A stretch of DNA of 64,000 bases from Tridacna crocea. Lineage: Eukaryota > Mollusca > Bivalvia > Cardiida > Cardiidae. The notes under the pieces were generated by a model that saw nothing but the letters and a program-made list of their open reading frames with translations, made no database searches and had not been told where the DNA came from. Below, in pieces: positions 1 to 64,000 of the stretch. Each line of letters opens with the position of its first letter. The stretch's first letter is position 1. The position numbers were made by a program, and so were the translations under genes. The DNA lies in assembly GCA_943736015.1 (NCBI GenBank), contig OX031065.1:43042427-43106426 (forward strand), written 5' to 3'.

Positions 1-583
1 TTTGATCCCAGGGGCATCATTTGAACCAACTTGGTAGAGGTCCACTAGGAGATGCTACATACCAGATATCAGAGCTCTACGCCATCAAGTTTCAGAGGAG
101 AAGATTTTAAAATTTTCCTGTTATGTTCCTATGCTCAAACTTGTGTCCCCCAGGCGGGGCCAGTTTTGACCCCAGGGGCATCATTTGGGCAAACTTGGTA
201 GAGGTCCACTAGGAGATGATGCTACATACCAAATATAAAAAGCTCTATGCCATCTAGTTTCATAAGAGAATATCTTAAAATTTTTCCTTCTTTGTTCCTA
301 TGCTCAAACTTTTGACCCCCGTGACAGGGCCGGTTTTTACCGCAGAGCTATAATTTGAACAAATTTGGTAGAGGTCCTCTGGGAGATGCCACATACCAAA
401 TACCAGTTTCAGAGAAGAAAATTTTCAAAGATTATTTTTTTCCTTTTTGTTAGCATGGCAACCAGAGTTGAGGGTGCAATTCAATTCTTTGAACAATTTC
501 AGAAGATGTTTAAAGAAATTGTTGACGGTCGCCAGACATAGGGCGATCAAATAGCTCACCTTTAGCACTTTGTAGCACAAAGA
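1..583 (+). repeat. Family A tandem-core element, partial (runs off the left edge)
   Basis: Three degenerate units of about 165 bp carry the same landmarks in order: TTGGTAGAGGTCCACTAGG, GATGCTACATACCAAATAT, a TTCAGAGAAGAAGATTTTAAA stretch, then GACCCC-rich text with GGGGCCAGTTTTGACCCC. The array is followed by the family's 3' segment (a GGCAACCAGAG box near 458, the TTTAAAGAAATTGTTGACGG stretch near 510-530, and a decayed terminus with AGCTCACC and AGCACTTTG near 553-575). The 5' end lies outside the window. No coding capacity is seen, so it is probably a non-autonomous element. Confidence 0.75.
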
Positions 584-594
584 TTAAAACAAGA

Positions 595-1206
595 AATGCT
601 GACTTCGTATCGTAAACAAGAAATCGAAATTTTCAACTTGAAATGGGTACTTTTCCTGTAGTGTTTGCTGGATTTTATTTCAAAATCAACAGGGTTGAAG
701 CCATTGATAAGAATAACAAATTCTGCAAGTTTCACGAAAGTCTGATAACAAACGCAGACTTAATCACGTAAACACGAAATAAAAAAAATCAAACTGAAGT
801 GGCAACTTTTCCTATACTGTTTGTTGGATTTTTATTTCAAAATCAATAGGGCTAAGCTATTGATAAGGTTAACAAAGAATGCAGACTTTTTCGCGTAAAC
901 AATAAAAATCAAAACATGAAATTGCTACTGTTCCCATACTGAATGTTGGAATTTTTATCGAAATCAATAGGGTTGAAGCTATTGATAAGATAAACAAACT
1001 CCGCAAGTTATATGGAAATCTGACCACAAATGCAGACCTTATTGCGTAAACAAGTAATGAAAATTTTACACTTGAAATGGCTAGTTTTCCCATACCGTTT
1101 GTTGGATTGTTTTCAAAATCAATAGGGCTGAAGCTATTGATTTTGAAAACAAACTGTGTGGATTTCACAGAAATCTGACCACAAATACAGACTTTATTCT
1201 GTAAAC
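595..1206 (+). repeat. Family D tandem repeat, about four units
   Basis: Units begin with GTAAACAAGAAATGAAAATT and contain TTTGTTGGATTTTTATTTC, AATCAATAGGGTTGAAGCTA and TGACCACAAATGCAGACCTT. Unit starts fall at about 612, 768, 895, 1045 and 1201, giving a period near 156 bp with one shortened unit. The array is cut at 1206 by a family C element and resumes at 2277-2380, where the expected next unit text (AAATGGAAATTTTCAATTTA) is found. The ORFs in it are not coding-like. Confidence 0.75.
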
Positions 1207-2276
1207 AAGAGTGGCAAATTGTCGCAAGATACGCCCGTCTTACCCCAAGTTGTAAAGTTGGGGCATGCACCGGACAAAATTCAAGTATGAAAAACAACAA
1301 AGGGCAATAACTCAAAAATTAAGCAAGCAAGAATTGTGATTCCTGTGCACTGCACTCCCCCTCAATGAGATCTATCCACCCATGAAATTTCATAACCCTA
1401 GCTAGTATAGTTTTGGAGATATTCTCCGGACAAAAATCAAGTATGAAAAATGAAAAAGGGCAATAACTCAAAAATTAAGCAAGCAAGAGTTATGATTTCT
1501 GTGCATTGCACTCCCCTTCGGTGAGATCTATCCAGCCATGAAATTTCATAACCCTAGCTAGTATAGTTCTGGAGATATTCAGCGGACAAAATTCAAGTAT
1601 AAAAAACGGCAAAGGGCAATAACTCAAAAATTAAGCGAGCAAGAGTTATGATTCTTTTGCACTGCACTCTCCCTCGATGAGATCTATCCACCCATAAAAT
1701 TTCATAACCCTAGCTAGTATAGTTTTGGAGATATGCTCCGGACAAAATTCAAGTATGAAAAATAACAAAGGGCAATAACTCAAAAATTAAGCGAGCAAGA
1801 GTTATGATTCCTGTGCACTGCACTCCCCCTCAATGAGATCTATCCACCCATGAAATTTCATAACCCTAGCTAGTATACTTTTGGAGATATGCTCCGGACA
1901 AAATTCAAGTATGAAAAACAACAAAGGGCAGTAACTCAAAAATTAAGCGAGCAAGAGTTATGATTCTTGTGCACTGCACTCCCCCTCGATGAGATCTATC
2001 CACCCATGAAATTTCATAACCCTAGGTAGTATAGTTTTGGAGATATGCTCCGGACAAAATTCAAGTATGAAAAACAACAAAGGGCAATAACTCAAAAGTT
2101 AAGCAAGCAAGAGTTATGATTCCTGTGCACTGCACTCCCCCTCGATGAGATCTATCCACCCATGAAATTTCATAACCCTAGCTTATATAGTTTTGGAGAT
2201 ATGCTCCGGACAAAGAACTGGACCCCGCCCGGCACGGGTGATCCCATAATACGTCCCGTCTTCGACGGGCGTATAA
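1207..2276 (+). mobile_element. Family C tandem-core element, complete, six 156-bp units
   Basis: The motif CGGACAAA recurs at 1271, 1427, 1583, 1739, 1895, 2051 and 2207, an exact 156-bp period. Each unit carries AAAGGGCAATAACTCAAAAA, GTGCACTGCACTCCCCCTC and TTTCATAACCCTAGCTAGTA. The left flank has ATACGCCCGTC (1229-1239) and the right flank its reverse complement GACGGGCGTAT (2264-2274). The right end is itself a hairpin (2249-2274). Terminal inverted repeats, a 3' subterminal hairpin, a minisatellite core and no coding region match the known layout of non-autonomous Helentrons (HINE/Pearl-like). That class call is inference. It interrupts a family D unit between 1206 and 2277. Confidence 0.75.
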
Positions 2277-2676
2277 AAAGAAATGGAAATTTTCAATTTA
2301 AAGTGGCTACTTTTGGCATATTGGTGGTCATTTTTTTTTTTTTTTTTCAAAATCAATTATTTAATGGCAACAGTTCACAGATCCATGTTTCCTGGACATT
2401 TTATTTTACCATTACTTGACCAGTCACATCTTCTTGACACTGGCGGGCCAGTCGTACTGCTATCCCCATAATCCTGAATGCCAATGGGGGAGCCACTACT
2501 ACCAATTTTTAAGTCTTTGGTCTGAATAATATAAATCTGTGGATTTCTTGTTGTAACAAAATAATCAAAGATGCTTCTTTAAATTTTTTTTCAAGATAAT
2601 GGTCAAGACATTTTGTTGTATATACATTTCATTTTACTGTTTAGAAATTCAGATTACTTATGACTGTTTTTTTCAG

Positions 2677-2932
2677 AGGAGCATGTTGATGGTGAAGAAA
2701 ATACAAAAAAGAATAAAGAATCTGTTAGACAGAAGTGGACAGCAGATGAAGTGGATGAACTCAAAGACTTTTCCATGATAATATTAAGAAATCGAAGTGT
2801 CCAAATACCAAGGATATTATAAAAGCTAAAGGAATCAGTGAAAATGAAAATGGATTTATTGACCTTAGGAAACTTGGAAACATAAAGAAAAAAATGAGCA
2901 ACATGATCATAAAAATCAAACATAACAAGTAG
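2677..2932 (+). pseudogene. Terminal exon of a SANT/Myb-like domain protein, frameshifted (copy 1)
   Basis: A pyrimidine tract and CAG acceptor (2674-2676) precede an open frame reading EEHVDGEENT..., then RQKWTADEVDEL. After the GACTTTTCC stretch the sense frame must shift by one base, continuing as FHDNIKKSKCPNTKDIIKAK..., GFIDLRKLGNIKKKMSNM, and stopping at TAG 2930-2932. The W-T-x-x-E-V start and the K-N-M end resemble the C-terminal SANT-like domain of a large, poorly described family of metazoan proteins; this is recalled from pattern, not searched. The identical one-base lesion in copy 2 (11477-11732) means it predates the duplication. Upstream exons were not found. It could be a live exon if the lesion is an assembly error, but its presence in both copies argues against that. 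Confidence 0.5.
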
Positions 2933-3971
2933 CAAGCAGTGCATGAACCCTTTTCCTCATAGAAGCAGTTTTTGAGGTTTCTGAAATTTACAACTCTTGA
3001 AAACATAATGAGAAAAACAGAGATTGCTAGTCTCTTTTCCCCGGAATATTTTCTGATCTGTTTGGAACTCAAAGCACCATTAGTCCTTGCTTTGTATACT
3101 TTTAGCCAGATGTTTTCATGTCACAATGTCACTTCAGTGTTAGTGCATGCAACCGTCCAGATTTATCTGTGCTATTTATTCTACATTTATGGATGGATGA
3201 ACATTACACACATGTTCTGCCAAATGGGCTGATGTGCCATTTGGAATATTTTTTATTGCATGTCCAAGGTCAAATTCTTTACTTGTATGGATGGATTCTG
3301 TTCTAACTTTACAGATATGTTCTTCAAAATGGGTTGATGTGTCATTTGAAATAGTGTTTATTGTAGGTCCAAGGTCAAGGTCATAGCACAAGTGCCTGTG
3401 ATAAAAAAATCACTCCCGTGACTGTGCCATACTTCAAACCTGTGGAGAATCGAATTATACTTGATCCTACACATTAATATCACTATCAATTGCGAGAACT
3501 GTTGTTTTGTATCGGTGCAAAGTTCTGTGATTTTGTAGTTTTCCCTCTTGTTGACTTTAACCGCATAAGAATTAAAGAAATGATGATTTCATATCAAGAA
3601 TACTTGATACTGTTGTTTGTTAAGGAGTTAAATGTCAGCATTGTGTGATAAAGGCTTAAAGGAATAAGAGAAAGAAATTATCAGAAAATGTGATGGAAAA
3701 GAAAAGAAAAATCTGAAGACCAGTATTTTCCCTTTTTTTTTCAATGTATTTATTTCTTTCTACCGCCAATCCATCATGTAAGCACTGATAATCTTTTTAT
3801 CGACAAATGTTTTCAAATGAGACATGTCAAAAAATCTGTCGTCTGGTAGAGCTGCTATAATTTTTTTCTTATACTGACATGTTAAATATTCACATAATGG
3901 TACTAATGTAATAGTCTGAAATCTGTTTCATAATGCTGATAAGAAGAGTGAACTACAATCTTTTTCATGAT

Positions 3972-4200
3972 TTAACCCATTACCACACGAGAAAAATTTA
4001 GACTGGTCCAAATTTAAAGCAATTGCAGATGACAAAATAAATGTGATTGAAAAATTGAAATTTGTTCTGGGAAGGGTAGAAAACACTGTGGGAAAAGGAG
4101 AAAATGCTGGTTACCAGCATTTTCTCCTTTTCCCACAGGGTTTTCAAAAGGCTTCTTTCTCAGGGGCGTCAAAAGTAGGGATTGAGTGGTAATGGGTTAA
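3972..4200. mobile_element. Family F TTAA-flanked foldback MITE (copy 1)
   Basis: TTAACCCATTACCACAC at the left and GTGGTAATGGGTTAA at the right are inverted copies, bounded by TTAA on both sides. The centre (4087-4137) is a perfect palindrome with 25-bp arms around one base. The matching position in the duplicated block, 13967-13970, is a single TTAA without the element, so it is an exact insertion with TTAA duplication. TTAA targets and termini starting CCC are hallmarks of piggyBac-type transposition. Confidence 0.92.
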
Positions 4201-4214
4201 ACCTCTACCAAACA

Positions 4215-5229
4215 ATGATGATCTCCGTAGTGACGAAAATTTTAAGACTTCACTTATAAATTCATCATGCAGCTAGCAAAGACTACACAAATTCGAATGA
4301 AGAGTGTGTTTTTCCCTACAAACACGATTTAAAATCAAAGAAAACAATATTTGTCGGCATTAACGGTTTGTTCTCCGTAATCAATATGATTAAAACAGAA
4401 TCAAATGATTTAATCTCCAATTACAACGTAATCACAGACCCTAAGTTGACATGATAATCGCTGTCATACTCCATAATTGACTTCTTTAATTGCCTGAATC
4501 CCCTTGTTTAGTTACATGTAATTGATTGCAAATAAACAATGTCATAGGATAAAGCTAGCCAAAATAACCAACTGATTTTTACACATGTCGACCTTTCATG
4601 AGCCTTGTATCGATTTTTGATAAGTCGTGTTGAATTTCAATGCAGTACCCAAAATTTTTTAGCTGGTCAAGACGACACACAAGCGACTTTTCTTGAGGGT
4701 CAAAACAGGGTATTTTAGAATTTTTATGCGTCAAAACCCAGGTTTACGGGTCAAACGCGAACCCTGCTGTATAGCAGACACATAAAAACCTGGGCTTGTT
4801 TGGGAAAGGTTTAATATAGGGTTAATCCATATTTTTGAGGTCGTTATCATTCACAGAAGCCAGAAAAATTGTTTAACGTCTGAATGCAAAGCACAAGAGT
4901 GTTAACCATTTTGAGGGCCTTTGCAAATGTTAACTGCCGAGGAAATGTGAATTGATGTTATTGCTTAAAATGACTCATTTAACAATAATTTGAAAGTTCC
5001 AAAGCTAAAAATATTTCCAGAAAACAAAGAAACAGACTTTAAACATGCCGAGCTTGAACACAGTTTAATAGCAAGGGGTGGGGTATAGATTAATATATTG
5101 GTTGGTGCGTACTTTTTACTCGCAAAGTTTGACTTGTGAATGTAAATGAAGAAGGGGCACAAAAGTGAATCTCTGATGAAAGTACTTTTGATAAGAACAT
5201 AATAATTTTTTTATGTTTCTTATTTTTAG
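4215..5229. other. Non-coding stretch with decayed repeat ends
   Basis: No exon was recognised. At 4748-4766 there is a terminus-like GGGTCAAACGCGAACCCTG, resembling the inverse of the CAGGGTTC ends of the hAT-like elements further along. It abuts 4770-4812, which matches the right end of family F (GCAGACACATAAAAACCTGG, GGGAAAGG, TTAA). This suggests a hAT-like element inserted into an F copy whose left half is lost or too decayed to recognise. Confidence 0.4.
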
Positions 5230-5366
5230 GCAAACAAGCTAAGGTAGCAGAAAAAAGGGAAAAACAGGAAAGGGAGAAAGAAAGGAATTCTACCAACCTC
5301 AGTATATCTGAGGGACTAAATGGTAATAATACCATGGAGAGAAAAATGGATATTCTCCTAAATAAG

Positions 5367-6255
5367 GTATTTATGATTTAATTCAAAATCAATATTGTGA
5401 CCCCAAAAAATGTCTCATGCATAAATTTCTCAATAATGCATAAATTGAGCATAAGCGGTAAGCTATTATTAGATCCCTACTGGCGAAGCTGAAGGAGACT
5501 TTCGGTTTGCACTCTGTCTGTCAGTCCATCCATCTGTCAGCCCCCAGTATCAGTTTTCCCGACTTTTTCCTTGAACGCTTGCAGATATTGACCTGATTTT
5601 TTGGCATGTAAGTCAATCACCATGACTTACAGATCAAATTTTGTATGTAGCTTTATCTAGTAACCCTGGGGTCAAACCTTGTCCCACCACAGGGATCACA
5701 AGTTTTACTTGGGCTTATATAGGGAAAACTTTAGAGATCTCCCTGTACCTAGCCATAAGGCCTAGGCTTACCATATTTTGCATGTAGCCTTATGTATACA
5801 GTGGGCCTCATTCCATTATGTCAGGTAGAAAGTTTTGAACATGCTCAAAACGTCCCACTGGACAAAATGGACATTGCTGGACAAGGAGCAGATTCATCGG
5901 ATAAGAAATGAACATAAAACCGATGCTAACAGATAAAAGTTTTTTATCAGTTACTCATCTTTTTGCTTAGTGCGACCAAGCCTTTACATGCAAAGTTTGG
6001 GTTTTGTGTATTGTTAAAGAGAAAATAATGTATGCACCTCTAGGTCAATTTCCAAGTGACCGGATGTCAAAATTTTAGTCTCTCCAGAGCTTAACAACCA
6101 TGATGGAGAAGGCTTTTGAAAACAGAGAAAGAAAAGGATAAAATGGTTTAACTAACACTCTTGGAAACAGAAAAATTGGCAAATGCCAGTCCCAAGACAA
6201 CGTATAGTTGGTGAACAGTGTAATTAAAACGTCACATGCCTATGAATATTTCGAG
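5367..6255. other. Intron 1 of the BEN gene, no further feature
   Basis: No exon-like open frame or complete repeat was recognised. The stretch around 5470-5720 (CTGGCGAAGCTGAAGGAGAC, CTGTCTGTCAGTCCATCCAT) has the look of a dispersed repeat, but no second copy was found in the window. Confidence 0.3.
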
Positions 6256-6483
6256 TTAACCCTTTCCCAAACGACAAGTTTTAGACTCTTCCAAACTGAA
6301 AAAGGTTTCAGATGACAATTTTAATTTTAATGAAAATGGTGGAAAATTCTCCAAAAGAGAAGAAAACAATGTGGGAAAAGGAGAAATTGCTGGTTAAGAG
6401 CAATTTCTCTTTTTCCCACAGTGTTTTCAAAAGACTTGTACTGCAGACACGTAAAAAACAGGGCTTGTTTGGGAAAGGGTTAA
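6256..6483. mobile_element. Family F MITE (copy 2, CCCTTTCCCAAAC subtype)
   Basis: TTAA at 6256-6259 and 6480-6483 bound termini TTAACCCTTTCCCAAAC and GTTTGGGAAAGGGTTAA, a 17-bp perfect inverted pair. A central palindrome lies around 6371-6421. This subtype differs from copies ending GGTAATGGGTTAA. Confidence 0.9.
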
Positions 6484-6849
6484 CTAAAAAAGAACCATAC
6501 ATGTTTTGGCTAACACCTCATTAATGCTTTAGTAACTATAGAGTGATGTCATGTAATTGGAAGGGAAATGACGTAATTGGAAAAGGTTAAGGAATTGTGT
6601 GTCACATTGTCATCAAAACAGCACAATCTTGCCTATAAAAAGGAAAAACTATTTTTGTTTCAGCTTGTGCATAGGGATAGCAGGGAGTTGGCAATGAGGT
6701 TGCCAGTGTCTAAAAACACACTGAGCACCTCTCCTTAGCCTTCCAGAGAACAACCAACCCTTGCTTCTCAACCCGCCAAAGAACCACCTTCATTTCTGAC
6801 TTCTCAGTCATCACTTAATTCTCAAGGTAAGTTCAAATTTAAATATTTT

Positions 6850-7347
6850 TAGCTCCACTGGCCAAAGGCCACACCTCCATTTGCATCCACTGTGACAGAA
6901 TTTCTACTCAATATCTACTTTGCACTAGTCAGGATTCACATACAAGATTTAGTCGCCACCCATGATTTGTAAAACTGCACCTTGATTCTACATTACATGG
7001 CATTACACCACTACGTAGCCTGCATTTCATGGTGTGTATTTAGCAATAATTGATTTTCAAATTGTCTGTTTTCACACATGGCTATGGATTAGACGTGATG
7101 CAAAGCATCAAATTGATTGTATTGCATAACAATAGTTAATTGAATCATGAATGAAAAAGTTAATTGAATCATGAATGAAAAGTGATTGCATAGTTTTAGC
7201 AGGTTTGAAAGTGAAACTTGCACCCTTTGTTCCCTTTACTCAAAAAATTTAGGTGAAGTTTTTTTCACTCGCCAGTCCAAAAAAGGCGAAGTCAAGCATG
7301 TTTCGGCAGCGACTTGGCCCGAATCGCCTAGATTCTTGAAAATTTGC
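6850..7347. mobile_element. Truncated hAT-like family E copy next to a reversed element-I terminus
   Basis: 6850-6880 reads TTTTTAGCTCCACTGGCC, the reverse complement of element I's right terminus (see 12511-13706). From about 6930 to 7347 the text parallels 58880-59251 of the full E element (shared TTTAGTCGCCRCCCAT, TTTTCACACATGGC, GGCGAAGTC, CGAATCGCCTAGAT). The left half of E is missing. A 23-bp tandem doublet (AGTTAATTGAATCATGAATG) sits at about 7134-7180. It is in intron 2 of the BEN gene. Confidence 0.6.
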
Positions 7348-7567
7348 TCAACCCTTTCCCAAACCCTGGTTTTTAAGTGTCTGTAGAACTAGTCTTTTGG
7401 AAACACTGCGGGAAAAGAAGAAATTGCTGGTAATGAGCAATTTCTCCTTTTTTCACAGTGTTGCCTACCCTGTAGGAGAACTTTCTGCCGATTTCAATTT
7501 AAAATTATCATCTGCAAAGTCCTTCAGTTTGGAAGAGTCTAAAATGTGTCGTTTGGGAAAGGGATAA
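7348..7567. mobile_element. Family F MITE (copy 3), degraded TTAA
   Basis: The termini AACCCTTTCCCAAAC and GTTTGGGAAAGGG are intact, but the flanking tetranucleotides have drifted to TCAA and ATAA. The central hairpin is imperfect. It abuts the right end of the truncated E element. Confidence 0.75.
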
Positions 7568-7876
7568 AGGATGTTGCATTACAATAATTATGCCACAGGC
7601 TGCTTTTGATGTACTTCAAGTGGACAGCTTTTGAAAGCATAGTAGATGAAGATAAAGATAGTGCTCATCATATTATTCACATAACAGTGCTTATAATTCA
7701 GATTGAAGAGAAAAAGTCTTTTTTCAGAGGAATTACATTTTGAGGGAGGTCATTTCAACACCCAAAAGGAGGCAGAACCTAAAGAGAGTGGTGCACAATG
7801 TGGTATGTTCTTGCTGGTTTGACTCTTCACAACACAAAAAAATCTTGTTCAAGCTGACAACATTTCCAGGCCACAA

Positions 7877-8231
7877 TTAAAGTCCCAATAGCGCCCAACT
7901 AGAAAGGTGTTTGTATACAAAATGAAAAGTAAACCCCATTCATACCATCTCAAATTATGGCGATTATTATGACTTTATGGATAGGTAATGGTGCAGTTCT
8001 TAAAAGTTCCAGTCAATGGCAATTAAAAGAATTTTGAAAATTAAATAATTCCATCCATGAACTATTTATTTTCAAAATTCTTTTAATTGCCATGGACTAA
8101 AACTTTTAAAAACTGCACCATTACCTATCCATAAAGTCATGATAGTTGCCATATTTTAAGATGGTATGAATGGGGTTTACTTTTATTTTATAAATAAACA
8201 CCTTCCAAGTTGGCCGCTATTGGGACTTTAA
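7877..8231. mobile_element. Family G near-perfect palindromic foldback element
   Basis: TTAAAGTCCCAATAGCG at the left is mirrored by GCTATTGGGACTTTAA at the right. Almost the whole 355 bp folds into two arms of about 170 bp: ACCCCATTCATACCATCT with AGATGGTATGAATGGGGT, and TTTATGGATAGGTAATGGTG with CACCATTACCTATCCATAAA. The loop is AT-rich near 8040-8060. TTAA stands at both ends. No second copy was seen. It is in intron 3 of the BEN gene. Confidence 0.85.
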
Positions 8232-9201
8232 ATGTTGTACAACTGATTGAATTTGTCTTTGATATGTCACAAAAAACACTGGGAAAAGAAGATTATGCTG
8301 GTTACTAGCATTTTCTCCTCTTCCAACTATATTTTCAAATTGCTTCTGTCCTTGTCTTTGAAAATATTAGTCACACTTAGAATTTAACATACACATTTTC
8401 TGATGATATGTTAAAGGCGCAGTCAGACAATGTAGACATTATTTTCGAATTTGAAAAGGTTCAATTATGCCCTCGTTTCCCGCATTACCTTACAAGACTC
8501 TGAGCTCTGGGGAATTAGCCGATTGAAAGCCTTTTTGTTGTTTGTAAAATGTTTGTAAAACTAGATCATGAAATAAGACAGCAAATGGTTTTGGAATGAA
8601 AATTATCATTTGTAGACACATCAGAATCAATTAGACTGTAAATTTACCTTAATTTTCATACATATTTTGACTAGTAACAACAACAAAATTACTAGTTAAA
8701 ACACGACTATTGGTCAAGGTAGTCAAATCTCCTGTTGGTTTCGGATACATATACAGTCTAAGCGCTGACCTCAAGAACCAGTCTAACCCCTGACCTTGAA
8801 GTTTCGCGTAATCCTGATCTTGTTCCATGGAGATTGTACGATGTCAAAAAGGTCAATTGACACAAAGAGGAATTCATACATGAGGATCAGATAATTATCA
8901 ATTTTTATAAGCCCCTCCAAACGCAGTTATGTTCCTTTTTCAACTAAATCTTTTCGCTGAAAATTGAGCAAATGCAGAAAACATTGCATTGTAATTTTTT
9001 ATACTGTCTGAAGTTTTGCCATAGTGATTGGAAAAAGAGTAGATGATAGCAATACAGGAATGAACAGATGTCATCTTTTTGTTTTGACATTTCGAACTAT
9101 ATTGGGTGGACAGCTGATGTGCACACTCCCTATACCTATGAGGCTGCTACTATTGCTTTTAGGATAAAAACTGGTAATATATGTTCAAATTTCCATTTCA
9201 G
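8232..9201. other. Rest of intron 3, one F-hairpin relic
   Basis: 8263-8345 carries a decayed F central hairpin (GGGAAAAGAAGATTATGCTGG, TACTAGCATTTTCTCC). Nothing else was recognised before the acceptor at 9199-9201. Confidence 0.4.
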
Positions 9202-10380
9202 GTCTTGTGTATCTTGGTGATAGCCAATTTGGGATAAAGGTGGCAGGAGAAAGGCTGACAACAGTCAAGGCCTGTTCAAAGGACATTACCAAGATGGCAC
9301 TAAATCTAATAGAGCTTCTTGTCACTCCAGAGGAGTGCAAGAATGATTTGACTACATATGGTGAGGGAAAAGGTTAAACTGCCCTTGATACCAACAAAAG
9401 AAAGGCCTTGAGAGGTATGTAGACTTTTTTGTTATTCATACTGGTGTACACAAATTTGAAGATAAAATGGCGGAGGTTGTCTGAGGGATATTCTAATATG
9501 ACTTTCCATAAGAATTCTACTACAGTATCTTTGAGAGAGTCTCATGAGTATATATAGCTAAGACTAAGTCTTATCAATATAGTTAAGACTTCTCGTTGGT
9601 ATACATGGAATTCAATATAAAGGAGTTAAATGTTTTGTATCACAATACAGAAATGGAAATTCCTACTGTGCACCAATTCATATGAATCATGTAAATAAAT
9701 GGTGGTTGTAAATCATCCAGGAACTCGTACCAGAAGGGCCCAAGCGTCACTCTGAATTTTTAGTAGTTTATCATGGTTAAGCTAAAGTGATTTTCTTGCC
9801 TGACTCCCAAGGTAGGACATGTATTGAAGTCGTGAAACATGCAGTTTTCTACTGTCTACTCCCAATTTTTCAAGGATTATTTCTCCTTGAATTTAGAAAA
9901 TTTTTGTGAACTTGACTACTTCTGTCACAGTGCTGGAGGGGTATAAGTCAACTCAGTGACAAGCTTCAGTTTTGCTATTGCTACAGACATATCATAAGAT
10001 GTTAGTATGATGGAAATACCATTATGAAAGCAAAGTATGTAAACCTACATGTCTTCAGGGTACATTTGTGACAAGATATATTAAATGCTGCAGAATTTTT
10101 AATGCTGCATTAATGTTTTTTTCCCCTAAATCTTTTCTTTGACTGTGTAACAATAAGTAAAATGTACCATGTTACAGCAAATTAATAAACTCAGACTTTT
10201 ATCATTTGCAACTTGAAGCATTAAATCTTGATTTTCTTCTTTACAGGTGAATTATTCAACAATTTCTACATAACAGCTAAAGAAGAAGAAAAGGCAAAAA
10301 TTTGGAATGAGACTGTCGTGCCAAAAGTGAACAACAAAATCAGGGGCATAAGAAATGATAAATATAAATTAAAACTGTGA

Positions 10381-10919
10381 AAACTGCATACAAATTAATG
10401 AGCTAGTACTGTCCTCTGAAAAAGGGGGCATAATGCAATTGTGAAAAGTATCAACCCCAATCAGTCTGCAGGCTGAATGGGCAGGAACTTTTCACTATCT
10501 TTAAGGTATCCAGACCCTAAAGATCAGATTTTAATTGTGTTACCTCAGATATTTTTGTTGTACTTTGAGAAAACCAATCTCATTGTTTCATATTCCATTA
10601 AGACCAGCTCACCAGTTGAATCTGAAATAGTGAGAGTGGTTTTCTTTCGTACAATGGAAATATCCCAGATAACACAAATAAAGAAATTAATATTCAGGGC
10701 CTGGACACCTTAAATTTTCGGCATGTCAAAATGCCATTCCATATCATGATTTAGTCCCTTGATAGACAAAATAGATCTAATTGATCCATATTCATGTAAT
10801 ATATTACCTGGTACTGTGAATCACAGATGTGTATTATGAACCATTAATCTTTATAGATCAGGCAGATATTTATTTTGAATTATATAATTAGTATGCATGC
10901 ATTAGTGGTAGATTTTTAG
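10381..10919. other. 3' flank of the BEN gene, nothing recognised
   Basis: AT-rich sequence with no repeat family, exon or strong signal. The open stretch at 10477-10713 lacks coding-like composition or a recognisable domain. Confidence 0.3.
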
Positions 10920-11290
10920 CAAAATATCTTAACTGTTTCAGAGAGATTCAATAAAATTGTACTGAGATTTGTTTCAAATTCACTGAGATTTCAGTAAAAT
11001 TTCGCTGAGATTTCAGTGAAATTTCTCTAAAACTTCAGTGAAATTTCTCTGAGATTTTGGTGAAATTTCTCTGAGTTTCGGTGAAATTCAGTTATTTTTT
11101 GCCCATCTTTCATTGAAATTTTGGTAAAATTTTTTGGTAAAATTTCAATGAGATTTTGGTGAATTTCTATGAGATTTTGGTGAAATCTCACTGAAATTTA
11201 TGTAAAATTTCAATGAGATTTTGCCCCTTTCTTTCACTGGTATTTCAGCAAAATTTCACTGAGATCTTGCCAAAACTTCAACTAGTATTT
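10920..11290. repeat. Degenerate minisatellite of about 20-24 bp
   Basis: The motif CTGAGATTTCAGTGAAATTT and variants (GAGATTTTGGTGAAATTTCT) recur back to back about fifteen times. The core is partly self-complementary because GAAATTTC alternates with GAGATTT. It ends just before copy 2 of the duplicated block (11300), so it could have marked the duplication junction. Confidence 0.75.
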
Positions 11291-11476
11291 TAAATGGGGT
11301 ACTACCAATTTTTAAGTCTTTGGTCTGAATAATATAAATCTGTGGATTTCTTGTTGTAATAAAATAAAGATGCTTCTTTAAATTTTTTTTTCAAGATAAT
11401 GGTCAAGACATTTTGTTGTATATACATTTCATTTTACTGTTTAGAAATTCAGATTACTTATGACCGTTTTTTTCAG

Positions 11477-11732
11477 AGGAGCATGTTGATGGTATAGAAA
11501 ATACAAAAAAGAATAAAGAATCTGTTAAACAGAAGTGGACAGCAGATGAAGTGGATGAACTCAAAGACTTTTCCATGTTAATACCGAGAAATCGAAGTAC
11601 CCAAATACCAAGGATATTATAAAAGCTAAAAGAATCAGTGAAAATGAAAATGGATTTATTGACCTTAGGAAACTTGGAAACATAAAGAAAAAAATGAGCA
11701 ACATGATCATAAAAATCAAACATAACAAGTAG
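11477..11732 (+). pseudogene. Terminal exon of a SANT/Myb-like domain protein, frameshifted (copy 2)
   Basis: Second copy of the exon at 2677-2932, with the same CAG acceptor (11474-11476), the same one-base frame lesion in GACTTTTCC and the same TAG end (11730-11732). Replacement changes relative to copy 1 include G to I near the start and FHDN to FHVN, so the copies have diverged under little visible constraint. Confidence 0.5.
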
Positions 11733-12510
11733 CAAGCAGTGCATGAACCCTTTTCCTCATAGAAGCAGTTTTTGAGGTTTCTGAAATTTACAACTCTTGA
11801 AAACATAATGAGAAAAACAGAGATTGCTAGTCTCTTTTCCCCGGAATATTTTCTGATCTGTTTGGAACTCAAAGCACCATTAGTCCTTGCTTTGTATACT
11901 TTTAGCCAGATGTTTTCATGTCACAATGTCACTTCAGTGTTAGTGCATGCAACCGTCCAGATTTATCTGTGCTATTTATTCTACATTTATGGATGGATGA
12001 ACATCACACACATGTTCTGCCAAATGGGCTGATGTGCCATTTGGAATATTTTTTATTGCATGTCCAAGGTCAAATTCTTTACTTGTATGGATGGATTCTG
12101 TTCTAACTTTACAGATATGTTCTGCAAAATGGGTTGATGTGTCATTTGAAATAATGTTTATTGTAGGTCCAAGGTCAAGGTCATAGTACAAGTGCCTGTG
12201 ATAAAAAAAAATCACTCCCGTGACTGTGCCATACTTCAAACCTGTGGAGAATCGAATTATACTTGATCCTACACATTAATATCACTATCAATTGCGAGAA
12301 CTGTTGTTTTGTATCGGTGCAAAGTTCTGTGATTTTGTAGTTTTCCCTCTTGTTGACTTTAACCGCATAAGAATTAAAGAAATGATGATTTCATATCAAG
12401 AATACTTGATGCTGTTGTTTGTTAAGGAGTTAAATGTCAGCATTGTGTGATAAAGGCTTAAAGGAATAAGATAAAGAAATTATAGGACAATGTGGTGGAA
12501 AAGAAAAGAA

Positions 12511-13706
12511 CTAGAGGCGCTTGAGCGCCTGTATCGCTCCACAGGCCTGATTTTTCTGTAACAGTGAAGAGAAGTTTTTAACAATTACCATTCAATCCTG
12601 CATTTTAGCTACCAACTGAAGAGAAAAAGCAAAGAAAAAGATTGTGAGAAAAGAAGAAAATAATGGTAACCAGCATGTTCTTAGTTTTCCACAATAATTT
12701 CTACCCTTTTTGATACAAGTTTTACTAATCTGAAGCTATACTATACTGTCTGCAACATCTTCAAATTATGAGCAGTTACAAAATTTTGTCATCTGGTTAT
12801 AGTTAGAGAGGGCCTTGTCACAAACCATTTTGGGTGGGGAAACATCTAAATATGGAAAACTAGGTCACCAGGATTAACGCCGCTTCTGTCCACTTTGCAC
12901 TTGGTCACTAGTAGGTCAACAAACCTTTACCAGAACTAATAAAAGTGCAGAGGTTCTCTTGTTTTATATGAAAAGGACTGTGGATTATGTAAAGCAACCC
13001 TCTTTAACCCTTTACCAAACAAAAAAATTTGGGATGTGACCAAATCGAAATCATTTGCAAACAACAAATTAAACATTGATGAAATGATGATTTCCCTCTT
13101 TGATAGAGTAGAAAACACTGAGGAAAAGGAGAAAATGCTGATTACTAGCATTTTCTCCTTTTCCAACAGTGTTTTCTTCCAAAGACTTCTTGTCTTCGGT
13201 TGATTATGAGTAATTTCACCTTTTCCCACAGTGAAAACAACAATGAAATCCAATGAATAGTTTGAGAGAAGAAATTTTTCAAAGATTTTACTTCATACCA
13301 TCAAAGGAAAATGAGTCTCCCATAAAAGCCATGTTTTTTGACGGATCTTTTTTTTTTAAGGAATTCTGTAAACCTCTACCTAAGGAACATTCCTGCAAAA
13401 TAATAATGCTATCCAATTAGTGGTTGGGGAGGAGAAGATTTTTAAAGGTTTTTTACTTTGGTTGCCATGGCAACCAGAATTCTTCACGGAACACCATTAT
13501 TTGAAGGGATTTTAAAGAGGACCGCCTAAGGAACATTCCTGTGAAATTTGGTAAAAATCCAGTCAGCAGTTTCTGAGGAGAAGTGTTTTAAAGAAAAAGT
13601 TTACGGACGCATGCACGGACGAACAGACGAACCAACAAACGGACGGACGCACGACGGACACAACGCCATGACAATAGCTTGCTGGCCTTCGGCCAGTGGA
13701 GCTAAA
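12511..13706 (+). mobile_element. Element I: Helentron-like non-autonomous element with known empty site
   Basis: The left end CTAGAGGCGCTTGAGCGCC forms a hairpin and leads into GTATCGCTCCACAGG. The right end is GGCCTTCGGCCAGTGGAGCT followed by AAAA, also a hairpin; GCTCCACAGG and CCAGTGGAGC are inverted ends. In the undisturbed block copy 1, the A-rich target (AAAAGAAAAGAAAAATCTG near 3698-3714) is uninterrupted, so the insertion fell between A residues with no visible target duplication. Absent duplication and an A/T dinucleotide target fit Helitron/Helentron-type insertion. The 3' part shares the GGTTGCCATGGCAACCAGA box with families A and B. An F MITE is nested at 13004. Confidence 0.8.
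13004..13218. mobile_element. Family F MITE (copy 4), right end lost
   Basis: TTAACCCTTTACCAAAC at 13004-13020 and the central hairpin (GGAAAAGGAGAAAATGCTG, TAGCATTTTCTCCTTTTCC) at about 13115-13165 are present. No GGTAAAGGGTTAA terminus follows, so the right boundary is approximate. It is nested in element I. Confidence 0.65.
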
Positions 13707-14044
13707 AACCTGAAGACCAGTATTTCCCCCCTTTTTTTACAATGTATTTCTTTCTTTCTACCACCAATCCATCATGTAAGCACTGATAATCTTTTTATCA
13801 ACAAATGTTTTCAAATGAGACATGTCAAAAAATCTGTCATCTGGTAGAGCTGCTATAATTCTTTTCTTATAACATGTTAAATATTCACATCATGGTACTA
13901 ATGTAATAGTCTGAAATCTGTTTCATGATGCTGATAAGAAGAGTGAACTACAATCTTTTTCATGATTTAAACCTCTACCAAACAGTAGTTAATTCCTTGA
14001 TTTGGCATGACCCCAGAGGTGTAATAGTAGTGAAAACGTTTTTA

Positions 14045-15280
14045 AACAAGAAAGGCCAAGATGGCCCTGGATCGCTCACATCAATTTTTGAGAGGACCAT
14101 AGCCATTTTTTTTTTGAGGCATTGAGACACTGGAAATAAAATCATTATTTTGACAAGCAATTTTCAAAAGGTCACATGTAAAAGTCCTTTTCAAATCTGA
14201 CCAGCAGTTTCAGAAAAGAAGAATTTTTAGGAGTTTCTTAATTTCTGTACAGTGCAAGTAGCCCCCATTCACCAGAGCCATGTTTCTTGACTTATCGAAA
14301 TTTCACGATACTTTTTGAAAACGGTCATTCAAGGAACATTTCTGTGAAATAATGTAAAAATCTGACCAGCCGTTTCAGAGAAGAAAAAATTTCAAGAATT
14401 TCTTTATGTTCATATACTGTAAGTAGCTCCCATTCACCAGAGCCATGGTTCTTGACCTATCAAAATTTTGCGATACTTTTTGAAAAGGGTCATTCAAGGA
14501 ACATTTCTGTGAAATTATGTTAAAATTTGACCAGCCATTTCAGAGAAGAAGAAAAATTTTCAAGAATTTCTTTATGTCCATATACTGCAAGTAGCCCCCA
14601 TTCACCAGAGCCATGTTTCTTGACGGATCAAAATTTTGCAAACAAATTTTTAAAGGATCACCAACGGAACATTGCTGTAAAATTATTTTAAAATCTGACT
14701 ACGGGTTTCAGAGAAAAAGAATTTTCAAGAATTTCTTCTTTTCCATATAGTGCAAGAAGCCCCCATTCACCAGAGCAATGTTTCTTGACGGATCAAAATT
14801 TCACGAACAATTTTTGAAAAGGGTCACCCAAGGAACATCTCTGTCAAATTATTTTAAAATCTGACAGCCTTTCGAGAGAAGTTTTACGAATCTCTTCATT
14901 CCCTATAGTGCAAGTAGCCCCTATTTACCAGAGCCATGTTTCTTGACGGATCAAAATTTCGCAAACAGGTTTTGAAAAGGGTCACCCCAGGAACGTCTCT
15001 GTAAAATTATCTTAAAATCTGGCCAGCGGTTTCAGAGAAGAAGACTTTTAAAGAATTTCCTAGAAAACTGCACTTGGTTGCTATGGCAACCAGAGTTTCT
15101 AACGGAAACAGATTCTGTGAACAAATTTTAAAGAGGACCTCCCAATGAACATTTCACCCAAGTTTGGTCCAAATTGGCCCAGCGGTTTAGGTGGAGTTGA
15201 TGTTTAAAGAATCGTTGAAGACGGACACCGAGTGATCCTAAAAGCTCCCCTTGAGCGTGTTGTGCTCGGGTGAGCTAAAA
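14045..15280 (+). mobile_element. Family B tandem-core element (copy 1)
   Basis: The left end has AAGGCCAAGATGGCCCTGG and ATCGCTCACATCA. The core has about six units of ~150-165 bp marked by CACCAGAGCCATGTTTCTTG, AAAGGGTCACCCAAGGAAC and TCTGACCAGCGGTTTCAGAG. The 3' segment has the GGTTGCTATGGCAACCAGAG box. The right end is GTGCTCGGGTGAGCTAAAA, whose GGTGAGC inverts the left GCTCAC. Confidence 0.8.
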
Positions 15281-15297
15281 AAAAAAACGGGCACCAA

Positions 15298-15899
15298 GCA
15301 GAAAGCAAGACATGGTATTTGGAAAGACAAAAGAGGCTAACTGCTTCAGTTTTTGGGAGATTAATGATACGTAAAATCACTAACTGACAAAATTATATCC
15401 AGTATCATGAAACCAGCAAAGTTTTCATCGATTGGCTACATCTTATGGCTCGAATAGTGAGAAAACTGCTAAAAATTTATATCAGAAAACGACAGGAAAT
15501 TACATTCTCGAGTGTGGATTACTAGTAAATCCTGAATTTCCCTTCTTGGGTGCATCACCAGACGCCAAAGTTTGTGACAGTGGAAATTCTGGAATTTTGG
15601 AATTAAAGTGTCCATTTCCTCTTCCGGATTGGAAAATTTCACATGCAGTCAAAAACTATGAAAAGAAGAGCACTCTCTTCCTTGAGAAAATGGATGGTAG
15701 CTTAAGGCTGAAAAGGGACCAAATTTACTGATACCAGGTGCAGGGACAACTCTTGAACCGTGAAGTGAAATTCTGTGACTTCGTCGCCTATACAAAGCTG
15801 GATTCATTTGTCGAGCGAATTGTTCCAGATGAAGAGTGCTTCAAAACCATGTTATTAAAACTGACGGAAATATTTGTGAAGCATGTTCAACATAATTAA
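15298..15899 (+). pseudogene. YqaJ-type (lambda exonuclease-like) nuclease domain, broken
   Basis: The frame at 15313 onward reads WYLERQKRLTASVFGRL, the entry motif of the YqaJ recombinase/exonuclease family. The frame then shifts and continues from 15411 with RLATSYGSNSEKTAKNLY, ECGLLVNPEFPFLGASPDAK, GILELKCPFPLP, then after an in-frame TGA (15729-15731) YQVQGQLLNREVKFCDF, and ends at TAA 15897-15899. The catalytic signatures GASPD, LELKCP and QVQGQL of this PD-(D/E)XK nuclease are preserved. In animals such domains are mostly found in transposon- or virus-derived genes. One frameshift and one stop make it a pseudogene. It lies directly after a B element. Confidence 0.75.
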
Positions 15900-16217
15900 A
15901 TGTAAACAAGTGTTTTCTGAATATACCAATATATTACTGTTTTGTTTATTATGATAAATTCGTCACAGGAGTCGTTTACTTTCAAACACAAGTGACAGTG
16001 CTCTTTTTTCAGGACTACCGAATGATATGTGCTAAATTTTTTGGAAACTCAAAAAAGAGCTGCAAATTGTCGCAGGATACGTCCGTCAAACCGCCAGTTG
16101 TCAAGGGGGAATACTAGTTGTAAAGGGCAGGTAGAGAAAAATAGCAGTGCAGCAAATTACGATTCTTGTGCGCTGCACTCCACAATTTGTCAACAATCAT
16201 GCATACCAAATTCGAGA
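15900..16217. repeat. Family C left-end relic
   Basis: From about 16053, GCTGCAAATTGTCGCAGGAT and ACGTCCGTC resemble the family C left terminus (GTGGCAAATTGTCGCAAGAT, ACGCCCGTC). Fragments of a C unit (AGGGCAGGTAG, GATTCTTGTGCGCTGCACTC) follow. The core array and right end are missing. 15900-16050 shows nothing. Confidence 0.55.
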
Positions 16218-16448
16218 TTAACTCTTAACCACACAATAAAATTTTTAGATAGGTCCATGTTCAAAGCATTAGCAGATAACATTGAATGAGACTCAAATAA
16301 TTAGATTGGTTTCTGAAAGGTTAGTAAAACATTGCAGGAAAACGAGAAAGTGCTAGTAACCAGCATTTTCTCCTTTTCCTGCACTGTTCTCAGAAGGCTT
16401 TTTCTTCAGAGTTATTGAAAGTCAGGATGGTGTGTGGTAAAGGGTTTA
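16218..16448. mobile_element. Family F MITE (copy 5)
   Basis: TTAACTCTTAACCACACAA at the left and GTGTGGTAAAGGGTTTA at the right. The central hairpin has CAGGAAAACGAGAAAGTGCT opposite AGCATTTTCTCCTTTTCCTG. The termini have drifted from the TTAA consensus on the right. Confidence 0.8.
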
Positions 16449-16861
16449 CGACCACTGACAGAAATTTGCAAAATAATCCATGTTTTATTTTACACTAATA
16501 GATATTGTGCTGGTAAGTGAACATTTTAGGATTTCCTCATGCTTGCTTCACAAAATGCACCTTTTATAATTTTATTGCTTTTTGCAATGTTTACATGTTG
16601 TTAATTATTTAGCAAACAAAACCAGCTATTGACAACCCAGAAGAAAAAGTGTGTCGGAAAACAGTTAAGGGAAGAAGAAATAAATTGCTGTTTACAAGCA
16701 TTTTTCTGCATTTCTCACAATGTTTTATCCTGTCACAGTCAAATCTAACCATAATGGCAGTATCTAGTGTGTTGTCTGCAAATACCTTGAGTTAAGACAC
16801 ATGTAAAATTCTGCTGCTGCCAAATAAAAAGAAACAAAAAGAAGTACTATTGGTTGAATGG
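16449..16861. other. Non-coding, one F-hairpin relic
   Basis: Around 16645-16735 a decayed F core is visible (GAAGAAATAAATTGCTG, CAAGCATTTTTCTGC, CACAATGTTTT). Nothing else was recognised. Confidence 0.35.
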
Positions 16862-17551
16862 TGTTTTACGCCCCTTTCAGCATTATTTCTGTATAGTGTA
16901 AATAGCCCACAGCCATCTGAGCCATATTTCTCGAGCAAATTTTGAAAAGGGTCAGCCAAGAAACATTTCTGTGAGATTATTTCAATATCTGATCAGCCGT
17001 TTCAGAGAAATAAAAATCTTCATGGCCAAAATTTAATATTGGAAGCAGTCCCCATTCAGCACAGCAATGTTTCTAGATTGATCAAAATTTTGTGAACAAT
17101 TTTTGAAAAGGGTTAAGTACCGCAGGAACATTTCTGTGAGATTATTTTAAAATCTGAGCAGCTGTTTTAGAGAAGAATTTTAAAGAATTTCTTCACGGCC
17201 ATATAGTGCAAGGAGCCCCCATTCACCAGAGCCATGTTTCTTGATGGATCAAAATTTGGAAAACGATTTTTGAAAAGGGTCATCCAGGGAACATTTCTGT
17301 GAAATTATTTCAAAATCTGACCAGCGGTTTCAGAGAAGAAGAATTTTTAAGAATTTCTTCATTTCCATGTAGTGCAAGTAGCCCCAATTCACCAGAACCA
17401 TGTTTCTTGACAGATCAAAATTTTGCAAACAGCTTTTGGAAAGGGTCATTAAAGGAACATCTCTGTGAAAATATTTTGAAATCTGGCCAGCGATTTCAGA
17501 GAAGAAGAATTTTTAAGAATTTCCTAGTTTCTGTATGGTGCAAGTAGAGAC
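16862..17551 (+). repeat. Family B tandem core, partial (copy 2)
   Basis: About four and a half core units (CACCAGAGCCATGTTTCTTG, GAAAAGGGTCATCCAGGGAAC, TTCAGAGAAGAAGAATTTTTA) without the left terminus, the GGCAACC box or the right terminus. It stops abruptly inside a unit at GTGCAAGTAG. Confidence 0.75.
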
Positions 17552-18203
17552 AAGTTACAGTCTGAAGTGTACCACAAGAGGTTGAAAGGTTTAGTTGTTG
17601 AAGAAGCTCACACTGCGTTACTTCGGTAAATTGCAAAATGTCAGAGATTAAAATTAACACATTAATTAATTTTGGAGGAGAATAAGATCAAAATGTATCA
17701 ACACATCTTTTCTTTTAACTGATAACCTGACTCAAGCTGTTAGAAAATTGTGTTGTAATGACCCTAATCAATCTTCAACATAATGTCCCACCAGATTTCC
17801 TATTTGCAGACATTTTTTTCCCGATAAAATTGTATGGCATGTATATTATGGCAGTCTACGGCAGTCAAGCCAATTGAAGCCATGGCCCGACCACTTTTTC
17901 ACTTGTTTTGTCTTCTGTCAAAAAACAAAAGTAAGTGTTTAACAGAGATACTCTCAATCAGGTATATATGAAAGTTTTAACAATCACAAGATTTATGTTA
18001 GGAAACTTGTAAACTCAGAATATATACATATGCAGGAAAGAAGATTCTACGACTGGCAGCGATTTTGCTTTTATGCTAGTACATGTGTATATATCATTAC
18101 TTTATGATGCAAAAGAAAACAAGACAAAAAACACAAAAATGTGTTATGACTGGACTTGAACCCATTAAGGCAGCATATGCCAGCGTGGTAAATTGAACAA
18201 GCA
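17552..18203. other. No feature recognised
   Basis: AT-rich sequence without convincing exons, splice-bounded frames or copies of the window's repeat families. Confidence 0.3.
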
Positions 18204-19768
18204 GTAAACAAGAGGACATGATGGTCCTATATCGCTCACCTGAATACTAAGCAGTAAAGGTCTACAATGAAAATTCTTCTTTTCCGAAAAGATCCTCGTA
18301 TCATATTTGGTAGAGGTCCACTAGAAGGTGCTACATATGAAATATAAAAAACCCTACGATTTCCAGTTTGAGAGACATATTTTCAAGTTTTTCTTCTTTG
18401 TTCCTATGTTTTGAACCTGTGACCCCCGAGGCTGGGCCAGTTTGGACCCCAGGGACATCATGTGAACAAGAGATGTTTGTAAAACATGTATGTCCCCCCT
18501 AATGGCATCCAATTCTAAATATAACATGTGATTATAAACTGTTAACTTCAATGTGTAAAAACGAACAAAGGGTAATTACTCAAAAATTATTAATGATAAA
18601 TTAACAATTCTTGGGCACTGCACAACCCATTTATGTGAACTATCAATTTAAAAGGTTTCATGATTTTATCTCACATGCTTTTTGAGTTATGCTCCAGAAA
18701 AAAATTAAGTACGAAAATCAACAAAGGGCAATAACTGCAAAAATATAATGGGAAGAGCTATGGTTCTTGTGCAATGCACTTCTCCTGAATAAGATCTATC
18801 AACATATAAAGTTTCAAGATCATTAAATGTCCGGAGCACAACCTGAAAAACCTTTTGAGTTGTGCTCCGGACAAAAATTAAGTATGAAAAGCAACAAAGG
18901 GCAATAACTCCAAAAATATGATGGGCAGAGTTATGGTACTTGTGCAGTGCACTTCTCCTTAATAAGATCTAACCACCTATGAGGTTTCAAGATGATACCT
19001 GAAATACTGTTAGAGTTAAGCTCCTGACAAAAATTAAGTATGAAAATCAACAAAGGGCAATAACTCCATAATTATGATGGGCAGAGTTATGATTCTTGGC
19101 ACTGCACTTCTCCTAATGAGATCTATCCACCTATGTAGTTTCAAGATGATAACTGAAATACTTTGTGAGTTAAGCTCCTGACAAAAATGTGGTCTACGGA
19201 CTAACCAGCTGACCGACCGACAAGAGCAAAGCAATATACCCCCGCTTCTTTGAAGGGGGGTACAACAAACTTGGTACACGTCAACTAGTAGATGCTACAT
19301 ACCAAATATCAAAGCAAATATCAAAGCTCTACTCCTTGCTGTTTCAGAGAAGAAGATTTTTTAAAGTTTTCCTTCTTTCTTCCTATGTTTCAAACTTGTG
19401 ACCCCCGGGGCGGGGCCAGTCTTGACCCGAGGGGTATCATATGAACAATCTTGGTAGAGGTCCACTAGAAATGGTACATATCAAATATCAAAGCTCTACT
19501 CATTCTAGTTTCAGAAGAAGATTATCAAAGATTTTGCTATTTTTTTTCTTTTTGGTTGCCAGAGCAACCAGTGTTATGGCTGGAATTCAATCTCTTGGAC
19601 AACTTTGGTAGAGCTTCACCCAAGAAACATCCCTGCCAAGTTTCATCAAGATTGGCCCGGTGGTTTGGGAGGAGAAGATGTTTAAAGAAATTGTGGATCG
19701 ATGATACACGACTGACATTGGGTGATCACAAAAGCTCACCATGAGCACTTTGTGCTCAGGTGAGCTAA
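18204..19768 (+). mobile_element. Family A tandem-core element (copy 2), split by a C element
   Basis: The left end AACAAGAGGACATGATGGTC with TATCGCTCACCTGAATAC is at 18204. One A unit runs to the text CATCATGTGAAC at 18468. The array resumes at 19265 with AAACTTGGTACACGTC, exactly the text expected to follow. The 3' segment has TTGGTTGCCAGAGCAACCAG, and the right end is GTGCTCAGGTGAGCTAAAA at about 19750-19768. TCACCTGA and TCAGGTGA are inverted ends. Confidence 0.8.
18469..19265 (+). mobile_element. Family C2 tandem-core element nested in A
   Basis: The left end AAGAGATGTTTGTAAAACAT leads into ATGTCCCCCC. Four or more units of about 156 bp follow, marked by AAATTAAGTATGAAAATCAAC, AAAGGGCAATAACTCC and GATGGGCAGAGTTATG. 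The right end (19237-19263) is a hairpin, TACCCCCGCTTCTTTGAAGG with GGGGTA, and GGGGGG inverts the left CCCCCC. Confidence 0.75.
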
Positions 19769-19775
19769 AAAAAAA

Positions 19776-20280
19776 AATTGAAGCAAATTTTCTCGTGTGA
19801 ACTTCATTGCCTAAACAAGAAATGAAAATTTTCAACTTTGAATTGCTACTTTTGCCATATTGATTGTCAGAATTTTTTCAAAATCAATAGGGTTCCAGCT
19901 GTTGATGAGACCAAGCAACTTTTAAGCTTCATGAAAATCAGACTACAAATGCAGGCCTTATCGCGTAAACAAAAAATGAAAGTTTTCAACTTTAAATGCC
20001 TACATTTCCAATACATTTTGTTGGATTTTTTACAAAATGAATGGGGTTGAAGCTACTGAAAAGATAAAAAAAAATCTGCAAGTTTCATGAAAATCTGACC
20101 ACAAAACAGACTTAATCACTTAAACAAGAAATGGAATCCACTTGAAATGGCCTCTTTCCCACATGTATTTTTTTTTTTTCAAAATTGATAGGGTTAAAGC
20201 TATTGATGAGATAAAGAAACAGTGCAAGTTTTCATGCAAATGAGACTACAAATGACAAAAGAGATTTTACTTTAAAGGAG
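19776..20280 (+). repeat. Family D tandem repeat (second array)
   Basis: Three units start near 19812, 19966 and 20120 (TAAACAAGAAATGAAAATTT, GTAAACAAAAAATGAAAG, TTAAACAAGAAATGG), period about 155 bp. As in the first locus (595), the D array directly follows the 3' end of a family A element. Confidence 0.7.
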
Positions 20281-20349
20281 CTTCAAATCAAGGCAATGCA
20301 GGTCTCATATATCATCATCAGCAAGTTTACTGTTACAGAACGAGGTCTG

Positions 20350-21235
20350 CACAATTATGACTGATGATGAACTCGCAAAAATTACCAAAAACGACCATGT
20401 TGACTGTCAGCTTTGAAACTGTTGGCTTCTAAAGGATTCTGGAAACAGTTGAAAAGAAAGTACTATACATCGTCACAAATGCCTACAGCTGCTAGGCTCC
20501 TGATGAAAGTTCGAAACCTCGCATACAAGAAAGAAGGATTTCGGGAAATTCTGAAACCAGAAAATTTTGATAACATTATCAAGGCAACACTGCTAACAAC
20601 ATTGTCAGATATGGACCTTTCACAGCCCTTAAACTTGGTTATGAAATTAAAAGACCTGTGGGCACCAAATGGGGATTTGCAGAAACAATGAAAGTGCTGA
20701 TGCTTTACATTGTAAAGACTTTCGAGTTAATGAAATTCACAAGGTCTGTGAAATTCAGCATACTGTAAACCGGTAAATGTTCGTGACAAGAAATCTTCAT
20801 GTTTCTATCCCCATGGGCTTCTTTGTGACAATTTAACTTAGCAATCTGAAGGGGGTCGCGAAATCAGCAAAACATTTTTGGCTTAGAACAAAATCATAAA
20901 TACTGTACACTGACCTTTGTTCATGACTCAGCATTACAGGTGACATCTCCTTATCAATTTGATGTATGAGTGAACAGTTTAAGTCAGAATTGTTCATTCA
21001 ACTGAGATCGTATTATAATAAAATAGCATGTGTGCTATGTGTTTCAGTCCATGTTTCTTTATCAAAATGTCCATACACAGATTTCTAACTCTTAAAAGGT
21101 CGAATTCGAGTCACACTGAAGAAATGGACAGAAGAAAAAGTGATCCATTGGATGAGCTATCTACATGTGTCAACTCAGATTATAAAAAGACGTGATAAAA
21201 ACTGGAAAGGAAAAGGGGGCATATTCTCATTGTGA
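20350..21235 (+). pseudogene. Fragments of an uncharacterised metazoan protein family
   Basis: An open stretch at 20413-20691 encodes FWKQLKRKYYTSSQMPTAAR, LLMKVRNLAYK, ILKPENFDNIIKATLL and a K-L repeat end. This matches my recollection of a conserved block (ReLaRLLl.lR...LkPenFd.vv.A...pS.AlKlg) in large invertebrate proteins without known function, possibly recombinase-derived. Upstream, MTDDELAKITKND lies in a shifted frame (about 20360). At 21125 a short frame, LKKWTEEKVIHWMSYLH, resembles the start of the SANT-like C-terminal domain seen at 2677 and 11477, so both may come from the same kind of gene. No intact splicing was found between them. Family assignment is from memory only. Confidence 0.4.
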
Positions 21236-21994
21236 AGATGACAATAAAATGGAGATCGGACAATATGCGCTCTTGCGCGGTAATGTAAGTGCTGCCAGAC
21301 ATTTTTGCCAAACTATCCCCAGAACTGAAAATTAACATAACTTCATGAAGTCTGGCTGATTTTTGGCAGATTATGTTAGCGTCACATACTCTGTTTCTAA
21401 TCTTGCTAACATTAAATTACCATTACTGGATACCATAAAAGACAATCAATTTCACCTTGTACTCCATAGGCAACAAACAGTTTTCACCTTATCTATTCAT
21501 GATACAGACTATGACACTTCCACATATTTGGATCAACTGGATCAGATGGGTACCCTACATAAAGTAAGGAAAAAAGATGTGGCAGTTATTTACTAAAGTA
21601 CACACATGACATGCAAAGTAAGAACACTTTCTGGTTCAGGCAGCGTTAACACAGGATTACTGCTTAAATGTTTGGAGCTTTTTGTTGCATGATACCCTCA
21701 ACAGATGCAATAAACATAAAATTTGAACAGTAAACATCTTATTTTAATAGTCAAAGAGTAAGAAATAGGATTTAATATGAAGATATGGATTTTGCTTAAT
21801 TTCTGCAACTAAATAAGTGTGAAAACAGACCTGTAGGTTTGGATGTTAACTGTAAAATTCCTTTCCTTGCCGCTTAACCAGATCGCTTGATCATCCAAGG
21901 TGACCAGCTGCAGCTAATTGAAGGAAAATGTCCACACATTTTGTTTGAAAGAAAAAATTAAATACAAAAAATAGTCTCAAATAAATTCTTCCTG
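21236..21994. other. No clear feature
   Basis: An open stretch at 21363-21596 has no recognisable domain and was not accepted as a gene. The rest is AT-rich and unremarkable. Confidence 0.3.
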
Positions 21995-22350
21995 AAAGAC
22001 AAGAGGACCATGATGACCTATATCACTCACCTTAGTACTAAGCAGTAAAGTTCTACAATGCAGATAAATACCAAATAATGAGCATCAAAACTAATTGATA
22101 TTGAAACAAGAGCGGCAAATTGTGCCAAGATATGCCCATCCCACCACCAGTTATCCAGGAGGTATAATAATTGCAAAGGGCAGGTAATGCTACAAACATG
22201 TTTACCAAGTCTCAAGTAGATTTGACTTGAGAATGGAAAGTTCCATTCCGGGCAAGCAAGAAATATGGTAAAAATGAAGAGTTCTTTATGGGCCATGTTT
22301 TGGTGTATTATTGTATTGCTTACCTGCTCATATGTTTTATGTCACCACAT
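21995..22350 (+). repeat. Solo left ends of A and C elements
   Basis: 21999-22065 is a family A left terminus (AAGAGGACCATGATGACC, TATCACTCACCTTAGTAC). 22105-22195 is a family C left terminus (AACAAGAGCGGCAAATTGTG, ATATGCCCATC, TTGCAAAGGGCAGG). Neither has a core or right end here; truncated insertions are the simplest reading. Confidence 0.6.
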
Positions 22351-22356
22351 AATATA

Positions 22357-23554
22357 ACAAGAGAGCCAAGATGGTCCTATGTCACTCACCAGAATATTTT
22401 TTAGAGGACCATAGCAGTTTTTTTGTTTTGGAGGTATTGAAACACTGGAAACAAAATCATTACTTTGCCAAGCAAGTTTTAAAGGGACACCTGTAAAAGC
22501 CATTTCAAAATCTGACCAGCGGTTACAGAAAAGAACAATTTTTAAGTTTCTTAATTTCCGTAATGTGCAAAAAGCCCCCATTCACCAGAGCCATGTTTCT
22601 CAACCTATCAAAATTCCACGTAGAATTTTTGAAAAGGGTCATTCAAGGAACATTTCTGTGAAATTATTTTAAAATCTGACCAGCCATATCAGAGAAGAAG
22701 AATTTTCAAGAATTTCTTCATGTCTGTATAGTGCAAGTAGCCCACATTCACCAGAACCATATTTCTTTAAGAATCAAAATGTTCGCGAACAATTTTTGAA
22801 AATGGTCTCGCAAGGAACATTGTTGTGAATATATGTTCAAATCTGACCACCGATTTCAAAGAAGAATTTTTAAGAATTTCTTCATGTCATGTAGTGCAAG
22901 TAGCCCCCGTTCACCAGAGCCATGTTTCTTGACAAATCAAAATTTCACGAACATGTTTTAAAAAGGGTCACCAAAGGAACATCTCTGTGAAATTATTTCA
23001 AAATCTGACCAGCCATTCAAGAGAAGCATAATTTTTAAGACTTTCTTCATTTCCCTATAGCACAAAAAGCCTCCCATTCACCGAAGGCATGTTTCTTTAT
23101 GGATCAAAATTTCACACACACTTTTTGAAAAGGGTCACCCAAAGAACACCCCTATCAAGTTATTTCAAATTTGACTAGCTGTTACAGAATAGAAGAATTT
23201 TTAAGAATGCCTTCATTTCCCTATAGTGCAAGTAGCCCCCATTCACCAGAGCAGTGTTTCTTGACGGATCAAAATTTTGCAAACAATTTTTGAAAAGGGT
23301 CACCCAAGGAACATCTCTGTGAAATTATTTTAAAATCTGGCCAGCGATTTCAGAGAAGACTTTTAAAGAATTCTTTGGTTTCCATGGCAACCAGAGTTTA
23401 TGACGGAATCAAATTCTGTGAACATTTTTAGGACCTCCCAAGGAAAATTCCAGCCAAGTTTAGTCTAAATTGGCCCAGCGGTTTAGAAGGAGTTGATGTT
23501 TAAAGAATTGTGGATGAAGGATACCTGGTGATCCTAAAAGCTCCTAAGTTAAAA
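22357..23554 (+). mobile_element. Family B tandem-core element (copy 3)
   Basis: The left end AACAAGAGAGCCAAGATGG with GTCACTCACCAGAAT, six to seven core units, a GGTTTCCATGGCAACCAGAG box, then GATCCTAAAAGCTCC. The right terminus is shortened: the GAGCACNTTGTGCTC stem is missing before AAGTTAAAAA. Confidence 0.78.
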
Positions 23555-23679
23555 ACACTTGTCCTGCATTCAATTTCTTTCATATCATAAGGAGAACCAA
23601 ACCAAAAGACCCAATCAAATTTGTAATCTGTAAATGCTTTAAATTTGGACCAATCTAATATTTTGTCATTTGTAAAATG

Positions 23680-23893
23680 TTAACCCTTTACCAGACGACA
23701 AAAATTTTAGCCTTGTCCAATTTGAAAGCGTTTGCAAATGACAATTTAGCTGTAGATCAAATGGTGCAATTATCAGTTGATACAGTAGAAAACATTTAGG
23801 GACGAACCAGCACTTTGTACTTTTCTCTCGATGTTTTCAAAAGGCGTCTTTCTCACAGTCGTTAAAAGTTGGTATTGCGTGGTAAAGGGTTAA
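23680..23893. mobile_element. Family F MITE (copy 6), central hairpin deleted
   Basis: The outer ends TTAACCCTTTACCAGACGAC and TTGCGTGGTAAAGGGTTAA are intact with TTAA on both sides, but the central palindrome is largely lost and reads ACATTTAGGGACGAACCAGC. Confidence 0.8.
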
Positions 23894-24449
23894 GAAACTT
23901 CAAATTGTCTAAACTTAAGAGACTTCTGTATGGGTAGTAGACTTAATACAGACAAAAATATTGGACCTATGATATAGAATGGTTTATGAGACTTAGTTTG
24001 TGGCACATATTTCCTGCGTAATTTTAACAATATTACTGGAATGAAACCATCTTTTCAAAGTAATGCTGTTGATATAAAATTGCTTTCCCTTTAACTCACA
24101 GTCTTGAAGAAAAAAAAAACCTTCTGTGAGGCACTCCCGGTCATAAGAGGAGAAAAGTCACCAAAAGACAAAACCAGAGTGACAAAGAAGTTGCAGAAAT
24201 AAAAAAAAAAAATACTCAAGATGTTACGATGTCAAGACTCTGGAATTACACCAAGACAAGATGCCATGAAATCTGTCATTGAAAGAAGCAAAAAGCAAAT
24301 AGGGTCCTGTGGATGCAAATAAGTCTAATAAATAAAAGTTTCAGCAACATGAACAAGGTCAAGCAACAGCTATTATGGTAATATCACTGAATCTGTTGTT
24401 GCAGACTTTCTTTAGCCCATCTGAGCACTTAAATTGGTGATCATGGCTT
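23894..24449. other. No confident feature
   Basis: A short stretch at 24225-24320 reads MLRCQDSGITPRQDAMKSVI in one frame and has exon-like composition, but no good splice borders or known domain were seen. Confidence 0.25.
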
Positions 24450-24720
24450 TCTTGTTGGCTCATCTGAGCATGAAATGCTTAGGTCGAGATATTGTGCTCA
24501 GTCCTGCCCATCGTTTGTCATTTACAACTTTTTTTAACCATCTCCTAAACCACATGGCCAATTTTCATGAACTTCACAGAAGTGATCCTTTGGTATAACC
24601 GTTTCAAAATTGTTCAAAAAATTAAATTCCATCCAAATCATGGTTTCCAAAAGGTGAGATTTTGAAAAGAATTAAGAAATCTCTGAATCTGCTTTGGTGA
24701 ATATGAAATTATTTGGAAGG
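24450..24720 (-). repeat. Reverse-oriented A/B-type right terminus, truncated
   Basis: GGCTCATCTGAGCATGAAAT, GCTTAGGTCGAGATATTGTG, then CCATCTCCTAAACCACATGG and CCAATTTTCATGAACTT are reverse complements of the 3' segment of A/B elements (AAGTTTCATCAAGATTGGCC, GGTTTAGGAGGAGA, terminal GAGC stem). The core and other end are absent. Confidence 0.55.
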
Positions 24721-25382
24721 AATGGTTCAAATATGTGAATTTGATAAGATGGTAATTTCAATTGATAGAATGATGTAAAAGTAGGAATATACAAGATGTC
24801 CTAGGGCAAGGCATGACAAGCCGATTGATCAGGAAAGGCCTTCCTAACCTCTCGCTTACTTCAGACAAGGCACAAGGGGTGTATTGTGTAAATAGAGCTA
24901 TCTAAGAGCCGAGCCCTGAATCTACTCAGCCACCAGGATCCTGTCACTGAACGACACGAGTTGCAGCCCATGACAAACAGGCAGGCACAGTGGAGGTGTC
25001 TTACCAATGTAGTGTGACATTGGAGCGATTTCTATCCCCCAAAAGAGATTTTAGTTTCCACCCAATATTATATTAAACCTTTTGATCAATGGAGGAATTG
25101 CTGGTTACCAACATTTACCCCTTTTTTTCTGCAATATTTACATGTCTTTTCTTCAGGGTAGGAAAAACTCAGATATTTTTTTTTAATAAAAGTTCAGTGC
25201 TAAGTACAACTAAAGCTGTTTATACAAATAATGCATAAAAGGACCAGCCCGCCTTTTATGGTTGGTGTAGATTATGATACAACTGTCTTCAGTATGCAGT
25301 CTGGGCCTGTATGCACCAGTCAATCTTCATGATACTTCCTAGTCCAATTCTAAGCAAAAAAAAATACAAAATTCCTATTGAC
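24721..25382. other. No gene; one F-hairpin relic
   Basis: Around 25085-25150 a decayed F core (GAGGAATTGCTGGTTACC, AACATTTACCCC) is visible. Nothing else was recognised. Confidence 0.3.
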
Positions 25383-25574
25383 CTAACCTTTTACAAGATG
25401 ACAGAAAGTTAGCCTTGTCCAAACTGAAAGCATTCGCAGACATCAATTTCAATGTGTATCAAATGATGCAATCTTGCTTTGTTAGGGTAGAAAACATCGT
25501 GGAAAAAGGAGAAAATGCTAGTCAGCATCTTCTACAGGGTCATGAAAATCTAGGATCGTTTGGTAAAGGGTTGA
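25383..25574. mobile_element. Family F MITE (copy 7), degraded
   Basis: CTAACCTTTTACAAGATGAC at the left and CGTTTGGTAAAGGGTTGA at the right mark the ends. The left hairpin arm (GTGGAAAAAGGAGAAAATGC) is present and the right arm is mostly deleted. Confidence 0.7.
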
Positions 25575-26436
25575 CTAAAGGGTTGGTACAACCAGAAATT
25601 ACTTTCCAAAACTTTAATTAGACTTCAGATGTGATTTCAAATTGTTGGTGACTATGGTATCTGATCTTGAATCCCTATGGCTCACCGTTGTGTGAAATAA
25701 TCAAGCAAAAATACATTTAATGTGGCAAAGATATGCCAGAAGATCCCTTTTTGCATGATGGGTCACAAATGTGCATGTATATGAAATTCTTCATGTCTTG
25801 CATAAAAAGCCTTCGAGAGTACAATTAACCAAATAAGACATTTCTACCAGATAATTGCCATTTTAAGATTAAAGGTGGCCAGACCATCTCTAAATCTTGG
25901 ACATGCTCTTTTTAATTTCATTTCCATAGACCTAGGAGTATTGAAATGAGCAGACTGGTCCCTGCATGTGACAGCTGTGTGCGTTTTTTTTTTTTTTTTT
26001 CGAGTGGACAATGTTAATGTGTTAATGAAAGTCTACATCTTAACACTTTACAAAAACAAGAGCCATCAGAGACGTTTTATGCTCCTCGAACCAGTGCTTG
26101 TAATAAAATGTATGAAATAAATATAAATTCACTTTTTTTATCCTAAGAGGACTTGTTCATGCCCCGAAATGTTGAAGTGAAAAGGCAATTACTATTTTAG
26201 AAAATGATATTCCCAATATTAGAGAAAAGCAATTTCACTTTACCTGCAATTTTCTTAAAGGTCTCAATTCAAAACTACTTGACAATCCCCGGATACTCTG
26301 CTGTTGATCTTTGTAAACTATTCTTCCTATAATGCCCTTTGGGGTGCATCAACAAATTAAAGCCATTGACATAAATTCTAAAAAGTGTTTTTTTTTTTAG
26401 ATGTAATTGAATGTAACTGAACTGTTTTTTTTTTTT
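25575..26436. other. No feature recognised
   Basis: AT-rich DNA with homopolymer T runs near 25987-26000, 26389-26398 and 26426-26437. Confidence 0.3.
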
Positions 26437-26587
26437 TCAAATTTTCTTTTTCTTGGACAAGAAAAGCTCAGAAGCCTCCTTGTTACTGAAATACAGCTGC
26501 CCCTGAATAGATCGACAAACCTTTCTGGCTTGCCTTGATCTGTCATTGGTGACAGCATCAGCTCCCAATTGGTAGACAAGTATGTAT
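26437..26587 (-). CDS. Possible terminal exon, minus strand, unknown protein
   Basis: On the minus strand a GGTTGTTTTACAG acceptor (complement of 26588-26600) is followed by a 49-codon frame YILVYQLGADAVTNDRSRQA..., RKVCRSIQGQLYF..., ending LFLSKKKKI and TGA (complement of 26437-26439). The acceptor, uninterrupted frame and balanced composition make an exon plausible. Part of it is repeated imperfectly at 26918-26985, which carries gaps and does not keep the frame. The family is not recognised and no upstream exon was identified. Confidence 0.35.
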
Positions 26588-27715
26588 CTGTAAAACAACC
26601 TTCAGATAAACCTGAACCCCAACTAGTAGCAGGCTGGCTGACCTTGGCTCTTTTCATAACTTAACTCTTGTCAAAAAGAATGACAATTTCTCCCAAAGAC
26701 AACTGTTTCCTGGACCCAAACCAGTGATTACCTTGCACGTCATTACCTTGCCTGTCAAAGTTTTAACCAAATAATCTATTGTTGTTAGTTTCACTCTTTC
26801 AACAATGCACAGACAATTAAAAAACCAACAAATAAAATACACAGGCTGGTGACGAAATGTTAACAGGGAGCTAGAGTTTTGTCTTTGAAAACTCTTGGAT
26901 TTCCTTCAATTATCTGCCCCTGAATAGATCAACAACCTTTCTGGCTTGTTTTGATCTGTCATTAGTGACAGTTTATCTCCATTTCGTTTCTTTTATAAAT
27001 AAACAAAGTTTATCTCCATTTCGTTTCTTTTGTTTTTTTATAAACTAAAAGTTTTGGGTCATCAAATATCAATTCCTCTGTTACGTCATGTGATCATCTT
27101 TGCTGTCTGTATTTATGGATTTCCTGGATACTAACCAGGTAAGGAAACCATCCTTTGGCAAGGATAACCTTTTATAAAAATGAAGATAAGATTTCACAAA
27201 AATTTTTCTTTGATAGATCTAAATAGTATCACATTCAAACCATTTTTAGAATTTACTCCAACAGATTTAATTTTGTTATCAAGCTTTCTGGCTCAATGAG
27301 GTGAAAACAATAAAATGATGAAAATATTGGTAAACCCTTTGGGTATTTTTTTTTTTAATATTTCAAGTTTTTTTAAAACCCTATAAAGCCACCATAAAGT
27401 TTCCATTTAAGAGATTGTGCAGTGTAGCTTCAGCAATTCTAAGAAGGTTTAAACCTCTTCACATATTTCTGTTCCATTATCTTAGAGCACATCAGAGTAG
27501 GTCCTGTCCACATTATCAAAATCTGCCCATATTGTACCTAGGACATGAAATAAAATAGCAAATAAGCTTTTGTCCATCTTTCAGTAATTTACAAAACTGC
27601 ATTGATCTAGGACAGAAATCTTAGTACCCTCATCTTAAAAACAATTTTCTTCCGTAAAAAGTAAGCCAAAGATCAATTGTTAAAGAAAAACATGAAATGT
27701 AAATGTAAGCATGAT
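26588..27715. other. Non-coding with two local duplications
   Basis: 26918-26985 imperfectly repeats 26503-26570 (CCCCTGAATAGATC, CCTTTCTGGCTTG, TTTGATCTGTCATTAGTGAC). 26982-27035 holds a doublet of GTTTATCTCCATTTCGTTTC spaced by about 38 bp. Nothing else was recognised. Confidence 0.5.
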
Positions 27716-29164
27716 ACATAAATATGATGGTCTTGTATCGCTCACCTGAGTACTAAGCTGAAAAATCAAACTTGTGATCCCTGGGCAGGACCAGTTTTGA
27801 CCCCTAAGGGGCATCCTTAGAAAAAACTTGGTAGAGGTCCAATAGGAGATGCAAAATATCAAAGCTCTAAACCTTCTAGTTTCAGAGAAGTAAAATTTTA
27901 AAGTTTTCCTTCTTTGTTCCCATGTTTCAAACTTGTGACCCCTGGGGCAGAGCAAGTTTCGTCCCCAGGGCCATCAGATGAAGAAACTTTGTAGAAGTCC
28001 ACTAAGAGATGTTGCATCCCAAATATCAAAGCTCTACACCTTCTACTTTCAGAGAAGAAGAATTTTAAAGTTTTCCTTCTTTGTTCCTTTGTTTCGAACT
28101 TGTGACCCATGAGGCAGGGCAACTTTTGACCCAATGGACATCACATGAACAAAAAGTGTAGAAATCCACTAGGAGATCCTATTTACCAAATGTCAAAGCT
28201 CTACATCTTCTAGTTTCAGAGAAGAAGAATTTTAAAATTTTCCTTCTTTATTTCTATGTTTTAACCTTCTGACCCCTAGCGTGGGGCCAGTTTTGACCCA
28301 AGGTACATTATATGAACAATCTTGGTAGAGGTCCACTTGGAGATGCTACATACCAAATATCAAAGCTCCACACCTTCTAGTTTCATCATCAGAAGAAATT
28401 TTAAGTTTCCCTTCATTGTTCCTTTGTTTCAAACTTGTGACCCCCCGGGTAGGGCCAGTTTTGACCACAGGGACATCATATAAACAATCTTGGTAGAGGT
28501 CCACTAGGAGATGCTACATACCAAATATCAAAGCTCTGCACCTTCTAGTTTTAGAGAAGAAGAATTTTAAAGTTCTCCTACTTTGTTCTTTTGTTTCAAA
28601 CTTGTGACCCCCTGGGCGGGGCCAGTTTTGACCCCAGGGACATCATATGAACAATCTTGGTAGAGGTCCACTAGGAGATGCTACATACCAAATATCAAAG
28701 CTCTGCACCTTCTAGTTTCAGACAAGAAGAATTTTAAAGTTTTCCTTCTTTGTTCCTTTGTTTCAAACTTGTGACCCCCGGGGTGGGGCCAGTTTTGGCC
28801 CCAGGGGCATTATATGAATATTCTTGGTAGAGGTCCACTAGGAAATGCCACATACCAAATTTCAAAGCCCTACGCCTACTAGTTTCATAGAAGAAGATTT
28901 TCAAAGATTTTGCTTTTTTTTCCCTTTTGGTTGCCATGGCAACCACAGTTATGGCTGGAATTCAATTTCTTGAACAACTTTGGTAGAGCTTCACCCAAGG
29001 AACATCCCTGCCAAGTTTCTTCAAGATTGACCCGGCGGTTTAGGAGGAGAAGATGTTTAAAGAAATTGTGGAACACGCATGATGGACGACGCAATAATGC
29101 ATGACAGACATTGGGCGATCACAAAAGCTCACCATTAACACTTTGTGCTCAGGTGAGCTAAAAA
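27716..29164 (+). mobile_element. Family A tandem-core element (copy 3), most complete
   Basis: The left end ATGATGGTCTTGTATCGCTC with ACCTGAGTACTAAGC, about seven core units, then TTTTGGTTGCCATGGCAACC and the right end CTTTGTGCTCAGGTGAGCTA. CTTGGTAGAGGTCCACT recurs at 28321, 28489, 28656 and 28823, a period of 167-168 bp. Interspersed ORFs are not coding; they repeat with the units. Confidence 0.85.
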
Positions 29165-29919
29165 CGACTTAGAAATTCAGTTGAAATTTAGAACAGATCT
29201 ATTTCAAAAATGAAAGTAAAAAACTGTCTTTCAGTTTTATTTGCCTGGACCTATAAAGGTCTGTAGATTGATTTGTATGCTAATAATAATATAATGCTAA
29301 AAAGGCTGAAGAATGGCAGACATGTCTTTCTACTTTCACTGAATGGTCATAAGTATATAATTATACGTAATAAATCTACAAACCATTGAACTTGATGGCA
29401 GAGTCGATCTGCCATGGAAGTTTCTTGTTGGAGGGATGTGATTAACATACTTGTAAGAGTACAGAAAATTTTCAATTTTCAATCAGACAATGACCAATCT
29501 TTTTTTTTTTCCGGAGTTATGATTCTTTACATAAATATGATTGACATTTAAATATCAAAAATTTAGAAACATTCACAATCAGGTAAGCCATTTTTGATTC
29601 AAGATCTCTAACTTCCAATATTGCACAAGACATCAATTTTATTTTTTTTCCCATTTTGGTCCATTTTCCCCCATCAAACAAAACACTGGTTAACTTCCAA
29701 AACCTTGTAACTACAGCTTATTTCAAGCTGTAGTAACGAGGTTTTGCAAGCAAAATGACAATATTGCTTAAAAGTTTAGACTTCAATTAGGAACAGAAAT
29801 GCTAAATTTGTTTCAGATCATGACCTTGCACCATGGAGGAAGATTTTATTCAATGCCACAAAGGGTTACGTGGGTGGGTCAAAAACACAAAAGCAACCAA
29901 AGACAGTAATACCTACGAG
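29165..29919. other. No feature recognised
   Basis: AT-rich sequence. A short inverted pair AACCTTGTAACTACAGCTT / AAGCTGTAGTAACGAGGTTT at 29701-29742 could form a hairpin of about 19 bp; its role is unknown. Confidence 0.35.
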
Positions 29920-30385
29920 TTAACCCTTTACCACACAATAATGACTTCTAACACCCCTGAAAGAGAGGGCTTTTGAAAACACTGACAGAAAAGGAGAAAA
30001 TGCTGGTTTTCAGCATTTTCTCCTTTTCCCACAATGTTTTCTACCTATTAATGAAAACTCATTTCAAATGAGCAATACTGAAAATGTCATTTGCAAATAA
30101 TTTCAATTCGGACAAGTCTAAAATTTTGTCATGAAGTAAAGGTTTCATTCTAAAATTCTCTTGAATCTTTATCACACAGTTCCAACTTTTAACAACACTA
30201 AGTGAGAAGCCTTTTAAAAACATTCTGGAAAACAAGCAAATCCTGGAAACCAGCATTTCACCTTTTCCTACAAATTTTCTTGCCTTCCCGAAACACACTT
30301 CAATTTTTAAGTCATTTATTTTGTCCTTTGCAAATGGTTTCAATTTGGACAGGTGTAAGATTTTGTTGTCCAATATGAGTTAAGG
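29920..30385. mobile_element. Two adjacent family F MITEs (copies 8 and 8b), one intact, one decayed
   Basis: The first begins TTAACCCTTTACCACACAAT at 29920, has the hairpin GGAGAAAATGCTGG / TTCAGCATTTTCTCCTTTTC, and ends near 30148 (TCATGAAGTAAAGG). The second, about 30165-30385, repeats the same layout with more substitutions (CAAATCCTGGAAACCAGCAT, TTCACCTTTTCC, GGTGTAAGATTTTGTTG). Confidence 0.7.
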
Positions 30386-31393
30386 CTTTTGCAGTATTCA
30401 GTTACCAATATAATCAAATCTGTATAGGCTCATATTGACAAATCATTTAAGTTGACAGCAGCTGTCATTTGTAAAGTCAAATTTTTGTAATGACAGTCCA
30501 GTTTCAATAAGGTACATTTTTTTTTAATCTTTTTTCAATTTGAATGCTGTGTAAAGAATCTATTTCTGGTTTAGGCGACATGAAGAAGAACCCTCTGTAA
30601 ATGATGTGTGAAAATGTGAGAATGCTGTTAACCAGCAATCCACTAGCAACTACCATTTTCAAGACAATTCATCCTTTGTACTACACTGGCTGTTGCAAAT
30701 TATTTCATTTGGGTAGAGTCAAAAACTGTCTTGCTTGGTGAAAAGTAAGAGTTAAACAAGGCAGAAGTAAACAGTCTCCCAATTAAATACCATAAAAGCA
30801 TAAGCAAACCCCTTTGATTTCATACCCTAAAACTTATTGAAGTAAATGTATGTTTTACAGACACACATTCTGTCAAGATACTTCAATCCCTGTCCCACTT
30901 ACAAGTTGACAGCAATGGTGCTCTTAGTTAAAAACTTCATCCTATGCAAAATTTTATGTCATTTTTTATCTATTGTTGTTTTTTTTTCCAGGAATCAAAG
31001 GTAGATAACTCTAGAATGCCTCAAGAAATACAAATGTTAAAAGTGCATTACAAATGTTAAAAAGTCCAATGCACAACTACACACTACAGATTCATTGTGG
31101 CAATTTTGAACTTAATATTTAAACGGCAACTGTAGTTGCGCACACAAGAAATTACAGATAGACGACCAGGGCATAACATATTACAATCCTTAGGTCAAAA
31201 AGACATATCAAAATGGCTCCTTCAACATATGGAGGTAGTTTACTTTGAAAGAATGAATTACAGCAATGTTTTATGGCAAATAAACAACACTGGCCATGTA
31301 CCTTTTAGGTCTGTATTAAAAGATGGTAAAGTGCTTCAAATGATTTGGACAAAATGATATAATTAGAGGCCCCCATATCACTTGGCTGGCTTT
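30386..31393. other. No confident gene
   Basis: An open stretch at 31136-31357 (LGQKDISKWLLQHMEVVYFE, MNYSNVLWQINNTG) has protein-like composition but no recognised domain or clear splice context. An F-hairpin trace (AATGTGAGAATGCTGTTAAC) is near 30613. Confidence 0.3.
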
Positions 31394-31481
31394 TTAACCC
31401 TTTACCACATAAATCTAAGTATTAATGACCCTAAAAGAGAAGGTTTTCAAAACACAATGGGATTGTTTGGGAAAGGGTTAA
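31394..31481. mobile_element. Family F MITE (copy 9), 88-bp internal-deletion derivative
   Basis: TTAA at both ends, with TTAACCCTTTACCACAT left and GTTTGGGAAAGGGTTAA right. The two ends belong to the two terminal subtypes (TTTACCACA and TTTCCCAAAC), so it is a chimera as well as a deletion. Confidence 0.8.
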
Positions 31482-31534
31482 TTGGCACTGACAGAGACAT
31501 ACACGACTAAAAGTCCATTATTAACTTGTTTCTG

Positions 31535-31822
31535 ATGGAATCAAAGTCTGAAAACAATTTTAAGAAGACCATCCAAGGAACATTCCAGACAAGTTTGGTC
31601 TCAATTGGCCCAGAGGTTTAAGAGGAGTTGATGTTTAAGAACTGCTGATAACGCACCACTGACACCGTGTGATCCTAAAAGCTCCCCTTGAGCATGGTGT
31701 GTTTAGGGATAATTTCACTATTGCTATATATGTTATAGATAATACATACAGTATAAAACGCCTTTGAATTACTTGCTTGCAAAAATTTAACGCCTTTGAA
31801 TTACTTGCTTGCAAAAATTTAA
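31535..31822 (+). repeat. Family B right-end relic and a 32-bp tandem doublet
   Basis: 31535-31712 matches the B 3' segment (CAAGTTTGGTCTCAATTGGC, GAGGAGTTGATGTTTAAG, GATCCTAAAAGCTCCCCTTG). 31759-31822 is two exact copies of a 32-bp unit starting CGCCTTTGAATTACTTGC. Confidence 0.65.
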
Positions 31823-31993
31823 TGTAATATGTCAGGAATCATGATGTGAAAGTCGGATTTCCACCAGTTTAATTCCAACTGCACCACCTTCTTGGATAAA
31901 CGATGGAAGATTATGTGTGACATCGTAGTGTGAACGCTGGAACTTCCACAGTATACCATTAACTGCAAACGTGTACGATACTAACAAGGGAAA

Positions 31994-32232
31994 ATGCACT
32001 TAGACCACATTCTTAACGATTCTGAGAGTAGCACTGAATTATCACTTTCTTGTTGGTCATCTCCTATTGGATCGTATGAGGAAACTTCAGAATTGATAGA
32101 GGCAAGACAACAAAGTCAACCGATAGCCGATACGATTTTACAGTTTGAGCCATATGATTCCAGTGAAGAAAACATTTCAGACGGAAATGATTCAAATGGG
32201 GATGGTGAAGATAGGCTTCAAAACAGTGTCTG
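31994..32232 (+). CDS. Candidate first exon of a P2X7 C-terminal-domain-like protein
   Basis: An ATG at 31994 opens a 79-codon acidic frame with ILQFEPYDSSEEN and GDGEDRLQNSVW, ending at a TCTG/GTAATG donor (32232/32233). The order FEP, an acidic Ser-rich spacer, then R-L-x-N-x-x-W just before a W-C-x-C-G exon is, from memory, typical of invertebrate proteins with the P2X7 receptor intracellular (ballast) domain, often present in many transposon-spread copies. The next exon, which should carry the Cys-rich zinc-binding part, was not found before the disrupted piggyBac region, so the gene may be truncated. The short ORF alone is weak evidence; the motif order is the main support. Confidence 0.45.
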
Positions 32233-32446
32233 GTAATGTCCTTTTTTGTTAATATGAGAACTAAATCTATTGATGAATATCAATTATTATAATGTTATGC
32301 ATTCAAAGGATGGGCCATGGAGAAAGCCTATGATGAAAGCAGTTTGTAGGGTAAACCTCTCTCCATGTAGCCTTATGTCATACACAGACTATATTGTTTG
32401 ATGTATTACTCAGAAAGTGTAAATTGTTTTATTCCATGCATTGAAA

Positions 32447-32577
32447 TAAGAGAGCTCATATGGACCTGGATTATTCACCTGAATTTTTGACAGGATGATA
32501 GCCATTTTCTTTTTTTAGGTATTGAAACTTTGGAGACAAAAATCATTATTTTATCCAGCAATTCGAGGTTATAGAAA
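32447..32577 (+). repeat. Family B left-end relic
   Basis: AAGAGAGCTCATATGGACC, TGGATTATTCACCTGAATTT and AGGTATTGAAACTTTGG match the first 120 bp of B elements. It is cut where the piggyBac pseudogene begins. Confidence 0.6.
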
Positions 32578-33005
32578 TGGCATCAGGCTGTGATTCAGAT
32601 AGCTTTTATAGTGATTTCAGTGGATTTTCTATTGAGGAAATATTGAGGAGTGAGTAAGGAGGAGTGATGGATCAGACATTTCTGTATCTGATCCATTTTC
32701 TGTCTCATCAAATTCTGATGAAGAGGCATCAACATGGTCTACAAATCTGAGCAGAGCAAATGTTACAACATTTAGCCAGAGAGTGGGTATTTTGTTCGAG
32801 CTTATGGCTGAGAAAAACGCGATAAACTTTTTCTTGAAATTCTTCCCCAAGTGTCTCATTGAAATGTTGGTGAGAGAGACAAACAATTATGCCTCTCATT
32901 ACTTTCAAACCAAGGTTGACAAATTATGGACTGCCACAAATTACAACGAGATGATTGCTTTTATTGGTATTCATGTTGTGATGTCAGCGCTTGCTGTGCC
33001 ATCAT

Positions 33006-33234
33006 ATAACCCTTTACCACATGTCAGAATTTCAGACCTATCCAGATTGAAAGCATTTGCAGAACACAATTTCAGAGTGGCTCAAAAAGTGCAATTTTGC
33101 TTTTATAGGGTAGAAAACTTTGTGGAAAAGGGAGAAAATGCTGGTTACCAGCATTTTCTCCTTTTCCCACAAAGTTTTCAAAAGGCTTCTTCCTCAAGGG
33201 CATTAAAAGGCGTCATTGTGTGGTGAAGGGTTAA
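33006..33234. mobile_element. Family F MITE (copy 10) inside the piggyBac pseudogene
   Basis: ATAACCCTTTACCACATGTC (the left TTAA has mutated to ATAA) to TGTGTGGTGAAGGGTTAA. The central palindrome is GAAAATGCTGGTTACCAGC with long A/T-rich arms. Confidence 0.85.
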
Positions 33235-33238
33235 GTTA

Positions 33239-34139
33239 CGGTGTTTTGGTGCGTATAACACGTACATTTTTTCAGCTCTGAATAATTTCAAACTGGGGAC
33301 TGCGTATTATACACTACAATAGGCAAAATCATGTTTTTTTTCCCTCCTTGAAAGTCAATCATATACCTGTTCAAAGTGGGTGGGGGGCTGGCGTAGGTAC
33401 AAAACGGCAAAGTTCTCTCGCCACAGCCTTAACTTTCGTCATCATCCCATTTCAACTTTGACCGATTTAAATTAAAAAAACATTATGTTTTAATTTTGTT
33501 AAAATGTACTTGTACATTCTTAATTTGTGGATTCAGATTCGTAATTTCCTGATTCTATCAGCCATTTTGGCAATGACGAACGTACCCCGGAATGATAAAT
33601 ACTGATTTACTGTTATCGTTTGATTCGTCTCATATTTTTTTTATTCTTTGTTAATAGCTAAAATTGAACAATTATTAAAGAGTAAAATAATGATTCAGAA
33701 AGAAATGAATGATTTAAAAATATATATATATTTATCGCTACTTTTTACGAAAACCGTGATTTACATCATATAGATCTATGTTTATTTCACACCTGTCACA
33801 TTTGTTGATGGAGGTGAGAAAATAGGAGATTAACTACGATATGGTCGTCAGTTCAATGTGTGAATTTGCAACATGTCATAAGCTGGCATGTTTTTATAAT
33901 CCCCTGAGTACACATCAAATCATTACCATTTCCACTTTGATTAAAAATGGTTACTTCCCTTTGATAAAGTATCGCCATTTACAATTTTTCAAGATAGAGT
34001 CGTAAGCTTCAGATGTTACGATATTTTGGTCAATTTTTGATCCGTGTTGTACATCTGAACAACTTTTTTTCCTCGTATCTGATGCTGAAAATGGCCTGCG
34101 TGTTATACATGCCTGCGTGGTATACACAACTTTTTACAG
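33239..34139 (+). mobile_element. Family J TA-flanked MITE (copy 1), 901 bp
   Basis: TA dinucleotides flank CGGTGTTTTGGTGCG at the left and CACAACTTTTTACAG at the right. Subterminal parts are also inverted: GTATAACACGTACATTTTTT... and ...TGCGTGTTATACATGCCTGC. Copy 2 at 47079 has the opposite orientation and nearly the same length. It has no coding region. The TA duplication suggests a Tc1/mariner-type mechanism (inference). Confidence 0.85.
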
Positions 34140-34806
34140 TACACCAGAGATCAACCTGGCCTTTTGCTATTCCAAGTGTCCCGCAGATAATTACTGACCC
34201 GTTTTGAGAAACTAACAAAATATTTACATGTAAATGTCACCAGTCAGAATCCAGTCCGAGGACAACCAGGACATGAAAAATTGTGCCACATAAGACCATC
34301 ACTAGATACAGTATCCAAAATCTGCCGCGAAAAATTATGGCCCATACAAGCAACAATCTGTTGATAAGGGAATGATTGCTTTTAAACTTCGCCTTTCATT
34401 CAAGCAGTACCTTCTAGCAAAGCCTACACAATTTGGCATAAAAGTTTGGGAACATGCAAGTCCACACAATGTTTATGTACACAAGTTCCAGATCTATACA
34501 GGAAAACAGGGTGGTGGAGATAGGGAAGAAGGACTGGGGTCACAGGTTGTGAAGGACTTGACAAAAACCCTAAAAGGAAGATCCCACATCATTTACATTG
34601 ACAATTTTTCAAGCCCAGCCCTATTTGAGAGCATGACAAGATTTCTTGTCTTGGAACTGTGCGAGCCAATAGGAAAAGGGATGCCAAAGGCATTAAGTTC
34701 CTGAAAAACAGGGGTGACAGCCAGGTACTGCAAAAAGGAAATTTAGTTGCCATGGCGTGGAAGGATAAGAAGCTTGTCTATCACCTCACTGCAAGCACAG
34801 ATCCAA

Positions 34807-34956
34807 ACAAGAGCTGTCGGAACGAGAGCAATTCCCCCCGAAAGCCCTATTTCCAGAAACTGTGACCTTAAACCTGTTGCTGGGATCAGATGACCCTGAT
34901 TATTGTAATTTCAAAATGGTCTCCAGCTGGCCACCTTGTATCCAATCCAAGGAAAA
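34807..34956 (+). repeat. Left-end fragment of a tandem-core element (L-like)
   Basis: AACAAGAGCTGTCGGAACGA and GAGCAATTCCCCCCGAAAGC have the AACAAGAG start shared by families A, B, C and L. No core follows; a C element begins at 34957. Confidence 0.45.
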
Positions 34957-35757
34957 AAGAGATGTTTGTAAAACATTTATGCCCACCAATGGGATCCAAT
35001 TCTAAATATAACATGTGATTATAAACTGTTAAGTTCAAAGTGTAAAAACGAACAAAGGGTAATTACTCAAAAATTATTAATGATAAATTAACAATTCTTG
35101 GGCACTGCACTTCCAATTTATGTGAACTATCAACTTTTAAAGTTTCACGATTTTACCTCCCATACTTTTTGAGTTATGCTCCGGAAGGAAATTAATTATG
35201 AAAATCAACAAAGGGCAATACTGCAAAAATATAATGGGCAGAGTTATGGTTCTTGTGAAATGCACTTCTCCTGAATAAGATCTATCCACATATAAAGTTT
35301 CAAAATGAAACCTGAAAAACCTTTTGAGTTATGCTCGGGACAAAAATTAAGTATGAAAATCAACAAAGGGCAATAACTCAAAAAATATGATGGGCAGAGT
35401 TATTGTTCTTGTGCACTGCAGTTCTCGTTAATAAGATTAATCTACCTATGAGGTTTCAAGGTGATACCTGACATACTTTTTGAATTATGCTCCGGACAAA
35501 AATTAAGTATGAAAATCAACAAAGGGCAATAACTCCAAAAATATGATGGGCAGAGTTATGGTACTTGTACACTGTACTTCTTAATAAGATCTATCCACCT
35601 ATGAGGTTTCAAGATGATACCTGAAATAATTTTAGAGTTATGCTCCGGACAAAAATTAAGTATGAAAATCAGAAAAGGATAATAACTCCATAAATATGAT
35701 GGGCAGAGTTATGATTCTTGTGCACTGCACTTCTCCTTAATGAGATCTATCCACCTA
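34957..35757 (+). mobile_element. Family C2 tandem-core element (copy 3), right end replaced
   Basis: The left end GAGATGTTTGTAAAACATTT with ATGCCCACC and about five units of ~156 bp (GACAAAAATTAAGTATGAAA, ACTCCAAAAATATGATGGGC, GATCTATCCACCTA). The last unit breaks at CCACCTA, where a CAGGGTTCCCGC terminus begins. Confidence 0.78.
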
Positions 35758-37776
35758 CAGGGTTCCCGCTGGGCTTCGCAATAAGCGCCATTTGCGATAG
35801 ATTTTTAAATCTGGCGCAAGAAAATGCTAATTGGCGAAATTGACTGGGGCCGATATTTCTCCTATATCGGGGTGCATTTTGATATTGGTCCCCTTCGCCG
35901 CAATGCATGGATGAATGACCGCTAATTCATCGATAAAGTTAAAGTAAAGCAGGTATAAACTACGGCATCGACGTTATGCAAATTACTTTACAGATCTATC
36001 GGTAACATTTACACCCGACTATCCGAATATACATACACTTCCGATAACATAACTTCCGGCTATTGTCAGTTAATTTAGGAAAAAGAAAGTGAAAGTATCA
36101 AAGACCAGAGTCCCATATAAATCATGAATATTACTCAATGTCAAAATTAATCATAATCGCAGGTAGAATCGATAGATTCTGCATTAAATTAATATACAGC
36201 GGTTTCCGAAATGCCGACCGTGTCGGCACTGACTAAAAATCGGACGATTGTGTTATCTTCGTCCTCAAAGTTTTCTGTGTCGTTTTTTCTGCATTAATCA
36301 CCTACCTTTTGAAAAACTTGTTTGGTTTTAAACATATGAATGTTTAAAAATGTAAGAAGTTCACTCGTGAACATTTTTTCTAGATCTAGAAATTTCTCTA
36401 AATGACCAATTTCTACTTTTGTAACATTTCTCATGTTGATTTTGTTGTTTGGTTTGTACCATTTAGACCTCTATCTGCATTATCTCCCACTAGATGGCAT
36501 TCTATAAATACTTATCTATCTAATATGGGCATCCTGGGTACAGAACCGAACCACTTTCCTACGTGACAACCGTTACTTTGAATTTAAAACTAAAATAAAG
36601 GTTTACTCAATAAAACGCTACCGTGTGCAATTCACTCAGCTATGATCAGCAGAGTAGAGAAATCTTGAGCTGAAGCAGGTCTTCTTTCTCCTCAACCATA
36701 TTGATAAAAGCTATTTTCAACATTGCAACTTTATAGAGCGTAATATGACAGTCAGCCTGCTTTCGGGGCTAGTGATGCATCATATAAAACGGTCGAATCT
36801 TCGAAGAATATGACATGCGCAGACAACGCCTCTGTTTCATAAAAATCTCTCTTTAAAACTTTGTTACAACAGGAGAAATGGTTATCAATGACCTAGTTCT
36901 GCTTTTGTCATAGTGGTTTTTCAAATTTTAATGACAGATCTACCAGTACTTAAATTTATTACATAATGATTTTTCATTGTTAACAAAACTAAGTTTTGGA
37001 ATTTCGGAATATATTCCCACAATCAACATAGATACAAGTAGTTAAATCAGATAAAAACAAATGTTCTCTTGTTTATATTATTGCTCCTGATACAACCATG
37101 CAAAGCTAACTTACAATTATTGACCGTTATTATTGACTGCTTTTATAACGGTGAAAATGAAAAGATTTACTGAATTTTCATCTGTCTATATGTCATGGAC
37201 AGTGGTGAGAGGGAGGAGGCAGAGCCATCAAATGCTTGTTAAAATGAATGTAGACAGTAGTGCACTGTTGTCTGATGATGGAAATTATGAATTCATTTTT
37301 CAGTCTTGCAATTCGGCGTAGTCGGGAAAGATTCCGCCAGAAGAAAAAATCTTACGCTCATTCTTTTCAAGAATTTTAGAAGGGTCTTCCTATATTCAAA
37401 AGTAGTATTGTCTAAACATGGAGATTCATTGGAAGTAGAATGCCTGGAGTCCATAAGGGATGGAATTCCTTGAAAGCATTTTATCAAAAGGTACAAGTCA
37501 TAGATCAGTTAAATGTGAAAAAAATACCCCCATGTCTAGATCTATGATGATTGGCCCGTGTTTTAGCAGAACTCAGTCGAAACACTGCCTGATCTGATAT
37601 TGAGCCTTAGCACAATAAATATGTAATTCCTAATTTTGTTTTCATTTTATTTCATCATTTTCAATTCTATCTAGCAAGAAAAAAAAACCAACCAATAATA
37701 ATAAAATGCAATAATGTTGGATTTTTGAACCTGTTAAATCATGATTTTAATTTGCTTTTATTTCAATTATTTACAG
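35758..37776. other. hAT-like left terminus and upstream region of the Tnp2 gene
   Basis: CAGGGTTCCCGCTGGGCTTC at 35758 resembles the CAGGGTTCGAAATTC terminus of the 823-bp element at 62410. No matching right end was found, so its extent is unknown. The rest to the acceptor at 37774-37776 shows no recognised repeat. A short frame at 37133-37321 may be noise or a 5' exon. No CACTA-type terminus was recognised. Confidence 0.35.
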
Positions 37777-38724
37777 GAGGAGGCCCCTTTCCTAGAATGT
37801 GATCCAGGTGAAACTATTAAAGCAAGTCCAATGTTTACGTTAGAGGATGTTTTCAAGTCAGAAAACAGATATGATGGTGACTCTGTCAGAGAAACTGACC
37901 TCATTGATGGGGAAGATTATAATTTGCCTGGAATGGATGAGGGAGATTATAATTTGCCTGGAATGGATGAGGAGCATGATTTCGAATTGAACAGTAATGT
38001 CTGCCCCACAGACAAACTTGATTCAAACTTACTGGATAGGGATAGGGACTTTGAGCCTTTATACCCAGGTGCTAAAGTTTCTGTTGGTTCATTCATGCTT
38101 CTTTTAGCAGTTTTTACCTCGAGGTACAATTTGATAGGTGATGCAACTCAACAGCTGTTGAATATCTTATCACTTGTGCTACCAGCAGGACACAAACTGT
38201 GCACTACACTTCATGAATTTAAAAAGTTCTTTGTTAATTTGAAAAATCCATTGAAATATCATTACTATTGTTCATATTGTACAGGCATAATTGAGGATTC
38301 CAATGTGAACAAATGTTCCAACACAGAGTGCGGACAAAAGTTTGATAAGAAAAAGGCCACTTATTTTCTGGAAATGCCTGTTAAAGACCAGATGAGGAAC
38401 TTATTTAAACAAGACGGATTTCACGAAATGATACAACACAGATTTAAAAGAAATGTCAAGGAAGGGACATATGAAGATATCTATGATGGTGATGTCTACA
38501 AGTCACACTTTGATAATAATGGAATTCTGAAAAATCCAAATAATGTATCTTTTTCATTCAATACTGATGGGGCTTCTGTATTCAAAAGTAGCAATGTATC
38601 AGTATGGCCTCTTTTTCTTATTATTAATGAGCTACCGTATAAAATTAGAATGAAAAAAGAAAATATGCTTCTTGCTAGTCTTTGGTTTGGAAATAAAAAA
38701 CCAAGTATGTGTACGTTCTTAAAG
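37777..38724 (+). CDS. Tnp2/CACTA (EnSpm)-type transposase, exon 1 of 2 seen
   Basis: After a TTATTTACAG acceptor the frame runs 316 codons without a break. It starts acidic (EEAPFLECDPGETIKASPMF), then has a 10-residue doublet DYNLPGMDE (30-bp units 37915-37974), a zinc-ribbon-like YYCSYC ... KCSNTEC, and FSFNTDGASVFKSS with SVWPLFLIINELPYKIRMK and ENMLLASLWFGNKKP. The last blocks are the D-G and W-P-x-x-x-x-x-N-L/E-P-x-x-x-R signatures of the Tnp2 transposase family, a cut-and-paste nuclear enzyme. The aspartate in NTDG is a likely catalytic residue. It ends TFLK at a weak GTGGCC donor (38725). The true start codon is uncertain: an ATG at 37741 is in frame, but its residues read like translated intron. 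An upstream exon is likely. Confidence 0.82.
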
Positions 38725-39277
38725 GTGGCCCTTCAGATTTTGGGACGAAAATTTTACTAAAAAGCAAAAAAACCATCCTGATACTTCCAAAGCCTTTGAA
38801 TTTGCGTTCATAAACCCCAGTAGTTGAAAACCATCCATTATCACGAGAAATTAGATATTTATTATGGACCAGGTTTACACCAACGGGAGACACATTCTAT
38901 TTTTAGATTATCAATGCTCTCATTTAAAAACAGGAAAACACAGACAAAGTTTCAAACATCCATCCGAAGAAGACATTATGGAAAATAATTATTACATGTT
39001 TGTTATGTAATGTAATTTAAGTGTTATTAGTCATGTGCCAGTCACTTGACATTCCCACAATGCTTTAATGATTTTGGCGCGAAATCTATAAATAGCTTAA
39101 GAGGCTACGTAGCCTTTTAAGGGAATACCATCAAAAAAATTTTTTTTTGTAATTTTATGATTCTTGATTATTGATGATTTGTATTGCTTTTTCATATACA
39201 TTTCAATGATAAATATATTTTTTAATCTGGTGTGATGTGAAAATTCTAAATACCCACCTTTAAAACCTTTCAAAGAG
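38725..39277 (+). other. Putative intron of the Tnp2 gene
   Basis: Joining AAG (38722-38724) to AGT (39278-39280) keeps the frame and gives TFLK-SMADLFQGIE, the text expected between the two Tnp2 blocks. The donor GTGGCC and acceptor TTTCAAAGAG are non-ideal. Stop codons in all frames exclude simple readthrough. The alternative is that the gap is a lesion. Confidence 0.55.
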
Positions 39278-40801
39278 AGTATGGCAGATTTGTTTCAAGG
39301 TATAGAATGTTCATCCCCATCAGCAGGTACATTCATTTGTAAAGGTATACTTCTTTGTGGAACTGCAGATCTTCCAGCCAGAAGTATACTTTGTAATCAC
39401 ATCCAGTATAATGGTGCATTTTCTTGCTGGAAATGTGAACAAGAAGGGAAAACAGCTAATGTTGGAAAAGGTCATGCAAGGATATTTCCGTATGATACTG
39501 GAAACCCAAAAGGCCCTCAAAGAACACAAGAGAACATTGTTGAAAATTCTCAGCTTGCTCTACAGACCTCAAAAATTGTTAAGGGAATAAAAGGGCCTTC
39601 TTGGCTTCTTTTTTTCCCTTGCTTTAACATTAATGAAGGCATTGCAATTGATTACATGCATGGAGTTCTATTAGGTGTTGAAAAACTTCTGATAGAACTT
39701 TGGTTTTCTCAAAAGTATTCTCAAAAGGCCTTTAGCCTCTATCACCAACTCAACACCGTGAATAATCACCTGCTCAGTATTCATCCAACACTTGATATAA
39801 CTCGCCTTCCAAGATCTCTTTTAGGCTTGCAGCACTGGAAAGCTTCAGAATTTAGGTCCTTTCTTTTGTTTTATTGTACTCCTATACTAAATGGTGTGAT
39901 GGATAATGAACGCTTTTCCCACTACTTGTTGTTGGTGAATTCCATGCACATATTACTGAAACAGGGCTGTTCTAAAGCAGAGCTAGATAAGGCTGATGCT
40001 ATGTTGTTTGATTTTTGTTCTAATTTTAAAGATTTCTATGAGGAATGTTTTATGCGTCTTAATATATATCAGCTACTACATTTGCCAGATTGTGTAAGGA
40101 AGTTGGGCCCCCTATACACAAGCAGTTGTTTCAGTTTTGAAAGTAAAAATGGGGTATTACTCAAAATGATCAGAGGAAGTCAAAACATAGACAATCAGAT
40201 AATAACCGGTGTCTCATTTGTACAAAACCTTCCAGAACTAAAGAATAAATGCATTGAAAAGGGTTCAGAGTGCGAAAAATTATATTACTTAATTGAAAAC
40301 ACAACAGCTATGAAAAGGACTTTAACTGTAGAACAGGGATTCTATATCCTTGGTGCAATTTCAGAAACAGCTTTATCAGATGATGAGTGTGAGGCTATTC
40401 AAATTTTTCTTGGTGAATGCAACCAACAAGAAAAATACCTTTCATTTAAAAGAATAGAATTTAGAGACTCTTTAATATATGGTTTAAATTATTCAAGGAT
40501 GATGAAAAGAGATAACTCCACTGTTGAATATAAAAGTCTTTATCAAAATGAAAATAGTTTTGGTCAAATAAAACATTTCATTAATTTGGGAAAAGACATC
40601 ACTGCAGAAAATATTTTAGCCATTATTGAGCCATTATCCTGTCCAAATTACAGTAAAGAAATAAATGTACTCTGTGTGCGCAGGGAGAAAGTCATCAAGT
40701 TTATTAGGGTCTTGGATATAATTGGTGGATGCCTGGTTGTATCATACAACAGACAAGAAATGTTTGTTTGCCGATTTCCAAACAAATTAGAGTCAGACTA
40801 A
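39278..40801 (+). CDS. Tnp2/CACTA (EnSpm)-type transposase, exon 2
   Basis: An unbroken 507-codon frame, ending TAA at 40799-40801. It holds ICKGILLCGTADLPARSILC with NGAFSCWKCEQEG, matching the D-x-P-A ... G-x-x-x-C-x-x-C block of Tnp2 (second catalytic Asp and a Cys pair), then FNINEGIAIDYMHGVLLGVE, the D-x-M-H-x-x-x-x-G/N block. The C-terminal ~300 residues (SFESKNGVLLKMIRG, YYLIENTTAMKRTL) parallel the C-terminal region of animal family members. With exon 1 this gives about 823 residues, a plausible full core. The absence of stops in 1.5 kb beside many broken genes suggests recent mobility or domestication. No terminal repeats were identified. Confidence 0.85.
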   Translation, partial: SMADLFQGIECSSPSAGTFICKGILLCGTADLPARSILCNHIQYNGAFSCWKCEQEGKTANVGKGHARIFPYDTGNPKGPQRTQENIVENSQLALQTSKIVKGIKGPSWLLFFPCFNINEGIAIDYMHGVLLGVEKLLIELWFSQKYSQKAFSLYHQLNTVNNHLLSIHPTLDITRLPRSLLGLQHWKASEFRSFLLFYCTPILNGVMDNERFSHYLLLVNSMHILLKQGCSKAELDKADAMLFDFCSNFKDFYEECFMRLNIYQLLHLPDCVRKLGPLYTSSCFSFESKNGVLLKMIRGSQNIDNQIITGVSFVQNLPELKNKCIEKGSECEKLYYLIENTTAMKRTLTVEQGFYILGAISETALSDDECEAIQIFLGECNQQEKYLSFKRIEFRDSLIYGLNYSRMMKRDNSTVEYKSLYQNENSFGQIKHFINLGKDITAENILAIIEPLSCPNYSKEINVLCVRREKVIKFIRVLDIIGGCLVVSYNRQEMFVCRFPNKLESD

Positions 40802-41399
40802 GATGTACAACAAAATTTTAGCCCAGTGCACATTCAAAGCATTTGCAGGTGACAAAAGTATTAAGGCATTTCATATCATGAAAATTGACTTAGATGTTGC
40901 AAGATCACTCAGTGGTCACAGAAGAATAGAACATGATCTTATAGAGCTATTTTGTGATGAGGGAATATCCATATACCGTGAATATTGCTTTTGTTTTTTT
41001 CTTAACCAAAAAAAATTTATGTATCAATAAGTTTGCTTTTCTGTAAATATATTAGTATTGTCAATATCAGTAAAGCCATGCTAATCACTTTTCTATATCA
41101 ATTGCTTCTATTCATTGATGTTTTGTAATTGCTATAAAACACGCAATAAAGATATATAGTGGAACAGTCAATATCATTGTTCTCTTTAATGATTGCTTGT
41201 AAGTTATCAAACTGAAAAAAAAATAGCTGTCAGTACAGATTCAAATCATTTCGCGTACCTGCATAGCCTGATCTTGTCTAGATACTGATTGCTGCATATT
41301 AAACATGATTTTTTTTGTAGAGGTCAGTATGACAAAGATGAAAAATATGTTACCTATTACCAAAATGCAAGCGTCAAAATATTGTTGGAAAGGACTCGC
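40802..41399 (+). other. 3' flank of Tnp2: F relic and candidate poly(A) signal
   Basis: 40808-40860 (ACAACAAAATTTTAGCCCAG, CAAAGCATTTGCAGGTGACA) matches the left interior of F MITEs, directly after the stop codon. AATAAA at about 41145 could be the polyadenylation signal of the Tnp2 transcript. The short ORF at 40803-41030 overlaps the F relic and is not accepted as a gene. Confidence 0.4.
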
Positions 41400-41634
41400 T
41401 TAACTCTTTACCAAACAACAAAATTTTAGACTGGTCCAAATTTGAAAGCACCATTGCAGACAACAAAATGAAAGTGACTGAAAATTTGTAACTTGTTCTG
41501 GGAAGGGAAGAAAACATATTGTGGGAAAAGGAGAAAATGCTAGGTAACCAGCATTTTCTCCTTTTCCCAAAACGTTTTCAAAAGGCTTTTTTCTCAGGGT
41601 CATCAAAAGTAGGGATTGTGTGGTACTGTGTTAA
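41400..41634. mobile_element. Family F MITE (copy 11)
   Basis: TTAACTCTTTACCAAACAAC to GTGTGGTACTGTGTTAA with TTAA at both ends. The hairpin GGGAAAAGGAGAAAATGCT / AGCATTTTCTCCTTTTCCC is at about 41523-41570. Confidence 0.88.
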
Positions 41635-42388
41635 AAAGAAAAGTAACATTTTCTGCTTTTCTCACAATATATTTCTACCCTAAAACTTAATGTGAATTTC
41701 TATCCTAGGAACATTTTTGTAAGTAATTTGAAATAAAGATGACTATGGTTAAAGAAAATTCAAATGTCCGCCTATTAGTCCGATATCAGTGCCTTTGACA
41801 GTGATTCATAGTCAGAAATTTCACCTCTGCATATTATTTAAGTTGAAGATTCCGCCTTACAGACAGACTAAGTCCCATTTTCCACCTAAAAATTTGATTG
41901 AAGAAGTCTAAGTCAGATTTTCCGCCCAAGATATTTTTTTACGCCTAAAGCCTAGATGGAATCCGCCTAGTGAATGGAAGTACATTCCTACAAATTAGAC
42001 GGAATGATCAGAAAATTCCATGTCCGCCTTAAGTTAGCAGGGAAATTGCATTTTCCGATAATTTTTAGGCGGAATCCGGATTATTATAGGGGGAAACTGC
42101 CTTAAGATTTCGTACGGGAATTATTTACATGTACCTTTCAACACATTTATTTTGGATATTGGCATGAATGTTACACTTTAGATATATAATTTTTTTGATT
42201 GATGAAGGTTCGAGTTGAGACTTAGTTCTACGCTGTTGTCTTGCAATAGGTATCGGGTAACCCCTGTATCATTACAGTATCTCTGGACGAAATTTAATGA
42301 AATTTCATAGATCTATTTGAATATTGTTTACAAAAAGCCCTAGACATACATTATTTGATTTTATATAATGATTTGCTGTGTTATTTGA
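41635..42388. other. Unclassified repeat-like stretch rich in CCGCCT/AGGCGG
   Basis: Between about 41767 and 42085, TCCGCCTA, TCCGCCTTAC, ATCCGCCTAG, GTCCGCCTTAAG and TAGGCGGAATCCGG occur on both strands. This suggests a degenerate inverted element, but the ends could not be fixed. Nothing is seen in the remainder. Confidence 0.35.
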
Positions 42389-43615
42389 AACAAAGGGCCA
42401 AGATGGCCCTGGATCGCTCACCTGAATTTTTTAGGGGATCATAGCCTATATTTTTTTTTTTTAGGTATATGAGGTATTGAAACATTGGAAAAAAAATTTG
42501 CCAAGCAGTTTTCAAAAGGTCACCTGTAAAAGTCATTTCAAAAACTGACCATCAGTTTCAGAAAAGAAGAATTTTTAAGAATATATAGTGCAAGTAGCCC
42601 CCATTCACCAGAGCCATGTTTCTTGATGGATCACAATTTAGCCAACAATTTTTGAAAGGGTCATTCAAGTAACATCCCTATGAAATTATTTTAAAATGTG
42701 GCCAGCGGTTTCAGAGAAGAAGAATCTTCAATAATTTCTTCATGTCTATATAGTGCGAGTAGCCCCCATTCACCAGAGCCATGTTTCTTGACAGATCAAA
42801 ATTTCGCGAACAATTTTTGAAAAGGGTCACCCAAGGAACATTGCTGTAAAATCATTCTAAAATCTGACCAGTGGTTTCAGAGAAGAAGAACTTTCAAGAA
42901 TGTCTTCATTTCCATATAGTGCGAGTAGCCCCCATTCACCAGAGCCATGTTTCTTAACAGACCAAAATTTCACAAACAATTTTTGAAAAGGGTCACCCAA
43001 GGAATATCTCTGTGAAATTATTTTAAAATCTGACAGCCGTTTCAGAGAAAAAGAATTTTCAAGAATTTCTTCATTTTCTGTATAGTGCAAGTAGCCCCCA
43101 TTCACCACAGCCATGTTTCTTGACATACCAAAATTTTTGAAAAGGGTCACCCAAAGAACATCCTTGAAAAATTATTTCAAATTCTGACCAGTGGTTTCAG
43201 AGAAGAAGAAATTTTAAGAATTTCTTCATTTCTGGATAGTGCAAGTAGCCCCCATTCACCAGAGCCATGTTTCTTGACGGATCACTTTTTGAAAAGGGTC
43301 ACCCAAGGAACATCCCTGTGAAATCATTTTAAAATCTGGCCAGCTGTTTCAGAGAAGAAGATTTTTAAAGAATTTCTTTGAAAATTCCATTTGGTTGCCA
43401 TGGCAATCAGAATTTTGGATGAAACCAAATTCTGTGAACAATTTTTAAAGAGGACCTCCCAAGGAACAATCCAGCCAAGGTTGGTCCAAATTGGCCCTGC
43501 GGTTTAGGAGGAATGTTCAAAGAATTGTTGACGATGCATGCACCATGACCCACGACGGGCACCAGGTGATCCTAAAAGCTCCCCTTGAGTACGTTGTGCA
43601 CAGGTGAGCTAAAAA
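42389..43615 (+). mobile_element. Family B tandem-core element (copy 4)
   Basis: The left end CAAAGGGCCAAGATGGCCC with GGATCGCTCACCTGAATTTT. Core units repeat CACCAGAGCCATGTTTCTTG at spacings of 166, 166 and 154 bp (42775, 42941, 43107, 43261). Then come GGTTGCCATGGCAATCAGAA and the right end CACAGGTGAGCTAAAAA. GCTCACCTG and CAGGTGAGC are exact inverted ends. Confidence 0.88.
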
Positions 43616-44229
43616 GGTGAGGTATTTATAATTTAATTGTGGACCAATTTTATAATTATTATGATTTCATTATAATTTCATTAGGCACCTATCTGTTTTT
43701 CCAAGCAGAAATCTAAAATCCTTGACGAGAAATTCTTCAAACTATGTATGTATGCACATGTTCCTAATGATAGTCTAGTGATAGAGTTTTTTTCATGGAA
43801 AAAGGGGACTTAATATATAATTTCAATAGTGAGCAAAATTTTATTAAACATCATAATTATGCCATTAATCATAAGGATAGTCATTATTTGTTTCTATTTC
43901 ATAAGATGCCGTTCTCTAAGAAAGAGGCTCTAACTGAACCAATATTGACCAGTATCAATTAAAATTGGTGGAACTTTATATATTGCTTATCACTTTATCT
44001 TTCTGTTCATCTGGACAGATCGATAAATGCTTAAATCCTTGATAATTAATTGATGAAACTTTTAACATGTGTCCTTTTTCACAAATTTTCAAAATAAACA
44101 TGGTTCGATGTTTGGGTTTTACTTTGTTCAGTAAAAAATTAACGTTTTTCACATGCACAACAAAACTTAGGACAGATCTAAATTGTAAGTATTTCCGAAG
44201 AACAACTATAAATGTCGTACACTGCAATG
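43616..44229. other. No feature recognised
   Basis: AT-rich sequence without exon signals or known repeat families. Confidence 0.3.
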
Positions 44230-45466
44230 GGATTTGTCTGTTAAAGAAAAAAAACGTTGTGGAAAAACAAAGAAACAAGAGGGCCAAGATGGCCCTGGTT
44301 CGCTCACCTGAATTTTTGAGAGGTCCATAGCAAATTTTTTCACAATCTAAACAACCATTTCAGAGAAGAATAATTTTTAAGAATTTCTTCATGTCTGTAT
44401 AGTGTAAATAGCCCACAGCCATAAGAGCCATGTTCCTTGATGGATCAAAATATTTTGAGTAATTTTTGAAAAGGGTCAACTAAGATACATTTCTGATCAG
44501 CAGTTTCAGAGAAAAATTTTTAAAAATTCCTTCATGGCCACATAGTGCAAATAGCCCTCATTCACCAGAGCCATGTTTATTGACGAATCAAACTTTAATG
44601 AACACCTTTTGAAAAGGGTCACCCAAGGAACATCTCTGTGAAATAATTTCAAAATCTGATTGGCGGTTTCAGAGAAGAAGAGTTTTTAAGAGTTTCTTCA
44701 TTTCCCTATAGTGCAAGTAGCCCCCTTTCACCAGAGCCATATTTTTTGACGAATCAAAATTTAGCGAACAACTTTTGAAAAGGGTCATCCAAGGAACATC
44801 TCTGTGAAATTATTTCAAATTTTGACCAGCGGTTTCAGAGAAGAAGAATTTTAAAGAATTTCTGTATAGTGCAAATGGCCCCCATTTACCAGAGCCACGA
44901 TTCTTGATGGATCAAAATTTCGCAAACAGTTTCTGAAAAGGGTCATTCAAGGAACATCTCTGTGAAATTATTTCAAAATCTGACCAGCCGTTTTACAGAA
45001 AAAGAATTTTTAAGAATTCCTTTATTTCTGTATGGTGCAAGAAGCCCCCATTCACCAGAGCCATGTTTCTTGACGTATCAAAATTTCACGAACCATTTTT
45101 GACCAGTGGTTTCAGAGGAGGAGATTTATAAAGAATTTCCTAGAAAATTCAATTTGGTTGCCATGGCAACCAGAGTTTTTGACGGAATCAAATTCTGTGG
45201 AAAATTTTTAAAGAGGATGTCCCATGGAACATTCCAGCCAAGTTTGGTCCAAATTGACCAAGTGGTTTAGGAGTTGATGTTTAAATAATTGTTGACAACG
45301 CACAACGGACACCCAGTGACCCTAAAAGCTCCCCTTGAGCATGTTGTGCTCGGGTGAGCTAAAAAATGCTGGTTACCAGCATTTTCTCCATTTCTCACAA
45401 TGTTAAATTTAACAGCTGTCTTTCCCATAGTGTTAAAATTTGGAAGCATGTGGTAAGAGGTTAACA
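44230..45466. mobile_element. Family F MITE (copy 12) split by a B element
   Basis: Left of the B element, GGGATTTGTCTGTTAAAG and AACGTTGTGGAAAAACAAAG match an F left hairpin arm. Right of it (45366 on), AATGCTGGTTACCAGCATTT, CACAATGTTAAATTTAACAG and GTGGTAAGAGGTTAAC give the rest of an F element. The left terminus is decayed and its position is uncertain. Confidence 0.55.
44273..45365 (+). mobile_element. Family B tandem-core element (copy 5)
   Basis: The left end AACAAGAGGGCCAAGATGG with CCCTGGTTCGCTCACCTGAA, about five core units, the TTGGTTGCCATGGCAACCAG box, and the right end GTTGTGCTCGGGTGAGCTAA. It appears inserted in the central hairpin of an F MITE. Confidence 0.85.
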
Positions 45467-45786
45467 GCAGGAGAAATCTTCTTACAGTTTTGAAAAGCAT
45501 TTGTTTAACATGCTTATAAAAAGGATTGGTTGTGAAAGGGTTTTACTGTATACAAATCCTACAAAAACTAAACTTAACTGGTTCTAATAGGTTACATCGA
45601 GTGTTATTAGGTCATCTGACAGTACAACGTAAATATTTAAGGATGTTTTAAAATGTATTTACAGTAAATTTGTATTGAACTTGATTTTAAAGAGTTTTTC
45701 TGATAAAATATTGCTCGCAATGCCGACTCAACAAATACTGTAATCAAAAGTGTAGGCTATTCAACTGTTTCTTCCATTAAAGAAGC

Positions 45787-46015
45787 TTATCCCATTACCA
45801 CACAATCCCTACTTTTGACGCTCCTGAGAAAGAAGCCTTTTGAAAACCCTGTGGGAAAAGGAGAAAATGCTGGAAACCAGCATTTTCTCCTTTTCCCACC
45901 GTGTTTTCTACCCTTCCCAGAACAATTTTCAAATTTTTAGTCACATTTATTTTGTCGTCTGCAAATGCTTTCAATTTGGACCAGTCTAAATTTTTCTCAT
46001 GTGGTAATGGGTTAA
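45787..46015. mobile_element. Family F MITE (copy 13), opposite orientation
   Basis: TTATCCCATTACCACACAAT (left TTAA mutated to TTAT) to TCATGTGGTAATGGGTTAA. Relative to copies 1 and 17 the asymmetric interior is reversed (TACTTTTGACGCTCC on the left, TTTGGACCAGTCTAAA on the right). Confidence 0.88.
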
Positions 46016-46152
46016 ATGGAAACAGATATATGTTGCTTCATTTTAGCAGTGAGCAGTGATTTCTTATGAAATTGTAATATATATATATTTATTTTTTTGC
46101 CACATTAAATCTTTTAGCAAAGGTAAATCCCATACACTACTATATTTACTAT

Positions 46153-46329
46153 TTGATTATTTTTCGGAAACAGATGCCACAGACTTGGGCTCCAGAAAAA
46201 ATGAAGTTTCTCAACCCTAAAAGAAGGCTACAACAGGAGGAACAAAAAAAAAGTAAAAAGACAAAAGTGTCAAAAGATGAACTAACATCAAAACCTGTAT
46301 CTGCCTTAAAAAATGAGAACAGAAAACAG
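46153..46329 (+). pseudogene. Exon-like basic segment cut by a family A element
   Basis: A TTTTTCGGAAACAG acceptor leads into MPQTWAPEKMKFLNPKRR, LQQEEQKKSKKTKVSKDE and LKNENRKQK. The frame runs straight into the A-element left end (CAAGAGGGCCATCGGCCC) at about 46329. It is rich in Lys/Gln/Glu and helical, like the first exon of the BEN gene at 5230. It may belong with the Gln/Ser-rich segment at 48592. No function can be assigned. Confidence 0.4.
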
Positions 46330-48446
46330 AAACAAGAGGGCCATCGGCCCTGAAACGCTCACCTTAGACTATAGCTTATGAGTGAAATTCAATTCTTTGA
46401 GCAACTTTGGTAAAGCTTCACCCAAGGAACATCCCTGCCAAGTTTCATCAAAATTGGCCCAGTTGGTTAGGAGAAGATGTTTAGAGAAATTGTTGACGGG
46501 CAACAGACGCCAGACATAAGGAAATCAAATATCAAAGCTCTACACCTTCCAGTTTCAAAGAAGAATTTTACATTTTCCTTCTTTGTCCTATGTTCCAACT
46601 TGTGGTCTCCGGGGCTGGAGCAGTTTTAACCAAAGCAGCATCCTTGGAACAAACTTGGTAGAGGTCCACTCAAAAGATGCTACATACCAAGTATCAAAGC
46701 TCTACACCTTTCCGTTTCAGAGAAAAAGAAATATAAAATTTTCCTTCTTTGTTCCTATGGTTATGTTCCAACCTGTGACCTCCGGGGCACAGCCAGTTTT
46801 GACGCCAGGGACATCATATGGCCAAACTTCACTGGTAGAGGTCCACTAGAAGATTCTGCATACCAAATATCAAAGCTCTGCACCTTCAAGTTTCAGAGAA
46901 GATTTCTAAAGTTTTCCTTCTTTGTTGCTATGTTCGAACCTGTGACCCCCCAAGGCAGGGCCAGTTTTTACCCCAAGGGCACAATATGAACAAACTTGGT
47001 AGATAGAGATCCACTAGGAATTGCTACAATATCATAGCTCTATGCCTTCTAGTTTTAAAGGAGAAGAATTTTAAAATACCGTAAAACGTTGTGTATACCA
47101 CGCAGGCATGTATAACACGCAGGCCTTTTTCAGCGTCAGATCTGAGGAAAAAAGGTTGTTCGGATGTACAACAAACATCAAAAATTGACCAAAATATCAT
47201 AACATGTGAAGCTTAGGTCGCCATCTTGAAAAATTGTACATGGCGATACTTTATCAAAGGGAAATAACCATTTTCAATCAAAGTAGAAATGGTAATGATT
47301 CGATGTGTACTCGGGGGATTATAAAAACATGCCAGCTTAAGACATGTTGCAAATTCACACATTAAACTGATGACCATATCGTAGTTAATCTCCTATTTTC
47401 TCACCTTGATTGACAAATGTGACAGGTGTGAAATAAACATAGATCTATATGATGTAAATCACGGCTTTTGTAAAAAGTTGCGATAAATAGATATATATAT
47501 ATTTTTAAATGATTCATTTCTTTCTGAATCATTATTTTACTCTGTTATAATTGTTGAATTTTAGCTATTAACAAAGAATAAAAAAAATATGAGAGGAATC
47601 AGACGATAAGAGTAAATCAATATTTATCATTCCGCGGTACTTTCGCCATTGCCAAAATGGCTGATAGAATCGGAAAATTACGAATCCTAATCTACAAATT
47701 TAGAAAGTGCAAGTACATTTTAACAAAATTAAAACATAATGTTTTTTTTTTTGAACGGTAAAAGTTGAAATGGGATGATGACGAAAGTTAAGGCTGTGGC
47801 GAGAGAACTTTGCCGTTTTGTACCTACGCCCTCCCACCCACTTTGAACACTTTGATATACGACCGACTTTCAAGGAGGAGAAAAACATGGTTTTGCCTAT
47901 TGTAATGTATAACACGCAGTCCCCAGTTTGAAATTATTCAGAGCTGAAAAAATGTGCGTGTTATACTCGCAAAAACACGGTATTCTTTCTTTGTTCCTAT
48001 ATTTGAACTTGTGACCCCCGGGGCGGGGCCAGTTTTGACTCCAGGGGCGTCATATTTACAATCTTGGTGGAGGTCCACTAGGAGATGCCACATACCAAAT
48101 ATCAAAGCTCTACGCCATCTAGTTTCAGGGAAGAAGAATTTTTAAGTTTTCCCTCTTTGTTCCTATGCTCAAACTACTGACCCCCGGGATGGGGCCAGTT
48201 TTGACTCCAGGGACATCATTTGAATAAACTTGGTAGAGGTCCACAAGGAGATCTACAACAGACCAAATATCAAAGCTCTATGCTTTCTAGTTTGTAAGGA
48301 AAAGAATTTTAAAGTTTTCCTTCTTTGTTCTATGCTCAAATTTGTAATCCCCGGGGTGGGGCCAGTTTTGACCCCAGGGACATAATTTGAACAAACTTGG
48401 TACAGGTCTACTAGGAGATGCCACATACCAAATATCAAAGCTGAAG
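46329..48446 (+). mobile_element. Family A tandem-core element (copy 4), split by J, right end lost
   Basis: The left end AAGAGGGCCATCGGCCCTGA with AACGCTCACCTTAGAC. Units follow (AACTTGGTAGAGGTCCACT, ACCTGTGACCTCCGGGGC). The array is interrupted at TTTTAAAA/TA by the J element (47079-47980) and resumes at TATTCTTTCTTTGTTCC. It ends inside a unit at 48446, where a J fragment starts. Confidence 0.8.
47079..47980 (-). mobile_element. Family J TA-flanked MITE (copy 2), 902 bp, reverse orientation
   Basis: TA/CCGTAAAACGTTGTGTAT at the left and CGCAAAAACACGG/TA at the right. It is the reverse complement of copy 1 in order and text (CCTTTTTCAGCGTCAGATCT, GAGGAATCAGACGATAAGAG). It is inserted in a family A unit. 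Confidence 0.88.
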
Positions 48447-48588
48447 CGTCGTAAGCTTCAGATGTTACGATATTTTGGTCAATTTTTGATGCGTGTTGTA
48501 CATCCGAACAACCTTTTCCCCTCGGATCTGATGCTGAAAAAGGCCTGCGTGTTATACATGCCTGCGTGGTATACACAGTGTTTTACGG
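48447..48588 (+). mobile_element. Family J fragment (copy 3), right end only
   Basis: GTCGTAAGCTTCAGATGTTA to GTGTTTTACGG/TA matches the last ~140 bp of J copy 1, including the double TGCGTGTTATAC / TGCGTGGTATAC motif. The rest of the element is absent. Confidence 0.8.
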
Positions 48589-48591
48589 TAT

Positions 48592-49035
48592 CTGCAACTC
48601 CATTCCAATTTACGCAACAGTTGAATTCTGCCTTTGCTGGTGATTGGGGATACCAAGAAAGCAGTGCGTCAGAATGTCTGGCAAATAGCCAAAGTAGCTA
48701 TGAGCCAGTGCAGACTGAACAGCCAATATTTGATTGCTCAAAATGCACGCCCCTGATAAACAGCTGACAAATAGGGTCCAAGTCCTTGAGCAACAGGTAG
48801 AGTCATTGCTGAAATCGAGCATGACAAATAATTCTAACCAACCTTTACATTCATCTCAGACTGCACAAATGCAACAACCATTAAGCACAAATATACAGCA
48901 ATCTCAACCTGTACTAATGCCCCAATCAAGTGGTTTTATTGATGATCAGAATCAGGCAGGTAGTTCTGCAGTTGCTGGTGGCAGTTGCTGGTCAGAAGCT
49001 GATGCTGGGTGCAACACAAGACTGAGTAAAATTTA
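48592..49035 (+). pseudogene. Gln/Ser-rich coiled-coil segment, one frameshift
   Basis: The frame TPFQFTQQLNSAFAGDWGYQ, QSSYEPVQTEQPIFDCSKC stops at 48766. The +1-shifted frame continues PDKQLTNRVQVLEQQVESLL (a heptad-like helix), then QPLHSSQTAQMQQPLSTNIQ and a stop at 49034-49036. Composition is strongly protein-like (low-complexity Q/S/N/P) on both sides of the shift. It may continue from 46153 across the repeats and could be the middle of a BEN-type protein, which often has a coiled coil N-terminal to the BEN domain. That link is inference. A possible later exon, NEIDLVPASQPQFDDN with stop, is at 49939-49989 after a TTTTCCTGCAG acceptor. Confidence 0.4.
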
Positions 49036-49036
49036 A

Positions 49037-49283
49037 ACCATTGCTTCCCATTTATTTACCAGACAGTCCCTGGTTTTTACAACCCTGAAGAAGAACCCTA
49101 TAAACAATGTGGGAAAAGGAGAATTGCTTGTAACCAGCATTTTTTCCTTTTCCCAACATGTTTTCTACTCTTCCTCAAGTCAAGTTAAATTTACATTTTT
49201 GGGTCACGTTAAATTAATTTTGTTGACAGCAAATGCTTTCACATTGGACCAGACTGAGAATTGTAGTTGGATAAAGAGCTTAT
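49037..49283. mobile_element. Family F MITE (copy 14), degraded
   Basis: The left end is approximate (CCCATTTATTTACCAGACAG). The hairpin GTGGGAAAAGGAGAATTGCT / AGCATTTTTTCCTTTTCCC is clear, as is the interior GCAAATGCTTTCACATTGGA. The right end, TAGTTGGATAAAGAGCTTAT, has decayed. Confidence 0.65.
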
Positions 49284-51148
49284 AAACATCATCAAGGAAC
49301 AGGCTGTTCCCTGTTAACAAAACAATTTGTATGCTCAATGGTTGGTTCATGGGGTTTTAGCACCACTTTCATCAATATACAGCTTGTCTGGACAGAGAGC
49401 TATTAAATTGGCATCTGCCATTCGGCTTGCAGCTATGATTTCAGAGACCAGCTGTGCTTATGTCAAACTCTATGTTAAATGACTTTTTTTCATTAACCCA
49501 ACAGTTCTAACATCAGCGCTAGAAATACTGCTCAAGGTTTTTTTTTCCTTCTACAGTTGAGGCCGATATTCGCGGACTTCCCAGTGGCAAAAAGCGGCTT
49601 TTTCCCCCCAATTTTGCTGAAAGATTTTCCCAATTTTGCTGAAAGAACTTCTCATAAAATGGTACTGAAATCCCCATTAAGTAAGAATATCAGTATCTTG
49701 AAAGCTATTTCATATAGTATTATCAGACACTAAACTTTTGTCATTTTGCTGCGATTGAAACCAAAAGCAGGCTTTCCATTAATTTGGACCAAAATGAATC
49801 AGTGAGTGCACTACAATTATGGCCGAAACATTTACATCTATATAAATAGGAAAAGATAGATGTAATTTTATGAATTGGTTCACTTTTCTTTTTTAAAAGG
49901 TTTAACATTTAAAAAAATGTTCTCTTGTTTTCCTGCAGAATGAGATTGATCTTGTCCCAGCCTCACAGCCACAGTTTGATGACAATTAAGCTCTAAATAA
50001 CAGTGTAATTATCAACATAAAAAAAAGAGCAAGCCATTCTCAACAATGAACAGCTTTTCAAACGTAATTAAGAGTTTGGAGCGCCACTTCTTTCTATCTA
50101 CCTATATATGCCAGTTAATTGCCTAAGAATGCGGGGTGAGTTATCTCCCGAGTGGGGCAAGATCTTAGATTTATTTAGTAGGGTGAGCTGTCTCAATGAG
50201 AAACACAGCTCTTAGCTTAAAAAGTTACTGCTGGTAGTCCCTATCAGCAAGTAATAACATTTGGTCAGTTATGTAAGATTTCTTGCAGTAGCACTACAGG
50301 TAAAGCATTAATGAGTTTACTGGACTACTTTGCAATGTTAAACACAATAATCAATAAGGCTAAGAAAGTAAAACTAAACAATAAAAATCCATATTTCTCA
50401 ACCTCGAAAAATGATTCAAAGTTTAAATCCAATTAACTTTTCACGATTACTGTTACCGTAACCCGGGTAGTACCGTAATTTCGTTCCCGGTTTATAACGA
50501 CTGCACTAGTTCCTGATTAATATGCGCCGTGTGTATTCCTTTATCGCATGATAGGTACCAGCGTAGCGATGTCCACTATTTCCGCCTAAACAATTTTTTC
50601 AAGCTAGACTGCGTTGACAACAGAATGACGGATTAAATCGGGATAATCCCTGTTGTTGAGCTACTGAAATGCAAGGAGGTAAATCATCCTTTAATATGTC
50701 TACGGTTCTTGTTATTAATTTGGTAGTATTATGGCAAATGAAGCGGTAAATTGTATGTTTTTTGTATGCTAAAACAAGAAGACTGGCGAATTCGTCTAAT
50801 ATTTTAATTTTGAATTTACCATAATTGATACTGTATTTTGTTAAAGGGTGAGCACGCTTTGTGCGATTGCTCTTTACGTTGTTTTGTCCAGGCTTTATTC
50901 TAAAACAATACTATATAGGCTCTGTTGCATTGGTCCAAACAAGTTTTCGAGAGTCTATACTGGTTATTGATCCGTTAATTACAAATCGTAATTTTTTGTT
51001 TTCTTCCTTTTTGTAGTTTCACGTCGACCTCAAGCATACATGTATTAAAAGGCAGAACGGAATTTGTTCTTATGGTTGTTAGTCGAGCCCTTGCAATAGC
51101 TGTTATACGTCACAACTGGCAAATGGTTTTGCGTATCAGTTACAATTA
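49284..51148. other. Mostly unannotated; small repeats
   Basis: 49605-49650 holds a doublet of CCCAATTTTGCTGAAAGA. At 50123-50170, CTAAGAATGCGGGGTGAGTT and AGTGGGGCAAG occur, matching a motif cluster at 52405-52515 in the same orientation. A possible small exon is at 49939-49989. No other feature was recognised. Confidence 0.35.
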
Positions 51149-52154
51149 CCGTAATTTGTGTATGTTTTGGGACACCCAAAAAATTAGGACACCATCAAAA
51201 ATCGCGAAAATAATTATTTTTCATGACCCAAAGATTTGGGACATACTAAAAATTGCAAAGCGAGATCGGTATTTTTTTGTTCCAAAGAAATGGGACAGTG
51301 AATTGCTATTTAGAGAAAAAGAAAATCTTTCCATCCGTTTGAAAACGTTTGTTTGCAAATATTTGTTTCGGCTTTCGCGTAGTTTTATTTCTCCACACGT
51401 AACGTCGTAAGCATGCTTCCCAACGCTAACGATTTCAATGGGAGTTACCCAAGTTAGGCCAAAAAACCATCACCTGACAGTCTAATTTAATCCCTAAATC
51501 AAACAGAAATCCGACGTAAGTGTAAAAAGGGTGTGATAAACTTCTATCCAAGATCCATAACGTGTGTACATCCGAAGTTGAAAGAGTTGACTTGCGTGTA
51601 ATTCATGGTCAATCGAGTTTAATGTCTATAAATAGAAATCAAGGTACACAGTTTTACCCAAGGTTTATCGATCGAAGATCGACGAACCAATCAAATTCGA
51701 GATCGGTCCGAGTAGGTATTTGTCAGAGTGGAATTAACGTCACCTCATGTACATGTAAGGAGGTAAGATATGTTGTGAATTTATCTACAAACGCACAATA
51801 AGATCTTCATCGCGATCCAAAGACGCAGACAATAATGAGTAACAAGTTAATAATCAACAAAAATAATGAGAAAAAGCGAAGTTTTAAACTCTTAGTGATC
51901 AAATTGATCGGTGGAATTCCAATCTGTCTAAAAATAGATCACCCTGCAAACCTGACATCAATGACGTTCCAATATTTCAACGTCGGCAATATTCGACGGG
52001 TTAGCAGCGAGTGACTTTCAGTATGACAGATAGTCTTGTTTGACCATAAGTTTTGGGATAGCTGACAAAATAGTTTTTTTTTTGTAGACCAAAGTTTTGG
52101 GACACGAAAAAAATTAATTATTTTTTACTGTCCAAAAATTTAAGCAAATTACGG
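51149..52154. mobile_element. Family K TA-flanked TIR element, 1006 bp
   Basis: TA/CCGTAATTTGTGTATGTT on the left and AAGCAAATTACGG/TA on the right, with further inverted text inside (TTTTGGGACACCC against GGACAGT and GGGACACG). No transposase ORF was found, so it is non-autonomous. The terminal CCGTAA resembles family J (CCGTAAAAC), suggesting related mobilising machinery. Confidence 0.75.
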
Positions 52155-53024
52155 TAATCAGAATATAGAATCAAAGTAAGGTTCAGCGTGAAATATTTAT
52201 CTTTTTCTTAGTTAACACTAGTATACCAAACCATCTGGTTATCATAACATGTTATGCAACGTTTCTCCCGCATTCTCTCAGAATATCAGGTGATATAGCC
52301 TCCTTCACAGCTGGAGATACCATTACTAAAGGAACCCGACTATCCCCACTTTGTGCCTGCCAAGTGGGTAGGTAGGGTACAAATATCTAAGAGCCTTTTT
52401 TTAGCATGCTAAGAATGTGGGGCGAGTTGTCTTATGAAAGTGGGGCAAGTTGTCTTGGGCGAGATACATGTGGGACGAGTTGTCTTGGGGCGAGATGTCT
52501 TTGGGGCGAGTTGTCCTGATTCCACTTGCATGAATCAATGGGCTGAATCAGTTCTACATGCACCAATACTTTATTATTAGTTCGTATCTGACGTCAACTT
52601 ACTTAATCGGTGTTTCGAAATAAAATGTGAAAGTACTCGCTGCTTGGTTGCTAATTCTTTATCACATATCAAACATTGATATTTCCCATTTTCTGATATA
52701 CGGAACCGGTTTGCCTCCGAATGAGACATTTTAAGTTCTGTTATGTCGTTCGTTTAAACACAAAATGTGCTGTGTGAGCGGCAACAAACCCACGTAGGAT
52801 AGTTTGTCCATACGAAAACACGTTTTTTTGTACACACGCACATACGAGTCTTGCAAAATTTACCAAGCTGAAAACCGATATACAAGGACTTATTTTATTG
52901 GATGATAAAGTACCGGAGATAACCGAATCAGTAGCGGACAAAGCCGGTGACAACTGGTTGTGTCGTTTCATAGTCGCTATAGGCTACGAATTACACAACA
53001 GCCGGGAACCACATCGAGCGCAAA
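52155..53024 (+). promoter_or_regulatory. Upstream region of the 53-kb gene; GGGGCGAG cluster
   Basis: 52405-52515 repeats TGGGGCGAGTTGTCTT-like text five times with irregular spacing. The 500 bp before the ATG at 53025/53061 are less AT-rich than the surroundings and free of recognised repeats, as expected of a promoter. No TATA box or initiator could be assigned with confidence. Confidence 0.3.
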
Positions 53025-53342
53025 ATGTGTCATGTGCATAAGTTGCGGCAAACTCGCGTTATGGCTGAAGCAGACGAACCTCGTGTTTATTTTCTTGTGC
53101 AGTGGGAAGACCGTTTGATGAGTGTCATTCAAGCAAAAGATGTAGTTCTTCCTCAGAAGGCACAGTACCAGGAGGGCGATCTAATAGAAGCCACTTATCA
53201 AAAACATACTTATCATGCCGTGATTAGTGAAATCCATCGTAAGTATTCCGTGTCTGTTCGGCCCATAAAAATTTCGGCCCATTAAAGATTATGGTTTTAA
53301 GACATGGCCCTCCGAAGCGCCCCAAATTTTTGGCCAGAAAAG

Positions 53343-54455
53343 AACAAGAGTTGTCATCAGACAGCATAGCTCGCCAGGAAAGTTGCTTCTGCTTCACTAT
53401 GAAAATATCCAAATGGGCATGCATGTCATCTGGCTCATCATGTACGGAGGTTGGGATGGAAATGAAAGAAATTTTGGACCAAGTCCAGCATCATACCAAA
53501 TATAAATTAAATCTATCAGATGGTTTGGAAAATATGAGCTCTTGAAAACTTTTAACATGACATTTCTAGTCCATGACCTTGATCTCCAGGTCACAGGAAG
53601 GGGCAGGGATGGTACTGTAAGAAATTTTTAGACTAAAATCTATCATGATAACAAATATACATGTAAATTAAATCCATCAAAGGGTTTAGAAAATATTAGA
53701 TCTTAAAAACTTTAACATTAAATTTCAAAGTTCATGACCTTGACCTCTAGGTCAGGGGCAGGGATGATACGGAAAAACATTTTGGACCAATATCTAATAC
53801 CAAATATAAACTAAATCTATCAAAGGGTTTAGAAAATATGAGATCTGAAAAACTTTGAAGCAAAACTTCAAGATGAAATTTCTGTTAAAGTCCATGACTT
53901 GACCTGTAGGGGCAAGGATGGTACTGAAAGAAATTTTGAACCAATATCTATCACCATACCAAACATAAACTAAATGCATCAAAGGGTGTAGAAAATACAA
54001 GATCTTTAAAACTTTAATGCAATACTTAACTCATTACCAAACAACTAAATTTCAGGTTTGTCCAAATTGAAAACATTTCCAGACGACAAAATAAAAGTGA
54101 CTGGAATTTTGAAATTTGTTTTGTGAAGAGTAGAAAACATTGTGGGAAAAGGAGAAAATGCTGGTAGCCAGCATTTTCTCCTTTTCTCACAATGTTTTCT
54201 AAAGGCTTCTTTTTCAGGGGCATCAAAAGTAGGGATTGTGTGGTAATGGGTTAACAAAATTTCATAGTCCATGACCTTGACCTCTGGGTCACAGGCAGGG
54301 GTGGAGATGGTTCTGAAAGAAATTTTGGACCAATATCTATCATCATAACAATTCTGAAGCAGATCCATCAAACGGTTTAGAAAATAATTATAAGCTCTTT
54401 AAAAACTTTAACATAAATGTGGACACCGACGCCAGGGGTAGTGCAATAGCTACAG
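53343..54455 (+). mobile_element. Family L tandem-core element, in intron 1
   Basis: The left end AACAAGAGTTGTCATCAGAC with AGCATAGCTCGCC. Units of about 154 bp are marked by GAAAGAAATTTTGGACCA at 53464, 53617, 53771, 53926 and, after subtracting a nested F MITE, 54315; each has TCCATGACCTTGACCTCTAG and AAACTAAATCTATCAAAGGG. The right end GGACACCGACGCCAGGGGTA with GTGCAATAGCTAC is inverted relative to the left ATAGCT. Confidence 0.72.
54026..54254. mobile_element. Family F MITE (copy 15), nested in L
   Basis: TTAACTCATTACCAAACAAC to GTGTGGTAATGGGTTAA, TTAA on both sides. Its hairpin is GAAAATGCTGG / TAGCCAGCATTTTC. The L unit reads through if it is removed. Confidence 0.9.
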
Positions 54456-55104
54456 GCCACAGGTGCTGGATGTGTTGTTTTGTCCGAAAACTCGGCAATA
54501 TTTGTAAAAAAAAAAACAAAATATGAATTAAAAGTTAAATGCAGATTTTTTTTTTGTTTAGGTACATTAAAATACAGACAAGGTCTTCAAGAATGGCTTT
54601 CCAATTAATGGGGTGCTCACAATTATGCAACTGACACTGGCAACTTTGTATCCCCAGAAAGGTATCTGCCCTATGTGGTTCAACCTAGGACAAGCTACGT
54701 ATGATCAAAATAAAGCAGTACACCTGGAACATGCTCTGTTGTGATTTATACGCCCAGAAACCCCGGATAATGTCAAGTCGGACAACTTACTGTCACACAG
54801 AGTCAGTAATTTGTTGCAGTTTTCCTCGATTTCCGGAATGATTACACGAATTTCTACACTTATTAGCATTACCCAAATGGTCTTTGAACCACATACATGC
54901 AACTTTATAGACAATGTGTACAAAGAAATTGAGTTTTTATTGCCACATTTAAGTTATACCTTCATGGAAAGATTGTTGTGACATGGCACCATCGTGGCAA
55001 TATGGGAATACATGTTTCTAACATCTGACAAGGATTGGTGGGTGTAGTTTTAACACATTTCACTGACATGCCCCTTCGAGCGTATATGCGTCGCATTGCG
55101 AAGC

Positions 55105-55270
55105 TCTTGTTAACCCTTACCCTGATATGTAATTTTGAGTCTTCCAATTTAGGAATTTATGGCAAAAATATGCAATCCAGGGACTAATAATGCTTTAAGT
55201 TTCTGATAGAGGAAAAAAACAAAAAGGCTTTCTCCTTTTCCCTCAATATATTTTACAATAGAAATCTTCA
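55105..55270. mobile_element. Family F MITE (copy 16), heavily degraded
   Basis: TGTTAACCCTTACCCTGATA at about 55109, then GGCTTTCTCCTTTTCCCTC from the right hairpin arm. The right end is missing. Confidence 0.5.
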
Positions 55271-55922
55271 TATTATAAACAAAAGATGGATAGACGAGCT
55301 ATATAAATCTAATAATTACTTGGATTAACTAATACATGTCATTGTCAAAAAATCTTGCAGCCCAAGGAGAAGACAGAACTATGAAAGACAGGCCCAAAGC
55401 TGGAATTGTGTCACCTAAAGTAGCCAAGGAATTTGGAGTGAGTATAAATATCCAAGTACATCAACCATTAACATGTACATGTATTTTGTATGTTAATCCA
55501 TCAATACATAAAATACTGTTAAGTCAAACTCTGCTAGCTTCACAAGACTCGGCTAGGAATTCAGGGCTAGCATGTTCCAATCCTGCTCAACTACATTTCT
55601 TTTTTAATATGCTGTGATTGTTGCCCATTACTTGCCACGAAATTATAAGGAGTACTGTTGAAGTCCAGGTAACATAGATAAAACTGTATACCATCTAAAA
55701 TACACTTAAATTTCTGTGCAACTTAGTACCTTTATACTTTTTCCACTAAGAACATTGATATTGTATCAAATTGGTACATGTTAATTTATATAGTTGTTGT
55801 GACACTGGCTACAGTTTGAGTGATCTGGTGCTCGAAGTCCAGTAAAATGTAAATATCTTGCGACTTTTTAGCATTTAATTCCTCTGACACCACAAATGGT
55901 AAACTACAGCAGACAAACACAG

Positions 55923-56151
55923 TTAACTCATTACCACACGAGACAATTTTGGACTGGTCCAACTTGAGAGCATTTGCAGACGACAAAATAAAGGTGACTG
56001 AAAAATAGAAATTTGTTCTGGAAAGGGTAGAAAACACTGTGGGAAAAGGAGAAAATGCTGGTTACCAGCATTTTCTCCTTTTCCCACAGTGTTTTCAAAA
56101 GGCTTCTTTCTCAGGGTCGTCAAAAGTAGGGATTGAGTGGTAATGGGTTAA
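55923..56151. mobile_element. Family F MITE (copy 17), best-preserved hairpin
   Basis: TTAACTCATTACCACACGAG to GAGTGGTAATGGGTTAA, TTAA on both sides. The centre (56030-56096) is a perfect palindrome with 33-bp arms around one base. It lies in intron 2 of the 53-kb gene. Confidence 0.93.
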
Positions 56152-56905
56152 AAATCTTTTCAATCTACATGAAATTAAGAATTATTTAGTTGAAAGCATC
56201 ATGATGCAAAATATTAATCATTATGTGTAGTACCAACATTGCACATTTTGAGCAGTAACTCCACAAAGTATCCAAAGTTTTGCAGGGATGAAACAGTTGT
56301 CTGTGCTAAGTAACAGAGTTAAACATTTTCATATTGCAGATGCTGGAGACTTATCCTCAATCTGGGGTTTTTTGGTACAAAGGCCAAAAGGATGCCGTAT
56401 ATTTCAAAAGCCAAGAGCCAGAACAGCTTATTAATAAAATGATAGAGGTCTTCTTTGATAAGCCAACACAGCAGCGATCCAGTGCTCAAGGCACAGGGAA
56501 GTACGAGGAACCGTCCAGCACTTAAAACTCTACGTCAGCTTTTTGAAGGCGATCTGCTCTTTACGGATTTATTCCAAAGTCCAGGCACTGCCGACAGAAG
56601 AGTATCGCAAGCATGGGACAGAAAACTGGATGCAATTAACAAGAAAGTTTCCACGATAGCAACACAGCAACAGGAATGATGAAAATGCTGACTTACTTAA
56701 TGCAAAAAACAATCGCAAATGAAACCGAACACATACAGGAACCTATTCAACATGTCATCTATGAACTTTGAAACCCAGAAGATGTTTTCAGTGACATCCC
56801 GCATCCTTTTAGAATCACTGCAGAACAGCTTCTAAAAATGAAACAAGAATCAAACAGCATAGAAAAACTGGCAGCCTTCCTTACAGTGAGACTTTTTCCC
56901 TAACT

Positions 56906-57260
56906 TTTTACCACGGAAAACCTCAGATTTAAATATATCTTATAACAGAGTTAGAAACCAAAAGGAATCCCTTGATACCACCGACGGTGTGTTTTTGTTG
57001 TTAAAAAAAAAAAAGTTTGACTTTCTTTCCATTCATCTTTTCTTAACGTGTAAGACGTGTTTAAATTTCACATCCATGAAACATACATTTTCTCGTAAAA
57101 GATATTGCGTTCTTCTCTTGAATGAAACTCATTTACAACCCAATTCGCTAAGGATCAAAAACATTTGCCTTGATATTAATTGTAGGATCGAAATGTATTT
57201 GGTTGAAACACAATCATTATAAAATCTCATTTTCTTCGGTTATAGAGGTTTGAATACCTA
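56906..57260. other. No feature recognised
   Basis: The open stretch at 56989-57222 begins with a poly-A run and lacks a recognisable domain; it was not accepted as a gene. Confidence 0.3.
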
Positions 57261-57396
57261 AATAAGCGGGCCAAGATGGCCCTGGATCGCTCATCTGAAT
57301 TTTTGAGATGACCATAGCCTTTTTTTTTTTTTTTTGAGGTATTGAAACATTGGAACCAAAATTATTATTTTGCTAAGCAATTTTCAAAAGGTAACC

Positions 57397-59251
57397 CAGG
57401 GATCAAGCTAGCCCAGAAATTTAGGGAGAAGTGACTTCTCCCTCCTGCGAATTCAGGGAGAAGTTTTGTGGAGCAAGGGAGAAGTTTTTTTGCAAACCGA
57501 AATTCTGCATCGGATAACAAAATTTTAGCCTGGCTCAAGTTGAACACGGTTTGTCTTCCATGGAATAGAAAACATTGTAAGATAAGAAGAAAATGTTGAT
57601 TACAATCATTTTCTTATTTTTCCACAATGTTTTCAAAGACCTTCTTCCTCTAATGCTTAAAAGTTGTGACTGTTTATTAATGGGAAAAGGAAATCCATAT
57701 GTATCTTGAGATATAAGCAAGATAACTTGCTTTATTTTTCTTAAAAATATGCTGCAGGTACTCATTTAAACAGCCTAAGGCTGTTACAATAAGTGCCCAA
57801 AAAATCAGTTTCTGAAAACAACTTGATGAAATTAGGAATTGAGACCAGAATGAGCTAGAAATTACTTGCCTTCAAAAAACAATCATTTCTGGTCACTTTT
57901 ATATCAACAGAATAACTTTGATAACTATTTTTGTGTTCAATGTGCAAAAATAAAGAGCATACCGTAGGCCTTCTATTGCAAACATGGCATGACCTAATTC
58001 CGGTAGCTCGGTAGGCCTAGTATTTACAGCAGAAAGTCGATGATCTTTGTATTTTTTGAGAAGGAACTCGACTTAAAATCAAGAAAAAACACGTAGATTT
58101 CTTGAACATGTGATAATTAGTTTATTACTTGGAGCATTTATCTTGTATTCGTCATCGATTTAAGGACACTCACGGAACGAGGACACACGACGATATAATC
58201 GTCTTGAACTTGGTTTTTGACATTGTTATGCTAGATTAGTCTCGGTTTCGTCGTAATCATCGGTTAACAAACAAACGATGAGAAAAACGTTACTAGTCGT
58301 CAATTTAATCCTAAAGTTTCGTCGATCAAAGTTACTTAGGAATTTAATCAACACATTTTCGTACATGTATGCAGCGACGATACTGAAAAACGCCAAGATT
58401 TGCCTCTGATAAGATTCATAACTTCAGCTGCCTCCCTACAGTAACAGGTGTACTAGTCTATATCTTGGCAGTGTCCCAAATAAACGAACGATGAGAAAAA
58501 CGTTACTAGTCGTCAATTTAATCCTAAAGTTTCGTCGATCAAAGTTACTCAGCAATTTAACCAACACATTCTCGTACACGTATGCAGCGACGATACTGAA
58601 AAAACGCCGAGATTTGCCTCTGATAAGATTCATAACTTCAGCTGCCTCGCGACAGTACCAGGTGTACTAGTCTATATCTTGGCAGTGTCCCAAACAAATA
58701 AACTGACCAGTTGGCTAACAGGTTCAGTAAGCGTGACTGAGTGTGTTTTTACATTGAGTGCAGGCATACATGTCAAAATATGCTAATGAATCAAATGTAG
58801 AGATTGCCATGCCGCCATCTCCATCAGTCTGACATAATTTTCACGCAATATTTACCGAGAACCAATCAGCAATCAAGAACGAAATTTAGTCGCCGCCCAT
58901 ATTTGTAAAGCCACTCCTTGTTTCTTATTATGTCACAATCTTTAACAACCTTTACACGGTGTGTATATAGCAACGACCACCCGCAGTGAACTTGCTCTTA
59001 TTATCGATTTTCACACATGGCAATGGATTACATAACAATAGCTAATTGATAATGAATGAAAAGTGATTGTAAAGTTTCGACAGGTCAGGCAGGCACCCTT
59101 TTTTTATCACTTCCATACACGGAACTTGAATTGTGTTTCTTTTAGTCCAAATTTTTGGGCGAAGTTTATTTCGCCCGCCTGTCGAAAAAAGGCGAAGTCG
59201 AGCGCGTTTCGGCGACAACTTCGCCCGAATCGCCTAGATCCTTGAACCTTG
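57397..59251. mobile_element. Family E hAT-like element, 1855 bp, non-autonomous
   Basis: The left terminus CAGGGATCAAGCTAG and right terminus CTAGATCCTTGAACCTTG are imperfect inverted copies. GGTAACC is directly repeated at 57390-57396 and 59252-59258, a 7-bp (possibly 8-bp with one mismatch) target duplication, and removing the insert restores B sequence. Terminal CA/TG and 7-8 bp duplication fit the hAT superfamily (inference). It contains a 213-bp tandem doublet (58275-58700) and a decayed F MITE (about 57515-57685), with no transposase frame. Confidence 0.8.
58275..58700. repeat. 213-bp tandem duplication inside element E
   Basis: ACGATGAGAAAAACGTTACT starts at 58275 and again at 58488. 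The two units differ by about ten substitutions (for example GTACATGTATGCAGC against GTACACGTATGCAGC). Confidence 0.9.
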
Positions 59252-60339
59252 GGTAACCTGTAAAAGTCATTTCAAAATTTGACCATCAGTTTCAAAAAGA
59301 AGAATTCTTAAGAATGAGAGCCATTTTTCTTGACAGATCAAAATTTTAACAACAAGTTTTGAAAAGGAACACCCAAGGAAAATTGCTGAGAAATTCTTTT
59401 AAAATCTGACCAGGGTTTCAGAGAAAGAGAATTTTCAAGAATTTCATCATGTCCGTATAGCACAAGAAGCCCCCATTCACAAGAGCCAAGTTTCTTGACG
59501 GATCAAAATTATATGAACATTTCTTTAATTAAAAGGGTTACCCATGGCACAGTGCTGTTAAATTATTTTAAAATCTGACCAGGAGTTTCAGAGAAGAAGA
59601 ATTTTCCAGAATTTCTCCATTTCTGTATAGTGTAACTAGCCTCCATTCACCAGAGCCATGTTTCTTGACAGATCAAAATTTCGCAAAGAGTTTTTGAAAA
59701 GGGTCACCAAAGGAACATCTCTGTGAATTATTTCAAAATCTGTCAGTCCATTTCAGAGAAGAAGAATTTTCAAAAATTTCTTCATTTTCCTATAGTGCAA
59801 GTAGCCCCCATTCACAAGAGCTATGTTTCTTAACCGATCAAAATTTCGCAAACAGCTTTTGAAAAGGTCACCCAAAGAACATCCCTGAGAAATTATTTCA
59901 AAATCTGACCAGCTGTTTCAAAGAAGAATAATTTTTAAGAATTTCTTCATTTCTGTATAGTGCAAGGAGCCCCCATTCACCAGAGCCATGTTTCTTAACA
60001 GATCAAAGTTTCACGAACAATTTTTGAAAAGGGTCACCCAAGGAACATCTCTATGGTATTATTTTAAAATCTGGCAAGCAGTTTCAGAAAAGAAGATTTT
60101 TAAAGAATTCTAACAAAAATCCAATTTGGTTGCCATGGCAACCGAAGTTTTATACAGAATCAAATTCTGTGAACAGTTTTTAAAGAGGACTTTCCCAGGA
60201 ACATTCGAGCCAAGTTTGGTCCAAATTGGCCCATCGATTTAGGAGGAGTTGATGTTTAAAGAATTGTTGACAACGCACGACTGACACTGGGTGATCCTAA
60301 AACCTCCCCCAACCATGTTGTGCTCAGGCGAGTTAAAAA

Positions 60340-61056
60340 GTCTGAGTTTACTGAAACGTTTAGTTGTCAATGACAACACAAGGAACACTTTCTCCAATGT
60401 TTTGTTAAACCTAATGTTTATTACTTGCTGATTAAAGCTAAATATTGACCGACGCATAGATTATCTCTTATGCTCGTAAAATAAAGCACAACATTCATAA
60501 TTGAATGGGTCCAGGAAACTTATATAATCTGCCAAACTGTTTCCTTAATCTTTAACGGTCTATATCGGTGGATATACTTCCAAAATGCATTTATAAATTT
60601 ATGAAGTCCAAAAAGTGGGAAGGAACAGTACTGTGATAGATAGATATTACTTTTTTTTTTGAAAAAAAAAAAAAAGAGATTGAAAGGAGAATGGGTCAGT
60701 CATTAATTAATAAGGGAAGAACTGCGGTTTAGAAGTAAAAATCTAAATACAATTTCTTACAACCCATATCTCGCAGCATTAGAAAATATCTTGAGAGCAG
60801 GAACAACTGTCACTCCTATCCCATTATATTTTCTACACTTTCAAAAATTAATTCCATTTTTGTTACTTGTAGATCTAGATATGTTTTGGAATGTGAAAAA
60901 AATTGCCTGTACAAATTTATCTTGGCTACAAGGGCATTGTCAATAACTTCAAAAAAAAACAACTTGACATCATAAAACGAAAGTATCTGCAAGTATTTAT
61001 TGATAAAATTTATTCACAGTCACACACTCTAAAACCTTACTTTTTACTGGTTTCAG
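60340..61056. other. No feature recognised
   Basis: AT-rich with T and A homopolymers near 60649-60675. It ends at a TTTTACTGGTTTCAG acceptor-like sequence before the piggyBac remnant. Confidence 0.3.
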
Positions 61057-62298
61057 ATTGAGCCCTTCCAGGAGATCCCAGGGCTTACATTCGGAGACTT
61101 TGATTACAAGTCCTCTCCTACTTATTACTTTTGCAAACTTTTTCCCATGAAGCTTTTGGCACAGTTAGTGACGTGGACCATGGGTATGCTCCATGGGTGA
61201 TGAATCGGTCTGGAGCTAAAGGGACCCCACATGGTATGATGTCATGTTCCTTGAGATGAAGGCATTCCTGGTCATCAATATACTGATGGGAATTAATTCT
61301 CAGTCTTCCTCGCCTGGAGATGTACGGGAGTTCCAACAGTCTGATAGGCAATTCTTGAGTTGCATCGATCATGACCTGCTACCGTTTCAGGAAAATCTTA
61401 CAGTATTTCCATGTTGCTGATAAGGGAACGCAGCCAGCCCTGGATACTCCAGAGTATCGCCTCTGTAGGGTTCAGCCAGTAATAGATGTGGTAGCAGGCA
61501 CATTCCAGACATCATACACTCTTTTCCAGGAAGTCTCTGTCGACGAGGCGATGATCCTATTTAGCGGCAGACTTTCCTACTGCCAGTATATGCCAGCCAA
61601 GCCTGTAAAGTGTGGGATTAAGGTCTGGGCTCTCTCTGAAGTCAGAAACAGTTATATGTCCAAGTTCGGTACTTGGGGCGACAGAACAACACCACAGAAC
61701 TTGGATTTGGTTACAACGTTGTGACACAGCTCACAGACTACCTGCAGGGAACACTATGCATGCTGTTTTTCAACAACTTTTTCACAGGTGTACAACTGAT
61801 GAAGGACTTATTGGCAAAGGGGTTGTATGCCTGCTACAGCTGGGAGATTCCAACCTTGTACCCACTGTGTGAAAAGACAAGAAGCTCAGGTACACCATCT
61901 GTCAACCAGACCCTACAAGAGTGATGGGTGCCAAACGGAGATGTGGACCAGCTATTTTGAACCTTCGACAGCCTCAAACAGTGCACCAGTACAATTAGTT
62001 AATGGGTCGTTTGGATTTGAACAATCAGCTCCGGATGAAGTATGATGATGGACACAAAAAGAAAGCCTGGCGATATATCTTCTAGTTCCTATTGAACAGC
62101 ACCATTGTCAACGCTTTCATCTTGTTTCAAACGGCATCAACAAGGATGAATAAGAAGAAGAGATTTTGTCATCTTGACTTCCGCATGGAGCTGATTGAAG
62201 AGTTGATAGGTGGATTTACAAAGAGAAAGAGCACTCCACTGAATGCGATGGGTGAAGCAGGAGTACCTCCAACTGCTCTGTTGTTAGTCTTTTGCTAA
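61057..62298 (+). pseudogene. piggyBac-type transposase pseudogene (second copy)
   Basis: In order along the strand but in several frames: IEPFQEIPGLTFGDFDY, TWYDVMFLEMKAFLVINILM, LPRLEMYGSSNSLIGNS then a stop, MTCYRFRKILQYFHVAD, VSVDEAMILFSGRLSYCQYM with PAKPVKCGIKVWALSE, ELGFGYNVVTQLTDYLQGT, FFNNFFTGVQLMKDLLAKGL, LMGRLDLNNQLRMKYDDGHK, and HLDFRMELIEELIGGF at the end. These are the consecutive blocks of the piggyBac DDE transposase (D-E-A-M-I, A-K-P-x-K-x-G-I-K-x-W, D/N-N-F-F-T, and a late M-G-x-x-D/N). In FFNNFF the usual catalytic Asp appears as Asn. At least four frameshifts or stops make it inactive. The C-terminal Cys-rich domain is missing. Confidence 0.85.
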
Positions 62299-62409
62299 AA
62301 CCTACAGGCTACCATAATTCTGGGTAAGAACTTTTCCTCAATCTTTTTCTTTTAACTTTATTTTAACTTTATTGTATAGTTATCTTTTCTTTAAAATACT
62401 ATCAATATG

Positions 62410-63232
62410 CAGGGTTCGAAATTCCCATATATTTTCTCGCAAAATGCAAGCCAGAATTGGAAAATGCGAGTTGAAATTTCACGCACTTGCAAAAAAATGC
62501 GAGTGCAGATTATTGAAGAAAAGTTACCAAATGTACTAAATTTCATATGTGAATACAAAAAAAAGAGGTAATTCTTTCTGTTCTGGATAAATATCGGTCA
62601 TATCGAACTGAGAACACCCTTCGACGGATGTTGCTAATTTTACATGTCGCCATTGAAGCCTCCGAGTTGTCGTTCGTTACCCGAGTTTCGTGAGGCAAGT
62701 GCGTTCGTCTGCACTCACAGCCGATACTGAGGTTTTGCGTTTTTTATACTGAAAAAACGGTAGGCGAATTCAATCTCTGATTTGCAACAAAAACATCTGT
62801 CAATCTTTCATGAAAAGATAAATTATTGCGCACAAATGGCAACGAGAAGTAAGTCAGACGTGGTGGACTCGCTAAACCAGTTACAGGACATGCAGATATT
62901 CAGATGTGACACATCCTTTTTTCATTTACAAAATCGTCCACCAGTAGAAATGTAACCTCGCATTAGAACAGAAATTCAACTAAAATTGAATTGATTGTTA
63001 AATGAGGGTTTTAATGTCAAATAATATTCCTTTTGTTTGGTTGTTATCTCCGGTTGACAGCGGTTACGTAATAGAAAAGAATTGAATAGTTTTTACCGGC
63101 CATTCGTTCTTTACAATTGGTAGGCAAGCTGAGCTTAAAAAAAAATGCGAGTCCAGTTTTAATTTTGCAAGTGGAAATAAAAGCTACTTGCTAAAATTTG
63201 CAAGTGGATAAAAAAATGAAATTCGAACCCTG
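62410..63232. mobile_element. Family M TIR element, 823 bp, 5-bp target duplication
   Basis: CAGGGTTCGAAATTC at the left and AAATTCGAACCCTG at the right are inverted ends; ATATG is directly repeated at 62405-62409 and 63233-63237. Subterminal GCGAGT / CTTGCAAAAA motifs recur near both ends (AAAAAATGCGAGTGCAG, AAAAATGCGAGTCCAG). No transposase frame is present. CAGGG termini suggest a hAT relative; the 5-bp duplication is shorter than the usual 8. Confidence 0.85.
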
Positions 63233-63237
63233 ATATG

Positions 63238-64000
63238 TTGCAGTTACCAACAAAATGAGCCAATTCTAAACTCATACTAGGAGTATCCGCAGTATGGGTT
63301 TTAATAAGAGTCATGTGATAATATTTTTCTTTCACTTCAGTGTATTTTTAACTTATAATTAAATACAATTCTCATCAAAATCCTCTGCTGCAGCTACTCT
63401 TTAGAACTTACACAAGACAAGAGTATCCACAACATGAGGTTTTATGAAAAGTGAATTCTTTATTTAGCTTCAATATATTTACAAGGGTCCTGCATGACTT
63501 AATGCTTAGGCCTAAAAATAAAAAGAGTTTGTTTCGGGTAACCCGGCCCTACCTGGAGATTTTGCCCGTACCCTATTTTTTTTTCTTCCAATAAGAAAAA
63601 ATCAGCCTTTTATCTTACTGTGTCACAGAACACATCTGTCATGTACTACTACATACATACAGTGTTAAAATTCATCATTGAAGATGAGAAGATGCTTTAA
63701 TTAATTATTAAAGATGAGAAGATAGTTTGAAGTCCCTCTGATCGGACAAAGCCATGCTGATCATTGTAGTGTCATGGGTTTTCGCGTTTTTCGGCGATCT
63801 ATTTTTTCGTGACAATTAACTTTTTTAGAACTATTACTACATGATTTGACATCAGTTTGTCATTTTGAATTGCAGGTGACTTGAAAATATGTCACTTTAC
63901 ACTAGATAAGAGGATTAAGACCATTATTACCCTGTCATAAATGACTCTCCAGTTTCATGATCATGTCGTTCGCATTTTATACTGATGTGTTTATGTGTTT
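63238..64000. other. No feature recognised
   Basis: A short doublet TTAATTAAT(T)AAAGATGAG AAGAT is near 63681-63725. No exon or repeat family was identified to the end of the window. Confidence 0.3.

Follow-up and report, generated by a model that had tools for sequence, protein, structure and literature searches.

An exact duplication of TTAA was observed at the insertion of the short element F at position 3972 and at one further site, in a piggyBac element with empty sister copies. F is very probably a non-autonomous piggyBac/TTAA MITE that moves by cut-and-paste, and an E-lineage transposase is the likeliest to act on it at TTAA. The cut-and-paste movement itself, and the protein of E rather than that of a relative as the mover of the 3972 copy, are what we infer from these data. 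The window is the whole stretch of 64,000 nucleotides that was analysed (C10:43042427-43106426), in a genome of 1.049 Gb and 31 contigs whose size and content point to a eukaryote.

The filled and the empty site lie in two copies of a duplicated block (Table 1). By direct reading and alignment, copy 1 runs ...TTTTTCATGAT-TTAA-CCCATTACCAC...GTGGTAATGGG-TTAA-ACCTCTACCAAACA and copy 2 runs ...TTTTTCATGAT-TTAA-ACCTCTACCAAACA. The longest duplication that both texts permit is four bases, TTAA, with an insert of 225 bp, and the exact target duplication that the original prediction had read from 3972-4200 against the single TTAA at 13967-13970 was borne out. The block was recovered by BLAST in two pieces (2497-3708/11300-12510 and 3707-3988/13704-13983), with substitutions at 33 of 1466 aligned bases, of which 22 fall in the 1200 further left and 11 in the 266 next to F. 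A genome search with 13700-13990 gave eight matches (all eight candidates scored), two long and six of 45-83 bp; with only two long copies, the block was ruled out as a dispersed transposon. The insert of about 1.2 kb that breaks copy 2 (12511-13703) starts close to a palindromic GAGGCGCTTGAGCGCC, has a hairpin of GCTGGCCTTCGGCCAG towards its end and contains an older F-like piece at 13004-13191.

Table 1. Features located in the window (positions counted from its first letter).
Feature	Position	Strand	Basis or remark
Duplicated block copy 1, first part	2497..3708	+	BLAST; partner 11300-12510, 97.6% identity
Duplicated block copy 1, left flank of F	3707..3971	+	Alignment; partner 13704-13966
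F copy, 229 bp with both TTAA (225 bp inserted)	3972..4200	+	Reading, alignment
Left TTAA target copy	3972..3975	.	Reading, alignment
Left terminal inverted repeat CCCATTACCAC	3976..3986	+	11 bp, perfect match to right end
Internal palindromic hairpin core	4079..4145	.	95.5% to own reverse complement over 67 bp; self-match and fold
14-bp motif CTTTTGACGCCCCT, position 26 from right tip, common to E left end	4162..4175	-	Reading, motif scans
Right terminal inverted repeat (GTGGTAATGGG on + strand)	4186..4196	-	Reading
Right TTAA target copy	4197..4200	.	Reading, alignment
Right flank beyond TTAA, common to copy 2 (13971-13984), F-terminus-like	4201..4214	+	Alignment
Duplicated block copy 2	11300..13984	+	Broken by ~1.2 kb insert at about 12511-13703
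Single TTAA, empty site	13967..13970	.	Reading, alignment
piggyBac remnant, upstream piece	32666..33010	+	42-44% to family A
Older F copy, between two pieces of piggyBac remnant	33006..33234	+	79%
piggyBac remnant, downstream piece	34200..34845	+	Best family A, 53% over 34324-34695; E 46-56%
F copy	41400..41634	+	86%
F copy	45787..46015	-	94% to 3972 copy
F copy	54026..54254	+	86%; joined flanks match three nearby F-free places at 75-78%
F copy	55923..56151	+	93%
piggyBac remnant, E/L024 lineage	61075..62265	+	Best segments 52-78% amino acid identity, overlapping weaker 38-40%

The further claim that F inserted after the block was duplicated could not be sustained from two copies, since precise excision leaves an identical picture. 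The two copies agree equally with F arriving once the block had been duplicated, with its loss from one of them by excision, and with a duplication that drew on a haplotype lacking F. According to the available text of PMC2872659, piggyBac transposases usually excise precisely and imprecise events are reported too, so excision may have produced the empty site, with an origin from an unfilled haplotype also allowed. It is possible, though rather unlikely, that F preceded the block duplication and then left copy 2 tracelessly at 13967. Excision without footprint, usual for piggyBac in the same text (PMC2872659), would permit it, and F differs from its family consensus at 9/229 sites compared with 33/1466 between the blocks, so that F need not be the younger. 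Leaning towards late arrival, the 3972 copy has zero private bases among 45 aligned copies, but this test is weak because recurrent changes can mask private ones and because five of the 44 others (L051, L053, L059, L073 and L074) have none either. As judged from these alignments, late insertion would be mildly favoured.

Empty sites were also sought elsewhere: for 70 F copies, the two flanks were fused at a single TTAA and the joined sequence was compared with all other sequence gathered. Two F copies were found inside piggyBac family-A elements with empty sister copies. At the first (L031, 844-1070), eight of nine fully aligned sisters were gapless with a single TTAA, reading ...GTTGGT-TTAA-GCCAAT..., and the exception (L023) was altered and without TTAA. 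At the second (L033, 3350-3578), F carries TTAA on both sides, and none of the seven fully aligned empty sisters reads TTAA (TTTA in five, a longer T run in two; L013 and L031, aligned on one side only, are left out of this count). It must therefore be assumed that T had changed to A in that lineage by the time F inserted, which would be the simplest account of these readings. Since the filled copy is the exception among its sisters at both sites, F arrived there and did not leave. Weaker candidates for empty sites (window 54026, L070, L085 and L071, 73-82% identity) were left out of the count. The TTAA target-site duplication of a piggyBac/TTAA MITE was found, with one of the three junctions needing an assumed prior substitution.

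Genome-wide counts of the F ends were made with 31-mers that did not presuppose TTAA, the backward-read control pattern giving zero matches in each. The left end had 5,450 exact matches, with TTAA directly before 4,899 (89.9%), and the right end 32,180, with TTAA directly after 28,964 (90.0%), while TTAA begins at a background of 0.86% of window positions. Copies of F at targets other than TTAA had been named as what would speak against the original prediction, and the end counts bear on this in part: around 90% of exact ends stand at TTAA, and about 10% genome-wide have none adjoining, which may be mutated TTAA or other targets. Among 107 near-full copies, TTAA was within 4 bp of both ends in 79, of one end in 23 and of neither in 5. 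The 39 fetched copies (TTAA on the left in 39/39, on the right in 38/39) are no independent test of TTAA, because the query used to pick them included it. A preference of F for its own ends as target was rejected, as there was no clear excess: 12 of 78 copies adjoin an F-type terminus (7 sites, grouped by judgement), with 31 of the 552 window TTAA sites (5.6%) as reference. Exact right ends outnumbered exact left ends about sixfold (32,180 vs 5,450), which suggests several subfamilies with one common right end.

F has the properties of a MITE, being short (229 bp), putatively non-coding and of high copy number (32,180 exact right ends). Its size is homogeneous: with 40 of 1552 candidates scored, there were 39 full matches besides the 3972 copy, 38 of them 227-231 bp and one 224 bp long. 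The foldback character proposed for F was supported; F has inverted termini and a 32-pair stem in the consensus. The CCC termini, also part of the original prediction, hold for both ends of the 3972 copy, whereas the left end of other copies is mostly CTC: in the 39 other fetched copies, the left end was CTC in 28, CCC in 8 and other in 3, and the right end CCC in 32 and CTC in 6, with no TTAA there in one. The part of PMC2872659 at hand gives piggyBac/TTAA MITEs a terminal inverted repeat of generally 12-19 bp and a terminal motif CC[C/T]T. The 3972 copy has an 11-bp perfect repeat starting with CCCA, which departs from a strict reading of that motif; AmiPB4, listed there as piggyBac-like, starts with CCCATT (PMC2872659, in the same part).

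Remnants of piggyBac transposase had been expected in the window and are present at 61075-62265 and at 32666-33010 with 34200-34845, the latter two pieces showing 36-68% identity to family A by segment. The window also holds related repeat arrays at 14040-15281, 22356-23544, 42384-43615, 44311-45366 and 59252-60340, roughly 74-81% alike over their length.

A profile search of the genome with PF13843 yielded 118 matches. A locus was obtained for 30, of which 26 have no stop in the matched stretch; two of the 88 matches without locus fall in the window. Element E, a piggyBac element of 7,203 bp at C5:7864466-7871668 (L086, L027, L087), is bounded by TTAACCCATTACCG... and ...GGTAATGAGTTAA. Among loci L025-L029, L027 shares 99.5-99.98% identity with each of the remaining four over 4.1 kb, and the copies on C9 and C5 share 99.9% identity over 7,203 aligned columns. 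Genome matches numbered 11 for its left end, nine of which reach at least 92% along almost the entire query, and nine for its right end, seven of which reach at least 93%, with end matches also on C3, C9, C10, C15 and C18. TTAA was present at nine of ten left tips and six of seven right tips fetched. At the left end of the C17 copy (L096), the left TTAA directly adjoins an apparent F-type terminus, and E also holds nested F-type copies.

An open frame of 486 amino acids in E (L027) matches the chains of piggyBat (9c0f) and piggyBac (6x67), and residues 53-485 align to piggyBat. The marks of the piggyBac superfamily were all found in E: the Pfam domain DDE_Tnp_1_7, matched over 1-349 of 349; three aspartates, which we take to be the catalytic DDD triad of piggyBac and which line up in the alignment of E and piggyBat by eye; and a C-terminal cysteine-rich stretch, read by eye from the same alignment. 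Judging from its sequence, E is autonomous-looking and apparently intact. A separate acidic frame of 122 amino acids lies upstream in E and may be a first exon.

The sequence common to F and E covers only about 40 bp at one of their ends and 15-20 bp at the opposite one. The motif CTTTTGACGCCCCT occurs in the left end of E at positions 26, 61, 96 and 131 with 0, 0, 2 and 3 mismatches, that is, with an exact 35-bp period; one further match in E, at 6370, is inside a nested F copy, and shuffled E gave a mean of 0.1 matches (20 shuffles). In the F consensus, the same motif stands at position 26 from the right tip, with 0 mismatches, and nowhere else, and in the 39 fetched copies it was found with up to one mismatch at position 26 in 24, elsewhere in 3 and not at all in 12. 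The similarity of the ends was further assessed on the bases beyond the five terminal ones with 1000 shuffles (raw values, 24 comparisons). The observed score was reached by 0/1000 shuffles for E-left/F-right, 5/1000 for E-right/F-left, 5/1000 for E-right/F-right and 780/1000 for E-left/F-left. Since the right end of E also resembles the right end of F, while E-left is unlike F-left, the pairing of ends is not exclusive.

Clear inverted ends were found in five other elements: a single one from each of the families A, B and C, and two related ones, D and D2. As partners of F, families A (TTAACCCTTTATATAC), B, C and D/D2 were rejected on these five elements: their termini diverge after the first bases, CTTTTGACGCCCCT was absent from the terminal 200 bp, and none of the 20 end comparisons with them fell below 0.05 (lowest, 0.053). 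For six further transposase loci (L009, L012, L024, L030, L036 and L038), the ends were not found, nor was CTTTTGACGCCCCT at up to 2 mismatches within 1.5 kb on either side. An autonomous-looking piggyBac element with ends matching those of F was thus found in E, and E is probably the driver of F as far as end sequences tell. The piggyBac-type assignment made for F at the outset was reinforced by the empty sites in sister copies, the genome-wide end counts and this matching element. The transposase of the E lineage would most likely recognise the TTAACYCWTTACC terminus together with the CTTTTGACGCCCCT motif 26 bases in. It would then cut F out at TTAA and insert it at a TTAA elsewhere, with TTAA left on both sides.

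A piggyBac lineage other than E may instead drive F, the two elements merely sharing an ancestral terminus. The left end of F matches E over about 15-20 bp only, no ends could be located for the E-like L024 or for several other families, and for 88 of the 118 transposase matches there is no locus, so a closer partner than E may exist. This reading is nonetheless unlikely, as the 14-bp motif stands at the same offset in F and E, and E is the sole fit among six delimited elements.

In old copies of F, the hairpin core is about twice as conserved as the interior around it. In the 22 copies below 80% identity, the share of sites that differ from the consensus is 0.13-0.14 in the stem arms and 0.27-0.34 elsewhere in the interior; the termini, at 0.14-0.17, are conserved as well. 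Changes at stem pairs in 107 copies, counted as cells, were one-sided in 254 and two-sided in 90, and pairing was kept in 78 of the 90; 59 of these represent one subfamily state, leaving 19 of 31. A control with partners slid by three gave 19 two-sided changes. These counts make paired changes between the arms suggestive, not strong. That the hairpin is a working part, aiding transposition or being corrected arm against arm, would help to explain why F has tens of thousands of copies and its probable driver about ten, but it is a doubtful proposition. No exact match to the hairpin core was found in viral_contigs or genome_contigs.

On the right of F, identity between the block copies stops 14 bp past TTAA (4201-4214 = 13971-13984), and in the stretches compared no more homology was found beyond it. 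The first 13 flank bases, ACCTCTACCAAAC, show two mismatches to the F terminus pattern. Support from the right-hand side is therefore thin; as this flank is short and resembles an F terminus, F probably landed in a TTAA that adjoined an older end of F type. When 4201-4830 was searched in the genome, with 40 of 378 candidates scored, the one full match was the query place itself and the other 39 span just about 4768-4829. The two differences in 13 and the abrupt end of identity would also fit a pair of separate TTAA elements with similar termini, in which case 13967 would be no true empty site. This is very improbable, as both copies show the same departures from the F terminus, hardly to be expected of independent elements; TTAA is still the junction, and the L031 site shows TTAA independently.

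Membership of F in another TTAA-using superfamily, Kolobok, is the least credible reading: Kolobok elements and T2-MITEs also use TTAA, but their termini are RR (AG) or AGGRR in the available part of PMC6004289, whereas, of 39 fetched F copies, 36 have CCC or CTC at the left end and 38 at the right, and the ends match those of E, a carrier of piggyBac transposase. The original argument that TTAA and CCC tie F to piggyBac was supported as to the type, but TTAA alone does not suffice, as Kolobok shares it; what decides the superfamily is that F has CCC or CTC at its ends and that these match E.

F resembles known systems in several respects. The CMITEs of Acropora, as far as the available text goes (PMC2872659), are piggyBac/TTAA MITEs that start with CCC, with a TTAA duplication read from a filled and an empty allele, an internal region conserved from family to family and, in the same genome, an autonomous piggyBac-like element whose ends match. 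They show much the same package, and F therefore belongs to an already known kind of element; CMITEs are, however, 96-108 bp long with other terminal inverted repeats (PMC2872659, same excerpt), whereas F has 229 bp, a 32-pair consensus stem and far more copies. In piggyBat of Myotis lucifugus, a left-end motif is evenly spaced as in E (bp 11-16, 55-60 and 99-104) and recognised by the transposase core, according to the portion of PMC11707139 at hand. This provides a precedent for a repeated subterminal transposase site, by analogy with which the CTTTTGACGCCCCT repeats of E are a candidate site; E differs in its motif, CTTTTGACGCCCCT, and in the 35-bp spacing, the motifs being compared by eye only. 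The Kolobok/T2-MITE system of Xenopus shares the TTAA target and MITE amplification with F but has AG or AGGRR termini and belongs to another superfamily, in the accessible text (PMC6004289). The mPok MITEs of Daphnia are tied to Pokey, listed in the partial source as a piggyBac-superfamily element, which differs in having a specific insertion site in rDNA besides its other targets.

In a literature search with five sequence strings, 17 papers contain one or the other of two strings, none of them a transposon paper judging by the titles, and the other three were not found; nor did the library searched have any paper that combines piggyBac, MITE, TTAA and 'empty site'. F otherwise fits textbook piggyBac behaviour. 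With thousands of F copies, a recently spread E, and a terminus and motif offset common to both, F and E form a promising pair of MITE and autonomous element. The pair makes it testable which end sequences are required by this piggyBac transposase, and why the MITE is more than a thousandfold as numerous as its probable driver, present in about ten copies.
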